Origin: Luteimonas chenhongjianii
GTDB taxonomy: Bacteria > Pseudomonadota > Gammaproteobacteria > Xanthomonadales > Xanthomonadaceae
Assembly: GCF_002327105.1 (NCBI RefSeq)
Contig: NZ_CP023406.1
Span: 2,728,001-2,792,000, forward strand
Reading direction: 5' to 3'
DNA length: 64,000 bases
Made by a program: the position numbers and the translations under genes. Below the pieces are notes generated by a model. The model made no database searches. It was given only the letters and a program-made list of their open reading frames with translations, and had not been told where the DNA came from. Positions 1 through 64,000 of the stretch are shown here, in pieces; position 1 is the first letter of the stretch, and every line of letters begins with the position of its first letter.

Positions 1-705
1 GGGCGGCGGTGGTGCCTGCTTCCTGGTCGGCAACGAAGCGCTCGATGTCGAAACCAGCATCAACAAGGAGCTGGGCCTGCAGTTCGCCGATGGCCGCGTG
101 CAGGCCGGGCTGACCTGGTTCCACAACGACTATCGCGACAAGGTCGAAGCCGGCCGCACCGTGGTCGACCGCATCGGGAACGTCGACGTATTCCGCTGGG
201 ACAACGTGCCCAGGGCGGTGATCGAAGGCCTGGAAGGCAGCCTGGAGCTGCCGGTGGCCGACGCGCTGCGCTGGAACACCAACGTCACCTGGATGCTCGA
301 ATCGAAGAACCGCAGCACCGGCGAGGCGCTGTCGACCATCCCGGAATACACCGTCAACACCGTCCTCGACTGGCAGGCGGGCCCCGCCTGTCGCTGCTGG
401 CCAAGGCCACGCTGTATGGCGAACAGGTGCCACAGGCCCTCGATTACCAGGGCCAGCCGGTCACCGGCAGCGCTGCCGACCGCATGCCGCCCTACACGCT
501 GGTCGGGCTGAGCGGTCGTTACCGGCTCACCGACCGCGTCAGCGTCACGCTGGGCGTCGACAACCTGCTCGACAAGCGCATCTTCCGCCGCGGCAACGCG
601 TCGGGCGTCAACCTCGGCACACCCAACGCGATCCAGGGGGCAGGCGCCTACACCTACAACGAGGCTGGACGCGCATGGTTCGTGGCAACGAACATCGGCT
701 TCTGA
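1..705 (+). pseudogene. fepA: FepA/PfeA-type ferric-catecholate receptor, C-terminal part, frameshifted
   Basis: This is the C-terminal part of an outer-membrane TonB-dependent receptor for ferric enterobactin-like catecholates; its start lies outside the window. The residues follow FepA closely: GNEALDVETSINKELGL, WDNVPRAVIEGLEGSLEL, IPEYTVNTVLDW, VDNLLDKRIFRRGNA, then GAGAYTYNE and a terminal aromatic IGF typical of outer-membrane barrels. The frame changes near 377-384: up to DWQAG it is read in frame 2, and from PRLSLLAKATLYGEQ to the stop in frame 1. The shift is explained by one missing base in a GGGCCCC tract. It may be a true pseudogene or an assembly error. The esterase gene follows after 7 bases, which suits joint siderophore use. 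Confidence 0.85.
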
Positions 706-712
706 TCGCACG

Positions 713-1756
713 ATGACCCGTCCCATGCAGACATGCCGCCCCCACTCCCGGCGCCCACTCCGGCTGGCCACGTTCGCGATCGCGGCCGGTCTGCTGTGCG
801 GGCTGCAGGGCGTGCCCTCGACCGCCGCTGCGCAGCAGCGCGATCCCACGCGCACGATCGGCGAGACCGTCGCCGACCGTGTGTCCCGGCACTACACGTT
901 CGAGCGCTTCGAAGTCGCCAGCGCCGACGGCACGCGCACCTGGCGGGTGCACGTTGCCAGGCCGAAGGCGCCGGCCCCTGCTGCCGGCTATCCCGCGTTC
1001 TGGATGCTCGACGGCAACGCCGCGCTGATCGAGTTCGACGAGGCGCTGCTGGCCGAACTCGCCGCCCGGCCCGTGCCGCATGCGCTGGTGTTCGTCGGCT
1101 ACCCCAACGCGCTGCGCATCGATTCCGAAGCGCGCACGCGCGACTACACGCCGTTCGCCGGCGAGCGACCACAGCGCGACGGCACCACCGTCAGCGGTGG
1201 CGGCGGCGCGGATGCGCTGCTCGAAGTCATCGAACGCCAGATCCGTCCCGAACTCGAGCAGCGTGTCACGACCGACCCGACGCAGCAGACGCTGTGGGGC
1301 CATTCGCTGGCCGGGCTGTTCGCGCTGCATACGCTCTATACGCGCAGCGGTGCCTTCGACACCTATGCCGCCGGCAGTCCGTCGCTGTGGTGGGGCGATG
1401 GCGCCCTGCTCGGCGCGCCCGAGCAACGTTTCGTCGCCAACAACGCGGGGCGGCCGGCGCGCGTGCTGATCGGCCTGGGCGAAGGCGAGCGCCAGGTGGC
1501 GCACCGCGACCTGTCCGATCCGCGCGTCCAGGTGCATCTACGCCGCATCGAAGCCGCGCCGCCGGATTCGGCCGAGAAACTCGCCCAGCGCCTGTCCGCG
1601 GTCGACGGCCTGCAGGTGAGCTACCGCGAATTTCCCCGGCTCACCCATGGCCCGATGTTCCGCGCCTCGCTGATGTGGGCGCTGCACATGGTCACGGGCA
1701 TCGCCGACCACAGCGACACGCCCAGTCGCGCGGAAGGCGTCGAGCCCGTTCGTTGA
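713..1756 (+). CDS. IroE-like periplasmic siderophore esterase (alpha/beta hydrolase)
   Basis: The 347-residue protein has an N-terminal signal region (hydrophobic LATFAIAAGLLCGL, then an AAAQQ cut site), so it should act in the periplasm. The core is an esterase-D/IroE type alpha/beta hydrolase with the nucleophile Ser198 in GHSLAGLF and a probable catalytic His312 in LTHGPMF. In this family such enzymes cut the trilactone of catecholate siderophores to release iron. It sits 7 bases behind the FepA-type receptor gene, which supports that role, but the substrate is inferred from context. Arginine-rich residues before the hydrophobic stretch make the exact start uncertain; a start at the methionine five codons downstream is possible. 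Confidence 0.75.
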   Translation: MTRPMQTCRPHSRRPLRLATFAIAAGLLCGLQGVPSTAAAQQRDPTRTIGETVADRVSRHYTFERFEVASADGTRTWRVHVARPKAPAPAAGYPAFWMLDGNAALIEFDEALLAELAARPVPHALVFVGYPNALRIDSEARTRDYTPFAGERPQRDGTTVSGGGGADALLEVIERQIRPELEQRVTTDPTQQTLWGHSLAGLFALHTLYTRSGAFDTYAAGSPSLWWGDGALLGAPEQRFVANNAGRPARVLIGLGEGERQVAHRDLSDPRVQVHLRRIEAAPPDSAEKLAQRLSAVDGLQVSYREFPRLTHGPMFRASLMWALHMVTGIADHSDTPSRAEGVEPVR

Positions 1757-1880
1757 ACGGACCAGACACACACCCGCGATGACGCCCGCCTCGCGGCGGC
1801 GACAGTGCGGATACGAAACACCAAGCAGTCCTCATCCGGTGCCCCGCAGGCCGGTCCAATCCGAGTTCCAGGAGTCCGTC

Positions 1881-3263
1881 ATGCCCAAGCTGTCCTCGCG
1901 CCGTTTCCGGCTCGCCGTTCTGTCCCTCGCCCTGTGCGCCGCGGTCGGCGCCGCGGGCGCGCAGGGATTCGGCCAGCCGGATCCCGATTTCAAGGGTGCG
2001 GTGCGGGCCGCGAGTCCGGTAATCAAGGCCGGCGACTCGGTCGAGATGACCGGACAGGGCTTCAAGCCCGGCCAGACCGTCACCCTGCTGCGCGGCGAGA
2101 CCGTGCTCAATGCCGCTCCCTGGACCGCGGACGCCGAAGGCCGCATCAAGGGCAGCGTCCAGGTGCCCGCCGACGCCGCAACCGGCCGCCACCCGATCAT
2201 CGTGCGCGCCGCCAACCCGGACGCCGCCGCAGTGATCGAACTGAAGGTCTCCAAGGATGTACCCCTGTCGGGCGCGGACCGTTACGACGTGGTCACCAAC
2301 CAGCTGGTGCAGGGTCTCTACCAGGTCGCGCACAGCGCAAAGTCGGACGCCCTGTTCGTGACCGCCGCAGTCGGCCGTCCGCCGGTCACGCAGTCGGAGC
2401 TGCTCAAGCTGGATCCGCGCACGCTGGAGATCACCGCGCGCGTCACGCCTGCCCAGGTCGAGGGGCAGACGGATGGCCGCGTCTACGCCGTCTATGGCGT
2501 CGCCGTCGACGAGGCCAACGGCAACGTCTGGGTCACCAACACGCGCGACGACACGGTGGCCGTCTACCGCCAGTCCGACCTGTCGCTGGTCAAGCAGTTC
2601 GACAAGGGCGTGCTCCCGCATGGCCGCGACCTGGTGGTGGACACCAAGGACAACCGCGTCTGGGCCAGCGGCTTCGGCGGCGGCAAGTTCGTCGCGTTCG
2701 ATGCGAAGACGCTCGAGGTGGTGCAGGACCTGACCGTGGAATCGAAGGTGCGCGGCGAAGAATTCGGGCCGATGGCGCTGGCCCTCGACCCCGTGGCCGG
2801 CGAGCTCTACTCGGTGGGCCTGTCGACCGGCGAGGTCGTGGTGCTCGATGGCGCCACCGGCGCGGTCGACAGGATGTTCCGCTTCCCGACCGTCAATGGC
2901 GGCATCGGCGTCGCGATCGATCCGAAGGGTCGGCGCCTGTACGTCGCCGCGCAGGGCAGCGACAACCTGGTGATCGCCAACGCCGACACCGGCGAAGTGC
3001 TGCACGACGTGTACGTCGGCGCTGGCGCGGTCTACGTGGCATTCGATCCGCATACCGGGCTCGCCTACGTGGCAAGCCGCGGCGCCGGCACGATCACCGC
3101 GGTGGATGCGAACGGCAACATCGTGGCGAATCTCGACGGCGGCACCTTCCCCAACCACGTACTGCCCACCGGCGACGGCACCGTCTACGCCGTCAACAAG
3201 TCGCGCGGCGCCGACGACGCCGCGGGCGACCAGATCCGCCGGATCACGCCCAAAACCAACTAA
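1881..3263 (+). CDS. YncE-like secreted beta-propeller protein with Ig-like N-domain
   Basis: This 460-residue exported protein starts with a clear signal peptide (MPKLSSRRFRLAVLSLAL, cut after AGAQG). Residues about 30-125 form an IPT/Ig-like segment (SPVIKAGDSVEMTGQGFKPGQTV). From about 135 there are repeated propeller blades such as VDEANGNVWVTNTRDDTVAVY, VDTKDNRVWASGFGG and DPKGRRLYVAAQGSDNLVIAN, the pattern of YncE. The molecular function of this family is unsettled; E. coli YncE is iron-regulated, and this gene also lies in an iron-uptake cluster. The ATG at 1881 was chosen because AGGAG lies upstream and the signal peptide begins there; the frame is open further up to 1779. Confidence 0.75.
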   Translation: MPKLSSRRFRLAVLSLALCAAVGAAGAQGFGQPDPDFKGAVRAASPVIKAGDSVEMTGQGFKPGQTVTLLRGETVLNAAPWTADAEGRIKGSVQVPADAATGRHPIIVRAANPDAAAVIELKVSKDVPLSGADRYDVVTNQLVQGLYQVAHSAKSDALFVTAAVGRPPVTQSELLKLDPRTLEITARVTPAQVEGQTDGRVYAVYGVAVDEANGNVWVTNTRDDTVAVYRQSDLSLVKQFDKGVLPHGRDLVVDTKDNRVWASGFGGGKFVAFDAKTLEVVQDLTVESKVRGEEFGPMALALDPVAGELYSVGLSTGEVVVLDGATGAVDRMFRFPTVNGGIGVAIDPKGRRLYVAAQGSDNLVIANADTGEVLHDVYVGAGAVYVAFDPHTGLAYVASRGAGTITAVDANGNIVANLDGGTFPNHVLPTGDGTVYAVNKSRGADDAAGDQIRRITPKTN

Positions 3264-3277
3264 AATCGCTCCATTGC

Positions 3278-3303
3278 AGCGACCGGGCCCGGGTCCGGTC
3301 GCT
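3278..3303 (+). terminator. Hairpin, probable terminator after the propeller gene
   Basis: A perfect 9-bp stem AGCGACCGG / CCGGTCGCT with an 8-base loop is followed by GTTCTTT. It lies in the 50-base gap between the propeller gene and the lipoprotein gene. The T-tract is weak, so it may attenuate rather than stop transcription. Confidence 0.6.
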
Positions 3304-3328
3304 GTTCTTTGCCGGGATGGAACTGCAG

Positions 3329-4381
3329 ATGTCCGAACGCCGCCTTCGCGCCCCCCTCGCCTGCGTGCTCGCCTGCGTGCTCGCCGCGTGCACGCCGTCG
3401 GCGCCTTCGCCCGACCCGGGCGCAGCGTCCGGCGCGCGCGCAACGGCTGCGGACCCGTGGCCCGACACCTGGCTGCGTATCGCCGGCACCGACATCCCGG
3501 GCGTCGCCCGCTCGCCGCAGGACCTGCCGGTCACGGTGCGCTCCGACGATGGGGTCGACGTCACCATCGCCGACACCTCGCGCACCATCGTCGGCAACGA
3601 CGACATCGTGATGGTCATGGACGCGCTGGGGCTGTCGGACCAGGTCTTCGCCGCGCCGACCAACACGGTCACCGAGACCGGCCGCAATGCGCGCCATCAT
3701 TTCCTGTTCAACCGCACCACCGGCGTGGAAGGCATCCTCAGCCTCGACGGCACCCTGTTCGTCGGCAACAGCCTGCGGCGCCACGGCAAGCTCGCCCAGC
3801 CGCTGCGCGATGCGGGCCAGGCGCTGGTGATCGTCGATGAGCTGCAGCCGATCCCCGACAAGGTACGCAAGCTCGCCACCGTGTTCGGCCACGCCGACGA
3901 GGGCGAACAACTCGCCGCGCAGGTCGAGCAGCAGCTCGGCGAAGCCGCGCGCATCGCCGCTACCCATACCCGCCGGCCGCGGGTGATCCATGTCTCGGCC
4001 ACCGGCGGCGGCGGCTCGCCGACGGTCGGCGGCGCCGATACCGCGGCCGCTGCGCTGATCCGGCTCGCCGGCGGCACCAACGTCGGTGACGAAGCCAAGG
4101 TCTCCAACTATTCCCAGCTCAGCAACGAGGGCATCGTCGCCGTCGATCCGGAGGTCATCCTGATCAGCGAAGACGATCTGCGCGTGTTCGGCGGTCCTGC
4201 CGGCCTCTGGCAGGCCTATCCCTCGCTGCGACAGACGCCGGCCGGGATCGCCGACCGGGTCTGGGTGATGCCCGATACCCAGCTCAAGGTCAGCAGCATC
4301 GCCGGCGGCGCCGGCGCGGTCGCGCTGGCCCAGGCACTGGCCGCGCTCGCCGCCGAACTCGACGCCGCCGCGGGCACATGA
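3329..4381 (+). CDS. hmuT: Heme/iron-complex ABC transporter substrate-binding lipoprotein
   Basis: The protein (350 residues from 3329) has an N-terminal lipobox LACVLAAC, so it is probably a lipid-anchored periplasmic binding protein. The body has the class III binding-protein pattern: an early segment TIVGNDDIVMVMDALGLSDQV, then TTGVEGILSLDGTLFVGN, a long helix around LAAQVEQQLGEAARIA, and VDPEVILISEDDL near the end. HmuT proteins hand heme to HmuU; a ferric-siderophore ligand is also possible given the FepA and esterase genes upstream. An alternative ATG is at 3317. The stop overlaps the permease start by four bases, so hmuTUV are translationally coupled. Confidence 0.75.
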   Translation: MSERRLRAPLACVLACVLAACTPSAPSPDPGAASGARATAADPWPDTWLRIAGTDIPGVARSPQDLPVTVRSDDGVDVTIADTSRTIVGNDDIVMVMDALGLSDQVFAAPTNTVTETGRNARHHFLFNRTTGVEGILSLDGTLFVGNSLRRHGKLAQPLRDAGQALVIVDELQPIPDKVRKLATVFGHADEGEQLAAQVEQQLGEAARIAATHTRRPRVIHVSATGGGGSPTVGGADTAAAALIRLAGGTNVGDEAKVSNYSQLSNEGIVAVDPEVILISEDDLRVFGGPAGLWQAYPSLRQTPAGIADRVWVMPDTQLKVSSIAGGAGAVALAQALAALAAELDAAAGT

Positions 4382-5445
4382 CCGGCGCATCCGGCGCCGC
4401 CATGCCACGACGCAGCGGCCTGGTCCGGCGGCCACCGGGCGGCCTGCTGTTCGTGGGCCTGCTGGCGTTGCTGATCGTGGTGATCGTGCTGTCCTTCGGC
4501 ATCGGTCCGCTGCGCATCCCGCCCGGCGACGTGGTCCACGTGATCGCGCACAAGCTGGGGCTCGTCGATGCCGGCGCGCTGAGCAGGCGCGACATCTCGG
4601 TGGTCTGGAACCTGCGCGTACCGCGCGCACTGCTGGCGGTGATCGTCGGCGCTTCGCTGGCGATGGCCGGCGCCGGCCTGCAGGGACTGTTCGGCAACCC
4701 GCTTGCCGACCCGGGCATCGTCGGCGTGACCCATGGCGCAGCGCTCGGCGCTGTCGGCGCGATCGTGCTCGGCGCGACCGCGCTGGGGGCCTGGACGATT
4801 CCGGTCGCCGCCTTCCTCGGCGGCGCGGCGACGACCACCCTGATCTACCTGCTGGCGCGCCCCGACCGCGGGACCGGTACCGCGACCCTGCTGCTGGTGG
4901 GCATCGCGATCGCGGCCGCATGCTCGGCGGCGATCGGCTTCTTCACCTACATCGCCGACGCCGACGATCTGCAGTCGCTGGTGTTCTGGCAGATGGGTTC
5001 GCTGGCGATGGCCAACTGGAACTCGATGCTGGCCGCGCTGCCGGCCTTCGCCGTGGGCGCCGTGGCGCTGCGCGCCCTGGCCACGCCGCTCGACATGCTC
5101 GCGCTCGGCGAGCGGCAGGCGCAGCACATCGGCCTGGACGTCAAGCGCGCGCGCCTGATGCTGATCGCGGTCTGCGCGCTGCTGGTGGGCTCGGCGGTCG
5201 CGTTCGCCGGTGTCGTCGGCTTCGTCGGCCTCGTGGTTCCGCATTTCGTGCGCCTGCTCGCCGGCCCGGGCCACCGCTGGCTGATTCCGCTGTCGGCGGT
5301 GGCCGGCGGCCTGCTGATCGTCATTGCCGATACCGCGGCGCGCAGCCTCGACCCGCCTTCGGAGATTCCGCTGGGCCTGTTCTCGGCCGCGCTGGGTGCG
5401 CCGTTCTTCCTGTGGCTGGTGCTACGCCGTCGGGGCACCGCATGA
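4378..5445 (+). CDS. hmuU: FecCD-family ABC permease (HmuU type)
   Basis: A 355-residue polytopic inner-membrane permease with the FecCD/BtuC signature: LRVPRALLAVIVGASLAMAG, then GLQGLFGNPLADPGIVGVTHGAALGA, and near the C-terminus VAFAGVVGFVGLVVPHFVRLLAGPGHR. The length and segment order are normal for the family. It forms the channel of the iron-complex importer with its upstream binding protein and downstream ATPase. The start overlaps the hmuT stop as ATGA and the end overlaps hmuV in the same way; another ATG eight codons in (MPRRSG) is possible. Confidence 0.88.
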   Translation: MTGASGAAMPRRSGLVRRPPGGLLFVGLLALLIVVIVLSFGIGPLRIPPGDVVHVIAHKLGLVDAGALSRRDISVVWNLRVPRALLAVIVGASLAMAGAGLQGLFGNPLADPGIVGVTHGAALGAVGAIVLGATALGAWTIPVAAFLGGAATTTLIYLLARPDRGTGTATLLLVGIAIAAACSAAIGFFTYIADADDLQSLVFWQMGSLAMANWNSMLAALPAFAVGAVALRALATPLDMLALGERQAQHIGLDVKRARLMLIAVCALLVGSAVAFAGVVGFVGLVVPHFVRLLAGPGHRWLIPLSAVAGGLLIVIADTAARSLDPPSEIPLGLFSAALGAPFFLWLVLRRRGTA

Positions 5446-6242
5446 GCAGTGCGCCCGACCCCGTGCACGACGTACTCGCGCTCGAAGGCGTGAGCGTCCG
5501 CATCGACGGCCGCGCGATCCTCGACGCCGTGGACCTGCGTTTCGCGCGCGGCACCCTGACCGCGCTGGTCGGACCGAACGGCGCCGGCAAGTCCACCCTG
5601 CTCGCGGTCGCGAGCGGCGATCTGGCCCCGGCGTCGGGCCGGGTGCGGTTGTCGGGCGCGGAGCTGGGCGACTGGAAAGCGCGTGCGCTCGCCCGCGAAC
5701 GCAGCGTTCTGCCCCAGGACCACGCGGTGCGCTTCGGCTTCAGCGTGCGCGAGGTGGTGGCGATGGGCCGCCTGCCGCACCCGCCGGACCCGCAGGCCGA
5801 TGCGCGTATCGTCGACGCCGCGCTGGCCGACGCCGACATCGTGCATCTCGAAGGCCGCGACGTGCAGACCCTGTCCGGCGGCGAGGCCTCGCGCACCGCG
5901 TTCGCGCGCGTGCTGGCCCAGACCACGCCGGTCGTCTTCCTCGACGAACCCACCGCGGCGCTCGACCTGCAGCACCAGGAAGCGGTGCTGCGCATCGCCC
6001 GCGGCCTCGCCGACGACGGCGCCTGCGTAGTCGTCGTCCTGCACGATCTCAATCTCGCCGCCGGCCACGCCGACCGCATCGTCGTGCTGCACGGCGGCCG
6101 CATCGCCGCCGACGGCAGCCCGCGCGAGGTGTTGACGCAGGCGACCATCGAGCGCGTCTACGCGCAGCCGGTGCTGGTGCTGGTGCATCCCACCCGCGGC
6201 GTGCCCCTCGTGGTCAGCGACGATCCGCGCGGCGCGCGATGA
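5442..6242 (+). CDS. hmuV: Heme/iron-complex ABC transporter ATP-binding protein (HmuV type)
   Basis: A 266-residue ABC ATPase that powers the importer. Walker A is GPNGAGKST (about residues 46-54), the Q-loop region is VLPQDHAVRFGFSVREVVAMGR, the signature is LSGGEASRTAFAR, Walker B is VVFLDEPTAALD, and the switch histidine lies in VVLHDLNLA. The PV-x-V-x-HPTRG-x-PLVV tail matches HmuV. The signature helix is slightly unusual: ASRTAFAR replaces the common QQRVQLAR. The ATG overlaps the permease stop (ATGA), completing a tightly coupled three-gene operon. Confidence 0.85.
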   Translation: MSSAPDPVHDVLALEGVSVRIDGRAILDAVDLRFARGTLTALVGPNGAGKSTLLAVASGDLAPASGRVRLSGAELGDWKARALARERSVLPQDHAVRFGFSVREVVAMGRLPHPPDPQADARIVDAALADADIVHLEGRDVQTLSGGEASRTAFARVLAQTTPVVFLDEPTAALDLQHQEAVLRIARGLADDGACVVVVLHDLNLAAGHADRIVVLHGGRIAADGSPREVLTQATIERVYAQPVLVLVHPTRGVPLVVSDDPRGAR

Positions 6243-6355
6243 CCCGCGTGCCGGCGTTTCTTGCTCGAAGGCCACGCTTCCCCGGTGCGCCGCCCGTTGC
6301 AGCGCTGCCCCCTACGTCGCGCGCACCGTTCCGTGGACGACTACAGGTACAGACC

Positions 6356-6649
6356 ATGCTTCGACCCTTTGCCGTTTACCTTGTCGCCTATCTCGCCGTG
6401 TTTATCTTTCGGGCGATCAACGGAAGCACGGCGCCGGATGCTCTGCTGGGCCTGCTTGTGAGCATCGCCCTCGCGTTCCAGATATCGCGCTCCATCCTGT
6501 TACGCCTCAAGAGAAAAGATGAGGCAGGCCGATTCACCGACCAGGTCATGAGGGGCACCACGCTTTACACGGTCGTCATGATGGTCGCCCTCCCCACCAG
6601 CTTCGTCGTGATCGTCGGCTATCTCCTCATCTACACGCTCACGATGTAG
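6356..6649 (+). CDS. Small three-helix membrane protein, unknown function
   Basis: The 97-residue product begins MLRPFAVYLVAYLAVFIF. It has three predicted membrane segments (about residues 4-20, 28-48 and 70-95) separated by a short charged linker LKRKDEAGRFTDQ. I do not recognise a family. It lies 113 bases after hmuV on the same strand, so it may be co-transcribed. Codon use is less GC-biased than in its neighbours, with runs such as TTTATCTTTCGGG, which could mean recent acquisition or weak selection. The frame is open far upstream, but only this last segment looks like a protein. Confidence 0.6.
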   Translation: MLRPFAVYLVAYLAVFIFRAINGSTAPDALLGLLVSIALAFQISRSILLRLKRKDEAGRFTDQVMRGTTLYTVVMMVALPTSFVVIVGYLLIYTLTM

Positions 6650-6921
6650 CGCTCGGCGGCGATGCTGTTTTCAGACGGATGGCGATGTATGCAACAGCCT
6701 TCCGCCACCACCCATACCCGCCGCCGGTGCTGGTACCCCGACACCCGCCGGCGATGTCCTGTGGCCGCCGGCAGTCCTCCATGTTCCCCTTCGGATCCCG
6801 CAGGAATGCGGTGACGACCACCCGCAACGGCAAGCCGGACCGGCGGCCTGCTTCAGGGCCGCGACAGAGGTGCGAACCTAGCCACAGACACACGATGCGG
6901 GGGCGAGATGTTCTCGCCGCC

Positions 6922-8070
6922 TCACTCCGCCTCGCGCAAGCGCGCGACCACCGGCGCCACCTGCGCCTGCCGGTTCAGCGCCGCGCCGACATCGATCAGG
7001 CGCTGCGCGAGCGTCGCCGGGTCGTCCGTCCGCAGGGTTGCGTGGCCGACCTTGCGACCCGCGCGCGGCTGCTTGCCGTAGTCGTGCCAGTGGCCGCCAC
7101 TCGTCGACAGCACCGGCGCGGCGTCGGGCATCTCGCCGATCCAGTTGAGCATGCAGGCGTGGCCGCGCATCGCGGGATCGCCCAGCGGCAGGCCGAGGAC
7201 CGCGCGCAGATGGTTCTCGAACTGCGAGGTCTCGCTGCCCTCGATGCTCCAGTGTCCGGAGTTGTGCACGCGCGGCGCGAGTTCGTTGGCCAGCAGTTCG
7301 CCATTCCGGCAGAACAGTTCGAGCGCGAACACGCCCACATAGTCCAGCCGCTCGGCGAGCGCGCGCGCATGCGCGATCGCGGTGGCCTGCAGCGCCGCGT
7401 CGACCTGCGCAGGGGCGAGGCTCGCCGACAGCACGCCATCAACGTGCCAGTTCTCGGTCAGCGGCCAGGCGCGGAACTCACCATCGCGGCCACGCACCGC
7501 GACCACGCTCAGTTCGCGCTCGAAGGCGACGAACCCCTCCAGGATCAGACCCACGGCTTCCGCCTGCGCGCCGAGCGCCTGCCATGCCGCCTCGACATCC
7601 GCCGGCGTCCGGATGCGGAACTGGCCCTTGCCGTCATAGCCCAGCCGCCGCGTCTTGAGGATGCAGGGCGTCCCGATGCGCTGTACTGCCGCGTCGAGCG
7701 CCTCGCGCGTGGCGACGTCGGCGAAGTCCGGCACCGGGATGTCGAGCTCGCGGAACAGGGTCTTCTCCGCCAGCCGATCCTGGCTCAGCGCCAGCGCATC
7801 GGGGTTCGGAAACACCGGCACGCGCTCGCTCAGCCAGCGCGCGCTCGCCGCCGGCACGTTCTCGAAATCGAAGGTCGCGACATCCACCCGCCCGGCGAAC
7901 TCCGCCAGCGCGCGCTCGTCCCGGTAGTCGCCGACCAGCAGCGGTGCGAACTGACCCGCACACGCGTCATCCGCGGTGTCCATGACCAGGAACCGCAGGC
8001 CCAGCGGCGCGCCCGACAGCGCGAGCATGCGGGCGAGCTGGCCGCCTCCGAGAATTCCAACGGTGGTCAT
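6922..8070 (-). CDS. purK: 5-(carboxyamino)imidazole ribonucleotide synthase
   Basis: A 382-residue cytosolic ATP-grasp enzyme of purine synthesis that carboxylates AIR to N5-CAIR using ATP and bicarbonate. It starts MTTVGILGGGQLARMLA (dinucleotide-like N-lobe), has the ATP-grasp segments CILKTRRLGYDGKGQ and VGLILEGFVAFERELSV, and the conserved NELAPRVHNSGHWSIEG active-site loop. Length is normal. The purE gene lies 198 bases upstream on the same strand; the two usually work in sequence, though the gap is larger than in most purEK operons. Confidence 0.95.
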   Translation of the reverse strand: MTTVGILGGGQLARMLALSGAPLGLRFLVMDTADDACAGQFAPLLVGDYRDERALAEFAGRVDVATFDFENVPAASARWLSERVPVFPNPDALALSQDRLAEKTLFRELDIPVPDFADVATREALDAAVQRIGTPCILKTRRLGYDGKGQFRIRTPADVEAAWQALGAQAEAVGLILEGFVAFERELSVVAVRGRDGEFRAWPLTENWHVDGVLSASLAPAQVDAALQATAIAHARALAERLDYVGVFALELFCRNGELLANELAPRVHNSGHWSIEGSETSQFENHLRAVLGLPLGDPAMRGHACMLNWIGEMPDAAPVLSTSGGHWHDYGKQPRAGRKVGHATLRTDDPATLAQRLIDVGAALNRQAQVAPVVARLREAE

Positions 8071-8268
8071 GCGTGTATCCACTTCAGCAGGATGGAAAGC
8101 CCGACCCGCAAGTGCGGACGGGATGATTGATGGGCGCGGCCAGCGGCCACGCTGGAAGATCCGGGCGCCCTGTCGAGCGGGCGCGAGAAACGGCCATGCG
8201 CACGGAGCGGCCATCCGCCCCCGCCTCGGTTTCCCGACGCCGGAAGAACGGAACGGGGCCGCGCAAGG

Positions 8269-8772
8269 TCACCGGCGCGGATCGTCGTTGCCGGCGACTT
8301 CCTCGGTCTGACGCTGCCGGAATTCGTCGAGCGCAGCGGCGACCGCCGCATCGTCGAACGCGAGCATCGCGGCGGCGAACAGGGCCGCATTCGCAGCGCC
8401 CGCGTTGCCGATCGCGAATGTCGCCACCGGGATACCGGCCGGCATCTGCACGATCGACAGCAGCGAATCCATGCCGTTGAGCGCCTTGGACTGCACCGGA
8501 ACGCCGAGCACCGGCACCGCGGTCTTCGCGGCCAGCATGCCCGGCAGGTGGGCCGCACCGCCGGCACCGGCGATGATCGCGCGCAGGCCGCGCGAGCGGG
8601 CCGTGGCGGCATAGTCGAACAGCACATCGGGCGTGCGGTGTGCGGAGACCACGCGGATCTCGTGCGCCACGCCAAGCTGCTCGAGCTTCTGGGCGGCATG
8701 CTGCATCGTGTCCCAGTCGGATCGCGAACCCATCACGATGCCGACCTTCGGCGGAACGGAACTGGCGGTCAT
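8269..8772 (-). CDS. purE: N5-carboxyaminoimidazole ribonucleotide mutase
   Basis: The 167-residue protein converts N5-CAIR, the PurK product, to CAIR. It shows the class I PurE loops [13 protein letters not shown] (residues about 10-22), [27 protein letters not shown] and [21 protein letters not shown]. The ATG at 8772 matches the usual PurE N-terminus; the frame is open 15 codons further but those residues are not conserved. It is transcribed toward purK. Confidence 0.95.
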
Positions 8773-8917
8773 TGGGGGTCCCCCGGCCACAAAGACGCAT
8801 TTTATCCGTGCTGGCACATTCCTGCTCGCACTGCGGCATCACCGCGGTCCGAGGGGCGCCGCCGGTGGATCGGGTGCTACCCTTTGCCGTCCACACAGAG
8901 CTCCGCCAAGACCGCCC

Positions 8918-9187
8918 ATGGACCGCAAGTTGCTCGATATCCTCGTCTGCCCCGCCAGCCGTCAGCCGCTCGCAATGCTCGATGCGGCCGGGCTCGATGC
9001 CCTCAATGCGGCGATCGCATCCGGCCAGGTCCGGCGCGACGACGGCACCGCGCAGGCCGGCCCGCTGCGCGAGGCACTGGTGACCGACGATCGCAAGCGC
9101 GTGTACCGCATCGACGACGGCATTCCGGTGCTGCTGGTCGAAGAGGCCATCGCCACCGCGCAGGTGCCGGATTTTCCGAAGGCATGA
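8918..9187 (+). CDS. Trm112/UPF0434 family protein
   Basis: An 89-residue protein beginning MDRKLLDILVCPASRQPL and containing RVYRIDDGIPVLLVEEA, the two conserved blocks of the UPF0434 (YcaR/Trm112-like) family. Typical members are about 60 residues with a CxxC pair; this one is longer in the middle and has only one cysteine, with CPAS where CPxC is expected, so metal binding as in Trm112 is doubtful. The stop overlaps the nadC start (ATGA), implying translational coupling. Confidence 0.8.
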   Translation: MDRKLLDILVCPASRQPLAMLDAAGLDALNAAIASGQVRRDDGTAQAGPLREALVTDDRKRVYRIDDGIPVLLVEEAIATAQVPDFPKA

Positions 9188-10053
9188 GCGGCGACCGTTT
9201 CGGGATTCCCCATGACGCCGTGGCCGCGAATGTGGCCGCAGCGCTCGCCGAGGACATCGGCAGCGGCGACGTCACCGCCGCGCTGCTGCCCGACGGGGAC
9301 GACGTCGCCTACCTGCTGTGCAAGGCCGACGCTGTGGTCTGCGGCCGGCCCTGGTTCGATGCCTGCCACCGCGCACTCGATCCCGACATGCGTATCGACT
9401 GGCGCGTGGCCGAGGGCGATCGCGTCGATGCCGGCACGGTGCTGGCCACGTTGTCGGGCCGTGCCCGCGCGCTGGTCAGCGCGGAGCGCGCGTCGCTGAA
9501 TTTCCTGCAGACGTTGAGCGCGACCGCGACCGTCACCGCGCAACACGTCGCCGCCGTGGCCGGCACCGGCACGCGCATCCTCGACACCCGCAAGACCCTG
9601 CCCGGCCTGCGCCTGGCGCAGAAGTACGCGGTGCGCGTCGGCGGCGGCCTCAACCATCGCATCGGTCTCTACGACACGGTGATGCTGAAGGAAAACCACG
9701 TGCGCGCCGCCGGCGGCATCGCGGCTGCGGTCGCGGTTGCGCGCGCGTGCTTCCCGGAATTGCCTCTGGTGATCGAGGTCGAAAGCCTCGACGAACTGCG
9801 CGAAGCGCTCGATGCCGGGTGCACGCGCGTACTGATCGACGACTTCGATGCCCCGACGCGGCGCGAGGCCGTGCGCATCGCCCGCGCCGCTCCCTATTCC
9901 GGCCGGGTACCGCTGGAGGTGTCAGGCAGCGTCGATCTGCAGGGATTGCGCGCGATCGCCGAGGACGGGGTCGATTTCGTCTCGATCGGAGGCCTCACCA
10001 AGCACGTCCACGCAATCGACCTGTCGCTCAAGCTGGGTACGCCGCCCGTCTGA
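9184..10053 (+). CDS. nadC: Nicotinate-nucleotide pyrophosphorylase (quinolinate phosphoribosyltransferase)
   Basis: A 289-residue enzyme of de novo NAD synthesis that joins quinolinate and PRPP to give nicotinate mononucleotide. Diagnostic blocks are ALAEDIGSGDVTAALL, SAERASLNFLQTLSATAT, ILDTRKTLPGLRLAQKYAVRVGGG and NHRIGLYDTVMLKENH, with VEVESLDEL-type and EVSGS motifs in the C-terminal barrel. Length is typical. It overlaps the upstream Trm112-like gene by four bases. Confidence 0.95.
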   Translation: MSGDRFGIPHDAVAANVAAALAEDIGSGDVTAALLPDGDDVAYLLCKADAVVCGRPWFDACHRALDPDMRIDWRVAEGDRVDAGTVLATLSGRARALVSAERASLNFLQTLSATATVTAQHVAAVAGTGTRILDTRKTLPGLRLAQKYAVRVGGGLNHRIGLYDTVMLKENHVRAAGGIAAAVAVARACFPELPLVIEVESLDELREALDAGCTRVLIDDFDAPTRREAVRIARAAPYSGRVPLEVSGSVDLQGLRAIAEDGVDFVSIGGLTKHVHAIDLSLKLGTPPV

Positions 10054-10269
10054 GGGCAGCGACTGCGCAGCCGGCCGGCTCGCGAGCGGCATCGGTCAAG
10101 CGGCCACGCCGGGTCCCTGTAGAACGACGAGCCGGAGCGCTGTGGCCGCAGCGCGACCGCCGACTGTGCACGCGCCGGCCCGCCCCACGCAGCGGCCAAA
10201 GCACGCACACTGCACCGGCGCCCCGGACCGCCTCTTGTATCCGCCGCCTCCGACCACCACGATGCCTGC

Positions 10270-10611
10270 ATGCCCGACTTTCCGACGATGATCTTCGCGA
10301 TGCTGGCCGCGTTTGCCGCATTCCAGTGGTGGAGCAGCGCCCGCGCGGCCGCCGAACGGGCCGGACAACTGGGGCGCGAGGCCTGCGAGCGCGCCGGCGT
10401 GCAATGGCTCGACCAGAGCGTGCATGCGCACTCGATGCGCCTGCGCCGAAGCGACGACGGGCGGCTGCGGGTTGAGCGCAGTTTCCGCTTCGAATATTCC
10501 GATGATGGCGTCCAGCGCCATATCGGCCACCTGGTCCTGCACGGCGGACGGCTTGTCGCCTTCAGCGGGCCGACGCGACCCGAAGCCACGCCGCTGCATT
10601 CGATCAACTGA
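10270..10611 (+). CDS. DUF3301 domain protein, membrane-anchored
   Basis: The 113-residue protein has one N-terminal membrane helix (MIFAMLAAFAAFQWW) followed by a small soluble domain with the DUF3301 pattern: a conserved A-x-E-ACE-x-AGVQWLDQSV helix, then MRLRRSDDGRLRVERSFRFEYSDDG and GHLVLHGGRL. No function has been assigned to this family that I can state. It converges on sspB, with a GC-rich palindrome (10618-10632) in the 22-base gap. The 216 bases between nadC and this gene hold nothing I can identify. Confidence 0.75.
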   Translation: MPDFPTMIFAMLAAFAAFQWWSSARAAAERAGQLGREACERAGVQWLDQSVHAHSMRLRRSDDGRLRVERSFRFEYSDDGVQRHIGHLVLHGGRLVAFSGPTRPEATPLHSIN

Positions 10612-10633
10612 AGGCGCGCGGCCCGGGGCCGCC

Positions 10634-11113
10634 CTACTTCACCACGCGCAGATGACCGCGACGCGGCTCGCTCGGCGCATCGCCGCCCGGCGGCTCGTCA
10701 GGGCCGTCGCCATCATCCTCGACAGCGTGCAGGCTCGGCGCCTCGGCCTCATCGGCCTCGTGGGAGTCCCCGCTGCTACCGCCGATATCTTCGGGCAATG
10801 CCATGCCCTGCCCGGTCTCGCGCGCGTAGATCGCGAGAATCGCACCGATGGGCACCAGCACCGACTGGCTGACGCCGCCGAAACGTGCCGAGAAACGCAC
10901 GCTGTCGTTGTCCATTTCAAGTCGCCCGACCGCGCGGTCGGCGATGTTGAGCACGACGCGTCCGTCCTTGACCGCATGCGCGGGAACCCGCACACCGGGC
11001 TGGCGCGCATCCACCAGGATGTGCGGTGTCATGCCGTTGTCGGCGATCCATTCGTACAGCGCCCGCAGCAGGTACGGGCGGTGGCTGGTCATCGGTGCGG
11101 GGCTGTCGGTCAT
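10634..11113 (-). CDS. sspB: ClpXP protease specificity-enhancing factor SspB
   Basis: A 159-residue adaptor that delivers ssrA-tagged and other substrates to ClpXP. The folded domain begins TSHRPYLLRALYEWIADNGMTPHILVDA and includes VVLNIADRAVG and SARFGGVSQSVLVPIGAILAIYARE. This is followed by an acidic, flexible tail and a C-terminal basic-hydrophobic RGHLRVVK motif, which in SspB docks to ClpX. The start may be seven codons further in (MTSHRP). It lies downstream of sspA on the same strand, the usual pairing. Confidence 0.92.
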   Translation of the reverse strand: MTDSPAPMTSHRPYLLRALYEWIADNGMTPHILVDARQPGVRVPAHAVKDGRVVLNIADRAVGRLEMDNDSVRFSARFGGVSQSVLVPIGAILAIYARETGQGMALPEDIGGSSGDSHEADEAEAPSLHAVEDDGDGPDEPPGGDAPSEPRRGHLRVVK

Positions 11114-11163
11114 GCGCGACAGTTTATCCGGTCGCCGCGTGGTTCAGACGGCGAGACGTGCCG

Positions 11164-11784
11164 TCAGTCGGGCAGCGCGCGCAACTGCCGCTCCTGCGGC
11201 GTGAGGCTGCGGACGAAACCCGGACTGCGGAAGATGCGGTTGCCGTAATCCTCGATGGCCTTGGCGCCATCCTTGGGCAGCGGTATGCCGAGCGCCTGCA
11301 GACGCCAGACGATCGGCGCGACCGCGCAATCGGCCAGGCTCATTTCCGGATTGAGGAAGAACTTGCTCGCCTTGAACAGCGGCACCGCCGCGGTCACCAG
11401 CTCCTTGAGACGCTTGCGCCCGGCCTCGGCCTGGGCCTTGTTGCCCATCTGGATGGCCTGCACCTGCGGCACCCAGTCATGTTCGACCCGCAGCATCGCC
11501 AGGCGCAGGCGCGCGCGCGACAACGGATCGACCGGCATCAGCGGCGGATGCGGATAGCGTTCGTCGAGGTACTCGGTGACCACGCTCGCCGCATAGAGCA
11601 CCAGCTCGCGCTCCACCAGGGTCGGCACGGAGTGGTAGGGATTGAGGTCGATCAGGTCTTCGGGTGGGTTCTGCGCATCCACCGGGACCATGTCGTAGGT
11701 CACGCCCTTGGCGGCGAGCACCAGGCGCGCCCGATGACAGAGCACGTCGTCGACCGAAGAGAACAGCGTCAGTACGTTTCGCAT
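11164..11784 (-). CDS. sspA: Stringent starvation protein A (glutathione S-transferase fold)
   Basis: A 206-residue RNA polymerase-associated protein with a GST fold. The thioredoxin-like N-domain has LFSSVDDVLCHRARLVLAAKGVTYDM, then NPYHSVPTLVERELVLYAASVVTEYLDERYPHPPLMP, the most conserved SspA stretch; the helical C-domain follows (FFLNPEMSLADCAVAP). The ATG at 11784 gives the usual N-terminus; the frame is open 35 codons further but without similarity. It is followed by sspB after 50 bases. Confidence 0.9.
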   Translation of the reverse strand: MRNVLTLFSSVDDVLCHRARLVLAAKGVTYDMVPVDAQNPPEDLIDLNPYHSVPTLVERELVLYAASVVTEYLDERYPHPPLMPVDPLSRARLRLAMLRVEHDWVPQVQAIQMGNKAQAEAGRKRLKELVTAAVPLFKASKFFLNPEMSLADCAVAPIVWRLQALGIPLPKDGAKAIEDYGNRIFRSPGFVRSLTPQERQLRALPD

Positions 11785-11899
11785 GGATGCACCCACGGCC
11801 GTCGCCCGGCCTCCGGCGGCTGGAGTCCGCCAGCCCGGTGACACCGGCTGCTCACGCAGACGGTCGTCGCGGTTTTCCGAGTCTCGCACTTCGCCGCGC

Positions 11900-11920
11900 C
11901 GGACGGCAATGGGCCGTCCG
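11900..11920 (-). terminator. GC-rich hairpin behind petC
   Basis: An 8-bp stem CGGACGGC / GCCGTCCG with loop AATGG lies between the end of petC and the start of sspA, both on the minus strand. No T-tract follows, so it could be a factor-dependent end or an mRNA-stabilising hairpin. Confidence 0.4.
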
Positions 11921-11953
11921 CTCCCCCGAGCCGGCCTTCGAATCAGCCCCGGA

Positions 11954-12712
11954 TCAGTGGACGTCGCGCCAGTATTCCTGCTTCAACAGCCACGCCAGGA
12001 ACGTCAGCAGGGTCAGGAACAGCAGCACCCAGACCCCGAGCTGCTGGCGCTTGAGCGCCGCCGGCTCGCCGACGTATTCCAGGAACGTGGTGATGTCGCG
12101 CACGGTCTGGTCGAACTGTTGCGCGTTCTGGCTGCCGGGCACGCCCATTTCCAGATGCGTGACCACCGGCTCGCCGATTTCGTCGGGCTCGCCGTGTACC
12201 GGACGCATCAGGCCCTGCATTTCCCACAGGGGATTGGGCATCGAGGCATTGGGAAACAGCGTGTTGTTCCAGCCCAGCGGACGGGACTCGTCGAGGTAGA
12301 ACGACTTGAGATAGGTGTACACCCAGTCGCTGCCGCGCACGCGGGTGATCAGGCTCAGGTCCGGCGGGGTCTGGCCGAACCATTGCGCGCTCTGCTCGGC
12401 CGGCATCGAAGTGAGGATGTGCTCGCCATAGGCCGCGCCGGTGAGGTTGAGGTTGTTCATCACCTCGTCCTCGGTCAGGCCCAGGTCCTCGGCCATGCGC
12501 GAATAGCGCATGAACTTCAGCGAGTGGCAGCCGGCGCAGTAGTTCATGTAGTGCTGCGCGCCGCGCTGCAGCGACGCCCGGTCGCCGATGTCGGTGCCGG
12601 CCTGTTCGACGGGGCCGCCAGCCGCGGCAAGTGCACCGAACGACAGCAGCAGGCCGGCAGCGGCGGTGGCGATGCGCGCGAAGAACGTGCGGGTGAAGGC
12701 GTGGTCAGTCAT
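11954..12712 (-). CDS. petC: Ubiquinol-cytochrome c reductase, cytochrome c1 subunit
   Basis: The 252-residue protein has a signal peptide (AAAGLLLSFGALAAAGG), the heme c motif CAGCH at about residue 59, the distal Met-containing region PNPLWEMQGLMR, and a C-terminal membrane anchor (LGVWVLLFLTLLTFLAWLLKQEYW). It passes electrons from the Rieske protein to cytochrome c in the bc1 complex. The start overlaps the end of petB by eight bases; petA-petB-petC form one minus-strand operon in the usual order. Confidence 0.96.
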   Translation of the reverse strand: MTDHAFTRTFFARIATAAAGLLLSFGALAAAGGPVEQAGTDIGDRASLQRGAQHYMNYCAGCHSLKFMRYSRMAEDLGLTEDEVMNNLNLTGAAYGEHILTSMPAEQSAQWFGQTPPDLSLITRVRGSDWVYTYLKSFYLDESRPLGWNNTLFPNASMPNPLWEMQGLMRPVHGEPDEIGEPVVTHLEMGVPGSQNAQQFDQTVRDITTFLEYVGEPAALKRQQLGVWVLLFLTLLTFLAWLLKQEYWRDVH

Positions 12713-13964
12713 GCATCGTCACCCGTTCCGGAACGGCCTTGGTGCGGTCGAGCTTGGTCCAGACCGGCATCGTGATGAAGAACGCGAAGTAGAGGAAGGT
12801 CAGCACGCGGCCGATGTTCGTCTCCACCGGATCGGTACCCGGACCGGCGCCGATCTTGCCCAACCAGACGAAACACACGACCAGCATCGCGAGCATGATC
12901 TTGGTGAGCGGACCGCGGTAGCGGTGCGAGCGCACCTTGGAGCGATCAAGCCACGGCACCGCGAACAGGATCGCAATCGCGCCGAACATCACCAGCACGC
13001 CGCCGAGCTTGTCGGGCACCACGCGCAACATCGCGTAGTAGGGCGTGTAGTACCAGACCGGCTTGATGTGCTCGGGCGTCACCAGCCGGTTGGCTTCGGT
13101 GAAGTTGTCGTGCTCGAGGAACCAGCCGCCGAACGCCGGGGCGAAGAAGATGATGAAGGCCGCGATGATCAGGAAGAAACAGACGTAGAACCCGTCCTTG
13201 GCCGTGTAGTACGGATGGAACGGGATGCCGTCGGCCGGCGCGGTCGATGACCAGCGGTTGCCCTTGGGCCCCTTCTTGATCTCCACGCCATCGGGATTGT
13301 TCGAACCCACCTCGTGCAGCGCGCCCAGGTGCAACACCACCAGCAGCAGCAGCACCAGCGGCAGTGCGATCACGTGCAATGCGAAGAACCGGTTGAGGGT
13401 GGCGTCGCTGGGCAGGTAGTCGCCCATGATCCATTCGGTCAGGCCGTTGCCGATCACCGGGATCGCGCCGAACAGCGAGATGATCACCTTGGCGCCCCAG
13501 AACGACATCTGGCCCCAAGGCAGCACATAGCCGAGGAACGCTTCGGCCATCAGCACCAGGTAGATCAGCATGCCCAGGATCCACACCAGTTCGCGCGGCT
13601 TCTGGTAGGAGCCGTACATCAGCCCGCGGAACATGTGGATGTAGACGACGATGAAGAACAGCGAAGCGCCGGTGCTGTGCATGTAGCGGATCAGCCAGCC
13701 CCACTCCACGTCGCGCATGATGTACTCGACCGAGGCGAAGGCGTCCGCCGCGCTCGGCTTGTAGTGCATCGTCAGGAAGATGCCGGTCAGGATCTGGTTG
13801 ACCAGCACCACCAGAGACAGCACGCCGAAGATGTACCAGATATTGAAGTTCTTCGGCGCGTAGTACTCGGTCATGTGCTTGCGGTACGCCGGCATCAGGC
13901 CCGGCGCACGCTCGTTGACCCACTCGAAGACGCCGTTGGCGCCGCGGACGAATACGTTGGCCAT
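12705..13964 (-). CDS. petB: Ubiquinol-cytochrome c reductase, cytochrome b subunit
   Basis: A 419-residue integral membrane protein with eight helices that carries two b hemes and both quinone sites. Recognisable features are GASLFFIVVYIHMFRGLMYGSY and GYVLPWGQMSFWGAKV (Qo region), HVIALPLVLLLLVVLHL with the second histidine pair, and the PVWYYTPYYAMLR-type segment of the C-domain (KPVWYYTPYYAML). Full length. Its start overlaps the petA stop by one base. Confidence 0.97.
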   Translation of the reverse strand: MANVFVRGANGVFEWVNERAPGLMPAYRKHMTEYYAPKNFNIWYIFGVLSLVVLVNQILTGIFLTMHYKPSAADAFASVEYIMRDVEWGWLIRYMHSTGASLFFIVVYIHMFRGLMYGSYQKPRELVWILGMLIYLVLMAEAFLGYVLPWGQMSFWGAKVIISLFGAIPVIGNGLTEWIMGDYLPSDATLNRFFALHVIALPLVLLLLVVLHLGALHEVGSNNPDGVEIKKGPKGNRWSSTAPADGIPFHPYYTAKDGFYVCFFLIIAAFIIFFAPAFGGWFLEHDNFTEANRLVTPEHIKPVWYYTPYYAMLRVVPDKLGGVLVMFGAIAILFAVPWLDRSKVRSHRYRGPLTKIMLAMLVVCFVWLGKIGAGPGTDPVETNIGRVLTFLYFAFFITMPVWTKLDRTKAVPERVTMHD

Positions 13965-14602
13965 CAGGCTGCGCCCTCCGGATCGACACCGATCACCAGG
14001 GTGTTGTCATCGGCGTAGTGGTGCGGAGGCACCAGCAGGTTGGTCGGCGCAGGCACACCGTCATAGACGCGGCCGGCCATGTCGAACTTGGACTTGTGGC
14101 AGGGGCAGAAATAGCCGCCCTTCCAGTTGGCGTCGAACGGTGCCGGCCGGATCTCGGCGACCATCTCGGGCGAACAGCCCAGATGCGTGCACAGGCCGAC
14201 GAGCACCGAGACATCCGGCTTGATCGAGCGCAGTTCCGGATTCGCCGCGAGCACGTAGGCGGGCTGCTGGTCGACGTTTTCCGATTCGGGATCGCGCAAC
14301 TGGCTGTCGAGCGTCGGCAGGGCCTCGAGAATCGCCTTGGAGCGCCGGACGATCCAGATCGGCTGCCCACGCCACTCGGCGATCAGCCGTTGGCCCTCCT
14401 GCAGCGCGCTGATGTCCACGGTCACCGGGGCGCCAGCGAGCTTGGCCCGCGCGCTGGGATTCCAGGATTTGATGAACGGAATTGCGGCGACGCCTGCGCC
14501 TACCGCTCCTACGACGAGGGTCGTGGCGGTCAGGAAACGACGCCGCCCCTCATTGACTGGACCTTCCCCTGCACCAGGCCCGCTCACCGCTTCATCGACC
14601 AT
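13964..14602 (-). CDS. petA: Ubiquinol-cytochrome c reductase, Rieske iron-sulfur subunit
   Basis: A 212-residue Rieske protein, first gene of the bc1 operon. The N-terminus carries a Tat-type signal (GRRRFLTATTLVVGAVGAGVAAIPF) that also serves as membrane anchor. The 2Fe-2S ligands lie in CTHLGCSPE (Cys138, His140) and CPCHKSKFD (Cys166, His169), with Cys143 and Cys168 placed for the usual disulfide. The C-terminal PAPTNLLVPPH matches the family. Confidence 0.96.
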   Translation of the reverse strand: MVDEAVSGPGAGEGPVNEGRRRFLTATTLVVGAVGAGVAAIPFIKSWNPSARAKLAGAPVTVDISALQEGQRLIAEWRGQPIWIVRRSKAILEALPTLDSQLRDPESENVDQQPAYVLAANPELRSIKPDVSVLVGLCTHLGCSPEMVAEIRPAPFDANWKGGYFCPCHKSKFDMAGRVYDGVPAPTNLLVPPHHYADDNTLVIGVDPEGAA

Positions 14603-14752
14603 CCGGTACCCCGCCCTCGTTTCGGTAGCTGTTGCGTACTGGCTGCCACGACCGGTCGCCCAGAGGCGGGAGGCCGCATAAAGTCCGACCGAGTGTAGCG
14701 GAAGCCTGAATCGACCGACAATCGCCCTGATGCCCCCGCGACCGCATCAGCC

Positions 14753-15700
14753 TCAGCGCGCGGCGAGCTGGCCCCGGTAGCGCTCGGCGAGCGTGCCCAC
14801 GCGCACCACGTAGCGCTGGGTTTCGGCGTACGGGGGTACGCCGCCGTGACGTTGAACGGCGCCTTCGCCTGCGTTGTAACCCGCGGCGGCCAGGGTGAGA
14901 TCGCCGTTGAACCGTTTCAGCAGCCAGGCGAGGTACTTCACCCCACCGCGGATGTTCTGCTCGGGATCGAACGCATTGACCACGCCGAAGCGCGCGGCGG
15001 TCGCCGGCATCAACTGCATCAGACCCTGCGCGCCGGCGCGCGAGAGCGCGTTGGGATTGAATGCCGATTCGGCATGCATGATCGCCCGCACGATCGCCTC
15101 CTCGACGCCGTGCTCCTGGGCCGCGCGTGCCACTTCGTCGCGATAGGCGTTTTCGTTGAGCCGCACATTGCCGAAATTGACTCCCGGCGCGGCGCCACAG
15201 GCGTAACAGGTCTCGAAGAAGCTGTAGCGGATCGTCCGCACGGCCGCGACCTGGGCGCTGCCCGCCGGCCGGCTGCTGCTGTAGTGGCGCACGCCATCCT
15301 TGACGTAGGAATAGACCTGACCCTGCTGCAGGCGGCGCGACGAGCCGGTCTGGGACCGGGGCTGGACAGGAGCCGCCGCCGTAGCGGCGACGGGGGCGGG
15401 CTTCGATCCGCTGGACGTGGAGGCAAGCCCCATGAATGTCGCAGGGGCCCCGCTGTCGACACTGGCGGGCGCGCCCGCGGACGCAGGCGACGGAGCGGCC
15501 GACGGTTTCGCCGCCGGGCGGGCGCCGCCGCGTGGTGGTGACGGAGCATTGCTGATCAACCGGCAACTCGCGCCGGACACCCGCTTGCTCACGTACTGGG
15601 GCACGCCATCACCGGAATCGCAGCGATACAGCGTGCTGCCGGCGACCGGACAGGCCACCAGCAGACCGAGCATCGCGATGAGTCCCCTTCCCCGTTTCAC
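14753..15700 (-). CDS. Periplasmic lytic transglycosylase with SLT domain
   Basis: The 315-residue exported protein has a signal peptide ending near [10 protein letters not shown]. An N-terminal part resembles small DUF4124-like modules, and a Pro/Ala/Ser-rich linker spans about residues 50-105. The C-terminal SLT goose-lysozyme domain starts near [21 protein letters not shown], with the catalytic Glu in HAESAFNP, then [16 protein letters not shown] and [12 protein letters not shown]. Such enzymes cleave peptidoglycan glycan strands, leaving 1,6-anhydro ends. It stands between petA and miaB without an obvious operon partner. Confidence 0.9.
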
Positions 15701-15868
15701 GGCGCGAGTTTCCGATGTTCGGCCGCCGTTGCCAAGTGCTTGATCGTGAACGGGGCAAACCCGCGCCCCGGGGCCACCCGGGCACCCGCGCCGGCGGCAC
15801 TTGCCGCTACACTTCCCGCCCCACGACTGCCCTCCGGCCCGGACTCAGCGCCGCGCCCCGGAACCGAC

Positions 15869-17296
15869 ATGACCCAGACCGATTCCCCGGCGCCGATCGC
15901 GCCTGCCTCCGACCTTTCCGTCAACTCGCCAGTGGGCGGCCCGGGTGCTGCGCAGCCCGTCCGCGGCAAGCTCTACATCCAGACCCACGGCTGCCAGATG
16001 AACGAGTACGACTCGGCCAAGATGGCTGACGTGCTCGCCGCCAGCGACGGCCTGGAGCTGACCGACAATGTCGAGGAAGCGGATGTCGTGCTGGTCAACA
16101 CCTGCTCGATCCGCGAGAAGGCGCAGGAGAAGGTCTTCAGCCAGCTCGGCCGCTGGAAGGCACTCAAGCAGGGCGGCAAGCCGGTGCTGATCGGCGTCGG
16201 CGGCTGCGTGGCCTCCCAGGAAGGCGAAGCGATCGTCAAGCGCGCCCCCTACGTGGACCTGGTCTTCGGACCGCAGACCCTGCATCGCCTGCCCGAGCTG
16301 ATCCGCGCCAAGCGCGAGAGTGGCCTGCCCCAGGTGGACATCAGCTTCCCGGAGATCGAGAAGTTCGACCGCCTGCCCGAGCCGCGCGCCGAAGGCCCCA
16401 GCGCGTTCGTCTCGATCATGGAAGGCTGCTCGAAGTACTGCTCGTTCTGCGTCGTGCCCTACACCCGCGGCGAGGAGGTCAGCCGGCCGTTCGAGGACGT
16501 GCTGGTGGAGGTTGTGCAGTTGGCAGGCCAGGGCGTGCGCGAGATCAACCTGCTGGGCCAGAACGTCAACGCCTATCGCGGCCCGATGGGCGAAGGCGAG
16601 GTGGCGGATCTGGGCCTGCTGATCCGCACCATCGCCGAGATCGACGGCGTGGATCGCATCCGCTTCACCACTTCGCATCCGCTGGAGTTTTCCGACTCGC
16701 TGGTCGAGGCCTACCGCGACGTGCCCCAGCTGGCCAACTATCTGCACCTGCCGGTGCAATCGGGGAGCGACCGCATCCTGTCGGCGATGAAGCGCGGCTA
16801 CACGGCGATCGAGTTCAAGCAGAAGATCCGCAAGCTTCGCGCGGTGCGCCCGGACATCTCGATCTCGTCGGATTTCATCGTCGGCTTCCCCGGCGAGACC
16901 GAGGCCGATTTCGAGAAGACGATGAAACTGATCGAGGACGTGGGCTTCGACCAGTCGTTCTCCTTCATCTATTCGCGTCGCCCGGGCACGCCGGCCTCCG
17001 ACCTCGAGGATTCGGTGAGCGCCGAGGAAAAGCATGCGCGCCTGTCGCGCCTGCAGGCGCACATCAACGCGCACGCGGCCGGCATTTCCGCCGCGATGGT
17101 CGGCAGCGTGCAGACGGTTCTGGTCGAAGGCCCGTCGCGCAAGGATCCCAGCGAACTCACCGGCAAGACCGAGAACATGCGCTCGGTGAACTTCCCCGCC
17201 CCGGCCCGGCTGATCGGACAGTTCGTCGATGTCGAGATCACCGCAGCGCTGAGCAACTCGTTGCGCGGCCGCATCGTGGTACGCGAGGCCGCGTGA
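15869..17296 (+). CDS. miaB: tRNA-2-methylthio-N6-dimethylallyladenosine synthase MiaB
   Basis: A 475-residue radical SAM methylthiotransferase that modifies A37 in tRNAs reading UNN codons. The UPF0004 N-domain supplies three cysteines ([34 protein letters not shown]). The radical SAM motif is GCSKYCSFC, giving Cys-x3-Cys-x2-Cys, and a TRAM domain closes the protein. The ATG at 15869 gives the normal length; the frame is open 43 codons further upstream. The gene heads the miaB-phoH-ybeY-corC order common in gammaproteobacteria. Confidence 0.96.
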
Positions 17297-17351
17297 GCGG
17301 CCCACGCGGGCGTCGACGTCGGCTTGCAGCGCCGGCGCTAGAATCCGCGCC

Positions 17352-18329
17352 ATGACCAACACCCTGCCCGAACGCACCTTCCTGCTCGAGCCTTCCGACT
17401 CCGAGCGCCTGTCCAATCTCGCCGGCCCCTTCGACGGCCACCTGCGCCAGATCGAGCTGCGGCTCGGCGTCGAGATCGCGAACCGCGGCAACATCTTCCG
17501 CATCGTCGGCCGCGACGAGACGGCGATCGACCGCACCGAGAAACTGCTCAAGGCGCTCTACGCCGAGAGCGAGGAGACGGTGTTCGACAGCCACGCCATC
17601 AACCTGCGCCTGAGCCCGGCCAACGTCGAAGAGGACTACACGCCGCAGGAGGTCGCGGTGCGGGTCAAGCGCGGCACGATCCGCGGCCGTGGCGCGAACC
17701 AGGCGAAGTACCTGCACCGGATTACCGGTCACGACATCAACTTCGGCATCGGCCCGGCCGGCACCGGCAAGACCTTCCTCGCGGTGGCGATGGCGGTGGA
17801 GGCACTCAACGAATCCAAGGTGCAGCGCCTGATCCTGGTGCGCCCCGCGGTCGAGGCGGGAGAGAAGCTCGGCTTCCTGCCCGGCGACCTGACCCAGAAG
17901 GTCGATCCCTACCTGCGCCCCCTCTACGACGCGCTCTACGAGATGCTGGGCGTGGAGAAGGTCGCCAAGCTGCTGGAGCGCAACGTCATCGAGATCGCGC
18001 CGCTGGCCTACATGCGCGGACGCACGCTCAACGACGCCTTCGTGATCCTCGACGAGGCGCAGAACACCACCATCGAGCAGATGAAGATGTTCCTGACCCG
18101 CCTGGGTTTCGGCTCGACCGCGGTGGTCACCGGCGACCTGACCCAGATCGACCTGCCCAAGCACGTGAAGTCCGGCCTGCGCGACGCGATCGATGTGCTG
18201 CACGAGGTCGATGGCGTGAGCTTCACCTTCTTCGAGGCACGCGACGTCGTGCGCCATCCGCTGGTCGCCCGGATCGTCAGCGCCTATGAGCGCCGTGACG
18301 CGTCCGACGTGGCGACCGCAAAGGCATGA
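17352..18329 (+). CDS. ybeZ: PhoH-family ATPase (YbeZ)
   Basis: A 325-residue PhoH-like protein. The ATPase core has Walker A GPAGTGKT at residues 134-141 and Walker [12 protein letters not shown], plus [11 protein letters not shown] and [18 protein letters not shown]. The N-terminal 90 residues form the KH-like part typical of YbeZ. It is linked to RNA handling and works next to YbeY. The ybeY start lies 8 bases behind the stop. Confidence 0.93.
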
Positions 18330-18336
18330 GGGCGTG

Positions 18337-18825
18337 ATGACGAAGGGCCCGACCCGTCTTGACGTCGCCGTCGGCTACGCGACCCCGCGCAAGGGGCTGC
18401 CCGCCGCGGCCAGCTTCCGTCGCTGGGCCGCGGCCGCGCTGGCAGGTCGCATCCGCGAGGCCGATGTCGCGATCCGCCTGGTCGACGAGGACGAGGGGCG
18501 CGCGCTCAACCGGCATTACCGCGGCAAGGACTACGCGACGAATGTGCTGAGCTTCCCGGCCGAGCTGCCGGAAGGCCTGCCACCCGGGCTGCGCCTGCCG
18601 CTGCTCGGGGATCTGGTGATCTGCGCGCCTGTGGTCGCCCGCGAGGCCGCTGAACAGGGCAAGCCGCTGAATGCCCACTACGCCCACCTGACCGTGCACG
18701 GCGTTCTCCACCTGCTGGGCTGGGACCACGAGGACGACACCGAGGCCGAGGCCATGGAAGGGCTCGAACGCGAAATCCTCGCCGTGCTCGGCATCGACGA
18801 CCCCTATGCCGGCGAGTCACGCTGA
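18337..18825 (+). CDS. ybeY: Endoribonuclease YbeY
   Basis: A 162-residue single-strand-specific metal-dependent endoribonuclease involved in 16S rRNA 3'-end maturation and ribosome quality control. The zinc-binding motif [11 protein letters not shown] supplies His121, His125 and His131. Other family blocks are [17 protein letters not shown] and [11 protein letters not shown]. The chosen ATG gives the usual length; a GTG lies one codon upstream. Confidence 0.95.
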
Positions 18826-18899
18826 CGGGGGCATGATGGCGGCCTGATAGACTTCCGCCTCCGCCCGAACGGGCCATTCCGCGAATACGCAACCGCACC

Positions 18900-19769
18900 A
18901 TGTCCGAGGACGACAGTCGATCTTCCCCTTCTTCCGAACCTCCGGAACGCCGTCGCGGCTGGCTGGAACGCCTGAGTTCTGCGATTTCAGGTGAGCCGAG
19001 CAACCGCGAGGATCTCGTGGAGCTGCTCCGCGACACGCATGCCGACGGGCTGATCGACGCAGATACATTGCGCATGTTCGAAGGCGCGCTGGGCATTTCC
19101 AGCAAGACGGTCGGCGATGTGATGGTGCCGCGCGCGCAGATGGTCGCGCTGCCTGCCGATGCGCCCTTCCTCGACCTGATGAAGCAGGTCGTCGAGTCCG
19201 GCCACTCGCGCTTCCCCGTGCACGGCGAGGACAAGGACGAGATCCTCGGCATCCTGCTGGCCAAGGACCTGCTGCGGGGCGTCGTCGCCGACAACGGGCC
19301 CGGGTCGATCCACGAACTGCTGCGTCCGGCGGTGCTGATCCCCGAGTCGAAGAAGCTCAACGTACTGCTGCGCGAGTTCCGGCTGTCGCGCAACCACATG
19401 GCGATCGTCATCGACGAGTACGGCGGCGTCGCCGGCCTGGTGACGATCGAGGATGTGCTCGAGGAGATCGTGGGCCAGATCGACGACGAGCACGACGATG
19501 CCGAGGATCCGAATGCGCTGATCGCGGCCCAGGCCGACGGCCAGTTCGCGGTCAGCGCGCTGACCCCGATTTCCGACTTCAACGAGCGTTTCGGCTCGGA
19601 TTTCGACGACGCCGAGTACGACACCATCGGTGGCGTGATCACCGGGGCGATCGGCCATCTGCCGGAAGTTGGCGAGGAACTCACGCTCGGCCGCTTCTCC
19701 TTCCGGGTCACCGATGCCGACTCGCGACGCCTGCATGCGCTGCATGTCAGCGTGCATGCCGAAACCTGA
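18900..19769 (+). CDS. corC: CorC/YbeX-type CBS-domain ion-efflux accessory protein
   Basis: The 289-residue cytosolic protein has an acidic, Ser-rich N-terminus and a helical segment. Two CBS domains follow (about residues 75-200), with VGDVMVPRAQMVAL and FRLSRNHMAIVIDEYGGVAGLVTIEDVLEEIVG, and a CorC/HlyC C-terminal domain after that (YDTIGGVITGAIGHLPEVGEEL). Family members support Mg/Co efflux. The downstream DUF4105 gene starts inside its last codons, and the usual lnt gene is not present here. Confidence 0.92.
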   Translation: MSEDDSRSSPSSEPPERRRGWLERLSSAISGEPSNREDLVELLRDTHADGLIDADTLRMFEGALGISSKTVGDVMVPRAQMVALPADAPFLDLMKQVVESGHSRFPVHGEDKDEILGILLAKDLLRGVVADNGPGSIHELLRPAVLIPESKKLNVLLREFRLSRNHMAIVIDEYGGVAGLVTIEDVLEEIVGQIDDEHDDAEDPNALIAAQADGQFAVSALTPISDFNERFGSDFDDAEYDTIGGVITGAIGHLPEVGEELTLGRFSFRVTDADSRRLHALHVSVHAET

Positions 19770-20979
19770 GGCACGGGTGCTCGCGCGTCTCTGGTCACGC
19801 GCATGCGTGCTGCTGCTGTGCCTGATCGTCGCGCCGCTCGCGTTCGCGCAGGCCGTCGTGCCGCGCATCGGCGTGGCGACGATGCAGCCCGGCGATGTCT
19901 TCTTCGAGCGTTTCGGCCACAACGCGCTGGTGGTCGACGATCCGGCAGAGCCGGGCCCGCTGTCGTACAACTTCGGTTTCTTCGATCCGAACGAGCCGGA
20001 TTTCGTGCCGCGCTTCATCCGCGGCGACATGCGCTATCGGCTCGAGGCCCTGCCCCTGGCCGAAGACCTGGCCTACTACCGCGACGTCGGCCGCGGCGTG
20101 TCGATCCAGTGGCTCGATCTCGACCCGGACCAGGCCCGGCGGATGGCCACGGCACTGGCCGAGAACGCGCTGCCCGAGAATGCGCGTTACCGCTACGACT
20201 ACTTCACCGACAATTGTTCGACGCGCGTTCGCGACGTGATCGACGTGGCCCTGGATGGCGCGCTGCGCAGCCAGTTGCAGGGTCGCTCGCGGGGCAATAC
20301 CTATCGCAGTGATGCGGTGCGGCTGGCCTCGCCCGCGCCATGGATGTGGCTCGGCTTCGACATCGGCCTCGGGCCCGCCGCCGATCGCCCCAATGCCTTA
20401 TGGGAAGACGCTTTCGTCCCGATGCGTCTGGCCGATGCCCTGCGCAGTGCCCGCAACGTCGACGGGCGTCCGCTGGTTTCGGGGGAGCAGGTCATCGTGC
20501 CGCACACGCAGCCGCCCGAACCCGTCGAACGCGCGCGGCGAATCTGGCCATGGCTGTTGGCCGGCCTCGTCCTCGGGGCGTCGATCATTCTTGTCGGGCG
20601 CACCGCCCCGCGCGTCGTAGCCGTCGCTGCGTTGCCGCTGTGGACGCTGTGCACGGTGCTCGGCGGCGTGATGCTGTTCCTGTGGCTGGGCAGTGAACAC
20701 GTCTTCGCCTGGCGCAACCACAACCTGCTGCTGTTCAACCCGCTGTGCCTGTTGCTGCTGCCCGGAGGCTGGCGGATCGCGCGTGGCCGCGCGCCGGGGG
20801 CGATGTTCCGCAGCGTCCTTGGGCTGGTGCTGCTGGGCGGCGTCATCGCACTGTTCCTGCACTGGCTGCCGGTGCTTCCGCAACGCAATGCACCGTGGCT
20901 GGCACTGCTGCTGCCGGTCCATGTGGCGCTGTTCTGGGCACTGGGTCGCCGATCCGACGCGCCGCCGCGGAGCCACTGA
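19756..20979 (+). CDS. DUF4105 / Lnb N-terminal periplasmic domain protein with four-helix membrane tail
   Basis: A 407-residue envelope protein with a signal peptide (RACVLLLCLIVAPLAFAQA). The periplasmic domain contains GDVFFERFGHNALVV and RYDYFTDNCSTRVRD, the conserved His and Cys segments of the DUF4105/Lnb_N family, which suggests a papain-like thiol hydrolase fold. The last 140 residues hold about four membrane helices. The ATG at 19756 overlaps the end of corC by 14 bases, so the two are coupled. In E. coli the place after corC is taken by lnt, the apolipoprotein acyltransferase; a role in lipoprotein handling here is only suggestive. Confidence 0.8.
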   Translation: MPKPEARVLARLWSRACVLLLCLIVAPLAFAQAVVPRIGVATMQPGDVFFERFGHNALVVDDPAEPGPLSYNFGFFDPNEPDFVPRFIRGDMRYRLEALPLAEDLAYYRDVGRGVSIQWLDLDPDQARRMATALAENALPENARYRYDYFTDNCSTRVRDVIDVALDGALRSQLQGRSRGNTYRSDAVRLASPAPWMWLGFDIGLGPAADRPNALWEDAFVPMRLADALRSARNVDGRPLVSGEQVIVPHTQPPEPVERARRIWPWLLAGLVLGASIILVGRTAPRVVAVAALPLWTLCTVLGGVMLFLWLGSEHVFAWRNHNLLLFNPLCLLLLPGGWRIARGRAPGAMFRSVLGLVLLGGVIALFLHWLPVLPQRNAPWLALLLPVHVALFWALGRRSDAPPRSH

Positions 20980-21137
20980 GCGCCACCACCTGCGACGAAA
21001 GGACCGGACCTTCCGGTCATCCCGCAGGAGGCTCGCGACGCGCCCACCTGCATACGTATGCGGCCGCAGCGCGCCGATATGCCATGCAAGAATCGACCGG
21101 ACGCACGACTGAACGCGCCTTCGGAGGGCGCCGCACG

Positions 21138-23177
21138 ATGCCGAATCGATTCGCCGGTCTGCTTGCCGCGCTGTTGCCGCTGGCCGCCTTCGCCGCTGCC
21201 GCGGACGAACCACGCACCAGCGCACGGGTCGCCTCGCCCGACGCGCGCGTCGCCGTCGAGGTCACGACCGACAACGAGGGGCGTGCCAGTTACGCGGTCT
21301 CGCGCGACGGTCGCCCGGTCATCGCTCCCTCGCGCCTGGGCATGATGTTCACCGACGCGCCCAAGTTCGAACGCAATCTGGCGATCGTCGATCAACGCAC
21401 CCGTACCCACGACGAACACTGGGAGCTGCCCTGGGGCGAACGCCGCCACATGCGTGACCACCACAACGAACTGCGCGTCACCCTGGCCGAGCACAGCGGG
21501 CCGAAGCGCCGCTTCGACGTGGTGTTCCGCGTCTTCGACGACGGCATCGGCTTCCGCTACGACATTCCTGCACAGCCCGGTCTGGAGCGGCTGTCGATCG
21601 CCGAAGAGCTCACCGAGTTCGCTGTTGCCGATGCCGCGACCGCGTGGTGGATCCCCGCGTTCGAGTGGAACCGCGAGGAGTACCTCTACCACCGCACCCC
21701 GGTCGAGCAAGTGGGCCAGGCGCAGACGCCGATCACCTTGCGCACCGATGGTGGCCTGCATCTGTCGATCCACGAGGCCGCGCTGGTCGACTATTCGGGC
21801 ATGAACCTCGCGCGCGTTGATGGACGCCGCTTCAGGGCCGCGCTCACTCCCGGCATCGGCGCCGCCAAGGTCGTGGTCGCCGCGCCGTTCGCGACGCCGT
21901 GGCGGACGATCCAGATCGGCGAGCGCGCGGGCGATCTGGTCGAGTCGCAGCTGATCCTCAACCTCAATGCACCCAACGCGCTCGGCGACGTGTCCTGGGT
22001 CAGGCCGATGAAGTACGTCGGCATCTGGTGGGAGATGCATCTCGACCGCAGGAGCTGGGCGTCGGGGCCGAAGCACGGCGCGACCACCGAACACGCGATC
22101 CGCCACATCGATTTCGCCGCAGCCAACGGTTTCGGCGGCGTGCTGGTCGAAGGCTGGAATGTCGGCTGGGACGGCGACTGGTTCGGCAATGGCGAGACCT
22201 TCAGCTTCACCACGCCCTACCCCGACTTCGACATCGAGGCGGTGACCCGCCACGCCCGCGCCCAGGGCGTGACCCTGATCGGTCACCACGAGACTTCGGG
22301 CCACGCTGGGCATTACGAGGCGCAGCTCGAGGATGCGATGGCGCTCTACGGTCGGCTCGGCGTGCAGGCGGTGAAGACCGGTTATGTCGCCGACGCCGGG
22401 CAGGCCAAGGTCACGGGAGATGACGGCCGATTGCACTACGCGTGGCACGAAGGCCAGGCAATGGTCCGCCACCATCAGCGGGTGGTGGAAGCGGCGGCGA
22501 GACACCGCATCAGCGTCAACCCGCACGAACCGGTCAAGGACACGGGCCTGCGCCGCACTTGGCCGAACCTGGTCACGCGCGAAGGCGCCCGCGGCATGGA
22601 ATACAACGCCTGGGGCCAGCCGGGCAATCCGCCGGGGCACGAGGCGACACTGGTGTATACGCGCCTGCTCGCCGGGCCGATGGACTTCACCCCGGGCATC
22701 TTCGGCATGGAGACCAGATCGGGAACGCCGATGTCGACGACGCTGGCCAAGCAGCTGGCGCTGTACGTGGTGATCCACAGCCCGCTGCAGATGGCGGCCG
22801 ACCTGCTCGAGCATTACGAATCGCGCCCGGAGGCGTTCCAGTTCGTGCGCGACGTGCCGGTGGACTGGGAGGACACGCGCGCGCCCGCCGGCGAGGTCGG
22901 CACGTTCGCAGTGATCGCACGCCGTGCGCGCGGCGGCGATGACTGGTACCTGGGCGGCGTCACCGACGACGATGCGCGGGTCGTCGCGGTGGCGCTGGAC
23001 TTCCTCGACCCCGCACGCCGCTACACCGCGCAGATCTACCGCGACGGCGAAGGCGCCGGCTGGCGCACCGACCCGCACGCGCTGATCATCGAAACCCGCG
23101 AAGTGGGCGCCGGCGATACCCTGGAGCTGGCGATGGCATCGGGCGGTGGACAGGCAGTGCGCTTCGTCGCGCATTGA
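21138..23177 (+). CDS. Glycoside hydrolase family 97 (SusB-like alpha-glucosidase)
   Basis: The 679-residue exported enzyme has signal peptide MPNRFAGLLAALLPLAAFAAAA. It carries an N-terminal beta-sandwich, a TIM barrel with YVGIWWEMHLDR, GVLVEGWN and GHHETSGHAGHYEAQ, and a C-terminal sheet domain. The segment SVNPHEPVKDTGLRRTWPNL followed by EGARGMEYNAW matches the inverting, calcium-dependent SusB type rather than the retaining galactosidase type. It likely releases glucose from alpha-glucans in the periplasm. No starch-uptake partners are next to it. Confidence 0.9.
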   Translation: MPNRFAGLLAALLPLAAFAAAADEPRTSARVASPDARVAVEVTTDNEGRASYAVSRDGRPVIAPSRLGMMFTDAPKFERNLAIVDQRTRTHDEHWELPWGERRHMRDHHNELRVTLAEHSGPKRRFDVVFRVFDDGIGFRYDIPAQPGLERLSIAEELTEFAVADAATAWWIPAFEWNREEYLYHRTPVEQVGQAQTPITLRTDGGLHLSIHEAALVDYSGMNLARVDGRRFRAALTPGIGAAKVVVAAPFATPWRTIQIGERAGDLVESQLILNLNAPNALGDVSWVRPMKYVGIWWEMHLDRRSWASGPKHGATTEHAIRHIDFAAANGFGGVLVEGWNVGWDGDWFGNGETFSFTTPYPDFDIEAVTRHARAQGVTLIGHHETSGHAGHYEAQLEDAMALYGRLGVQAVKTGYVADAGQAKVTGDDGRLHYAWHEGQAMVRHHQRVVEAAARHRISVNPHEPVKDTGLRRTWPNLVTREGARGMEYNAWGQPGNPPGHEATLVYTRLLAGPMDFTPGIFGMETRSGTPMSTTLAKQLALYVVIHSPLQMAADLLEHYESRPEAFQFVRDVPVDWEDTRAPAGEVGTFAVIARRARGGDDWYLGGVTDDDARVVAVALDFLDPARRYTAQIYRDGEGAGWRTDPHALIIETREVGAGDTLELAMASGGGQAVRFVAH

Positions 23178-23284
23178 CCCGCACGCGATCTACGCGTGAA
23201 CGTGCCTCGCGGCAACCTCCGGGCCCGCGGGTCACCCGCAACGTGATGCTTGTGGCGCCGGCCGCGCTGGCGGACGATGACCCG

Positions 23285-24298
23285 ATGGAGACCCAGACCC
23301 AGACCCCTGCCCCGCCCGAACCTGCCGCAAACCCCGCCTGCGTGGTCAACTGCGTGTTCTATGGCGCGCACGGCAAGCGGGACGTCCTGCTCGATGACAT
23401 CAGCGAGGTGCTCGCGAGCGACGACGGCTTCGTCTGGATCGGCCTCTACGAGCCGGACACCGACGTGCTGGCGCATCTCCAGCAGGAGTTCGGCCTGCAT
23501 GATCTGGCGATCGAGGACGCCGGAAAGGCGCACCAGCGGCCGAAGATCGAGGCCTATGGCGATTCGCTGTTCATCGTCGCCAACACGGCCCAGGCGATCG
23601 AGGAGCGTATCGCCTATGGCGAGACCCACATCTTTCTCGGCGCGCGCTATCTGGTGACCGTTCGGCACGGGGCGTCGCTGTCCTACGCGCCGGCCCGCCA
23701 GCGCCTGGAGCGCGAGCCGGAGCTGCTCGCGCTGGGCGCATCGGCAGCGCTGTACGTGGTGCTCGATGCGATCGTCGACAACTACCTGCCACTCGTCGAC
23801 GACTTCAGATCCACCCTCAACGGCCTCGAGACGGACATCCTCAGCGAACAGTTCCACCGCGGCATCGTGATCCGGCTCTACCAGCTCAAACGCGAGCTCA
23901 CCGACATGCGCGTGGCGGCGACGCCGCTGCAGGACGTGCTCTCGCAGCTTGTGCGCAGCACCAGTCCACTGATCCCGCACGGAACCAAGCTCTACATCCG
24001 TGACGTGCTCGACCACTCCGTGCGCATCAACGAAACCATCGATGCGATCCGCGACATCCTCGGCACCGCGCTCGGCGTGAACCAGGCCCTGGTCACGCTG
24101 ACCCAGGGGGAGATCGTCAAGAAGCTCGGCGCCTGGGCCGCGCTGCTCGCAGCGCCGACACTGATCACCAGCTGGTACGGCATGAACTTCGACATGCCCG
24201 AGCTCAACGAGCCCTATGCGTATCCGGTATTGATCGGCTTCGTGGCCATCGTGGTGATCGTGCTCTACCGGATGTTCAAGCGGGCCCGCTGGCTGTAG
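23285..24298 (+). CDS. corA: CorA-family magnesium/cobalt transporter
   Basis: The product (337 residues from the ATG at 23285) has the long cytosolic domain of CorA, with VWIGLYEPDTDVLAHLQQEFGLHDLAIEDAGKAHQRPK. Two C-terminal helices are separated by the pore signature YGMNFDMPEL. Other possible starts are the ATG at 23246 and a TTG at 23174 overlapping the GH97 stop; conservation begins at CVVNCVFYGAHGKR, so none is excluded. It converges on exoD. Confidence 0.93.
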   Translation: METQTQTPAPPEPAANPACVVNCVFYGAHGKRDVLLDDISEVLASDDGFVWIGLYEPDTDVLAHLQQEFGLHDLAIEDAGKAHQRPKIEAYGDSLFIVANTAQAIEERIAYGETHIFLGARYLVTVRHGASLSYAPARQRLEREPELLALGASAALYVVLDAIVDNYLPLVDDFRSTLNGLETDILSEQFHRGIVIRLYQLKRELTDMRVAATPLQDVLSQLVRSTSPLIPHGTKLYIRDVLDHSVRINETIDAIRDILGTALGVNQALVTLTQGEIVKKLGAWAALLAAPTLITSWYGMNFDMPELNEPYAYPVLIGFVAIVVIVLYRMFKRARWL

Positions 24299-24329
24299 AG
24301 CGACACAGCACCGATTGCGCAACGCGCGC

Positions 24330-24968
24330 TTATCCCGGCCAGAACCTGGTGAACAGTTCGCGGATCGCCAGCCCCCCGCCGCCGATCAGCAGCGCGAAGT
24401 AGACCATCGACAGCACGTTGCCTACATGCCCCAGCAGCACCATCAGCCCGTCACGCTGAAGCAGGCCGATGGCCAGGCACATCAGCGCCACGCCCGGCAC
24501 GGTATTGCTGAAGGGGATGAAGCCGAACGGGGCCATCAGCAGCAGCGCGCCCAGCACCAGTGCCGCATCGTTGACCAGACCGATCGCGCGACCTTCGCTC
24601 AGGCGGGCCATCCGCCCCGGCCGGGTAATGCGTTCGAGCCGGCGGACCCATGCCAGCCCGGTCTCGAGCGGCCCGCGCAGGCGCCCGCCAGGCACAGTGC
24701 GCCGGCGTACTGCACCAGGCAGCCACAGCGGACGCGCCCGCATGCGGGCCACGCCCACCAGCACGATGACCGCACCGAACACGGTACTCACACCCGGAAT
24801 CGAGACCGGGATCAGAAACACCAGGGTCAGCAGGATGACCAGCAGCAGCATGCCCTGCATGCCCAGCTCATCGACCAGATAGCCGACCTGCACGTCACCC
24901 TCGGGCAGTCTCGCGATCAGCGATTGCAGCTGCTCGCGCAGGGACAGGGCCTCATGCGCGGACTTCAT
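24330..24968 (-). CDS. ExoD-family membrane protein
   Basis: A 212-residue inner-membrane protein with the ExoD pattern: an N-terminal soluble helix (SLREQLQSLIARLPEGDVQVGYLVDELGMQG), hydrophobic helices with LVFLIPVSIPGVSTVFGAVIVLVG, a basic loop, and NTVPGVALMCLAIGLLQRDGLMVLLG. ExoD was linked to exopolysaccharide production in rhizobia, but the biochemical role is unknown. It is far from the polysaccharide cassette at 56-62 kb, so no link between them is implied. Confidence 0.85.
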   Translation of the reverse strand: MKSAHEALSLREQLQSLIARLPEGDVQVGYLVDELGMQGMLLLVILLTLVFLIPVSIPGVSTVFGAVIVLVGVARMRARPLWLPGAVRRRTVPGGRLRGPLETGLAWVRRLERITRPGRMARLSEGRAIGLVNDAALVLGALLLMAPFGFIPFSNTVPGVALMCLAIGLLQRDGLMVLLGHVGNVLSMVYFALLIGGGGLAIRELFTRFWPG

Positions 24969-25198
24969 GGCGCGATGCGCCTGATCGACTCGGAAAACGG
25001 GACCGACCTGTCACGCAGGCCGTTCGTGGCAGCCTGCATGGGCGCTCGTTACGGAATTCGGAAGCGCGGATGCTAACAGGCGAACGCCGAGCCTGCGACG
25101 AAAGTCTTAAAGTCCGGGCCCCGCATTCAACGGCTTGTGCATTGACCCCGTGCCCACCCGGAGCGACCCTGTGACCGTCATCCCCGGGGATTACCGAA

Positions 25199-27292
25199 AT
25201 GAAGGGTGGAATCAATCACGTAGTCTGGGGCGCGGTCGCGCTTCTGGGCGCATTCTGTATGGGCGTGGTCGCCCTGCGCCAGGGCGAACAGATCAGCGCA
25301 CTGTGGATCGTCGTGGCAGCGGTGTCGATCTATCTCGTCGCCTACCGCTATTACAGCCTGTACATCGCCGAAAAGGTGATGGGGCTCGATCCCCGCCGGG
25401 CCACCCCCGCGCACGTCAACAATGACGGCCTCGATTACGTACCGACCAACAAGCACGTGCTGTTCGGTCACCACTTCGCCGCCATCGCCGGCGCCGGGCC
25501 GCTGGTCGGTCCGGTGCTCGCCGCGCAGATGGGTTATCTGCCCGGGATGCTGTGGCTGATCGTCGGCGTCGTGCTCGCGGGTGCGGTGCAGGACTTCATG
25601 GTCCTGTTCGTGTCGACGCGCCGCAACGGCCGCTCGCTCGGCGACCTGGTCCGCGAAGAGATGGGCCAGGTCGCGGGCACGATCGCGCTGTTCGGCGCCT
25701 TCATGATCATGATCATCATCCTGGCGGTGCTGGCCATGATCGTCGTCAAGGCGCTGGCCGAGAGCCCCTGGGGCATGTTCACGGTCATCGCGACGATGCC
25801 GATCGCGATCTTCATGGGCATCTACATGCGCTACATCCGCCCGGGCAAGATCGGCGAGATTTCGATCTTCGGCATCATCGCCCTGCTCGCCGCGATCTGG
25901 TTCGGCGGAAAGGTCGGCGCGCATCCCTACTGGGGCCCCGCCTTCACCTTCACCGGCACCCAGATCACCTGGATGCTGATCGGCTACGGCTTCGTCGCCG
26001 CAACCCTGCCGGTATGGCTGCTGCTCGCGCCGCGTGACTACCTGTCGACATTCCTCAAGATCGGCGTGATCGTCGCGCTGGCCATCGGTATCGTCATCGC
26101 CAGCCCGGAAGTCACCTCGCTGAAGATGCCGGCGCTGACCGAGTTCGCTTTCACCGGCGATGGTCCCGTCTGGAAGGGGGGGCTGTTCCCGTTCCTCTTC
26201 ATCACCATCGCATGCGGCGCGGTCTCCGGATTCCATGCGCTGATTTCGTCGGGCACCACGCCCAAACTGCTCGCCAACGAAACCCATGCCCGCTACATCG
26301 GCTATGGCGGCATGCTGATGGAATCATTCGTCGCGATCATGGCGCTGGTCGCGGCCTCGATCCTTGATCCGGGCATCTACTTTGCGATGAACAGCCCCGC
26401 GGCTGTTCTCGGCACGGATGTGCAGAGCGCAGCGGCGGCCGTCAGCCAGATGGGCTTCGTCATCACGCCCGAGGTGCTGGAACGCACGGCCCAGCAGATC
26501 GGCGAAGGCACGATCATCTCGCGGGCCGGCGGCGCACCGACGCTGGCCGTCGGCATTGCGGTGATCCTGCACGACGCCCTGCCCGGCACCGGCGATGGCG
26601 CCATGGCCTTCTGGTACCACTTCGCGATCCTGTTCGAAGCGCTCTTCATCCTGACCGCGGTGGATGCAGGCACGCGCGCAGGTCGGTTCATGCTCCAGGA
26701 CCTGCTGGGCAACTTCGTGCCGGTGTTGCGCAGGACCGACAACTGGGGTGCCAATGCCCTCGGCACCGCCGGTTGCGTCGCACTGTGGGGCTACTTCCTC
26801 TATCAGGGCGTGGTGGATCCGCTGGGCGGCATCAATACCCTGTGGCCGCTGTTCGGCATCGCCAACCAGATGCTCGCCGGCATCGCGCTGATGCTGTGCA
26901 CGGTGGTGCTGTTCAAGATGAAGAAGGACCGCTACGCATGGGTCACGATCGTTCCGGCGGTGTGGCTGCTGATCTGCACCACGTCCGCAGGCCTGATCAA
27001 GCTGTTCGACCCGAAGCCGGCGATGGGCTTCCTTGCCCAGGCCCGTCACTACCAGGCGGCCCTGGCCAATGGCGAACTGCTTGGCGCGGCCAAGACGGCC
27101 GCCCAGATGCAGCAGGTCATCATCAACGGCTACGTCAATGCTGGGCTGACGGCCCTGTTCCTGTTCGTGGTCTTCAGCACGCTGTTCTTCTCCGTGCGTG
27201 CCATCCTCAGGGCCCGCCGTTCGCCGGTGCCGACGGCCAAGGAATCGCCGTACGTGGAACTGACGCCCGAACAGCAGCAGGCCTGGCTGTGA
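25199..27292 (+). CDS. cstA: Carbon starvation protein A (peptide/pyruvate transporter family)
   Basis: A 697-residue polytopic membrane protein of the CstA family. Typical blocks are YRYYSLYIAEKVMGLD, HVNNDGLDYVPTNKHVLFGHHFAAIAGAGPLVGPVLAAQMGYLPG, a long permease core, and GCVALWGYFLYQGVVDPLGGINTLWPLFGIANQMLAG. E. coli homologues import peptides or pyruvate under carbon limitation. The small YbdD gene follows after 31 bases, the usual partner, and a strong terminator closes the pair. Confidence 0.95.
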   Translation: MKGGINHVVWGAVALLGAFCMGVVALRQGEQISALWIVVAAVSIYLVAYRYYSLYIAEKVMGLDPRRATPAHVNNDGLDYVPTNKHVLFGHHFAAIAGAGPLVGPVLAAQMGYLPGMLWLIVGVVLAGAVQDFMVLFVSTRRNGRSLGDLVREEMGQVAGTIALFGAFMIMIIILAVLAMIVVKALAESPWGMFTVIATMPIAIFMGIYMRYIRPGKIGEISIFGIIALLAAIWFGGKVGAHPYWGPAFTFTGTQITWMLIGYGFVAATLPVWLLLAPRDYLSTFLKIGVIVALAIGIVIASPEVTSLKMPALTEFAFTGDGPVWKGGLFPFLFITIACGAVSGFHALISSGTTPKLLANETHARYIGYGGMLMESFVAIMALVAASILDPGIYFAMNSPAAVLGTDVQSAAAAVSQMGFVITPEVLERTAQQIGEGTIISRAGGAPTLAVGIAVILHDALPGTGDGAMAFWYHFAILFEALFILTAVDAGTRAGRFMLQDLLGNFVPVLRRTDNWGANALGTAGCVALWGYFLYQGVVDPLGGINTLWPLFGIANQMLAGIALMLCTVVLFKMKKDRYAWVTIVPAVWLLICTTSAGLIKLFDPKPAMGFLAQARHYQAALANGELLGAAKTAAQMQQVIINGYVNAGLTALFLFVVFSTLFFSVRAILRARRSPVPTAKESPYVELTPEQQQAWL

Positions 27293-27323
27293 TGGCCCGG
27301 CCTGTGAGCGGAGTGCAGGGCTG

Positions 27324-27548
27324 ATGGCCGGCGCACTGGTACCCGTCGAGTACTTCGCCGCGCACAAGCGTGTGTGGCGAAGGTTCGTGCAGACCGCGCG
27401 GCTGTGCTGCGGGATTCCCGACTACGACAACTATGTGCGCCACATTCTGGAGAAGCACCCCGACCGCGAGCCGATGGACTACAAGACGTTCTTCCGCGAG
27501 CGTCAGGAAGCCCGCTTCGGCGGCCGCAGCGGATTCCGCTGCTGCTGA
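27324..27548 (+). CDS. ybdD: YbdD/YjiX family protein
   Basis: A 74-residue protein with the family core RLCCGIPDYDNYVRHILEKHPDREPMDYKTFFRERQEARFGG. In E. coli YbdD and YjiX act with CstA and BtsT in substrate uptake. The spacing and strand support co-transcription with cstA. The C-terminal GRSGFRCC is slightly longer than the E. coli form. Confidence 0.9.
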   Translation: MAGALVPVEYFAAHKRVWRRFVQTARLCCGIPDYDNYVRHILEKHPDREPMDYKTFFRERQEARFGGRSGFRCC

Positions 27549-27572
27549 TCAGCAGCGACACGTGACATGACG

Positions 27573-27598
27573 ACGGGCGGAACCTCAGGGTTCCGCCC
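27573..27598 (+). terminator. Rho-independent terminator after cstA-ybdD
   Basis: A perfect 11-bp stem CGGGCGGAACC / GGTTCCGCCCG with a TCAG loop is followed directly by TTTTCGTTT. It lies 25 bases past the ybdD stop. Confidence 0.93.
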
Positions 27599-27604
27599 GT
27601 TTTC

Positions 27605-27911
27605 GTTTGCTCGTCTCTCGCACCCGCACGCCAGCGGGCCATATGTCGCCGAGCGCCGCGCACGCTCGGGCTTGCACGCGGCCAGCCCGCTGCTGCTCCA
27701 GTGCTGGCCCGGTCGTTGCCCGCTCTGGCTCTCAGCTCTTGATCCCGTATCCAGCGCAGAGATCAAGAAGCACAGCCGGCGGTCGCAGCGATGACAAGGC
27801 CGGGGGAGAAAAGCCGATCACTGGCCGGCTAGCCGGCCCCCAACCGCTCACGTCAAAGCGTTTGCAGAGAGAACGCGTCGCGCGTAGCCGCCGTCGTCCG
27901 GCTGCAGCCGA
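27605..27911. other. Gene-free stretch with two inverted repeats
   Basis: No plausible gene was found. It holds an imperfect inverted repeat (TCTTGATC at 27737-27744, GATCAAGA at 27761-27768) and a perfect 16-base palindrome centred on CTAG (27823-27838). The latter resembles the CTAG-centred palindrome at 51032-51043. Function unknown. Confidence 0.5.
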
Positions 27912-29168
27912 TCACTGCCCCGCCATCACCCGCAGGATCTGCCCGACCAGATACGCGATCAGCGTGCCCGTCGCGTAGCCCACCGTGCCAAGCAGCACGC
28001 CGACCGGAGCCAGCGTGGGATGGAACGCGGCCGCCACCACAGGCGCCGAGGCCGCGGCACCGACGTTGCCCATCGAGCCGACGCCGATGTAGAACATCGG
28101 CGCCTTGACCAGTCGCGCCGCGCCCCAGATCACCAGCACGTGCACCAGCATCCAGATGGCGCCGATCGCGATCAGCTCCAGGCGATCGAACAGCCGCATG
28201 AAATCCATCTGCATGCCGATGCACGCGATCAGGAAATACAGAAACACGGTACCGATCCGGGCCGCACCCGCGTCCTCGAGCCGGCGCGCGCGCGTGAAGC
28301 TCAGGATCAGGCCGGCCAGCGTCGAGATCAGCACGACCCAGACGAATGACGAATCCAGACTGAAACGCGCCGCCCACTCGAACTGTCCGAACCATGCGGC
28401 GAGCGGATTGGCGATCGCGTGCGCGAGCCCGACGAAACCGAACGCGACGGCGACGATGATCATCAGATCGTTCAAGGTCGGAATGCGGGCGTTCGCCGCT
28501 TCGTACGCGGCGATCCGCGACTTCATCTCGTCGATCGCCGCGGTATCGGCGCCACTGCGTGCATCGAGTTGCGCCGAGCGATTGGCGACGAACAGCAGCG
28601 CCGCCATCAGCAGGCTGGCCATCGCCACGTCGACGACCGCGAACTGGCCGAACAGCGTGGCATCGACCTCGTAGACTTCACGCATCGCGACCATGTTCGC
28701 GCCGCCGCCGATCCAGCTCCCGGCCAGCGCCGCCATGCCTTTCCAGGTATCGCCCGCGACGGCCGGCGGATGCACCCACTCCATGACCTGGAACGACACG
28801 ATCGCGCCGAGCACGATGCCGACGGTGCCGGCAACGAACACGAACAGCAACTTCGGCCCGAGCCTGAGGATGCCCTTGAGATCGATCGACAGCGTCAGCA
28901 GCACCAGGGCGGCCGGCAACAGCACGCGACTGGCGATCGGGTTGTAGAGACTGTTGTTCTCTCCGTCGATCAGGCCGACGGTGTTGTAGAACGCAGGAAC
29001 GAAGTAGCACAACAGCAGCGCCGGCACCCAGGCGAAGAATTTCTTCCAGAACGGCGTCGGGCCACTGGCGAGCCAGAAGATCAGGCCCAGGGTCGCGGCG
29101 ATCAGGCCGAAGAGCACGATGTCGCTGGTGATCAGCGCGGTGGACGGTGTGACGGTTTCGATCGCCAT
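27912..29168 (-). CDS. DUF819 family membrane protein
   Basis: A 418-residue polytopic protein of the DUF819 (YjcL-like) family. Diagnostic parts are FVPAFYNTVGLIDGENNSLYNPIASRVLLPAALVLLTLSIDLKGI, SWIGGGANMVAMREVY and, near the end, PMFYIGVGSMGNVGAAASAPVVAAAFHPTLAPVGVLLG. About eleven helices are visible. The substrate is unknown. It lies 75 bases downstream of an S9 peptidase gene on the same strand, but a strong hairpin separates them. Confidence 0.88.
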   Translation of the reverse strand: MAIETVTPSTALITSDIVLFGLIAATLGLIFWLASGPTPFWKKFFAWVPALLLCYFVPAFYNTVGLIDGENNSLYNPIASRVLLPAALVLLTLSIDLKGILRLGPKLLFVFVAGTVGIVLGAIVSFQVMEWVHPPAVAGDTWKGMAALAGSWIGGGANMVAMREVYEVDATLFGQFAVVDVAMASLLMAALLFVANRSAQLDARSGADTAAIDEMKSRIAAYEAANARIPTLNDLMIIVAVAFGFVGLAHAIANPLAAWFGQFEWAARFSLDSSFVWVVLISTLAGLILSFTRARRLEDAGAARIGTVFLYFLIACIGMQMDFMRLFDRLELIAIGAIWMLVHVLVIWGAARLVKAPMFYIGVGSMGNVGAAASAPVVAAAFHPTLAPVGVLLGTVGYATGTLIAYLVGQILRVMAGQ

Positions 29169-29203
29169 TCGGCGGTACTCCCTTGTTTCAGTGACGCACG
29201 CAA

Positions 29204-29233
29204 GCGAACGGCCGGCTCGCGCCGGCCGTTCGC
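29204..29233 (-). terminator. Strong hairpin between S9 peptidase and DUF819 genes
   Basis: A perfect 13-bp stem (GCGAACGGCCGGC with its complement) and TCGC loop lies 11 bases past the S9 peptidase stop on the minus strand. The following T-tract is poor (CTTGCGTG). Confidence 0.6.
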
Positions 29234-29243
29234 CCCGGACCGG

Positions 29244-31337
29244 TTACTCGCCGATGTGCTGCTTGAGCCACGCGTTGACCGTGTCGTGCCACAGCACGCT
29301 GTTGTGCGGCTGCAGGACCCAGTGATTCTCGTCGGGGAAGTACAGCAGCTTCGATTCGATGCCCTTGCGCTGCAGCGCGGTGAACGTCGAAAGGCCCTGA
29401 TCGACCGGAACGCGGTAGTCCTTCTCGCCCTGGACGACCAGCATCGGCACCTTCCACTTGGCCACGTGGTTGACCGGGTTCCAGCGCTCGTAGTTCTTCG
29501 GCTGGTCGAACGGCGTGCCCTTGTTCTCCCACTCGGTGAACCACAGCTCCTCGGTCACGTAACCCATCGACCGCGTGTCGAACACGCCGTCGTGATTGAC
29601 CAGGCATTTGAACGGGGCGTTGCCGCGACGGTCGAACCAGTTGCCGGCGATCCAGTTGATCATGTAGCCGCCATAGCTGGCGCCGAGCGCACAGGCGCGA
29701 TCGCCGTCGAGGAACGGGTATTTCTGCTGTGCCGCCGCCCAGCCCTTCTGCAGGTCCTCGAGCGGTTTGCCACCCCAGTCGCCGCTGATCGCATCGGTGA
29801 ACGCCTGGCCGTAGCCGGTGGACCCGTGGAAATCGATCATCACCACCGCGTAGCCCTGGCCGGCATAGGTCTGCGGATTCCAGCGGTAGCTCCAGCCATT
29901 GCCGAAGCTGCCCTGCGGGCCGCCGTGGATCAGGAACGCGACCGGATAGGTCTGGCCTTCCTGGTAGTTCCACGGCTTGACCACATAACCGTGCACGGTG
30001 TCGTTGCCGGCGCCCTTGAACGAGAACTGCTCGAAGTCGCCGAATGCGACATCGGGCAGCCGCTCGGCCGCGGTCGGGGTGATCTGGCGCAGGTTCGCGC
30101 CCTCACCGAGCGACTGCAGCGAGCCGGTGTAGATGACGTCGCCGCTGCGGATCGAATTGCGCGCCAGCGCGACCGTGTCGCCGGCGACCGCGAACGAGGA
30201 CACCGAGCCGTCGGCGACGAGCTTCGTGACGTCGCCAGTGGCGACATCGACGCGGAACAGCGGGTATTCGCCGGTGTCCTGGGCGGCTACGTACAGCGCG
30301 CTGCCGTCGGCGGACGGCTGGAGGCTGCTCGGCGAGCGGTCCCAGCGCGGTGCGATCTCGCGCGTCTGACCGCTGGCGACATCCATCGCCATCAGCGCGT
30401 AGCGGTCGGCTTCGAAACCGGGGCGCTTCATCGCTCGATAGAACAGGGTGCTGCCGTCGGGGCTGAACACCGGGCCGGCGTCCCAAGCCGGGTTGGAAGC
30501 GGTCAGATTCACCGGCGCAGCGCCGCCGAGCGCATCGATACGGTAGAGATCGAAGTTCGTCGACCATGGCGCCTCGCGGCCGGCGACCTTGACGCTGGCC
30601 ACGAGGGAGCGCCCGTCGGGCGCCCAGGTGTAGTCGTCCGCGCCGCCGAACGGCTTGGACGGGATATCCCCCTCGAGCGCATGTCCGAGCGCACGCACGG
30701 TCGTGACCGGGCGGGCGCGCGCCGCCGGCAGGTCGGCGACGAACAGGCGGCTGGTGGTCCCGTCCTTCCAGGTATCCCAGTGGCGGACGAACAGCTGGTC
30801 GTAGACCACGCCGCTGGCCTTGGCGTCCTTGCGCTCGGCGAGCTTGCGCTTCGTGCAGCCGAGGTCCGCGCCGCACTCGCCGAAAGTATCGGCACTGAAG
30901 GCAACGCGGGCGCCGTCAGGCGAGATCTGGAAGCTGCCGATATCCACCGGCACATCGGTGAGCTGCCGCGGCGCGCCGCCGGAGATCGGCATCGCGTAGA
31001 GCTGCGAGCTGCCGTTCTTGCCGCTGAGGAAGTAGACCGTCTGTCCGTCCGATGAGAGCGCCGGCGAGTTCACGCTCCAGCCTGCGGGCGTCAGCCGCTT
31101 CGGCGGCGCCATGTCGCGCGACACCAGGTTGCGCGTGTACAGCGCGGTTTCCGCCTTGCCCGATTCGAAGTCCAGGCTGCGCTCGGCGAAGACCAGGATG
31201 CGGCCGTCTCCGGTCAGCAGCGGCGCGGACACGCGGTCGAGCTTGACCAGATCGCGGACATCGAGCCCCCGCTCCTGGGCGACGACCGGCAACGCGGCAA
31301 GCAGGCACAACGGCAACAGCGCGAGGCGCAGGGACAT
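29244..31337 (-). CDS. S9 family serine peptidase (acylaminoacyl/dipeptidyl peptidase type), exported
   Basis: The 697-residue protein starts with a signal peptide (MSLRLALLPLCLLAALPVVAQ). WD40-like propeller repeats fill the first two-thirds (ISPDGARVAFSAD, WAPDGRSLVASV, FSPDGSTLFYRA). The C-terminal catalytic alpha/beta hydrolase has FLIHGGPQGSFG, the nucleophile serine in GASYGGYM, an acid in VVQGEKDYRVP and the histidine in PDENHWVL. It should release short peptides from oligopeptides in the periplasm. A second S9 enzyme and a POT peptide importer lie just upstream. Confidence 0.93.
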   Translation of the reverse strand: MSLRLALLPLCLLAALPVVAQERGLDVRDLVKLDRVSAPLLTGDGRILVFAERSLDFESGKAETALYTRNLVSRDMAPPKRLTPAGWSVNSPALSSDGQTVYFLSGKNGSSQLYAMPISGGAPRQLTDVPVDIGSFQISPDGARVAFSADTFGECGADLGCTKRKLAERKDAKASGVVYDQLFVRHWDTWKDGTTSRLFVADLPAARARPVTTVRALGHALEGDIPSKPFGGADDYTWAPDGRSLVASVKVAGREAPWSTNFDLYRIDALGGAAPVNLTASNPAWDAGPVFSPDGSTLFYRAMKRPGFEADRYALMAMDVASGQTREIAPRWDRSPSSLQPSADGSALYVAAQDTGEYPLFRVDVATGDVTKLVADGSVSSFAVAGDTVALARNSIRSGDVIYTGSLQSLGEGANLRQITPTAAERLPDVAFGDFEQFSFKGAGNDTVHGYVVKPWNYQEGQTYPVAFLIHGGPQGSFGNGWSYRWNPQTYAGQGYAVVMIDFHGSTGYGQAFTDAISGDWGGKPLEDLQKGWAAAQQKYPFLDGDRACALGASYGGYMINWIAGNWFDRRGNAPFKCLVNHDGVFDTRSMGYVTEELWFTEWENKGTPFDQPKNYERWNPVNHVAKWKVPMLVVQGEKDYRVPVDQGLSTFTALQRKGIESKLLYFPDENHWVLQPHNSVLWHDTVNAWLKQHIGE

Positions 31338-31410
31338 AGCGGAGGCTCCGGACAAAGAGCCCGAATGGTAGGCCGGCGCCGCGATGCTGGCAAAGCGGCG
31401 CCGGCCCGGA

Positions 31411-33381
31411 TCACCCGCCGGCGCGCTCGCCGCCCAGGTGCGTGGCGAGGAAGTCGAGCAGCTTGGTGTAGTGGGCGCGGCGGTTTTCGGGCTTGTAGAA
31501 GCCATGGCCCTCGTTGGCGACGTACAGGGTTTCCACCGGCACGTTCGCCGCCCGCAGCGCGCGTTCCATGCTGCGCGTGTGCGCCACCGGCGCCACCTCG
31601 TCCTTGCCGCCGGCCACCAGCAGTACCGGCACGCGGATGTCGGCCGCGCGCTTGGTCGGCGAGATGGCCGACAGCGCCTGGGCATCATTGCCGACCCACT
31701 CGTCGAACCAGGTCCGCAACCACGCACCGCCGCGACGGTCGTCATTGCGCATCATCGGCAGGTCGTAGACCCCGACATAACCGGCCGCGCAGCGGTAGAG
31801 CTCCGGTTCGCGGGCAGCGCCCATCATCGCCGCGTAGGCACCGTAGCTGCCCCCGTAGATGCAGATGCGGTCGGCACTGGCGTGGCCCTGTTCGATCGCC
31901 CAGCGCGTGGCATCGGTCAGATCGTCCTGCATCTTCCCGCCCCACTCGCGCGCGCCGGCCAGCTGGAAACTGCGCCCGTAACCGCCCGACCCCCGGTAGT
32001 TGACCTGCAGCACGGCGTAGCCGGCCTGCGCGAGGATCTGGATCTCCGGGTCGAACGCCCATTCGTCCTTGATGCCGAACGGTCCGCCGTGCGGCAGCAC
32101 GACGAGCGGCAGGGCCTGGCCCGCGGGCGCGCCGGCAGGACGGGTCAGATAGCCGTGCACCGTCGCGCCGTCGCGCGCCCGGATCGCCACCGACGCCATC
32201 TCCGCCATGCGTACAGGATCGATGGCCGCGCGACGGGCGACCACGAAATCGGCCTTCTTCGTGCTCGAATCGTAGGTGAAGAAGCTGCCCGGATCCCGGT
32301 CGCTGGTCGTCAGCAGCAGCTTGGTCCGGGCATCGCGCGTGGAGGACGCCACGACGATCCGATCCCCGGGAAATGCCTCCTCGAACATGCGGAACAGGCG
32401 CGCGTCGTCGGCGTCCGGCTCGAAGAACGCCATCCGCGGCCTGGCGCCCGGATAGCGCACGCCGATCGCCACCTCGGTGCCCGGCCGATAGATGATCTCG
32501 GGGTCGACCACGGCGTCGCGCAACAGCTCCCGGCGCCCGCGCGTGGCGATATCCATGGCGACGATCGCATCGGGCCCGCTGGGCTGGGTGACCTGCAGAT
32601 ACGCCACGCTGCCGTCGCTCGAGAACCCGATCGGCGTCTCCACACGGCCCGTGGTGCCCTGGTGATTCACGAGCTCCCAGTCGGCGCCGCGGCCTGCGCG
32701 GTAATAGAGCTGGCTGAGGTTGTCGCTCTTGGCGCCGACCGCGAAGCGGACCTCGCCCTCGTGGTCGGTGACGAACTGCGCACGTGTCACCGGCACGGTC
32801 GCGACGGTATGGCGGCGGCCGGTATAGACGTCCATCCGGTCGACGCGGGTGTAGGGATCACCGGCGAACGGCGAGATGCCGACCAGCACGTTGCGCGGAT
32901 CGCCTGCCAGCATGTCGATGGGCCAGGCGAAGACCCGCTCTTCCTTCGGGCCGCTGCGGATATTGCTGCCGGTCCCGGCATTCTGGACCCGGTAGCCGAC
33001 CAGCAGCTGTGCCCGTCCGCCGTCGGCGTTCATCGCGTACAGCTCGCCGGTGGCGATGGGATAGTCGCGCGAGCCCAGGCGTTCGGCCAGACCGAACAGC
33101 AGGCGGTCGTCCTTCGCCCACCAGAAGTCGGCGATATGCGTGTCGGACGGCAGCTGGAAGCTGCCCACGACGCTGCGGTCGATCCGGTTGAGGATGGCGA
33201 TGGCCGAACGGTCGCCTGCAGGCAACGTCGCCGCCAGGAAGCGGCCGTCCGGCGAGATCTTCAGATCACGGATGCCCTCATCCTGGATGAAGGGCGCAAG
33301 ATCGACCTGCGCCTGCACGCTCGCGCCGAACATGCACGACAGCGCCATGCACCCCCACAACAACCCCTTGCGACCGATCAT
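31411..33381 (-). CDS. Second S9 family prolyl-oligopeptidase-type peptidase, exported
   Basis: The 656-residue protein has a signal peptide (GLLWGCMALSCMFGASVQAQ). A diverged propeller holds KISPDGRFLAATLPAGD, and the S9 catalytic domain holds VVLPHGGPFGIKDEW, the nucleophile serine in YGGSYGAYAAM, LLVAGGKDEVAP and a histidine in NEGHGFYKPENR. It is a distant paralogue of the next gene (29244-31337). The chosen ATG has an AGGGGAGCAGGA ribosome site; the frame is open 84 codons further. It is divergent from the POT transporter across 160 bases. Confidence 0.92.
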   Translation of the reverse strand: MIGRKGLLWGCMALSCMFGASVQAQVDLAPFIQDEGIRDLKISPDGRFLAATLPAGDRSAIAILNRIDRSVVGSFQLPSDTHIADFWWAKDDRLLFGLAERLGSRDYPIATGELYAMNADGGRAQLLVGYRVQNAGTGSNIRSGPKEERVFAWPIDMLAGDPRNVLVGISPFAGDPYTRVDRMDVYTGRRHTVATVPVTRAQFVTDHEGEVRFAVGAKSDNLSQLYYRAGRGADWELVNHQGTTGRVETPIGFSSDGSVAYLQVTQPSGPDAIVAMDIATRGRRELLRDAVVDPEIIYRPGTEVAIGVRYPGARPRMAFFEPDADDARLFRMFEEAFPGDRIVVASSTRDARTKLLLTTSDRDPGSFFTYDSSTKKADFVVARRAAIDPVRMAEMASVAIRARDGATVHGYLTRPAGAPAGQALPLVVLPHGGPFGIKDEWAFDPEIQILAQAGYAVLQVNYRGSGGYGRSFQLAGAREWGGKMQDDLTDATRWAIEQGHASADRICIYGGSYGAYAAMMGAAREPELYRCAAGYVGVYDLPMMRNDDRRGGAWLRTWFDEWVGNDAQALSAISPTKRAADIRVPVLLVAGGKDEVAPVAHTRSMERALRAANVPVETLYVANEGHGFYKPENRRAHYTKLLDFLATHLGGERAGG

Positions 33382-33541
33382 TCCTGCTCCCCTTGGACAT
33401 CCATGATTGGCGGTCTGCGCACCGGACCGGCGCCCCCTACAGCCGCGTGACGGAGCGTAGTCGCGAACTTCCGCCGACCGCAAGCGGATCGCACGCCGGC
33501 CGCCATCCGCAGGCATATACTCGCGACTTCTCACGCCCCGG

Positions 33542-35278
33542 ATGACGGCATTGCGCGCTGTTTCCGCTTCCTCCGCCCCGTCGCGCGCGGACTTCCTGGG
33601 CCACCCCAAAGGCGTCTTCGTCTGCTTCTTCACCGAGATGTGGGAGCGCTTCTCGTTCTACGGGATGAAGGCGCTGCTGCTGCTCTACATCCTCAAGTAC
33701 CACCTGTTCGGCGACGACGCCGGCTTCGATCTGCTCGGCGCCTACGGCGGGCTGGTCTACGCGGTTCCGGTGATCGGCGGGCTGCTGGCCGACCGGTATC
33801 TGGGCATGCGCAAGGCCGTGGTGCTCGGGGGCGTGCTGCTGGTGCTCGGGCACATGGGCATGGCCTTCGAGGGTGAGCAGGCGCGCATCGTCGACGGCGT
33901 CCTCGTCCGCGACGAGACCGCGCTGCAGGTGTTCTATCTGTCGCTGGCCCTGATCATCATGGGCGTCGGGTTCCTGAAGCCCAACATCTCGACGATCGTC
34001 GGCAGGCTCTACGCGCCCGACGATCCGCGTCGCGATTCGGGATTCACGCTGTTCTACGCCGGCATCAACGTCGGCGCCCTGTTCGCGAGCCTGGTCTGCG
34101 CGTTCCTCGGCGAGACCTATGGCTGGAAATACGGCTTCGGCGCGGCCGGTATCGGCATGATCGCCGGCCTGGTCGTCTTCATCTGGGGCCAGAAGTATCT
34201 CTACGGCCTGGCCGAACCGAATGATCCGGCGAAGCTGCGCCAACGCGTCGGTCCGCTCTCGCGCGAGTGGTGGATCTATCTCGGCAGTGTCGCCGGCGCA
34301 CTGCTGGTCTGGCAGCTGATCCAGCGCACCTGGACCGTGCACGGGGCGATGCATCTGATCGCCGTCTCGCTCGCGGTGTGGTTCGTCTGGTTCCTGGCGC
34401 GCCACTGCACGAAGGTCGAGCGACAGCAGATGCTGGCGCTGGTGCTGCTGATCGGCGGCGTGCTGATCTTCTTCACCCTGTACGAGCAGACCTACGGGTC
34501 CTGGATCACGTTCACCGACCGCATGCTGACCAAGGATCTGTTCGGGCTGACGCCGGGGGATTACCGGCCCGGCATTCCCTGGGCGATCTTCGCACTCGCC
34601 AGCAGCCCGTTCCTGATGGTGACCGCGCTGCGCGCCAGCGACCGCGGCAAGGGCGGACTGGCGAGAATGGCCGTCATCGCCATGGTGGCCGCGCTGGCGA
34701 TCGCCCTGGTCCACGATGTCGTCCTGGTGCCGCAGACCGCGGGCTCGCTGACCTTCCTCGGCGCGTTCTTCATCGTCGTGCTGGCGCCGGTGTTCTCGTG
34801 GCTGTGGCCGTGGCTCGACCGCCGCGGGCTCAATCCGAGCAAGCCGGCGAAAATGGCGATCGGCCTGGTGTTCGCGGGTCTCGCGTTCGTGCCGCTGATG
34901 CTGGCCGCGCAATCGGCGGGCAGCGGCGTGCCCGCCAGCGTGTGGTGGCTGGTACTGGCGTATTTCCTGCTGGAACTGGGTGAAATGTGCCTGTCGCCGA
35001 TCGGCCTGTCGGCGGTGACCCAGCTGTCGGTCGCGCGCGTGGTCGGCCTGATGATGGGGGCGTTCTGGCTGGCGACCGCATATTCGGAAGTGCTGGCGGC
35101 CCAGTTCGGCAAACTGACCTCGGTGGAGATGCCGGAAGGCGCGACCTTCGACATGGCCGCCGCAGCCACGCGCTATGCCGATATGTTCCAGCTGATGCTG
35201 TGGATCGGGGTCGGCTCGGGCATCGCCTACTTCGTGCTGACGCCGCTGGCGCGGCGCTGGATGCACGGGGTGCGCTGA
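33542..35278 (+). CDS. POT-family proton-dependent oligopeptide transporter
   Basis: A 578-residue major-facilitator protein with about 14 helices. The POT signature is at the N-terminus (FFTEMWERFSFYGMKALLLLYI, the ExxERFxYY-type motif), followed by GLLADRYLGMRKAVVLGG and GVGFLKPNISTIVGRLY, the second POT block. It imports di- and tripeptides. The neighbouring S9 peptidases could supply them, so 29-35 kb may be a peptide-scavenging module. TATACT at 33516-33521 could be its -10 box, though no good -35 is visible. Confidence 0.93.
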   Translation: MTALRAVSASSAPSRADFLGHPKGVFVCFFTEMWERFSFYGMKALLLLYILKYHLFGDDAGFDLLGAYGGLVYAVPVIGGLLADRYLGMRKAVVLGGVLLVLGHMGMAFEGEQARIVDGVLVRDETALQVFYLSLALIIMGVGFLKPNISTIVGRLYAPDDPRRDSGFTLFYAGINVGALFASLVCAFLGETYGWKYGFGAAGIGMIAGLVVFIWGQKYLYGLAEPNDPAKLRQRVGPLSREWWIYLGSVAGALLVWQLIQRTWTVHGAMHLIAVSLAVWFVWFLARHCTKVERQQMLALVLLIGGVLIFFTLYEQTYGSWITFTDRMLTKDLFGLTPGDYRPGIPWAIFALASSPFLMVTALRASDRGKGGLARMAVIAMVAALAIALVHDVVLVPQTAGSLTFLGAFFIVVLAPVFSWLWPWLDRRGLNPSKPAKMAIGLVFAGLAFVPLMLAAQSAGSGVPASVWWLVLAYFLLELGEMCLSPIGLSAVTQLSVARVVGLMMGAFWLATAYSEVLAAQFGKLTSVEMPEGATFDMAAAATRYADMFQLMLWIGVGSGIAYFVLTPLARRWMHGVR

Positions 35279-35325
35279 ATCGCACCCGCCGCGCCGTTGC
35301 GGAACGTCGATCCCCGAAACGCGAA

Positions 35326-35345
35326 ACCCCCGATCGCTCGGGGGT
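35326..35345 (+). terminator. Hairpin after the POT transporter gene
   Basis: An 8-bp stem ACCCCCGA / TCGGGGGT with TCGC loop lies 47 bases past the stop. On the minus strand it is followed by TTTCGCGTTT, so it could also end minus-strand transcription arriving from the XRE gene. Confidence 0.6.
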
Positions 35346-35519
35346 CTGCGGGTGCACGGTGACGGCCGCCAGATCAAAAGGGTTGTGCACACACGACACG
35401 CTGCGATAGCACAACACAAAAACTTCAAGCCTCTGTTTTATATCGCTCTATTGGGTGGTCGGCGATTCTTATTTCAACCCGAATTGGCGAAATCGGAGAT
35501 CAAAATTCGGCTAGCTCCG

Positions 35520-35789
35520 TTAGTCGGTTGGGGACTGTCCTCTCTGATGCGTCGGCACCGCGACAATCCTGATCAGCGCTGACGGACAAGCCCCTAGGGC
35601 GACCGCTAGCTCCACGAACTCAATGATGTCCAGTCGGCGGGCTCCGGCTTCTATTGCTGAGAGCCGCTGTTGTGGCCAACCAAGCAACCGAGCCAACTCG
35701 GTTTGAGACTTGCCGGATTCCTCTCGCAACGTTCGGAGGCGGCCGACGAGCTCCCGATACTCCGGGCGGTCGATCGTCTTTTTGCTCAT
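35520..35789 (-). CDS. XRE-type helix-turn-helix regulator
   Basis: The 89-residue protein has an XRE HTH at about residues 15-70: LRTLREESGKSQTELARLLGWPQQRLSAIEAGARRLDIIEFVELAVALG. The ATG at 35789 gives a compact protein; the frame extends 30 codons further without sense. It sits at the left edge of the accessory island in DNA with lower GC than the surroundings (35350-35520 is AT-rich and empty). Its target is unknown; it may be a remnant of a toxin-antitoxin or phage unit. Confidence 0.75.
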   Translation of the reverse strand: MSKKTIDRPEYRELVGRLRTLREESGKSQTELARLLGWPQQRLSAIEAGARRLDIIEFVELAVALGACPSALIRIVAVPTHQRGQSPTD

Positions 35790-35896
35790 AGCCGCGTTCG
35801 GTGAGGGCCCCGACCACAACCTATGGCACGACGTCCCCCCGCAATTGAGTAGCAGGTTGCGTTGGAGCCCAATCCCCAACGAGAAGGAGATTGGAC

Positions 35897-36160
35897 GTGA
35901 AGAAGCGTTTCAGCGAAGAACAGATCATCGGCTTCCTGCGTGAGGCCGAGGCCGGGATGCCGGTCAAGGAGCTGTGCCGCAGGCACGGCTTCAGCGAGGC
36001 GTCGTACTACCTGTGGCGCAGCAAGTTCGGCGGCATGAACGTGTCCGAGGCCAAGCGGCTGAAGGAACTGGAGACCGAGAACGCCCGGTTGAAGAAGTTG
36101 CTGGCTGAGCAGGTCCTCGAGAACGAAGTGATCAAGGACGTGCTGCGAAAAAAATGGTGA
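35897..36160 (+). CDS. IS3-family transposase OrfA
   Basis: An 87-residue DNA-binding subunit from the GTG at 35897. It has an HTH (KRFSEEQIIGFLREAEAG, then PVKELCRRHGFSEASYYLWRSKFG) and a leucine-zipper-like coiled coil (RLKELETENARLKKLLAEQVLENEVIKDVL). It is intact and of normal length. OrfA ends just past a run of seven A, where OrfAB fusion normally arises by a -1 frameshift. Confidence 0.88.
   Translation: MKKRFSEEQIIGFLREAEAGMPVKELCRRHGFSEASYYLWRSKFGGMNVSEAKRLKELETENARLKKLLAEQVLENEVIKDVLRKKW
36148..36154 (+). promoter_or_regulatory. Probable -1 frameshift site of the IS (A7 run)
   Basis: Seven consecutive A residues precede TGG at the OrfA/OrfB overlap. A-rich slippery heptamers of this kind drive the -1 frameshift that makes OrfAB in IS3 elements. 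OrfB also has its own ATG at 36154. Confidence 0.6.
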
Positions 36161-37016
36161 GCGCACCGGCCCGTCGCGAGCAGGTGCGCAACATGGCAGG
36201 CAAAGGATTGAGCGAACGACACGCCCTGCGCGTGGTGGGCATGAGTGCCAGTGCGTTTCGCTACACGCCTCGCCCGGACCGCAATGTCGAACTGCGGGCG
36301 CAGATACAGGGCTTGGCGTATCGGCACAAGCGCTACGGCGTGGGAATGATTTACCTCAAGCTGCGGCAAGGCGGCCACATCGTGAACCACAAGCGCGTGG
36401 AGCGGCTGCATCAGCAGGCGAAGCTGCAGGTGCGGCGTCGCAAGCGCAAGAAGGTGCCGATGGGCGAGCGGCAACCGCTCATCCGTCCGGTCGCAGCCAA
36501 CGAAGTGTGGTCGATGGACTTCATCTACGATCGTACGGCCGATGGTCGCGTCATCAAGTGCCTGGTGATCGTGGACGATGCGAGCCACGAGGCCGTGGCT
36601 ATCGATGTCGAGCGTGCGATCTCGGGCCATGGCGTCAGTCGTGTGTTGGATCGTCTGGCGCTCAGCCGAGGCCTGCCAAAGCTGATTCGGACCGACAACG
36701 GGAAGGAATTTTGCGGCAAGGCGATGTTGAGCTGGGCACACGAACGTGGTGTCGCGTTACGCCTGATCCAACCAGGAAAACCCAATCAGCACGCTTACGT
36801 CGAGTCCCTCAACGGACGCCTGCGTGATGAGTGCCTCAACGAGCACTGGTTTCCGACATTGCTGCACGCCCGCACCGAGATCGAGCGCTGGCGCAGGGAG
36901 TAAAACGAGGACAGACCCAAGAAAAGCATCGGCGGGCTGACGCCCGCCGCCTACGCAAAACAGCTAGCGGCGAAGCCGCTACGATGAGCTCGGACTCCAA
37001 ACAGACCCGCTACTGA
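36154..37016 (+). pseudogene. IS3-family transposase OrfB, stopped early and frameshifted
   Basis: The DDE integrase-type catalytic subunit is readable for 249 residues. The triad is present: Asp in VWSMDFIYDRT, Asp in LIRTDNGKEF and Glu in HAYVESLNGRLRDE. A TAA at 36901-36903 stands where related transposases have Tyr in the WRREYNE motif. Reading past it gives NEDRPKKSIGGLTPAAYAKQLAAKP, then one base is missing near 36980, and the natural end MSSDSKQTRY follows in another frame. Two lesions make true decay more likely here than a single sequencing slip. Confidence 0.85.
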
Positions 37017-37040
37017 AAGCGGGGGGACGTCGGCCTGAGA

Positions 37041-37685
37041 TCAATCGATGTTCAATCGCTCAACACGATCCTGAAAATCTCCCCGGTATTGCGCGCCGTG
37101 GCACTTCTCCTCTATGCGATCGCGCTCTTGCTTGGTGCAAGGTTCTTTCAACGCCCCCACGGCCCCCAGTAAATGACTGGCCACGGCGGAACGAAATGCC
37201 AGCCCATGCTGAACTGACTTGCCGGTCGGCGCCCAAGCGCGATCAAATCGCGTGGGCGGCGGCGGCGGCGGTCCCGGTCGCTCCCAGGGCGGCCGGGGCC
37301 GCTCTTCACTCGACTCGATAGCAATCTCCTCGCGAAGCGAAAGATCGATCACTTTCGTCGCAGGTCGGTCAATGGTCACAGCCTCGAGCGCAGCGCCCTC
37401 AGGCGCCAACACAGCCTCACGAGGCGGCTGACTTTCCGTCGTTTGAGCGGCTCGGCGCGGCTGCTCTCGAACTACGCCAAGATCAGGCAAGCGCGGCTCT
37501 GCTGTTGCACTGCGAGGCTGCTCCAACCAATAGACCACTTGTAGCGGCTGACTCGACTGGAGGGAGTCCGGCGCGCCAGGGCCTGACAACAGCCAACTCA
37601 CCACGGCAAGGTGAAGCGCAAGCGTCGCTGCGATCGCCGCAACGCGGCCCGGAGCGAACTTGGGCGCTGGCCGGCGGCGCCTCAT
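37041..37685 (-). CDS. Membrane-anchored proline-rich protein, unknown function
   Basis: The 214-residue protein from the ATG at 37685 has one membrane helix (GRVAAIAATLALHLAVVSWLL) after a basic start. A long proline/glutamate-rich periplasmic stretch follows (RPRPPWERPGPPPPPPTRFD), and the C-domain has two cysteines (LKEPCTKQERDRIEEKCHGAQY). The TonB-like layout is suggestive, but no TonB C-terminal domain is seen. It is the last gene of the minus-strand remnant operon with the acyltransferase-like and SPASM genes, 40 bases downstream of the former. I cannot assign a function. Confidence 0.6.
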   Translation of the reverse strand: MRRRRPAPKFAPGRVAAIAATLALHLAVVSWLLSGPGAPDSLQSSQPLQVVYWLEQPRSATAEPRLPDLGVVREQPRRAAQTTESQPPREAVLAPEGAALEAVTIDRPATKVIDLSLREEIAIESSEERPRPPWERPGPPPPPPTRFDRAWAPTGKSVQHGLAFRSAVASHLLGAVGALKEPCTKQERDRIEEKCHGAQYRGDFQDRVERLNID

Positions 37686-37725
37686 GCCAAGGCGCGCTGC
37701 ACCCTGGTCAGCTTCTGCGCGGCGC

Positions 37726-38594
37726 TCACTTTGACTGCGCCATCTGCGGCGACGCCGCGACCAGACTGTTGAGAAGAAGCCATGCGCTCGGATTGACAGA
37801 TATCTGTTGCTCGAGGATACCCCCGACTGCGCCCGCAAGAAAACGCAGCCCTTCTGCGCCCTCGACGCCCGCATCGATCGTCAAGGGCTCGTCAACTTCG
37901 ATCGAGATCTGATCGACAGTGAGCCTGCACTGTGCAGGCAGTAAAACGCACGCGTCTTGATCGCGATGCTCAGCATCGCAGATGCCATCGACCTGGGGCG
38001 ACCAAACATCGCATACGGTAACGCGCCCCGTCCCTGGTAAACGAAATCCGGATAGGTGCAAAACACACCGCCGCCAACCAACACATCCATGATCTGTTTG
38101 ACACCCTGCATGCCTTGGCTCGCAAACAAAGGCGTGGGCGTCATCCACGGGTAGTGCGAGGCGTCCACGCCCTCCCCAAAAAAGATGATCTGGCGGCCCG
38201 GGAAGCACTTCGAAACCACGTTGATCGCGTCCGACGTGCACATTTGCATGGGCATCACCGTCAACACTGGGCGGTCTCTGACTTCGTCAAGCCACTGCGA
38301 CCCGAGCACGTCGATGGCGTGCTCAGAGGCGATCGATCCCAGCCTCCACCTCGCCTCTCGCGCCACGTAGGTCAGTTGATGCCGATAGACATCCGCCAGC
38401 GCCGCTGGCCCAGCGTCGTTGACCAGTGAGAGCGCGGCGCGCACTACGCTGTTCTCTGGGTAGTGGGCGTCATCAGCAAGCGCCTGCGCTGCCTCCTCAA
38501 TCACCGAAATGGTCAGCGATGAAAGAAGACTGCGTCCCGCCGGCTGGCCAAGGACGCGGCTCCAACTCGAGAAAGCGTCGAGCGCTGCGTTCAC
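37726..38594 (-). pseudogene. LpxL-like (lysophospholipid acyltransferase superfamily) protein, frameshifted
   Basis: From a GTG at 38594, which overlaps the SPASM stop as GTGA, the product runs about 289 residues if one frameshift near 37945-37955 is joined. The pattern matches the LpxL/HtrB superfamily: GRQIIFFGEG, then IMDVLVGGGVFCTYPDFVYQ, FGRPRSMASAMLSIAIKTRA, and after the shift VLLPAQCRL and GGILEQQISVNPSAWLLLN. The usual catalytic HX4(D/E) is not clear; QMCTSD occupies that place, so activity is doubtful even if the frame is real. A hairpin lies just past the shift on the minus strand. A substrate cannot be named. Confidence 0.6.
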
Positions 38595-38991
38595 CGCGCC
38601 GCCACCGACGCCATGTAGCGCAGTATCCGCGAGGGGTCGGCTGAGAAGTCCTGCGCAATCGACTTGTAAGCGTATTGGGCCATTGCGCAGTGGAGCAATG
38701 ACCGATTCGTCAAATCGCTTCCGTAGGCGAGGCACGTGCCTCCGCACAGTGCATACCAAGGGCAGGTGTTGCACGGCGCCGCTTCCGAAAGGTCCGAGAG
38801 CGGAGCGCTTCAAAGACGGGCCCGGCCTGGACCGTTGCAAGATCTACGTCATCAATGTTCCCAGCCTCACCGCACGGATGGGCGCGATCAATGCAGTCGC
38901 AGACCTGCCACACGCCGTCTGCGGTAATGGAAGCCAGCTCCCGGCCCGCGCCGCACTTGGGCTGATTGAGTGCAAAGGTATAGCGCCGGGC
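38591..38991 (-). pseudogene. Radical SAM/SPASM protein, C-terminal SPASM remnant
   Basis: Joining two frames across one missing base near 38797 gives about 133 residues with a complete SPASM cysteine set. The order is Cys-x12-Gly-x4-Cys in PKCGAGRELASITADG and VWQVCDC, then CNTCPWYALCGGTC (Cys-x2-Cys-x5-Cys-x3-Cys), then a last Cys in LLHCAMAQYAY. GNIDDVDL and GPVFEALR also fit. SPASM domains bind auxiliary iron-sulfur clusters in radical SAM enzymes that modify peptides or proteins. The catalytic radical SAM core is missing: upstream sequence runs into the integrase fragment. The stop overlaps the acyltransferase start. Confidence 0.75.
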
Positions 38992-38994
38992 TCA

Positions 38995-39337
38995 ACGGTC
39001 GATGACGAGGAGATCGTGCTTTGGCTGACGACTCGCATAAAGCGCGTTCGTCATCACTTGGGAGCTTAGCGAAATCACGCAACGAGACGATGTCCGCCAA
39101 TGTGAGCCAACGGCCAATGGTGAACTCTTCCACGAGATCCCTACCTTGGCTGTGCGCCCACCGCATCAGAACAACGATGTCGGTCCACTTGTTGCGGATG
39201 GTATTGACGGCCGCCCCGGCGTTGCGCAACTGGGTGGTGGCGAACAGGGTCGGATAGAAGAGCGGCACACCGGACGCATCGTGCAGCAGTGGGACGCGCT
39301 CGCCCCCACTCACGATGTGAATTGAGAGTCGAGCCAT
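38995..39337 (-). pseudogene. Tyrosine recombinase/integrase, N-terminal fragment
   Basis: The ATG at 39337 opens a frame with MARLSIHIVSGGERVPLLHD, then PTLFATTQLRNAGAAVNTIRNKWTDIVVLMRWAHSQGRDLVEEF and GRWLTLADIVSLRDFAKL. This looks like the SAM-like core-binding N-domain of site-specific integrases. The catalytic R-H-R-Y domain is absent; the same frame stays open to 38888 but reads as arginine-rich nonsense across the SPASM remnant. It is probably the stump left when a recombination event joined it to the SPASM fragment. Assignment is by pattern only. Confidence 0.55.
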
Positions 39338-39414
39338 GCGGGACGTTCTACTCTTTGAATGTGTACGCCGCTATAGATCCCGTTCTCTCCGGTTAAGCGA
39401 ACACCAGAAACGAC

Positions 39415-39440
39415 GGAAGCCCCGTAATTACGGAGCTTCC
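39415..39440 (-). terminator. Terminator-like hairpin after ssb
   Basis: GGAAGC and GCTTCC flank CCGTAA/TTACGG with one mismatch, giving a 12-bp stem with almost no loop. It lies 36 bases past the ssb stop, and GTCGTTTCTGG follows on the minus strand. It also marks the right border of the accessory island. Confidence 0.65.
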
Positions 39441-39475
39441 AAGGTTTAACTCAACTTTTCTGGCGTATGTGTTGT

Positions 39476-39991
39476 CTAGAACGGGATGTCGTCGTCCGAA
39501 AAGTCGTCCATCGGCGCGGGACGCTGCTGCTGGGGCGCCGGCTGGCGCGCGGGTGCGGGACCACGCTGCTGCGGGGCGTCGCCGCCGCCCGAGCGCTGCG
39601 GGCGATTGCCGCGCTCGTAGTTGCCGCCACTGGCACCGCCACCGCCACCGCCTTCGCCACGGCCGCCGAGCATCTGCATCTCGTCGGCGACGATGTCGGT
39701 GAAGTACTTCTCCACCCCGTCCTGCCCGGTGAACTTGTCATAGCGGATCGAGCCTTCGACATAGACCGAGCTGCCCTTGCGCAGGTACTCGCCGGCGATC
39801 TCGCCCAGCTTTCCGAAGAACTTCACCCGGTGCCACTCGGTGCGCTCCTGCTGGTTGCCTTCCTTGTCCTTGCGCACGCTGGTCGTGGCGAGGCTGATCG
39901 TGGTCACGGCCATGCCGCCCTGGGTGTACTTGGTCTCCGGGTCGTTGCCGAGATTGCCGACCAGGATCACTTTGTTGATGCCGCGGGCCAT
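39476..39991 (-). CDS. ssb: Single-stranded DNA-binding protein
   Basis: A 171-residue SSB. The OB-fold (residues about 1-110) starts [26 protein letters not shown] and includes [47 protein letters not shown] Gly/Gln/Pro-rich linker follows and then the acidic tip [10 protein letters not shown], which binds partner repair and replication proteins. It is divergent from ispB; TATAAT on the minus strand (40054-40059) could be its -10 box. Confidence 0.97.
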
Positions 39992-40069
39992 GAGGATTCC
40001 TTGGATTTGCGCCGGGCGCGCCGGCCGGCGTTGGGGTACGCGTGAAGCATCAGATTATACCGGCCCATC

Positions 40070-40100
40070 GCCCGCCGTCCGCGCACGACGGACGGCGGGC
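40070..40100. promoter_or_regulatory. Perfect inverted repeat in the ssb/ispB divergent promoter region
   Basis: GCCCGCCGTCC at 40070-40080 pairs exactly with GGACGGCGGGC at 40090-40100 across nine bases. It sits between a minus-strand TATAAT facing ssb and a plus-strand TATAAT at 40136-40141 facing ispB. It may be an operator or an mRNA hairpin; it does not look like a LexA box. Confidence 0.5.
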
Positions 40101-40168
40101 TGGGCGCCGGGCGCACGTCGATGTCGGGGCTCTCCTATAATTCCCGGTCTGTCTGACCCGGATCCCGC

Positions 40169-41167
40169 ATGAACAACGTCGCCCACCAGGCCAACAGGCT
40201 CGACCTGCCGGCGATCCAGGCCCTCGCCGCCGGCGACATGGCCGCCATCGACGCGCTGATCCGGGACCGGCTGGCCTCGGACGTGGTGCTGATCAACCAG
40301 GTGGCCGAACACATCGTCTCGGCCGGCGGCAAGCGCCTGCGGCCGATGCTGGTGATGCTGGCCGGCCGCGCGACCGGCACCGTCGGCGCCGAACACCACC
40401 AGCTGGCGGCGATCGTCGAGTTCATCCACACCTCGACCCTACTGCATGACGACGTGGTGGACGAATCGGACCTGCGCCGCGGCCGCAGCACCGCCAATGC
40501 GATCTGGGGCAATGCGGCCAGCGTGCTGGTCGGCGACTTCCTGTATTCGCGCAGCTTCCAGCTGATGGTCGAGCTCGACCGCATGCCGGTGATGCGCATC
40601 CTCGCCGACACCACCAACCGCATCGCCGAGGGCGAGGTGCTGCAGCTGCTGCACGTGCGCAACCCCGATACCGACGAGGCCGCCTACCTCAACGTCATCG
40701 AGCGCAAGACCGCCGTGCTGTTCGCCGCCGGCACCCGCCTGGGTGCACTCGCTTCGGGCGCCGACGAGGCCACGCAGCAGGCGCTGTTCGACTACGGCAT
40801 GCAGCTGGGCTACGCGTTCCAGATCGCCGACGACGTGCTCGACTATTCGGGTGATGCCGATGCACTGGGCAAGAACCTCGGCGACGACCTCGCCGAAGGC
40901 AAGGCCACGCTGCCACTGATCCATGCGATGGCGCAGGCCGCGCCGGAATTGCGCGCGCGCCTGCGGACCATCGTCGAGACCGGCGATACCGGCGCGCTGC
41001 CCGAAGTGCTGACCGCCATCGAAGCCGCCGGCAGCCTCGACTACAGCCGCGCCCGGGCGCTGGAATATGCACAGGCCGCCGAGCGCGCACTCGACGGACT
41101 CGGCGACAACGACGCTGTCGCCGCGCTGCGCGGCCTCGCGCGCTACGCGGTAGAACGCGGGCACTGA
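40169..41167 (+). CDS. ispB: Octaprenyl diphosphate synthase (trans-polyprenyl synthase)
   Basis: A 332-residue enzyme that extends farnesyl diphosphate with isopentenyl units to make the quinone side chain. The first Asp-rich motif is LLHDDVVD (Asp94, 95, 98), the second is IADDVLDYSG, and the substrate loop is AGGKRLRPMLV. LGKNLGDDLAEGKATLPLIHA is typical of IspB. Full length. Confidence 0.94.
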   Translation: MNNVAHQANRLDLPAIQALAAGDMAAIDALIRDRLASDVVLINQVAEHIVSAGGKRLRPMLVMLAGRATGTVGAEHHQLAAIVEFIHTSTLLHDDVVDESDLRRGRSTANAIWGNAASVLVGDFLYSRSFQLMVELDRMPVMRILADTTNRIAEGEVLQLLHVRNPDTDEAAYLNVIERKTAVLFAAGTRLGALASGADEATQQALFDYGMQLGYAFQIADDVLDYSGDADALGKNLGDDLAEGKATLPLIHAMAQAAPELRARLRTIVETGDTGALPEVLTAIEAAGSLDYSRARALEYAQAAERALDGLGDNDAVAALRGLARYAVERGH

Positions 41168-41182
41168 TCCGAAGCCGTGCCC

Positions 41183-41410
41183 TCAGGTACCGACCAGGAA
41201 GTACGCAAGCGACAGCACCGCGATCGCCAGTGCCATCAGAACGATCGCGCCGGCCGGCCGGGCGAGATTGACCGTCCAGCCCAGCGCGCGCGGCACCTTC
41301 GGCACCCACAGCCGGTCATCGTCCGCGGACCGGTAGAGGCCAAGCCAGCGCGGGCCGATCCAGTTGCCCGGGTTCTGCCAGGCGCGTGCGTTGCGTTCGC
41401 TGCGAACCAT
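41183..41410 (-). CDS. Small membrane protein, DUF5808-like
   Basis: The 75-residue product has a soluble N-terminus with WQNPGNWIGPRWLGLYRSADDDRLWVPKVPRALGWTVNLARP, the pattern I associate with DUF5808, and one C-terminal helix (GAIVLMALAIAVLSLAYFLVG). A strong ribosome site, GGAGGTCGAC, precedes the ATG at 41410, which decides the start. It converges on ispB with a 15-base gap. Function unknown. Confidence 0.7.
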   Translation of the reverse strand: MVRSERNARAWQNPGNWIGPRWLGLYRSADDDRLWVPKVPRALGWTVNLARPAGAIVLMALAIAVLSLAYFLVGT

Positions 41411-41488
41411 GTCGACCTCCTGTTCGATGGACCTCCAGTCTGGCAGCACTGCGCCGCGCGGCTGCGGCCATGCGACGGAATACGGAAA

Positions 41489-41506
41489 GCCGGCGATGGA
41501 GCCGGC
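41489..41506 (-). terminator. Hairpin after murD2
   Basis: GCCGGC repeated around a GATGGA loop forms a 6-bp stem 25 bases past the murD2 stop. On the minus strand it is followed by TTTCCGTATT. This would close the lysAC-murL-murD2 operon. Confidence 0.5.
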
Positions 41507-41531
41507 CAGACGCCGCACCGCCGGCGTCGCG

Positions 41532-42995
41532 TCAGGCGATGCCGATCCCCGGAATCGCGGTGATCGCATCCGGATCGAATCCGCCCAGCGCGGCGAAATG
41601 CCGACCGCGTGCGGTGTAGTCGCGATAGGCGCCGAAACTGGGCGCGCCGGGGGACAGCAGCAACACACCCTCGCCGTCCAGCGCCGCGCGTGCCTGCGCG
41701 ACCGCCGCTTCGAGATCGTCGGCGGCCGACAGCTGGAAGCCGGCCTCGCGCGCGAGTGGCGCCAGCAGATCATGGATGCGCGGGCCGTTCTGTCCCATCG
41801 TCACGATCGCGTGCGGTGCGCCGCTGCGCATCGCGTCCGCGAATGCCTGCCAGTCCAGGCCGCGGTCGTGGCCGCCGACCAGCAGCGCGACGCGCCGATC
41901 CCGATAGACATCGAGCGCGGCGAGGCTCGCGTGGGGCGTGGTACTGATCGAATCGTTGACCCACAGCACGCCATCGCGCGTGCCCAGCGGCTGCAGGCGA
42001 TGCGGCAGCGGCACGAAATCGACGGCGGCCGCCGCCAGCGACGTGGCATCGATGCCCAGCGCTTCGATCGCGGTCAGCACGCCGCAGAGATTGCCGCGGT
42101 TGTGCCGCCCTGGCAGCGGCAGGCCCGAGGTATCCAAGACCGCGGTGTCGCCGCGATGCAGGACATCGCCGCGCAGATGCCAGCCCTCGGGCGTGCCGAA
42201 CCAGTGGATTTCGCTGTCCGGCAGCGCCAGCGCGGCGAGCCGCGGATCGTCGGCGTTGAGCACGGCGATGCGCGGGCGCGCGCGGGTCAGAAGGCTGAGC
42301 TTGTCCTCGATGTACTGCGCCTCGCTGCCGTGCCAGTCGAGATGCTCGGGAAAGATGTTGGTGACGACGGCGATGTCCGGACGCACGCCACTCGAGGCGA
42401 CATCGCCGGTCTGGTAGCTCGACAGTTCGATCGCCCAGGCGTCCGCCCGTGCATCGAGCAGTTCCAGCAGCGGCCGGCCGATGTTGCCGGCGAGTGCCGT
42501 GCGCAGACCGTGCACGCGCAACAGATGCGCGAGCAGCGCGGTGGTCGTGCTCTTGCCCTTGGTGCCGGTGACGCAGATCGTGCCGGCGGCGACCGCGCCA
42601 GGCGCGGCGCGCTCGGCGAACCACAGCACGGTGCCGCCGATGAAGCGCGTGCCCCGCGCGGCGGCGGCACGCGCCTCTGGGCGATACGGGCTGATGCCCG
42701 GCGACTTGATGACCACATCGAACGCGGAGAGCCGCTCGGCGCTGGCCAGGGTCTCGACCTGCAACATCGGGTCACCGAGCGCTTGGACGTCAGCCGCTTC
42801 GGCTTCGGCGCAGAACACCGTCAAGGGCAGGCGTCGCGGATCCCGGTGCAGGGCGGATGGACCTCCGTCCTGCACCGGTTGCGGCCCGTGCGCACCACGC
42901 AGCGCCGCGTATGCCGCCCGGCCTTCGCGGCCCCAGCCCCACAGTGCGATGCGGCCGCCGTCGGCGGCGATCGCCTCAAGCTGCGAGATGCGCAC
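41532..42995 (-). CDS. murD2: UDP-MurNAc-L-Ala--L-Glu ligase (MurD2)
   Basis: A 487-residue Mur ligase of the cytosolic peptidoglycan pathway. The ATP-binding motif is [16 protein letters not shown], then [20 protein letters not shown] and, in the C-domain, [16 protein letters not shown] and [12 protein letters not shown]. In Xanthomonas, MurD2 adds L-Glu instead of D-Glu and MurL then inverts it; the adjacent murL gene makes that reading preferable to plain MurD. The start is taken as the GTG at 42995, giving [22 protein letters not shown]. It overlaps the end of murL by 20 bases. The frame open to 43187 is not protein-like. Confidence 0.9.
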
Positions 42996-44478
42996 GCAGG
43001 CGGTCCCACAGCGCTTCCGGCACGCGGTGCGCGTCGTCCTCAACGACCAGCAGCGGCGCGATATCGAGCGCCTCGGTATCGAGCTGCGGCATGATCTCGC
43101 GGGCGAAGCGCGCAACGATCGCGTCCTCGCGCCACTCCGGGCGCTTGGCCAGCGCCGCCATCGCCGCGCGCGACTCGCGGCCTTCACCGACGCATTCGAA
43201 GGGCTTGTGGTCCTGGTATTCGAGCAGTGCGTCGTAGCCCGGTGCCTGCGTCGGATCGTCGAGCAGATTGCGCCCGAAGATCGATACCAGCCGTGGCTTG
43301 GGCATGAACGGCGCCAGTGCCAGGAACACGAAATGGCACTTCGGGCAGATCCCGCACCAGCGGTTCACCGGGCGCTCGCCGAGCAGATGGAAATTGCGGT
43401 TGCAGCTGGAAAAATACGCGTCGTAGCGATCGGTCTTCGCGAACTGGCGCGCGACCGCGAGCTCCGACAACGGCCGCAGCAGCGAGTAGTAGTGCAGGTC
43501 CGCGGCCACGCGCGCCTGCACGTGATCGCCGAACGCGCGTTCGAACGCCCAGCCTTTCGACCACTGATGATTCACTTCGCGCGTCTCGCCACCCGACGCA
43601 TCCTTGATCAGGCTGCCGTAACTGGCCGAGCGTTCGTTGGAGAACACCACCTGGTCCACGCCGTGCAGCACGGCGGCCAGCACGAGGATGGCCGAGTTGA
43701 TGGCAGTGACCGGAATGTGGCCGTTCCACGCGCCCTGGCGGTTGTAGTCGAACAGCTGCGGCGCGATCTGCCGGCCGATGTTCAGGGTCGGCAGGCCGGT
43801 GCGCTCGGCGCATACGCGGATCAGCTGCGAGCCGCCGATCCAGCTGACGGTCTGCTCGATGCCCAACGCGCGCAGCGCTTCGATCGACACCAGCGAATCC
43901 TTGCCACCGCCGATCGCGACCAGCGCATGCGTGCGCAGACCCAACCTGGGAGCGCCGCTGCCTGCTGCGGCTCCTGACGCCCTGCTCCCATTGGGAGAAG
44001 CTGGCCCGGAGGGCCGGGTGAGGGCAGCGCCTGGCACCGCGCCCCCATCCGACACGCTACGCGCGTCGATCTCTCCCGCCGGCGCGAGAGTTGCTTCTTC
44101 CGCGGGAAAACGGATCTTGCCGTGCAGGTCCAGGCCGTTGCGATACGCGAACTCGCCAAGCCCGTGCTCGTAGACATCCTCGAGCAGCGCGGCGGTGGCA
44201 GCATCGATCGAATAGCCGTCGACGCGGATGTCGGTCGGCACGGCGGCCTTGTAATAACTGACGCCCGCGATCAGGTGCAGCAGACGCAGTGCCTGCGTGG
44301 CGGCCTGCGCGCGCGCGGCGTCGAGTTCGAACGGCGCACCCGGCACGGTCACGGTTTCGACCAGCTCGGGACCGTCGTCGAAGGCATAGCGCAGGCGCGC
44401 GACACCGGTCGCGGCATCGAGATCGCAGTCGACGAAGCGGAAGCTGCGGACCGCATCGCGGTCGAAGACAACACTCAT
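42976..44478 (-). CDS. murL: UDP-MurNAc-L-Ala-L-Glu epimerase (MurL)
   Basis: A 500-residue ATP-dependent epimerase that turns the terminal L-Glu of UDP-MurNAc-L-Ala-L-Glu into D-Glu, replacing the MurI-MurD route. It has a PP-loop-like [69 protein letters not shown], and the cysteine motif [20 protein letters not shown]. About 37 residues before [16 protein letters not shown] are low-complexity and encoded by a hairpin-rich repeat; they look like an in-frame insertion. The ATG overlaps the lysAC stop by four bases and the end overlaps murD2. Confidence 0.9.
43981..44090. repeat. Hairpin-rich small repeat inserted in frame in murL
   Basis: About 110 bases contain consecutive inverted repeats: CTCCCA/TGGGAG (43985-43997), GGCCC/GGGCC (44003-44015) and CTCTC/GAGAG framing a near-palindrome (44071-44090). 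GGTGAGGGCAGCGCC lies between them. This layout is like the short intergenic repeats of Xanthomonadaceae genomes. Here it is translated ([17 protein letters not shown]) without a stop. No second copy was noticed in the window. Confidence 0.65.
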
Positions 44479-47066
44479 TCCAGAACATCCTGCTGCGGCA
44501 ATGTCCGCAGGTTGTAGGTATTGGCCATGACGAAGCCGTAGGCGCCGGCGTCGGCGATCAGCACGGTGTCGCCTTCGCGCGTGGCGGCCGGCAGGCGGCG
44601 GCGCGTGCCGAACACGTCGCTCGATTCGCAGATCGGGCCGACGACTTCGACCGTAGCCCCGTCAGGATCATCCAGCCGGCTCAGGTTGTGGATGCCGTGC
44701 CAGGCGTCGTACAGCGCCGGCCGCATCAGGCTGTGCATGCCTGCGTCGACCCCGACGCGGCGCGTACCCAGCTTGTCGACGACCTGGGTGACGGTCGTCA
44801 GCAGCACGCCAGCCTCGGCGACGAGGTAGCGGCCTGGTTCGATCGCCAGGCGATAGCGCGGGTACTCGGCCTTGATCGCCGCCAGGCCCGCTGCCCAGGC
44901 AGGGATGTCGAACGGCACGTCGTCGGGGCGATACGGGATCGGCAGACCGCCGCCGATATCGATGGTGTCAACGGTGCCGACCAAATCGGCAAACCCGGCC
45001 AGTTCGGCGTAGACCTCGCGCCAGTGGGCGACGGTCTCGATACCGCTGCCCAGGTGCGCATGGATGCCGGTGATGCGCGCGTCGACCTCTGCGGCCGCGA
45101 CCAGGAACGCATCGAACGCGCCCAGCGCCAGCCCGAACTTCGACGCCGCGCCGCCGGTGACGACCTTCGCGTGGTGGCCGTCGCCGCGGCCGAGATCGAG
45201 GCGCAGCCACAGATCGCGGCCGCGGAAGATCTCGGGCCAGTTGCGCAGCGCTTCGACGTTGTCGACCGTCACGGTAACGCCGCGCGCATACGCGGCCGCG
45301 TACTCGGCGCGTGGCGCGAAGCTCGGGGTGAACAGCACGCGCGCGGGATCGAGATCCGGCAGCACCTCGAACACATGGTCGAGTTCGCCCTGCGACACGC
45401 ATTCGAGGCCGAAGCCGGCATCGACCAGCGTGCGCAGGATCGCCGGATGCGGATTGGCCTTGATCGCGAAGAAACGACGGTCGATGGCAGTCGCCGCGTC
45501 GAGCGCTGCAGCGCGTTCGCGCACGGTGGGCAGGTGATAGACGTAATGCGGCCGGCCGGGTTCGGCCAGCGCCAGCAGCGAGTCGCGCGCGCCCTGCCAC
45601 CACTGCGGCGCGCGTTCGCGGCGGCCGTGGGCGATCTCGCGCCAGCTCGGGCCGAACACAGTCTCATCAAACACCGGCATCGCGCCGCTTTCGATCAGCT
45701 CCGCGTGCAGCACCGGCAGCAGGCCGTCGGCGTCTGCTTCATCGATGACGAAGGTCAGGTTGAGATCGTTCGACGACTGCGAGATCAGGTGCACGCGTTC
45801 GCGGCCGAAGGTGGCCCAGACATCCGACAGCTTGTGCAGCAGCGAACGCATGCCGCGGCCGACGAGCGTGATCGCCGCGCACGGCGCGATGACCTTGACC
45901 CGGCACACCTCGGCAAGGTCATCGGAGAGCCGCGCCAGCACGTCGGTGCTGACCAGGTTTTCGCTCGGATCCAGCGAAACGGTGACATTGGTCTCCGACG
46001 AGCCGATCAGATCGACCGACAGGCCGTGGCGCTTGAAGCGCTCGAACACGTCGGCAAGGAACCCCACCTGCTGCCACATGCCGATGCCTTCCATCGACAC
46101 CAGCACGATGCCGTTGCGACGGCTGATCGCCTTGACCCCCGGCACAGGCTCGGCACTCGCGTCGATCGCGGTGCCGGGCAGGTCCGGGCGCTCGGTGTCG
46201 AGGATCGCCATCGGCACGCCGCCGTCGCGGCAGGGCTTGATCGAACGCGGATGCAGCACCTTGGCGCCGGTGGTCGCGATCTCCTGCGCTTCGGCGTAGT
46301 CGAGCCGCGTGATCAGGCGCGCATCGGGCACATCTCGCGGGTTGGCACTGAACATGCCCGGCACGTCGGTCCAGATTTCCACGCGGCGCGCGCCCAGCAG
46401 TGCGCCGAAGTAGGCAGCCGAGGTATCGGAGCCGCCGCGCCCGAGGATCGCGGTGCCGCCATCGCTGTGGCGGGCAATGAAGCCCTGGGTCAGCAGCATC
46501 CGCGGCGCCTGCGCGGCGAAACGCGCGCGCCAGCCGCCGTCGGGCTCGCGCCGGCAGTTCACCGAAAGCCGCGCGGCCCAGTCGCTCTGGTTGGGCAGCT
46601 CGAGCGCGTCGAGCCAGTCGCGCGCATCGCACCAGCCGAAATCCAGCCCCTGCGCGGCCAGATACGCCGCGCCGATCGTCGAGGACAAAAGTTCGCCCTG
46701 CCCGAGCACATCGGCCTGCCAGGCGAGCGTGCGTGCCGCTGCACGGGGATCCGACGCGAGTGCCTGCAGCGCGGCCAGACGCCCGCACAGCACGAGGTCG
46801 GGATCGAGGTCGAGTTCGCCCGCGAATCGGCGGTGACGCTCGACCAGCGCGACGATCCGCGCGGCCGCATCCACCGCGCCGTCGGCGATCGCGGTCAGCT
46901 CGTTGGTCACGCCCGACAGCGCCGAGACCACCACCAGCACGCGCGCATCCTGCTCGGCGGCCCGGCGTTTCGCCAGCCGGCCGATGGTGTCCCAGCGGTG
47001 GCGGCGCGACACCGAAGTGCCGCCGAACTTGAGCACGATCCAACGATCGTCGGAAGGGGATTGCAT
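44475..47066 (-). CDS. lysAC: Bifunctional aspartate kinase / diaminopimelate decarboxylase
   Basis: An 863-residue fusion. The N-terminal aspartokinase has WIVLKFGGTSVSRRHRW, GRGGSDTSAAYFGALL and ACT-type regulatory segments up to about residue 450. The C-terminal PLP-dependent decarboxylase has the lysine in FFAIKANPHPAIL, HIHAHLGSGIETV, the phosphate loop DIGGGLPIPY, and CESSDVFGTRR. It covers the first and last steps of lysine synthesis from aspartate, and the middle intermediate meso-DAP feeds peptidoglycan. This fusion is characteristic of Xanthomonadaceae. It heads an overlapping operon with murL and murD2. Confidence 0.95.
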   Translation of the reverse strand: MQSPSDDRWIVLKFGGTSVSRRHRWDTIGRLAKRRAAEQDARVLVVVSALSGVTNELTAIADGAVDAAARIVALVERHRRFAGELDLDPDLVLCGRLAALQALASDPRAAARTLAWQADVLGQGELLSSTIGAAYLAAQGLDFGWCDARDWLDALELPNQSDWAARLSVNCRREPDGGWRARFAAQAPRMLLTQGFIARHSDGGTAILGRGGSDTSAAYFGALLGARRVEIWTDVPGMFSANPRDVPDARLITRLDYAEAQEIATTGAKVLHPRSIKPCRDGGVPMAILDTERPDLPGTAIDASAEPVPGVKAISRRNGIVLVSMEGIGMWQQVGFLADVFERFKRHGLSVDLIGSSETNVTVSLDPSENLVSTDVLARLSDDLAEVCRVKVIAPCAAITLVGRGMRSLLHKLSDVWATFGRERVHLISQSSNDLNLTFVIDEADADGLLPVLHAELIESGAMPVFDETVFGPSWREIAHGRRERAPQWWQGARDSLLALAEPGRPHYVYHLPTVRERAAALDAATAIDRRFFAIKANPHPAILRTLVDAGFGLECVSQGELDHVFEVLPDLDPARVLFTPSFAPRAEYAAAYARGVTVTVDNVEALRNWPEIFRGRDLWLRLDLGRGDGHHAKVVTGGAASKFGLALGAFDAFLVAAAEVDARITGIHAHLGSGIETVAHWREVYAELAGFADLVGTVDTIDIGGGLPIPYRPDDVPFDIPAWAAGLAAIKAEYPRYRLAIEPGRYLVAEAGVLLTTVTQVVDKLGTRRVGVDAGMHSLMRPALYDAWHGIHNLSRLDDPDGATVEVVGPICESSDVFGTRRRLPAATREGDTVLIADAGAYGFVMANTYNLRTLPQQDVLE

Positions 47067-47200
47067 CGAATGGGGTCTCGGACGGTGGGCTGACGCGGCA
47101 TGCGCCTCGCGCGGGCCGGCCCCGGAAACGGGTACCGGCCACCCTGATCTGGAGCCGCGCGCGTGAACCGGCGATTCTAAAGCAACCCTCCCCGCCCGAG

Positions 47201-48079
47201 ATGCCCATGATCCGCCGCCGCTACCTGCAGCTCGACGTCTTCGCCGCCCGGCCCGGCGCCGGGAATCCCCTGGGGGTCGTCGTCGATGCCGAGGGGCTCG
47301 ACGGGGCCGCGATGCAGGCGATCGCCACCTGGACCAACCTGTCGGAAACGATCTTCCTGTTGCCGCCCGGCACCGGCGCGGACTACCGCGTGCGCATCTT
47401 CACCCCGGGCCGCGAGCTGCCGTTCGCCGGTCATCCGAGCGTCGGCGCCGCCTGGGCGGCGCTCGACCAGGGGCTCGCGCGCGGTGCGGGCGGCAGGCTG
47501 GTCCAGCAATGCGGCGCCGGCCTGCTGCCGGTGCGGATCGACGCGGCCGACGGCCGCGTGCTGCCGAGCGTGCGCGCGCCTCGTGCGCGGGTACTGGCCG
47601 CGCCGCAGGACGGGGCCGACCACCTTGCGGCGGTGCTGCGCGCGCTCGGCAATGCCGATGCGCCGCATGCGCTGCTCGACAACGGCCCGCTGTGGTGGTG
47701 CGTGGATCTGGGTGAAGCCGCGGTCGTGCGCGGCCTTGCGCCGCCGCTCGCGGACATCGCAGCGCTCTGCGTCGCCACCGGCGCGGTCGGCATGGCGGTG
47801 TTCGGCCGCGCGCACGACGCCGACCACGCACTGGCCGTGCGTGCCTTCTGCCCCGCCGACGGCATCCCCGAAGATCCGGTGACTGGTAGCGCCAACGCCG
47901 CGATCGCCGCATGGCTGCACGCCGGCGACCGCCCCGGGGGGATCGGGGCCTCCTATGTCGCAAGCCAGGGGCGCGAGCTGGGACGCGACGGCCGGGTCTG
48001 CGTCGAGATCGATGCGGATGGCGAGGTCTGGATCGGCGGCGCGGTGCAGGCCGTGGTCCGCGGGACCTTCGACTGGTGA
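47201..48079 (+). CDS. PhzF-family isomerase/epimerase, first of a tandem pair
   Basis: A 292-residue protein with the two-lobed DapF-like PhzF fold. It shows YLQLDVFAARPGAGNPLGVVVDAEGL, the likely catalytic Glu in NLSETIFLLPP, FTPGRELPFAGHPSVGAAWA, and DPVTGSANAAIAAWL in the second half. PhzF enzymes catalyse proton shifts or isomerisations on small substrates; no phenazine genes are nearby, so the substrate is unknown. A second ATG two codons in is possible. It is divergent from lysAC and 39 bases ahead of its paralogue. Confidence 0.88.
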   Translation: MPMIRRRYLQLDVFAARPGAGNPLGVVVDAEGLDGAAMQAIATWTNLSETIFLLPPGTGADYRVRIFTPGRELPFAGHPSVGAAWAALDQGLARGAGGRLVQQCGAGLLPVRIDAADGRVLPSVRAPRARVLAAPQDGADHLAAVLRALGNADAPHALLDNGPLWWCVDLGEAAVVRGLAPPLADIAALCVATGAVGMAVFGRAHDADHALAVRAFCPADGIPEDPVTGSANAAIAAWLHAGDRPGGIGASYVASQGRELGRDGRVCVEIDADGEVWIGGAVQAVVRGTFDW

Positions 48080-48118
48080 GCCGACCGCTACACTGTCGCG
48101 CCGCGTGACGCCCTGAAC

Positions 48119-48997
48119 ATGACTTCCCGCCGCTTCGTCCAGGTGGACGTATTCGCCGACCGGCCCGGTGCCGGTAACCCCCTGGCCGTGGTACTCGATG
48201 CCGAGGGGCTCAACGATGCCGCGATGCAGGCCATCGCACGCTGGACGCGCCTGCCGGAAACCACGTTCGTGTTTCCCCCGGATTCGGACGATGCCAGCTA
48301 CCGCATCCGCATGTTCTCGCCGCGGCGCGAAGTTCCGTTCGCCGGACACCCAAGTGTCGGTACCGCGCACGTCGTGCTCGAAAGCGGCATCGCTGCGCCA
48401 CGCGACGGGCACCTGATTCAGGACGGCATCGCTGGCAAGCTGCCGCTGGAAGTCGTCGGCGACGGCGACACCCGCACCATCGCGGTACGCACGCCGCGCG
48501 CGTCGGTGGTGGAAACCGCCACCGCCGACGATCCGCGCCTGCGTGAGGCGCTTGCCGGGATGCCGCTCGGTGCGCTGCCGCCCGTGCTGATGGACGGCGG
48601 CCGCCGCTGGTGGCTGGCCGAACTCGCCAGCGAAGCGCAGCTGCGCGCGGTGTCCCCGGACTGGGCCGCGATCGGTGCCCTGGCCGAGGCGACGGGCAGC
48701 ATGGGGCTGTGCGCGTTCGCGCGCTCGGATGATCCTGTGCATCACCTCGCGGTGCGCGCCTTCGTCGGTGCGACCGGCCATTTCGAGGACGCCGCGTCCG
48801 GCGCGGCCAATGCGACCCTGGCCGCGTGGCTCGCCGACCGCGACGTCCTGCCCGGCCAGGATGGCCGCTATCGCATCAGTCAGGGCCGCGAAGTCGGCCA
48901 CGATGCGATCATCGAATTGCACGTGGACGGCAATGGCGACGTCTGGTCCGGCGGACGCGTGCAGACCGTGGTGCGCGGCACGATCGACTGGCGCTGA
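48119..48997 (+). CDS. PhzF-family isomerase/epimerase, second of a tandem pair
   Basis: Another 292-residue PhzF protein, clearly paralogous to the preceding one. It shows VQVDVFADRPGAGNPLAVVLDAEGL, Glu in RLPETTFVFPP, FSPRREVPFAGHPSVGTAHV, and FEDAASGAANATLAAWL where the first copy has EDPVTGSANA. The change in that glycine-rich loop suggests a different substrate. The pair probably arose by tandem duplication and shares a transcript. Confidence 0.88.
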   Translation: MTSRRFVQVDVFADRPGAGNPLAVVLDAEGLNDAAMQAIARWTRLPETTFVFPPDSDDASYRIRMFSPRREVPFAGHPSVGTAHVVLESGIAAPRDGHLIQDGIAGKLPLEVVGDGDTRTIAVRTPRASVVETATADDPRLREALAGMPLGALPPVLMDGGRRWWLAELASEAQLRAVSPDWAAIGALAEATGSMGLCAFARSDDPVHHLAVRAFVGATGHFEDAASGAANATLAAWLADRDVLPGQDGRYRISQGREVGHDAIIELHVDGNGDVWSGGRVQTVVRGTIDWR

Positions 48998-49216
48998 CCG
49001 CGCGGTTAGCGCGCAGGCAAAGAAGCGCATGCGGGTTCCGGGCGGGCCGGCGCGGGGCTGGTCGCCGCACGCGCGTCGCAGGGGCGCGGGAATCGCTCGT
49101 CGCAGACCTTGCGCGCAGCGTGCCTGTCGAGCGCATTCCGGCCCGGCCTCGGGACTTGGCCTGGTGAACTCGACCGGTCGCGGGGCTGCGGGTCCCGATG
49201 CGCCTCTCTGCCGAGA

Positions 49217-49930
49217 TCAGGGGCTTGGCGGGCCCGTTGGAACCGCCCGCCTGCGGATCCAGTCGCGGGCCTGGCGCGCGACGTCCGCAGCGGCGGCACC
49301 CAGCAACGGCCCGACATGACGACCGGTCTCGCAGACCAGCAGATCCGCGTTCCACGAGGCGGCAAGCGCGCGCGTCGTCGCCGGCGGAACATCGTCGTCC
49401 GCGTGGGACACGATGCACAGCACGGGCACCAGGGGACGCGCCACATCGATGCCGGCGTGCGCGGCTCGCAGCACCTCGCCGCTTTCGTCGCGCCAGCCTC
49501 GCATCGCTTCGATGACGGTCGCGGCGTCTGCGTCCGGAAGCGCGCGACGCGTGCCGTCCAGACGCGCGCCAGACCCCCAGCGCACGATCGCGGGCCATTG
49601 CCGTGCAGGCAGCTGCGTATGCCAGGGCGCGGGCGGCAGCGGATTGACCAGCACCAGCGCGTCCGCCATCCCCGCGGCGCAGGCCGCGAGCAATCCGCCG
49701 AGGCTGGCACCCACCGCGACCCGTGGCCGCGGCAGGCGGGCCAGCGCCGCGCATACCTGGTCCAGGTAATCGTCGAAGCGCGTGTCCGCGAGCCCGCCTG
49801 CGCCCGGGACGAGCGAAAGCGCGTCGGCATGGACGTCTCCCGCCGCGAACACCTCGCGCCACAGCGTCCACTCCCAGGCGTCACCGCCGGCGCCGTGGAT
49901 CAGCAGGCAGGCAGGCGGGGTCGTGGACAT
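49217..49930 (-). CDS. Alpha/beta hydrolase
   Basis: The 237-residue protein has the fold's early LLIHGAGGDAWEW (oxyanion loop), a nucleophile serine in VGASLGGLLAACAAG, an acid region PVLCIVSHADDDVPP and a possible histidine in CETGRHVGPLLG. There is no signal peptide, so it is cytosolic; the substrate is unknown. The ATG at 49930 was chosen; a GTG eight codons upstream is possible. It lies downstream of osmC but a terminator separates them. Confidence 0.8.
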   Translation of the reverse strand: MSTTPPACLLIHGAGGDAWEWTLWREVFAAGDVHADALSLVPGAGGLADTRFDDYLDQVCAALARLPRPRVAVGASLGGLLAACAAGMADALVLVNPLPPAPWHTQLPARQWPAIVRWGSGARLDGTRRALPDADAATVIEAMRGWRDESGEVLRAAHAGIDVARPLVPVLCIVSHADDDVPPATTRALAASWNADLLVCETGRHVGPLLGAAAADVARQARDWIRRRAVPTGPPSP

Positions 49931-49960
49931 GGAGGTTCCGGGGGCGTCGGACACGAAAAA

Positions 49961-49981
49961 CGCCGCGCCCGAGGAGCGGCG
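49961..49981 (-). terminator. Rho-independent terminator after osmC
   Basis: On the minus strand a CGCCGC / GCGGCG stem with a nine-base loop is followed directly by TTTTT (49956-49960). It lies 22 bases past the osmC stop. Confidence 0.8.
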
Positions 49982-50002
49982 CGACGCAGGAAGACCGTTT
50001 GC

Positions 50003-50437
50003 TCAGCCTTCGAGTTCGGCGTCGAGCGACAGCGGCACTGCCGACAGCGCCTTGGACACCGGGCAGTTCTGCTTGGCATCGTCGGCGAGCTCGCGGAACT
50101 TCGCCGGCTCGATGCCAGGCACCCTGGCGCGTGTCTTCAGGCGGATCGCACTGAGCTGGGGCCCGCCGTCCATCGACAGATCGACGTCTGCGCGGGTTTC
50201 GAGCGACTCGGGCGGGAAACCCGCCTCGGTGAGCTTGGCCGAAAGCGCCATGGTGAAGCAGCCCGCGTGCGCGGCGGCAATCAACTCTTCGGGATTGGTG
50301 CCCTTCTCGTCGCCGAAGCGGGTGCTGAACGCATAGCGGGTGTCGTCGAGCAGGCCACTCTGGGGCGTCGACAGCGTGCCTTTGCCCGATTTCAGGTCGC
50401 CGGTCCAGCGGGCGATGGCGTGGCGCGAAATACCCAT
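50003..50437 (-). CDS. osmC: OsmC-type organic hydroperoxide peroxiredoxin
   Basis: A 144-residue thiol peroxidase. It starts MGISRHAIARWTGDLKSGKGTLST and contains GTNPEELIAAAHAGCFTMALS with the first catalytic cysteine and AKQNCPVSKALSA with the second; both are required in the family. A GAGGAG ribosome site precedes the ATG at 50437, and the open frame further upstream is not protein-like. It likely protects against organic peroxides. Confidence 0.94.
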   Translation of the reverse strand: MGISRHAIARWTGDLKSGKGTLSTPQSGLLDDTRYAFSTRFGDEKGTNPEELIAAAHAGCFTMALSAKLTEAGFPPESLETRADVDLSMDGGPQLSAIRLKTRARVPGIEPAKFRELADDAKQNCPVSKALSAVPLSLDAELEG

Positions 50438-50547
50438 GCGTGTGCTCCTCGAGATTTGGGCGCAGACCATAGCGCGGACCGCGTTACGCGCGCGTCCGGG
50501 TGATGCGACGCAACACCGGCATGCGGCGGGCGCGCATGATCGCAGGC

Positions 50548-50964
50548 ATGGATATGCCGCCCGCGCTCGCTGCCACGCTCGCCGATCTCGTGCTCGCGCT
50601 GCATGTGGGCATCGCGGCGTTCGTCGTCGGCATGACGCTCGCACTGCCGATCGGCGGCCCACGCGGCTGGCACTGGGTGCGACGGCCATGGCTGCGCCGG
50701 CTGCACGTGGCGCTGGTGGGCGTCATCGCCCTGCAGGCATGGCTCGGCCGCCTGTGCCCGTTGACGATCTGGGAGCAGTCGCTGCGCGCGCACGCAGGAC
50801 AGTCGTCCTACAGCGAATCCTTCATTGCCCATTGGCTGGCGAAACTGCTGTTCTTCGAGGCGCCTTGGTGGAGCTTCGTTGTGGCCTACAGCGTGCTTGC
50901 CGCCATCGTCGCCGGCGCATGGTTCCGGTGGCCGCCCCGCCGACCTGGGCGGGACCCCGGCTAG
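50548..50964 (+). CDS. DUF2784 membrane protein
   Basis: A 138-residue protein with about four helices and the DUF2784 signature LGRLCPLTIWEQSLRAHAGQSSYSESFIAHWLAKLLFFEAPWW. Function unknown. The ATG at 50548 puts the first helix near the N-terminus; earlier methionines in the frame are possible. It is divergent from osmC. Confidence 0.85.
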   Translation: MDMPPALAATLADLVLALHVGIAAFVVGMTLALPIGGPRGWHWVRRPWLRRLHVALVGVIALQAWLGRLCPLTIWEQSLRAHAGQSSYSESFIAHWLAKLLFFEAPWWSFVVAYSVLAAIVAGAWFRWPPRRPGRDPG

Positions 50965-50967
50965 GGC

Positions 50968-50990
50968 TGCAAAAACCCGTGTTTTTTGCA
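50968..50990. terminator. AT-rich inverted repeat after the DUF2784 gene
   Basis: TGCAAAAA (50968-50975) pairs with TTTTTGCA (50983-50990) around a seven-base loop, immediately past the stop. It could be a bidirectional terminator or a protein site upstream of the HU-like gene; A/T runs this long are rare in this window. Confidence 0.5.
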
Positions 50991-51092
50991 GTTTCCCAGT
51001 GGCGCAGGCTGTCGCGATGCCCTACATTCCGCTAGCCGGCTAGAAACGGCCAGGACATCTCAACCCAAATCCGACGAGGGAACCAAAGACCC

Positions 51093-51494
51093 ATGGCAAC
51101 GAAGAAGGCCTCCACCAAGAAAGTCCCGGCCAAGAAGGCTGCGCCGAAGAAGGCCGCTGCCGCCAAGCCGGCCGCACCGAAGCCGATCAAGGAAGCCCTG
51201 AGCAAGTCGGGCCTGGTCGCTCACATCGCCGAATCCACCGGTCTCGCGCCGAAGGATGTGCGCTCGGTGTTCTCCGCGCTCGAAGGCGCCGTCCACGGTT
51301 CCGTCAGCAAGAAGGGCGTCGGCTCCTTCACCCTGCCCGGCCTGCTGAAGATCACCTCGGTGAGCGTGCCGGCCAAGCCCAAGCGCAAGGGCATCAACCC
51401 CTTCACCAAGGAAGAGCAGTGGTTCGCCGCCAAGCCCGCCTCGGTCAAGGTCAAGGTGCGCCCGCTCAAGAAGCTCAAGGACGCGGCCGCCTGA
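51093..51494 (+). CDS. HU/IHF-like DNA-binding protein with lysine/alanine-rich N-terminal tail
   Basis: The 133-residue protein has a histone H1-like basic tail (about 30 residues of K/A/P: ATKKASTKKVPAKKAAPKK) followed by a diverged HU domain. That domain holds IKEALSKSGLVAHIAESTGLAPKDVRSVFSALEGAVHGSVSKKGVGSFTLPG, then a basic arm (KPKRKGINPFTKEEQWFAAKPASVKVKVRP). It should bind and compact DNA. Such extended HU proteins are known in xanthomonads. A GACGAGGG ribosome site precedes the ATG and a strong terminator follows. Confidence 0.9.
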   Translation: MATKKASTKKVPAKKAAPKKAAAAKPAAPKPIKEALSKSGLVAHIAESTGLAPKDVRSVFSALEGAVHGSVSKKGVGSFTLPGLLKITSVSVPAKPKRKGINPFTKEEQWFAAKPASVKVKVRPLKKLKDAAA

Positions 51495-51518
51495 TCCAGG
51501 CGCAACACGCAGGTATCG

Positions 51519-51544
51519 ATCGGGACGGCCTTGGCCGTCCCGAT
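51519..51544 (+). terminator. Rho-independent terminator after the HU-like gene
   Basis: A 12-bp stem ATCGGGACGGCC / GGCCGTCCCGAT around TT is followed by TTCGTTTG, 25 bases past the stop. Confidence 0.88.
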
Positions 51545-51968
51545 TTCGTTTGGGGGCCATGCGGACGGCCCTGACGTGCTGGTTCTGTCCGGACGTCCCG
51601 ACCGCTCTGGTGTGCCGATCCGTCGAGCCTTCCGGCTAGCCTCCGCATTCGGGTTCGGCCCGGGGCCCTCGACGACATCCCCGTCTGCGCGGATCCGCTC
51701 CCCGCCTCGGCGCCGCGATTGGAGCGACTGCCGGTAGCGGGCGATGCAGTTGTTGAACCCCACGCTCGACGGCTCGGGCGCTACCGGCCCGTGGGCCCGC
51801 GCCGTGCCGACCGATACGTCCCGGGCGTCGCACCGCGCCTGCTGCCGCGGCATCCGGGCCCGCCATGCCGCAAGGATGACCCACCACGTCGGGAGCAGGG
51901 CCTGCACATCCGCCGAACGGGTTGCATCGCATGCTCGGCGCGCTTTTTTCCACGACCGAGACCCAACG
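51545..51968. other. Gene-free stretch upstream of the DUF533 gene
   Basis: No convincing gene on either strand: frames here have xanthomonad-shadow composition and no start signals. A CTTTTTTCC run at 51946-51955 precedes the next gene, but I see no clear promoter hexamers. Confidence 0.5.
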
Positions 51969-52610
51969 ATGAGCTTTCAAGGATTCCTCAACCATCTGCT
52001 GACCTCTCAGGCCGGCGGCAAGCCCGGCAGCAGCCTGCTCAATGCCGACTTCGGCAAGGGCGCGGTCACCGGCGGCGCGCTCGGCCTGCTGCTCGGCAAG
52101 AACCGCAAGACCCGCAAGCTCGCCAGCTACGGCGGGCTCGCCGCCATCGGCGTGATGGCCTACAAGGCCTACGGCGACTACCAGAAGCAGCAGGGCGGCG
52201 TGGCTGCACCTGCACCCCGGACCGTCGACCGCCTGCCAGCACCGCAGGCCGACATCCACAGCCAGGCGATCCTCAAGGCGCTGGTTGCGGCCGCAAAGGC
52301 CGACGGCCACATCGACGCCCGCGAGCGTGCGCTCATCGAGGGCGAGTTCGAGCGCATCGAGGAAGGCGCCGACGTGCAGGACTGGCTGCACGCCGAGTTG
52401 CAGAAGCCGCTGGACCCTGCCGAAGTGGCCAGCGCTGCGGGCACGCCCGAGATCGCCTCGGAGATGTATCTGGCCAGCGCCCTCGTCATCGACGAGAGCA
52501 ACTTCATGGAGCGCAGCTACCTCGACGAACTGGCGCGCCAACTCAGGCTCGCGCCCGAGCTCCGGACGCGCCTGGAACAGGAGGCCAGGGCGGGCAGCGA
52601 GGCGCGTTGA
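51969..52610 (+). CDS. DUF533 (YebE-like) TerB-fold membrane-associated protein
   Basis: A 213-residue protein. The N-terminal part is Gly-rich with a hydrophobic stretch (GAVTGGALGLLLGKNRKTRKLASYGGLAAIGVMAYKAYGDYQKQ), the YebE-type anchor. The C-terminal helical domain (HSQAILKALVAAAKADGHIDARERALIEGEFERI) has the TerB-like acidic metal-binding turn DGHIDARE. The physiological role is unknown. A stand-alone gene. Confidence 0.85.
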   Translation: MSFQGFLNHLLTSQAGGKPGSSLLNADFGKGAVTGGALGLLLGKNRKTRKLASYGGLAAIGVMAYKAYGDYQKQQGGVAAPAPRTVDRLPAPQADIHSQAILKALVAAAKADGHIDARERALIEGEFERIEEGADVQDWLHAELQKPLDPAEVASAAGTPEIASEMYLASALVIDESNFMERSYLDELARQLRLAPELRTRLEQEARAGSEAR

Positions 52611-52702
52611 TCTTCGCCTCCGCGCGCAGGTGACGCGGAATCGGCGCGAAGTCACGCATCTGGACGACCCTCGCTTCGCGCACGGTTTGCGAAGCTGGCG
52701 TC

Positions 52703-53320
52703 ATGCACGAGCCCGACACCACGACGCCGCGCGCGCGCCGGCCCCGCCGCGATTACACGCCCCAGCTGCGCCGCGCCCTGCGCTTCATCTTCATCGCGGC
52801 ACTGTTGGCCGCCAGCGCCTACTGGGCCTGGCACCAACCCTTCATGGCCAGACCACGGGCGATCGCCGCCCTCTCCGCGGCACCTGCCCCGACGACGTTG
52901 CCGATGCCCGTCGACGGTGTGGCCGCATCGCGCGTGGCCGACACCTATGGCGCGCCGAGGGGCCGCGACCGCCAGCACGAAGGGGTCGACATCTTTGCGC
53001 CGCGCGGGACCATGGTGCGCAGCACGACCGACGGCCTGGTCGTGGGCGTGCGTGAATCGGGCCTCGGCGGCAAGCAGGTGTGGGTGCTGGGGCCGGGCCG
53101 GCAGCGTCATTACTATGCCCACCTCGATGGCTTCGCGGACCTGCTCGCGGTAGGCGACCTGGTGCGCGCGGGCGATGCGCTGGGCATCGTGGGCGACACC
53201 GGCAATGCGCGCGGGACCGCGCCGCACCTGCACTACGGGGTCTATGGCGCGGACGGGGCGTTCGACCCGCTGCCCCTGTTGCGCGCCCGCGCTGCCGACA
53301 GCGCCGCCGCGTCGCGCTAG
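52703..53320 (+). CDS. M23-family peptidoglycan metallopeptidase, membrane-anchored
   Basis: The 205-residue protein has one N-terminal helix (LRFIFIAALLAASAYWAW) and a LytM/M23 domain. Zinc ligands lie in RQHEGVDIFA (His and Asp, HxxxD) and HLHYG (HxH), and a further conserved histidine lies in HYYAHLDG. All ligands are present, so it is probably an active endopeptidase on the periplasmic face. The next gene begins 45 bases later on the same strand. Confidence 0.9.
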   Translation: MHEPDTTTPRARRPRRDYTPQLRRALRFIFIAALLAASAYWAWHQPFMARPRAIAALSAAPAPTTLPMPVDGVAASRVADTYGAPRGRDRQHEGVDIFAPRGTMVRSTTDGLVVGVRESGLGGKQVWVLGPGRQRHYYAHLDGFADLLAVGDLVRAGDALGIVGDTGNARGTAPHLHYGVYGADGAFDPLPLLRARAADSAAASR

Positions 53321-53365
53321 CATCGGCGGCTGCGCCGCAGCTGCGGCATCCTCCGGAGAGACCGC

Positions 53366-53908
53366 ATGTCGCATCGCGCATGGTGGCTGGTGATCGCGGC
53401 CGTGATGCTGCTCGGCATTGCGGTGGCGGTGCACGACGGGCTCCGCCGCGGCCAGGACCGGCAGGTGACGGATGACGCGATCGCCGCCCCGCCATCTTCG
53501 GTGTCGCCCGGCACCGGCACGCCGGCAGACGGTGGCAATGGCGACACGGCCCAGGCGCGCGATGCGTCGATGCACGAGGCCGTCTCCGCGCTGCACAGCT
53601 ATCTGGCGATGTTGTTCCAGGCAGACCACAGCGAGGCGGATGCACTGTGGGCCGGCGGTCGGCCCGCACCGCATGGCGAGGAGGCGCTGCGCGAGCTGCA
53701 CGGCGTCACCGGCATCCGGGTCGACAACAGACGACCGGAGCCGCTCGACACGGCGCCGGTGCCCAGGCAGCTGCGGATCCCGGTCAATCTGCGCATCGGC
53801 GTGGCAGGCCCGCTGCGCCGATTCGAGGGACATTACGACCTGCAGCGCGAAGCCGATGGCTGGCGGATCCGCGCCGCGTCCATCGCGCCCTCACCCGTCC
53901 GCGGCTAA
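53366..53908 (+). CDS. Exported protein, paralogue of the 54988-55692 lipoprotein
   Basis: The 180-residue protein has an N-terminal anchor or signal (WWLVIAAVMLLGIAVAV), a Pro/Gly/Thr-rich linker, and a C-domain with ALHSYLAMLFQADHSEADALW and RIPVNLRI, then RRFEGHYDLQREADGWRI. The last block is close to RVPVSLRA, then RRFEGEYVLRR in the lipoprotein at 54988, so the two share a domain. No family name can be given with confidence. Confidence 0.7.
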   Translation: MSHRAWWLVIAAVMLLGIAVAVHDGLRRGQDRQVTDDAIAAPPSSVSPGTGTPADGGNGDTAQARDASMHEAVSALHSYLAMLFQADHSEADALWAGGRPAPHGEEALRELHGVTGIRVDNRRPEPLDTAPVPRQLRIPVNLRIGVAGPLRRFEGHYDLQREADGWRIRAASIAPSPVRG

Positions 53909-53940
53909 TCTGGCCCGCGATTTTTTCCGGATATTGGTTA

Positions 53941-54375
53941 ATGGACAAACGGTTCTGGATCTGCGGCTTCACGGTGGTCGCCACCGCGCTTGCACTGGGC
54001 TTCATCGTGCATGGCCTCCTGCTCCGCGCCGATTACCTGGCGCTCGCACACCTGTTCCGCTCCCAGGCGGACGCCAACGCGCAGGTCGGCTGGATCCTGC
54101 TCGCGTACGCGTCGCTGGGTCTGGGGATGACCTGGCTCTATCGCTGGTTGCCACCACCTGCGCGCAGCAAGCGCTGGCAGGGCGCACGCTTCGGCCTGGC
54201 CATCGCGCTGGTCTCGTTCGTGCCTTGGCACCTGCTTGCCCATGCCGGACAGCCGTTTCCGCTTGCGCTGACCATCAAACAGATCGGCTTCGATCTCGTC
54301 GCGATGCTTCTGCTGGGCATGCTGCTCGCATGGCTTCAGCCGCACCGCCGGGAACTAGCGCCGGCGCCCATTTGA
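53941..54375 (+). CDS. Four-helix inner-membrane protein, unknown
   Basis: A 144-residue hydrophobic protein with helices near residues 5-27, 45-68, 83-103 and 113-133. The loop between helices two and three holds WLYRWLPPPARSKRW. No family recognised. It starts 32 bases after the preceding gene in the same direction; a nearby GGATATTGGTTA has no obvious ribosome site. Confidence 0.55.
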   Translation: MDKRFWICGFTVVATALALGFIVHGLLLRADYLALAHLFRSQADANAQVGWILLAYASLGLGMTWLYRWLPPPARSKRWQGARFGLAIALVSFVPWHLLAHAGQPFPLALTIKQIGFDLVAMLLLGMLLAWLQPHRRELAPAPI

Positions 54376-54440
54376 ACGGCGCTAATCCGGTATTCACTGC
54401 ATCCCGGTAGGGTGCGTTCATTGTCGTTTCCGAGCAGACC

Positions 54441-54998
54441 ATGCGTCGTCCATACCGTTTCACCGCCATATCGCTGCTGATCCTGGCGACCGCCGCCTGC
54501 ACCTCGCTGGGCGTAGTTTCGGCCTGGCTCAACGACCAGGTCGCGTTCAGCGCCCCGCAGCTGCAACGCCAACTCGATACGCGTTTTCCCCGGACCTTCG
54601 CCACGCTTGGCGGACTGGTCCAGGTCACGCTCGACGACCCGCGGCTGTCGATCCCGCGCGGCGAGCACCGGCTGCGCCTGGATTTCGATGTCGCCATCGG
54701 CGGCCTCGCCGATGGCGGTCCCGGCCACCTTGCCCTGGCAAGCGGCCTGCGCTACGACGCGGCAACGCGCAGCCTGCACCTGCAGGATCCCGAGCTGCTC
54801 GAGTTCGATCTGCCCGGCGCCAACCGGTGGTTGAGCGGCGGTGCGCGTGGCGTGGTCAACAGCCTGCTGGCGGAATACGCGCGCAATGAGCCGGTCTACC
54901 GGCTGGACGACGATCTGCTGGCGAAGCTGCCGACAGGCAAGCACATCGGCGATGTCGAGATCATCGACGGCCGCGTGGTGGTGCGCCTTGAGCGCTGA
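54441..54998 (+). CDS. DUF1439 lipoprotein
   Basis: A 185-residue lipoprotein with lipobox LATAAC. The body follows the DUF1439 (YceB-like) pattern: FSAPQLQRQLDTRFPRTFATLGGLVQVTLDDPRLSIPRGEHRLRLDFDVAI, and near the end LPTGKHIGDVEIIDGRVVVRL. These proteins have an elongated lipid-binding-like sheet fold; the role is unknown. Its stop overlaps the TTG start of the next lipoprotein, implying coupling. Confidence 0.85.
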   Translation: MRRPYRFTAISLLILATAACTSLGVVSAWLNDQVAFSAPQLQRQLDTRFPRTFATLGGLVQVTLDDPRLSIPRGEHRLRLDFDVAIGGLADGGPGHLALASGLRYDAATRSLHLQDPELLEFDLPGANRWLSGGARGVVNSLLAEYARNEPVYRLDDDLLAKLPTGKHIGDVEIIDGRVVVRLER

Positions 54999-55692
54999 GC
55001 ACCGCAGCTTGCGTGCCCTTGCCGCGCTGGGAACCGCGCTTGCGCTCGCATGCGCGCTGGGCGGCTGCGGACGCGATGCGGCCGAGCACGAGACCGGCGC
55101 CAACAGGCAGGCCGCCGACGGATCGCTCCCACGGCCACAGCAGCCCGCCGGCAGCGTCACCGGGCTCAGCGGGGTGCAGGGCCCCGGCGACGTGCCCCTT
55201 GGCGGCGCGCAACCCGAGGCCCAAGCCGCGCCTGAGGACCCCCTGTTGCCGCTCGAGGACAATCCGGAAACCGGTCTCGCCACTGCCTCGGTCGATGAGG
55301 CGCTGGCCGCGCCGGAGCCTTCGCCGGACGAGGCCGCGGCGGTCATCCGCACTTACTACGCCGCGATCAATGCGCTCGATTATGGCCGTGCCTATGCCCT
55401 CTGGTCGGACGGCGGCCGTGCAAGCGGCCAGTCGCCCGACGGGTTCGCCGCGGGCTTCGATGGAACGTCGGTGGTCATGGTCGACATCGGCACACCCGGC
55501 GCAATCGAAAGCGCCGCCGGCTCGCGCTTCATCCGGGTCCCCGTGTCCCTGCGCGCGCAGCAGACCGACGGCAGCAGCCGCCGTTTCGAGGGCGAGTACG
55601 TGCTGCGCCGAGCGGCGGTCGATGGCGCCAGCGATGCACAGCGCACGTGGCGGATCGCCTCGGCGGACCTGCGCGAGGTTTCGACGCCCTGA
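54988..55692 (+). CDS. Lipoprotein, parent copy of the decayed repeat at 62 kb
   Basis: The 234-residue protein starts at a TTG inside the end of the DUF1439 gene and has a signal and lipobox (ALACALGGC). An acidic Pro/Ala-rich linker contains GSVTGLSGVQGPGDVPL. The C-domain from about residue 115 has EAAAVIRTYYAAINALDYGRAYALWSDGG and ends SLRAQQTDGSSRRFEGEYVLRR with a folded tail. The domain resembles small NTF2/SnoaL-type modules by pattern only. A decayed copy lies at 62186-62692, on the other side of the polysaccharide cassette. Confidence 0.75.
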   Translation: MSAEHRSLRALAALGTALALACALGGCGRDAAEHETGANRQAADGSLPRPQQPAGSVTGLSGVQGPGDVPLGGAQPEAQAAPEDPLLPLEDNPETGLATASVDEALAAPEPSPDEAAAVIRTYYAAINALDYGRAYALWSDGGRASGQSPDGFAAGFDGTSVVMVDIGTPGAIESAAGSRFIRVPVSLRAQQTDGSSRRFEGEYVLRRAAVDGASDAQRTWRIASADLREVSTP

Positions 55693-56290
55693 TGCGGAGC
55701 TCCGGCGTGGCAACGCCGGCGCCGGGTGACCCACCCCGACCTCCGAGGCGGCGGCCGAGTTCCTTGCCCGCTGGTCGGGCCGCCCGCGCGAGTTCCGCCT
55801 ACTCGTGCCAATGCGGTAAAGGCCGCACCATCAGAACTGCGGCGTGCACCCACGTGCCTCCCCGTCGCGGTAGACGCGGGGGGCGGGACGTCGCGTCCGC
55901 GCTGGACCGCCGCTTCATTGGGCTGCGGCATCGTCCCGGAGTATTTCTTCCACCACAGCGCACCCCGAAGCTTTTCCATTCTTCGGGGCGCTCGGCCAGG
56001 GTGATGCCGCAGTTGTAGGTGAGCTCCCTGCCAGCGCAATGTTGCGAGATCCCCTTGATGGACACTTGCCCCTGTAGCGCCAGCCTTTGGCGTCTTCTTC
56101 GACCATTCGCCTCGCAGTTCGGCGCGCAGCTTGGTTGGTCCAGCGTGCGACGCTGGCCTTGACGCTGGCCTTGACCCTGGCGTCGACCACGCACCCGTCG
56201 TTGAGCGAAAGCAGAGAGGTATGGCCGCCCTTGTCGACATCGGCAGCGGTGTGCTGAAAGCCTCCGGGATAGGCCATCGTATTCAGATCT
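55148..56290. repeat. Left copy of a diverged direct repeat flanking the polysaccharide cassette
   Basis: The segment carries the end of the intact lipoprotein gene and a dead SET gene. It is related over both ends to 62238-63330, including a 22-base exact match (55148-55169 with 62238-62259) and many shared blocks in the SET part such as TTGGCGTCTTCTTCGACCA and GCTCGGCCAGGGTGATGCCG. Repeat limits are estimates. Confidence 0.7.
55915..56290 (-). pseudogene. Decayed SET-domain gene, paralogue of 62995-63492
   Basis: Reading the minus strand gives YPGGFQHTAADVDKGGHTS, LLSLNDGCVVDARVKASV, ARWTNQAARRTARRMVEEDAKG and SSPTTAASPWPSAPKN. These correspond in order to YKGFLRTHDDVDEEYG, LFTLNDEYVIDANVKANV, ARWINHSCEPNCEAVVEEDAKG and the LTYNYGITLAERHTPK region of the intact SET protein. 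The catalytic NHSCEPN segment is lost by frameshifts, the N-terminus is missing, and the cysteine tail is scrambled. It cannot be functional. Confidence 0.85.
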
Positions 56291-56491
56291 CTCCTCTGAA
56301 AAAGCGGCCTCTTCAGTAACTCAGGCGTCACGTAGTAAACACTTCTGGCGCACTAGCTTCGCGTTGACAGCAACCACCTGCGCTCAAAGCCCCTCAATTC
56401 AGCCTTATCACCGAGTCAGCACGTCCCCGCTGTCATGACTGCGTCGGATTAATCGTCCGCGCGATCGGTCGATCGGGACGAGGGTAAGTTA

Positions 56492-57739
56492 ATGTCCAAG
56501 ATATTAGTTCTTGGCGGCGACGGTTTCTGCGGTTGGCCTACGGCACTGCATCTGTCCTACCTCGGCCATGACGTTGTGATTGTCGACAACCTCTCGCGGC
56601 GACGCATTGACGCGGAGATGGGCGCGCAAAGCCTCACCCCCATCTCGACGATCGACGTGCGGCTGAACGCATGGCGCGAGGTCAGCGGTAACGTCATTCG
56701 TTTCCAGTATGTGGATATCGCGAAAGACTATGCGCGTCTGGCTGCGCTCGTCGATACGGAACGTCCCGACGCGATCGTGCATTTTGCCGAGCAACGATCC
56801 GCTCCGTATTCGATGCGTGGGCAGGTCGAAAAGCGCTACACGATGGACAATAATGTCTGCGGTACGCACAACCTGCTGGTGGCACTCGTCGAGGCGGACC
56901 TGGACTGTCACGTGGTTCACCTCGGCACGATGGGTGTCTACGGCTACTACGGTGCCGGATTCGAGATTCCGGAAGGGTACCTCAAGGTCAAAGTTCCGGA
57001 CGACAATGGTGCCTTGATCGACCGGGAGATACTTTTCCCGACGCAGCCGGGAAGTGTTTACCACCTGACCAAGTCTGTGGACCAGCTCCTGTTCCAGTAT
57101 TACGCCCACAACGACGGCGTTCGGGTTACCGATCTTCACCAGGGGGTGGTCTGGGGAACTCAGACGCAGGAAACCCGCCTTCATCCGGCCTTGGTCAACC
57201 GCTTCGACTACGAGGGCGAGTATGGGACGGTTCTCAATCGCTTCCTTGTCCAGGCAGCGATTGGCTACCCGCTGACCGTCCACGGTACGGGCGGTCAGAC
57301 CCGCGCGTTCATCCATGTCGAAGACACGGTCCGGTGCGTCGAACTCGCAATCGCGAACCCGCCGCAACGCGGAGATCGCGTCAAGATTCTTAACCAGGCG
57401 GCGGAAACGCTGCGTGTGCGGGATCTTGCAGAGCTGGTTTCCAGGTTCACTGGGGCAGTGGTCAATTTCGTCCCGAATCCCCGCGAGGAAGCTGCCGAAA
57501 ACGACTTGCGGGTCAGCAACGCCACCTTTCGCGGGCTTGGCCTGGATCCGATCCTGCTGACCGATGCACTGCTCACCGAAACCCTCGAGATTTCGGACCG
57601 TTATGTAGACCGGGTTGATCGGAGCCAGATCCGCGCCCGCTCTGCCTGGAACAAGTCACGTCGTGCGGCGCTGGAAGAGCCTGACCGGTCGTCCCCCGCG
57701 CACGAAGCACGACCCAACGATGAAGGAGAAGGTATATGA
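56492..57739 (+). CDS. sqdB: UDP-sulfoquinovose synthase-like nucleotide-sugar enzyme (SqdB/SQD1 family)
   Basis: A 415-residue extended short-chain dehydrogenase. The NAD-binding start is ILVLGGDGFCGWPTALHLS. SQD1 hallmarks follow: VDNLSRRRID, SLTPISTID, HFAEQRSAPYSM, NNVCGTHNLLVAL, HLGTMGVYGYYG, the catalytic YHLTK (Tyr, His, Lys), DLHQGVVWGTQTQET, LNRFLVQAAIGYPLTVHG and GGQTRAFIHVEDTVRCVELAIANPP. In this family UDP-glucose and sulfite yield UDP-sulfoquinovose. No sulfolipid glycosyltransferase is present; the three overlapping downstream genes are polysaccharide-synthase-like, so the sugar may enter an exopolysaccharide (inferred). A loosely spaced AGGG precedes the ATG. Sulfonate specificity needs proof. 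Confidence 0.85.
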   Translation: MSKILVLGGDGFCGWPTALHLSYLGHDVVIVDNLSRRRIDAEMGAQSLTPISTIDVRLNAWREVSGNVIRFQYVDIAKDYARLAALVDTERPDAIVHFAEQRSAPYSMRGQVEKRYTMDNNVCGTHNLLVALVEADLDCHVVHLGTMGVYGYYGAGFEIPEGYLKVKVPDDNGALIDREILFPTQPGSVYHLTKSVDQLLFQYYAHNDGVRVTDLHQGVVWGTQTQETRLHPALVNRFDYEGEYGTVLNRFLVQAAIGYPLTVHGTGGQTRAFIHVEDTVRCVELAIANPPQRGDRVKILNQAAETLRVRDLAELVSRFTGAVVNFVPNPREEAAENDLRVSNATFRGLGLDPILLTDALLTETLEISDRYVDRVDRSQIRARSAWNKSRRAALEEPDRSSPAHEARPNDEGEGI

Positions 57740-59334
57740 GACTGTGGGTTTTGTGCCTGCTGGCACTTCTCTTCGTCGGCTTGCTCATCGCGGTGGAGCA
57801 GAGCGGGGTTTTCGATCGCGTCATGGGGCGAAACGCTCAGGTCACCGTTCCGGTGTTCGGTGACTACCAGCGCGGCTCCCTTTCATTCCAGGATGACAAC
57901 GATGGCGGGAAGGACGTATTCGTCGCGCAAGTCCATCCCGACGCACCCCTGATTCTCTCCGGATTCCCGTCCTACGCGAGCGAGCAATTCCAGTTGCCCA
58001 GCGACAGCCGGCCACTGAGCGGCACGTACAACCTCGCCTTCATGTCGGACGCGGTTCCGGGGGCCGAAGGCGCGCTGCGCGTCACCATCAACGGCATCAA
58101 GCGCGCGGACACCGTGCTCCAGCACGGGCCGGCCCGCCAACGCGTCCAGGTGGAGCTCACCCCGACCGAACTGGCGGCTGGCGAGCTCGATGTGCGGCTT
58201 GCGCTCGTCGGCCATGGACCGATGGCGGAATGCACGCCGAACGAAGCGCTGGCTGCGGTCGTCACCATCCTGCCGGAGACCGGCCTGCGACTGGCGCTCG
58301 ACAAGCCAGCCTCGACGACGGCCGACCGGCTGGCGCTCTGGGGTGACCTGATCCCGGTGAAATGGGGCGCCGACGAGAAAGCCGGCGACTCCGTCACGCT
58401 GATCACTGCGGCACGCCTCGTCCAAAGAGGCTATGGCATCTATTTCGGAGACAGCGGCTATGCCGGCCAGCAACTGGTCGACCTGGAGAAAGCCGCGGCC
58501 GGCCGTCCGTTGCGCTTGCCAGAGCTGCGCTACCCCATCAGCCTCGCCTCGGCGGGTGAGAATGCCGGGGCCCGTCGCTTCGACCGCGAGACCACCTGGC
58601 GCTACCGCTATGACGTGTCGCAGCTGCCGAACGGAGAATTGCCGTCGGCCCTTGACCTGCGCATGTTGATGGGGCCGATAGGCGAGACCCGCACCGCCTT
58701 GTTCGTCACGTTGAACGACCATCTGTTGCTCACGCGCACCCTGAGCGACGTGGACCAGCGCCTTGACACCTCGGTTGCATTGCCGGCCGCCGATCACGCC
58801 GAACGCAATGAACTGGCCATCACCTTGACGGCGCATGAGCGGGACGAGCTACGTTGCGGCTCGCGTCGCCTGATCGCAGCGGAGATGCTGCCCGACACGG
58901 TGCTCGTTGGCGGGGGTGAGCGCGTTGTTACCCCGCTTGCACAGTTGGCGGCACTGCTGCACGCCAACATGCCGGTCGCGCTCGGTAGCGGTCCGCTCAG
59001 CGCGCCGCAGGCGCAGACCTCGGCCCTGCTGCTGGGGCAGATGAACCCGACGTCGATTTCCTTCTCTCCCACACAGCCAGGTTCCACGATCGAGGTGCTG
59101 AGCGGAGACCTGTCGGCGGCGCTGGCTCAGGTTCGCCCGGCTGGACAGCAATGGCTGGTCTACTTTCCTGGCGACGAGCGCGAGGGAGCGGTCGTGGAGC
59201 GGTTCTCGCCACAGGCCGGTGCGGCCAGGGCAGCTGTCGCTCTGCTGGTGACTCTCAATCGGCCGGCCGAGGTGGCCGCGCCGGCGGCGGGTGCAACCGG
59301 CGCGCCCCGCGCCACTGCCGATGCTGCACGCTAA
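57736..59334 (+). CDS. BcsB-like periplasmic polysaccharide synthase subunit
   Basis: The 532-residue protein has one N-terminal membrane helix (LWVLCLLALLFVGLLIAV) and a large periplasmic part. BcsB-like elements include PLSGTYNLAFMSDAVPGAEGALRVTINGIK (jelly-roll), LFVTLNDHLLLTRTL, and NELAITLTAHERDELRCGSRRLIAAEML. Unlike E. coli BcsB it has no visible C-terminal anchor; it ends in an Ala/Pro-rich tail. BcsB guides cellulose out of BcsA, and the same role is likely for the glycan made by the next gene. A GAAGGAGAAGGT ribosome site and ATGA overlap couple it to sqdB. Confidence 0.75.
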   Translation: MRLWVLCLLALLFVGLLIAVEQSGVFDRVMGRNAQVTVPVFGDYQRGSLSFQDDNDGGKDVFVAQVHPDAPLILSGFPSYASEQFQLPSDSRPLSGTYNLAFMSDAVPGAEGALRVTINGIKRADTVLQHGPARQRVQVELTPTELAAGELDVRLALVGHGPMAECTPNEALAAVVTILPETGLRLALDKPASTTADRLALWGDLIPVKWGADEKAGDSVTLITAARLVQRGYGIYFGDSGYAGQQLVDLEKAAAGRPLRLPELRYPISLASAGENAGARRFDRETTWRYRYDVSQLPNGELPSALDLRMLMGPIGETRTALFVTLNDHLLLTRTLSDVDQRLDTSVALPAADHAERNELAITLTAHERDELRCGSRRLIAAEMLPDTVLVGGGERVVTPLAQLAALLHANMPVALGSGPLSAPQAQTSALLLGQMNPTSISFSPTQPGSTIEVLSGDLSAALAQVRPAGQQWLVYFPGDEREGAVVERFSPQAGAARAAVALLVTLNRPAEVAAPAAGATGAPRATADAAR

Positions 59335-61181
59335 TGCTTCCTCCGGAGTCCGACCGTCGGCGAGCCACTTTCGGATCGGCCGACAGCTTGGCCGGCGGTC
59401 TGGCGTCTCCAGTGGCGCTGTCGCGCGCGCCAGCGCTCCTGCTGACCTTTGCCATCCTTGCGCTGCTTCAACTGTGGGTGTTCGAGCTTGGTCATCTCGA
59501 TCACATCTTCTACGCCCACGATTATGTGCTTGGGCCGTACGTCGGGTTCAGCGCGGTCTCGATCCGCACCTTCATGCTGTCCTTCTTCGTCGCATTCTCG
59601 ATTTACGCGGCAGGAACGGCTCGGGCACGGATCCTGTTCTGTCTCGATGTATGCCTGCGCTATATCGCCTTGTGTCTCATCCTCGACATGGGAAGCATCG
59701 CCCTGTTCGCCTACACGGGGTCGCCGTTCCCCCTGCTCGCGATCCAGGTCATGGCCGGTTTCGCCGGCTTCGCGGTATTCGCTTTTGTCATCATCCGGCG
59801 TGGCGCCATGCCTTCACCTGTTCCGGTCGTGCGCGGGCATCAGCCCAACACCCGGACGTTCTGGCGCTTGGGACTGACCGGGGCGGTGGCTACGATCGTA
59901 TCGACATGGGCTGCATTGACGCCCAACCCGCTGTTTGACGAACTGCGCAGGATCACCCTGCTCGGCGGCATCGGCCCCGGGATCATCCTGCTCCTGCTGG
60001 TGTGGTTCGCCCAGCTTTACGTGATTGCAATCTTCGAGCGGAATCGCCACTTGCGTCGCGATTTCAGGCCGCCGATTTCGATCATCGTGCCGGCGCATAA
60101 CGAGGAGTACGTGATCGGCCAGACGATCCAGTACATCGATCGTGCCGCGGCCTATTACGGGCAACCGGTCGAAGTGATCGTCATCGACAACGGATCGCAG
60201 GACGCGACGGCGGAGATCGCGCGGGCCACGATCCAAACCTGCCGGGCGATCCAAGGCGCGGTCCTTCATGTCGGCACCCCGGGAAAGGCGCACGCCCTGA
60301 ACGAAGGGGTCATGCGGGCCAGCTACGACTTCATTGTCCGGATCGACGCGGACACCCATGTCCGCGAGGACAACCTTGCGCTCGCGATGCAGAATTTCGC
60401 CGATCCGAGCGTCGGCGCGGTCGGCGGAGTTCCCCTGCCACCGGGCGGCGGAATCTTCGATCCGGGTCGCCGGGTCGAGGTGATCGTCAAGCACGGCTTT
60501 TATTCTCCCGCACTCAGCGCAGCGTCCGGCCTGGTCGGGATCCCCGGCATGTTCGTCGTCTATCGCGCGGAAGCAGTGCGCTCGGTCGGGCAGTTCGCAT
60601 CTGGCATGAACGGTGAGGACACCGACTTCTCCCTGCGGATCGCGGAACTCGGATATCGCACGCTGGTCGACCAGCGCATCGGCTATGTGTCGGAGGTGCC
60701 GACCAGCTTCGCCCACCTTCGCGAGCAACGGTTGCGCTGGTTCCGGTCGGTGTATCACGTCAGCGCTCGTGCGCACTCGCTGATCAGTTCCTCCAACTTC
60801 AGCGTTCGCGGGAAGCTGGTACTCCCGTACATGCTGCTGAACACCTCGCGTCGGGCCATGATGATGCCGCTGGTCGCATTCGGTGTTCTGGAGCTCCTGA
60901 TCACGTCGGCGTCGGTGGCGCTCCCGCACTGGCAGGCAATCGTGGCCGTGCTGATCGGCTCTCCAATGCTGGCGGCGGCCCTTGCGATCCTGGCGAATAA
61001 TCGTCCGCGGGCACTGCTTTCGCTGCCGGCGTACGTCCTCTTCCGCGCACTGCGTTCGTGGTACACGCTGGAATCGGCGCTCAGCATTCCGATCATGTCG
61101 ACCTCGACGCGGATCCAGATCGGCCGTGACCCCTGGCCGCAAAGCCCGCCACCGAACCCGCGTCCCGAGGAGGCCGCATGA
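59334..61181 (+). CDS. Processive family 2 glycosyltransferase, polysaccharide synthase (BcsA-like)
   Basis: The 615-residue inner-membrane protein has about six helices before and three after a GT-A domain. Catalytic motifs are SIIVPAHNEEYVIG, VIVIDNGSQDATAE, VRIDADTHV (the DxD-type site), MNGEDTDFSLRIAELGY (the general base) and EQRLRWFRSVYHV (QxxRW, the processive marker). No PilZ domain follows, so direct cyclic-di-GMP activation as in BcsA is not apparent. It should polymerise a nucleotide sugar and push the chain to the periplasm. TAATG overlap with the bcsB-like stop and ATGA overlap with the barrel gene show strict coupling. Confidence 0.88.
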   Translation: MLPPESDRRRATFGSADSLAGGLASPVALSRAPALLLTFAILALLQLWVFELGHLDHIFYAHDYVLGPYVGFSAVSIRTFMLSFFVAFSIYAAGTARARILFCLDVCLRYIALCLILDMGSIALFAYTGSPFPLLAIQVMAGFAGFAVFAFVIIRRGAMPSPVPVVRGHQPNTRTFWRLGLTGAVATIVSTWAALTPNPLFDELRRITLLGGIGPGIILLLLVWFAQLYVIAIFERNRHLRRDFRPPISIIVPAHNEEYVIGQTIQYIDRAAAYYGQPVEVIVIDNGSQDATAEIARATIQTCRAIQGAVLHVGTPGKAHALNEGVMRASYDFIVRIDADTHVREDNLALAMQNFADPSVGAVGGVPLPPGGGIFDPGRRVEVIVKHGFYSPALSAASGLVGIPGMFVVYRAEAVRSVGQFASGMNGEDTDFSLRIAELGYRTLVDQRIGYVSEVPTSFAHLREQRLRWFRSVYHVSARAHSLISSSNFSVRGKLVLPYMLLNTSRRAMMMPLVAFGVLELLITSASVALPHWQAIVAVLIGSPMLAAALAILANNRPRALLSLPAYVLFRALRSWYTLESALSIPIMSTSTRIQIGRDPWPQSPPPNPRPEEAA

Positions 61182-62074
61182 AAAGGATCGCGCTCGCGGC
61201 GACTCTCGCCTCTGCAGTGGCGCTGCAATCTGCCTGGGCTCAGGAGGACCGCGTTTGGGTCGACGGCGAGCTGTCCTACGGCCTTGACGTGGTGCCACCG
61301 GATGTCGTCGACACTTCACCGGAGCAGGATCGCATCCGATCTGGCTTCGATGGGGAGATCGGCGTGAACTACGACCTCGGGCCCGCGATCGTGCGCGCAT
61401 CGGCCGGGGCCCGCATCTTCCCCTCGGAGTCGGATTACAACCGCTACCCGCTTGCCATCGCGGCCCGCTACGACGTGCCGCTGACCTCTGACAACAGGAC
61501 CAGGCTGCGATTTCAGCCGAGCTACGAATATGTGTTCGGAAATGATGGGCGGGTATTCGATCGGCCGCGGCTGGATACGCAACTCATCCACCGCCACAAT
61601 CCGGAGCACACCACGACGCTGCGTTTGCGTTACGGCTATCGCAACCAGACCGAGCGACGCTTCAGCGGATACGACCAGAGCGAGTGGCTGGGTGAAGTTC
61701 GCCACTTCTGGCGTCCCAACGGCGGCCCCACGAGGATCACGGGTTCGCTCCTGGGCCTGCGCGCGGATGCCGACGACGATCGTTTCAGCTACAACGGCTA
61801 TGGCGCCCAGCTGATCGCGCGCACCGACCTGCGTGACGATCTGCAAGCCTATGGTCGCGTCTACTTCGCGCATCGGGACTACAAAGCCCCGTTCTCATCC
61901 CTCTATCCGTACGATCGCAGCGACAACACATTGCGCGTCACCGCCGGTCTCGAGAAGCGACTGAACGAGCGCTTCAGTCTTTTTGGCGAGGCTGGATACG
62001 CCCGGAACAACTCGAACGTGCCGACGCGCCAGTACGACGGGTTCGTCGGGCGCATCGGCATCATCCTGCGCTAG
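61178..62074 (+). CDS. Outer-membrane beta-barrel, probable glycan exporter
   Basis: A 298-residue protein with a signal peptide (MKRIALAATLASAVALQSAWA) and alternating amphipathic strands throughout, such as LRLRYGYRNQTERRFSGYDQSEWLGEVRHFW and LQAYGRVYFAHRDYKAPF, ending in FVGRIGIILR. The predicted fold is a barrel of perhaps 12-14 strands. No named family was recognised. Position last in the synthase operon suggests that it plays the export-pore role of BcsC or AlgE, without the TPR scaffold. It overlaps the glycosyltransferase gene by four bases. Confidence 0.7.
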   Translation: MKRIALAATLASAVALQSAWAQEDRVWVDGELSYGLDVVPPDVVDTSPEQDRIRSGFDGEIGVNYDLGPAIVRASAGARIFPSESDYNRYPLAIAARYDVPLTSDNRTRLRFQPSYEYVFGNDGRVFDRPRLDTQLIHRHNPEHTTTLRLRYGYRNQTERRFSGYDQSEWLGEVRHFWRPNGGPTRITGSLLGLRADADDDRFSYNGYGAQLIARTDLRDDLQAYGRVYFAHRDYKAPFSSLYPYDRSDNTLRVTAGLEKRLNERFSLFGEAGYARNNSNVPTRQYDGFVGRIGIILR

Positions 62075-62185
62075 CGCATCGGTGGCCTGACGACAGAGGG
62101 CGGAACCTGGTGTCCCAACCCTGGCGCGGCCTCACCTTGGGCAGCCGCGCCGCACCTATCCAGATCGAGGTCACACGCGGCGGCG

Positions 62186-62692
62186 GTGCCGGAGGGCGCG
62201 CGTATCCGGAACGCGGTTCCCGCCAGCAGTAGTGTGCCCGGCAGCGTCACCGGGCTCAGGGACGTAAGCGACCTGGCAACGGGCCCTAGCGGCAAGCCGC
62301 CTGTACCCGCGGAACCTGCCGACACCCCGCTGCCGCTGGAGGTCATCCGACAACAGGAGTCACCGCAGCATTGGGCGGTCCTGCTCTGGCTGCGCGCGAG
62401 CCACCGGGGACGCCGCGGCGGCAATCCGCACCCACCACGGGCGCTCAACGCGCTCGACTTCAGCCGCGCCCACGGTCTTTGGCCGAAAGGCGGCCCGCGA
62501 GCGACCAGTCCCCCGATCTGCTCGCGCCGGCTTCGGCGGGACGTCGGTCGTGATCATCGACATCGCCGCCACGCGGCTCTGTATCGACGCCGCCGCCAGC
62601 GCGTTGCAGACCCGGTCTCGCTGCGCACGCAACAGAAAGACGGAAGCAGCCGACGTTTCGAAGGCCATGATGATCTGCGCCCCCCGCAATAG
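62186..62692 (+). pseudogene. Decayed copy of the 54988-55692 lipoprotein gene
   Basis: Fragments in shifting frames match the intact lipoprotein in order: PGSVTGLRDVSDLATG, ADTPLPLEV, ALNALDFSRAHGLW, then after a frame change a segment like VVMVDIG, and SLRTQQKDGSSRRFEGHDDL. The signal peptide and lipobox are gone. It pairs with the intact SET gene downstream as the right flank of the duplication. Confidence 0.75.
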
Positions 62693-63330
62693 CCGACGGC
62701 GCCAGCGAGGTGCAGCGCGTGTTGCCCTCACCGATCGGCGGGCTGTTGTCTTCGCTCCCCGATCGAGGGCGCCCGAGCCCGCACAGCCTGGGAATACAGG
62801 GGACCCGCCGGCGGGGCGCGCCTGAGACGTGAGGCAAGAAGTTGTGGTCCCGCGGAGAAGCAGGCGACCGCGCTGACGCGCAATTCCCGTAGTGCACCTG
62901 TACTTACGCCACCATCGGCACCCGCCGATGGCCCTCGCTTCTTCGGGCCCGAGGGGGCTCGCGGATGCTCCCGCGATGCGGAAGACGCTTTACTTCACTT
63001 CTTGGGCTGCAGCATCGTCCCGGTGCATGTCTTCGAACCACAGCGGCAGCCCCAGAGCTTCTTCAGTTTCGGGGTATGACGCTCGGCCAGGGTGATGCCG
63101 TAGTTGTAGGTCAGCTCCTCGCCGGGCGCGATGTCTCGGATCGCCTCGATGAACACCTTGTCCCTGTCGCGCCGGCCCTTGGCGTCTTCTTCGACCACCG
63201 CCTCGCAGTTCGGCTCGCAGCTGTGGTTGATCCAGCGCGCGACGTTGGCCTTGACGTTGGCGTCGATCACGTACTCGTCGTTGAGCGTGAACAGAAAGGT
63301 GTGCCCGTCCTCGTCGACATCGCCATATTC
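62238..63330. repeat. Right copy of the diverged direct repeat flanking the polysaccharide cassette
   Basis: This copy carries the dead lipoprotein gene and the intact SET gene, in the same order and orientation as 55148-56290. The two copies have decayed in complementary ways. Between the genes (62700-62990) similarity is weak and no gene is seen. Confidence 0.7.
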
Positions 63331-63492
63331 CTCGTCGACATCGTCATGGGTGCGCAGGAAGCCCTTGTAGCGGATGATCCGCTCGCCCTTGGCGAAGGCT
63401 CCCGTCGCAAACACACCATTGCCATGGATGCTGGAGAGGCGCGCCTCGATCTTCTTCGGCGGCTTGGACTTGGACTTGGACTTGTTCGGCAT
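62995..63492 (-). CDS. SET-domain protein-lysine methyltransferase
   Basis: The 165-residue protein starts with a basic K/S/P tail (MPNKSKSKSKPPKK). A SET domain follows: SSIHGNGVFATGAFAKGERIIRYKG, the cofactor/substrate motif ARWINHSCEPNCEA, GEELTYNYG with the catalytic tyrosine, and a post-SET zinc cysteine cluster CRCGSKTCTGTM. All core residues are present, so it should be an active SAM-dependent lysine methyltransferase. Targets in bacteria are poorly known; the HU-like or ribosomal proteins are only possible candidates. A dead paralogue lies at 55915-56290. Confidence 0.9.
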   Translation of the reverse strand: MPNKSKSKSKPPKKIEARLSSIHGNGVFATGAFAKGERIIRYKGFLRTHDDVDEEYGDVDEDGHTFLFTLNDEYVIDANVKANVARWINHSCEPNCEAVVEEDAKGRRDRDKVFIEAIRDIAPGEELTYNYGITLAERHTPKLKKLWGCRCGSKTCTGTMLQPKK

Positions 63493-63585
63493 CGCAGGAT
63501 CCGCGTCAGGGTTGCGGCGCATTGTGGACAACATCGCCACGGCCCGCCACTGCGCCACGTGCTGAACACCTGCAAGGCCGCTGCG

Positions 63586-63614
63586 TTGAGCGGGGCGCCG
63601 CAAAAGCGTACAAT
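63586..63614 (+). promoter_or_regulatory. Sigma-70-type promoter of the Rrf2 regulator gene
   Basis: TTGAGC at 63586-63591 and TACAAT at 63609-63614 are separated by exactly 17 bases and lie about 40 bases before the GTG start. It is the best-formed promoter seen in the window. Rrf2-type regulators often control their own promoter, so an operator may overlap it. Confidence 0.7.
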
Positions 63615-63655
63615 TTTGGTCCGCTTTGATCCGCCACCGGTCGCCTCCCCTCATC

Positions 63656-64000
63656 GTGCTTCGCGTCACCAAACTCACCGACTACGCAACCGTCGTACTG
63701 ACCGTGCTCGCCGCCCGCCCGCAGGCGGTGATGAGTGCGACCGAGCTTGCCGAACATTCGGGACTCGAGGCGCCGACGGTCAGCAAGCTGCTCAAACCGC
63801 TGGCACAAGCCGGCCTGGTCGAGGGCTTCCGCGGCGCCACCGGCGGTTACCGGCTCGCCCGCGATGCCGCCCGCATCACGCTCGTCGAGATCGTCGAGGC
63901 CATGGAAGGGCCACTGGCGATCACCGAGTGCAGCCTCCACGACGGCCATTGCGGCATTTCCGAGCAGTGCGGCGTCAGCGGCAACTGGCGACGCATCAAC
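63656..64000 (+). CDS. Rrf2-family regulator of the SUF iron-sulfur system (partial)
   Basis: The GTG at 63656 opens MLRVTKLTDYATVVLTVLAARPQAVMSATELAEHSGLEAPTVSKLLKPLAQAGLVEGFRGATGGYRLARDA, an Rrf2 winged helix. Cluster-binding cysteines follow in ECSLHDGHCGISEQCGVSGNWR. It matches the SUF-type regulator of xanthomonads and probably precedes suf genes beyond the window. About 115 residues are visible and the end is cut off. It probably senses Fe-S status through its three cysteines. Confidence 0.92.
   Translation, partial: MLRVTKLTDYATVVLTVLAARPQAVMSATELAEHSGLEAPTVSKLLKPLAQAGLVEGFRGATGGYRLARDAARITLVEIVEAMEGPLAITECSLHDGHCGISEQCGVSGNWRRIN

What the first reader, a model, noticed from the sequence alone, without database searches (positions are those of the whole stretch)
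56492..62074. Compact exopolysaccharide synthase operon with its own UDP-sulfoquinovose synthase-like enzyme
Seen: four genes overlapping by 1-4 bases. They encode an SQD1/SqdB-like enzyme with the Tyr-His-Lys and EQRSAPYSM hallmarks, a BcsB-like protein, a BcsA-like GT2 without PilZ, and an outer-membrane barrel. Known: SqdB makes UDP-sulfoquinovose, usually for sulfolipid with a dedicated glycosyltransferase; BcsA/BcsB/BcsC export cellulose. Inference: the operon makes and exports a glycan containing a sulfonated sugar, using a minimal envelope-spanning machine. I know of no named system with this gene set.
Basis: partly seen in the sequence, partly recalled or inferred. Interest (0 to 1): 0.88.

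Follow-up and report, generated by a model that had tools for sequence, protein, structure and literature searches.

The report
Sulfonated-sugar polysaccharide synthase operon
A compact four-gene bacterial operon, kept in related form in two orders of alphaproteobacteria, appears to make a sulfur-bearing activated sugar and feed it to a cellulose-synthase-like machine, which would mean a secreted polysaccharide built with a sulfonated sugar.

Summary
Four same-strand genes at 56492-62074, overlapping by 4, 1 and 4 bases, encode a UDP-sulfoquinovose (UDP-SQ) synthase-like enzyme, a BcsB-fold periplasmic protein, a membrane GT2 of processive type without PilZ, and a small outer-membrane-barrel candidate.

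The enzyme has the UDP-SQ synthase fingerprint TMG...YHLTK and the five residues found essential in Agl3. Its clade, distinct from plant SQD1, includes two loci in sqdBDC-like order and one ORF joining it to a PAPS reductase, a sulfite-making enzyme. Against: it misses the NCBIfam cut-off and has Val where Agl3 has Glu147.

The gene set is a real system. All ten Sphingomonadales loci found by BcsB keep the order as far as their contigs reach. In a Rhodobacterales family, 15 of 335 genomes carry this GT2; all 15 have this SQD type beside it or one gene away, and 13 have the BcsB. In the window genome the operon looks horizontally acquired, lying inside a duplicated flank.

Most likely it makes and exports a sulfoquinovose-containing exopolysaccharide. 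The polymer chemistry is inferred. Ten full-text searches of an open-licence library found no such system described.

The parts
56492..57739 (+). SQD1/SqdB-like UDP-sulfoquinovose synthase candidate (SQD)
   Evidence: NF041015 327.7 bits, below cut-off 575; PDB SQD1 E 7e-100; fingerprint TMG...Yx3K and the Agl3-essential residues H, R, M, Y, K present, Val at the Glu147 position
57736..59334 (+). BcsB-like periplasmic co-polymerase candidate, N-terminal membrane anchor, no C-terminal anchor found
59334..61181 (+). membrane-embedded GT2 polysaccharide synthase candidate, no PilZ domain found
   Evidence: Pfam GT2; model pLDDT 84.4, pTM 0.85; matches a mannosyltransferase, hyaluronan synthase, BcsA and chitin synthase; DAD, GED and QRxRW residues invariant in 54 of 54 rows
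61178..62074 (+). outer-membrane beta-barrel candidate (secretion pore), 298 aa, no TPR match
   Evidence: weak matches OMP_b-brl, BBP2_2, Autotransporter, all below cut-off and EpsL TIGR03014; a homologue follows the GT2 in the 8 of 10 sphingomonad loci whose contigs reach it and in L102
54994..55689 (+). intact lipoprotein-like gene (by eye; no Pfam match), left copy of the duplicated flank
   Evidence: homologue beside SET in 19 of 29 genus loci
55913..56245 (-). degraded remnant of the SET-domain gene, left copy
   Evidence: 79.7% DNA identity to 62998-63325
62238..62718 (+). degraded remnant of the lipoprotein-like gene, right copy
   Evidence: 69.7% DNA identity to 55148-55644
62998..63678 (-). 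intact SET-domain gene, right copy of the flank
   Evidence: PF00856 91 bits; found in 50 of 52 genus genomes

Best explanation
The operon is a dedicated synthase-dependent exopolysaccharide system built on a sulfonated sugar. [quoted passage not shown] The GT2 takes UDP-sulfoquinovose as a donor, alone or alternating with a second UDP-sugar, polymerises it at the inner membrane and threads the chain outwards (fold and catalytic residues shown, donor inferred). The BcsB-like protein, anchored by its N terminus, receives the chain in the periplasm (fold predicted, role inferred). The small barrel lets it out (inferred). The product would be a strongly acidic sulfonate polysaccharide. Lacking PilZ, the synthase is not gated by c-di-GMP in the way BcsA is (inferred). 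In the window genome the operon was probably acquired from a sphingomonad-type source and sits in a duplicated flank.
For: SQD fingerprint and essential residues. Window-type SQD clade supported 100/100 and holding two sqdB-GT8-epimerase (sqdBDC-like) loci; in R. sphaeroides deletion of sqdB of the sqdBDC operon abolishes the sulfolipid (PMC11346425 passages). PAPS-reductase domain and SQD in one ORF in a same-family genome. Ten of ten sphingomonad loci keep SQD-BcsB-GT2(-OMP) as far as the contigs reach. 15 of 15 loci of a Rhodobacterales family found by GT2 alone have window-type SQD beside the GT2 or one gene away. Distance matrices of the four proteins correlate, r 0.65-0.95, each Mantel p 0.0005 from 2000 permutations; shared ancestry alone could also give this. 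GT2 and BcsB models match cellulose and hyaluronan synthases and BcsB. A GH10 gene with intact-looking catalytic motifs is divergently encoded upstream of SQD at 5 of 10 sphingomonad loci. The genome has a PAPS reductase gene 16.7 kb away, a possible source of sulfite.
Against: No biochemical evidence for the enzyme, the donor or the polymer. NF041015 cut-off missed (327.7 against 575). Agl3 Glu147 is replaced by Val, and Agl3 E147A kept only 12.4% activity. Two close sphingomonad relatives (L041, L042) have Thr or Ala at the Met essential in Agl3, and one operon SQD (L160) has Gln at the essential His. The SQD type is also used without this GT2: of the 13 window-type SQD loci of the class survey, the GT2 is on the fetched stretch in only 2, so SQD alone does not define the product. 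The OMP homologue is found in only 2 of the 15 Rhodobacterales loci and BcsB is missing beside the GT2 in two, L101 and L163. Whole-chain TM scores to known synthases and BcsB are modest (about 0.34-0.45). Nothing in the GT2 sequence was shown to select UDP-SQ. Sulfoquinovosyl transferases elsewhere in this genome were not searched for.
Confidence: 0.6

Rival explanations
1. The enzyme makes UDP-SQ, but the GT2 builds the main chain from another sugar such as UDP-Glc or UDP-GlcNAc; SQ is added as a side group or used elsewhere.
For: The GT2's best NCBIfam match is PNAG synthase (99.4 bits, far below cut-off) and its fold matches synthases for glucose, GlcNAc and GlcA; UDP-Glc and UDP-GlcNAc are general metabolites, so no precursor gene would be needed.
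Against: Only one glycosyltransferase is in the operon, so a side group would need a second one from outside; the GT2 was never found without SQD beside it or one gene away in the loci examined.
Confidence: 0.22
2. The SQD-like enzyme is not a UDP-SQ synthase. It makes another UDP-sugar, such as UDP-glucose-5,6-ene or a 6-substituted sugar with a nucleophile other than sulfite, which the GT2 uses.
For: Below the NCBIfam cut-off; Val in place of Agl3 Glu147; of 120 listed proteins (the window's own among them) 116 could be read at Met145 and 4 of these lack Met; the clade is on a long branch from SQD1 (2.46). Agl3 without sulfite makes the 5,6-ene (abstract).
Against: The five residues essential in Agl3 are kept in the window. 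The same subfamily sits in sqdBDC-like order and in one ORF with a PAPS reductase.
Confidence: 0.12
3. The product is not a long polymer: the GT2 transfers SQ once to a lipid or periplasmic acceptor, and BcsB and the barrel carry a glycolipid or oligosaccharide.
Against: QRxRW and further membrane helices are as in processive synthases; the PcManGT match starts only at model residue 219, several hyaluronan synthase rows at 73; BcsB-fold partners are known to me only from cellulose-type synthases (recalled).
Confidence: 0.05
4. The four genes are neighbours by chance or decayed cargo and do not work together.
For: The operon lies inside a duplicated, partly decayed flank.
Against: All four frames are intact with overlapping junctions, and the SQD-GT2 neighbourhood is kept in 25 other loci (10, 15).
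Confidence: 0.01

Closest known systems
Bacterial cellulose synthase complex BcsA-BcsB-BcsC
   Same: Membrane GT2 with DAD, GED and QRxRW residues next to a BcsB-fold periplasmic protein and an outer-membrane candidate; in half the sphingomonad loci a glycanase gene (GH10) is near, as BcsZ (GH8, recalled) is in cellulose operons
   Different: No PilZ domain, BcsB with an N-terminal segment only, small barrel candidate without TPR match instead of BcsC, and a sugar-nucleotide gene that cellulose operons lack (recalled)
Rhodobacter sphaeroides sqdBDC sulfolipid operon
   Same: Window-type SQD heads two loci with sqdBDC-like gene order (L098, L100)
   Different: There the partners attach SQ to diacylglycerol (PMC11346425 passages); here they are a polymer synthase, BcsB and a barrel candidate. 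The R. sphaeroides SqdB sequence itself was not compared
Agl3 of Sulfolobus acidocaldarius
   Same: UDP-SQ synthase serving a glycan rather than a lipid; the five essential residues shared
   Different: N-glycans of an archaeon, not a synthase-dependent polysaccharide; Agl3 has Glu147, the window enzyme Val
Hyaluronan and alginate synthase systems (gene pairings recalled)
   Different: Carboxylate sugars and no BcsB partner (recalled); here a sulfonate sugar is predicted

Membership tests
UDP-sulfoquinovose synthase (SQD1/SqdB/Agl3) | Fingerprint [ST]MGxnYx3K (PMC8987622 Table 1) | tested here: met
   TMG and YHLTK in the window protein
UDP-sulfoquinovose synthase (SQD1/SqdB/Agl3) | Agl3 residues whose Ala mutants were inactive: H95, R101, M145, Y182, K186 | tested here: met
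   All five in the window protein
UDP-sulfoquinovose synthase (SQD1/SqdB/Agl3) | Glu at Agl3 position 147 (E147A retains 12.4% activity) | tested here: not met
   Val in the window and in all 38 window-type SQDs counted, including the two sqdBDC-like loci
UDP-sulfoquinovose synthase (NCBIfam equivalog NF041015) | Score over the curated cut-off 575 bits | tested here: not met
   327.7 bits. None of 240 class genomes passes either; of the two control genomes that match (Synechococcus elongatus, Sulfolobus acidocaldarius) one passes
UDP-sulfoquinovose synthase (SQD1/SqdB/Agl3) | Forms UDP-SQ from UDP-Glc and sulfite | not testable with these tools
   needs an enzyme assay
Cellulose synthase (Bcs) operon | GT2 with DxD, GED/TED and QxxRW residues in a membrane-embedded fold | tested here: met
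Cellulose synthase (Bcs) operon | C-terminal PilZ domain in BcsA | tested here: not met
   no PilZ match; the protein ends 32 residues after the last long helix
Cellulose synthase (Bcs) operon | BcsB fold | tested here: met
Cellulose synthase (Bcs) operon | C-terminal membrane anchor of BcsB (recalled) | tested here: not met
   hydropathy finds only an N-terminal segment in the window protein; of 7 relatives checked one (L043) also has a C-terminal hydrophobic stretch
Cellulose synthase (Bcs) operon | BcsC with TPR repeats and large barrel (recalled) | tested here: not met
   298-aa protein, no TPR match
PNAG synthase PgaC/IcaA (TIGR03937) | Score over cut-off 422.3 bits | tested here: not met
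   99.4 bits, best NCBIfam match of the GT2
sqdBDC sulfolipid operon | SqdD-type GT8 beside the SQD gene | tested here: not met
   no GT8 match in the four operon proteins; the rest of the genome was not searched for GT8

The most novel reading that the evidence does not exclude
The GT2 uses UDP-sulfoquinovose as its only donor and extrudes a homopolymer of sulfoquinovose: a polysulfonate analogue of cellulose, one sulfonate per residue, made by a mobile operon, with GH10 enzymes in some sphingomonads adapted to trim it.
Probability: 0.3. Interest if true: 0.92.

Novelty: new variant of a known kind. Interest (0 to 1): 0.8.

Why it matters
In the reviews whose passages or abstract starts I saw, sulfoquinovose is a sulfolipid head group and part of archaeal N-glycans (PMC12890257; PMC9594981). 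A bacterial secreted polysaccharide built on it would be a new biological form of this abundant organosulfur sugar, a possible further source for sulfoquinovose-degrading bacteria, and a biosynthetic route to permanently charged anionic polymers whose sulfur is carbon-bound and so not open to sulfatases (inference). It would also extend the BcsA-BcsB architecture to a sulfonated donor, which makes donor selectivity in this synthase family directly testable.

Tried and rejected
Rejected: ordinary epimerase or dehydratase (profile scores and fingerprint); ordinary cellulose operon (no PilZ, no BcsC-like protein); a cognate GH10 in the window genome (its two GH10s are 24-29% identical to the sphingomonad ones and 82 kb away); plasmid carriage (the BcsB-like protein has no match in the plasmid collection at E 1e-5; records of or near this genome may be left out there). 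The alphaproteobacterial cellulose operons without BcsC in PMC7112194 (passages) are described there as including known cellulose producers; its main text has no hit for 'sulfo' or 'epimerase'. I could not tell from the passages whether any of those loci overlaps with this system.

Led nowhere: BcsB against PDB sequences (one chance match); own-genome PF03170 search (0 matches although hmmscan of the ORF scores 35 bits), so absences by that tool are not conclusive for BcsB. Eight weak BcsB-profile matches (20-27 bits, partial) in one other family of the phylum were not followed. PMC9549778, PMC11806900, PMC13372026 and PMC12628687 (passages) gave nothing on such a system.

Literature: ten searches pairing sulfoquinovose, UDP-sulfoquinovose synthase or sqdB with exopolysaccharide, capsular polysaccharide, glycosyltransferase, BcsB, cellulose synthase, polymer, Rhodobacter or O-antigen, and one on synthase-dependent systems with BcsB. 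None of the listed titles and abstract starts describes such a system; several lists were cut (for example 20 of 734, 12 of 23, 25 of 174), and subscription journals and preprints are mostly not held.

Full report
What is there. Four intact genes run on the + strand from 56492 to 62074 with overlaps of 4, 1 and 4 bases. The GT2 most likely starts at the ATG at 59334, inside the TAATG junction; a longer frame from 59151 overlaps the BcsB gene by 184 bases and was not preferred. The operon has 63.7% GC and its first gene 59.7%, against 68.1% for the rest of the window.

The SQD enzyme. It scores 327.7 bits against the NCBIfam UDP-SQ synthase model, below the curated cut-off of 575, and matches the Arabidopsis SQD1 structure sequence nearly end to end at E 7e-100. 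The next NCBIfam and PDB families score at most 49 bits; the broad Pfam superfamily models Epimerase and GDP_Man_Dehyd score 88.4 and 59.8. PMC8987622 (passages) gives UDP-SQ synthases the fingerprint [ST]MGxnYx3K, while its listed 4,6-dehydratases have [ST]DE, [ST]DK or [ST]SE; the window has TMG and YHLTK. PMC4388408 (abstract, sections 5, 6 and 11) reports Agl3 H95A, R101A, M145A, Y182A and K186A as inactive, and E147A at 12.4% activity. The window has all five essential residues and Val at 147; the same Val is in all 38 window-type SQDs counted by group. Against the reading: L041 and L042, close relatives, have Thr and Ala at the Met, and L160 has Gln at the His. Among the 120 listed proteins (the first is the window's own), 112 have Met, 3 Thr, 1 Ala, and 4 did not fit the search pattern; two have Gly instead of Val at 147.

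Which subfamily. In 240 genomes of the class of G321, 22 have a match at E 1e-50: 9 at 421-541 bits and 13 at 327-353 bits, the window type. A tree of 57 rows separates the window type from SQD1 and the 9 canonical enzymes (100/100; midpoint root for drawing only, no epimerase outgroup) and nests the window protein among sphingomonad operon enzymes (99/99 with Sphingomonas L041 and L042 and two proteins of unnamed origin). Two window-type loci are followed by a GT8 gene and an epimerase-like gene: in L098 both by Pfam, in L100 the GT8 by Pfam and the third gene by eye. This is like the order of the R. sphaeroides sqdBDC operon, where deletion of sqdB abolishes the sulfolipid (PMC11346425, passages). 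The R. sphaeroides SqdB sequence itself was not obtained, so its place in this clade is inferred. In a genome of the window's own taxonomic family, G095, one ORF carries a PAPS-reductase domain followed by SQD. An internal ATG exists, so a fusion protein is likely but not shown. Together these favour a sulfite-using enzyme.

Conservation. A scan of genome contigs with the BcsB alignment found 10 loci, all with record titles of Sphingomonadales genera (order checked for three names). In all 10 the order is SQD, BcsB, GT2, and OMP follows in the 8 whose contigs reach it (L042 and L049 end early). The GT2 profile matched 2 of 367 genomes of that class at E 1e-90, G321 and G263, and 15 of 335 genomes of the family of G263 at E 1e-120. 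Around all 15, fetched with 6.1 to 19.9 kb each, a window-type SQD at 59-67% identity lies beside the GT2 or one gene away; 13 have BcsB-like proteins; the exceptions are L101 and L163. In L167 and L168 the SQD is convergent. A profile search finds the OMP in only 2 of the 15. This set was found by GT2 alone, so the link to SQD is independent of how it was found. Distance matrices correlate at 0.65-0.95 across the proteins (n 11-24), which shared ancestry alone could also give. The reverse does not hold: of the 13 window-type SQD loci the GT2 lies on the fetched stretch in 2 (6.3 to 19.9 kb each), and several others lie in other polysaccharide-like clusters or alone (by eye). G1008 has OMP, SQD and a divergent BcsB without GT2 on its short contig.

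Neighbours. A GH10 gene with intact-looking WDxxNE and TE(L/F)D motifs is divergently encoded upstream of SQD in 5 of 10 sphingomonad loci; in L044 a gap of 1.6 kb lies between, and L041 has only 320 bases upstream, so it could not show one. In L045 and L046 an S41 peptidase-type gene lies there instead. GH10 enzymes cleave beta-1,4 chains (recalled), which hints at a beta-1,4 backbone. The window genome has no cognate GH10. Its single PAPS reductase match lies 16.7 kb downstream.

How it got here. Of 198 genomes sampled from the family only the window genome and G095 have a full-length strong SQD match. The operon lies between two copies of a lipoprotein-like gene and SET gene pair: the left copy keeps the lipoprotein-like gene and a SET remnant, the right copy a lipoprotein-like remnant and the intact SET. 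SET is in 50 of 52 genus genomes; loci were returned for the best 29 other genomes, and the two genes are neighbours in 19 of these 29, which is the likely empty site. The SET remnant is 79.7% identical to the own SET over 344 columns and at most 75.2% (246 columns) to any of the 29 relatives, while the lipoprotein-like remnant is 69.7% identical to the own gene over 502 columns and up to 74.5% (321 columns) to relatives. Internal duplication and import with a relative's flank therefore cannot be told apart. Acquisition from a sphingomonad-type source fits the tree, GC and distribution; the two nearest proteins in the tree are of unnamed origin, so the immediate donor is open.

Verdict. The gene set and its conservation are shown and the folds are predicted with fair to good confidence. 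UDP-SQ formation, the donor of the GT2 and the sulfonated product are inferred. Best reading: a dedicated sulfoquinovose exopolysaccharide synthase, 0.6. Boldest reading not excluded, a part of the former: a sulfoquinovose homopolymer, 0.3.

Noticed in passing
L012 580-2709 (G095:C13): PAPS-reductase domain and SQD in one open frame, near flippase- and tyrosine-kinase-like polysaccharide genes (the latter two by eye, recalled); an apparent fusion of sulfite-making and sulfite-using enzymes.
   Followed up: partly
L041 and L042, SQD gene: Thr and Ala replace the Met that is essential in Agl3, in sphingomonad SQDs close to the window's; either the residue is less critical in this clade or these copies differ in activity.
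   Followed up: partly
54994-56245 and 62238-63678: Complementary decay of a duplicated lipoprotein-like/SET pair on the two sides of the operon, a record of how the operon was inserted.
   Followed up: yes
51093-51494: 133-aa HU-like DNA-binding protein (by eye, recalled) with a Lys/Ala/Pro-rich N-terminal tail resembling histone H1 tails.
   Followed up: no
G1008 contig C18 (L113): OMP, SQD and a divergent BcsB-like 659-aa protein in a row, with no GT2 found on the contig: perhaps a more distant variant of the system.
   Followed up: partly
L045 6152-8443 and the matching L046 gene (6096-8393): In two Erythrobacter loci an S41 peptidase-type gene (Pfam in L045; L046 by similarity), not GH10, lies divergently next to the SQD gene.
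   Followed up: no
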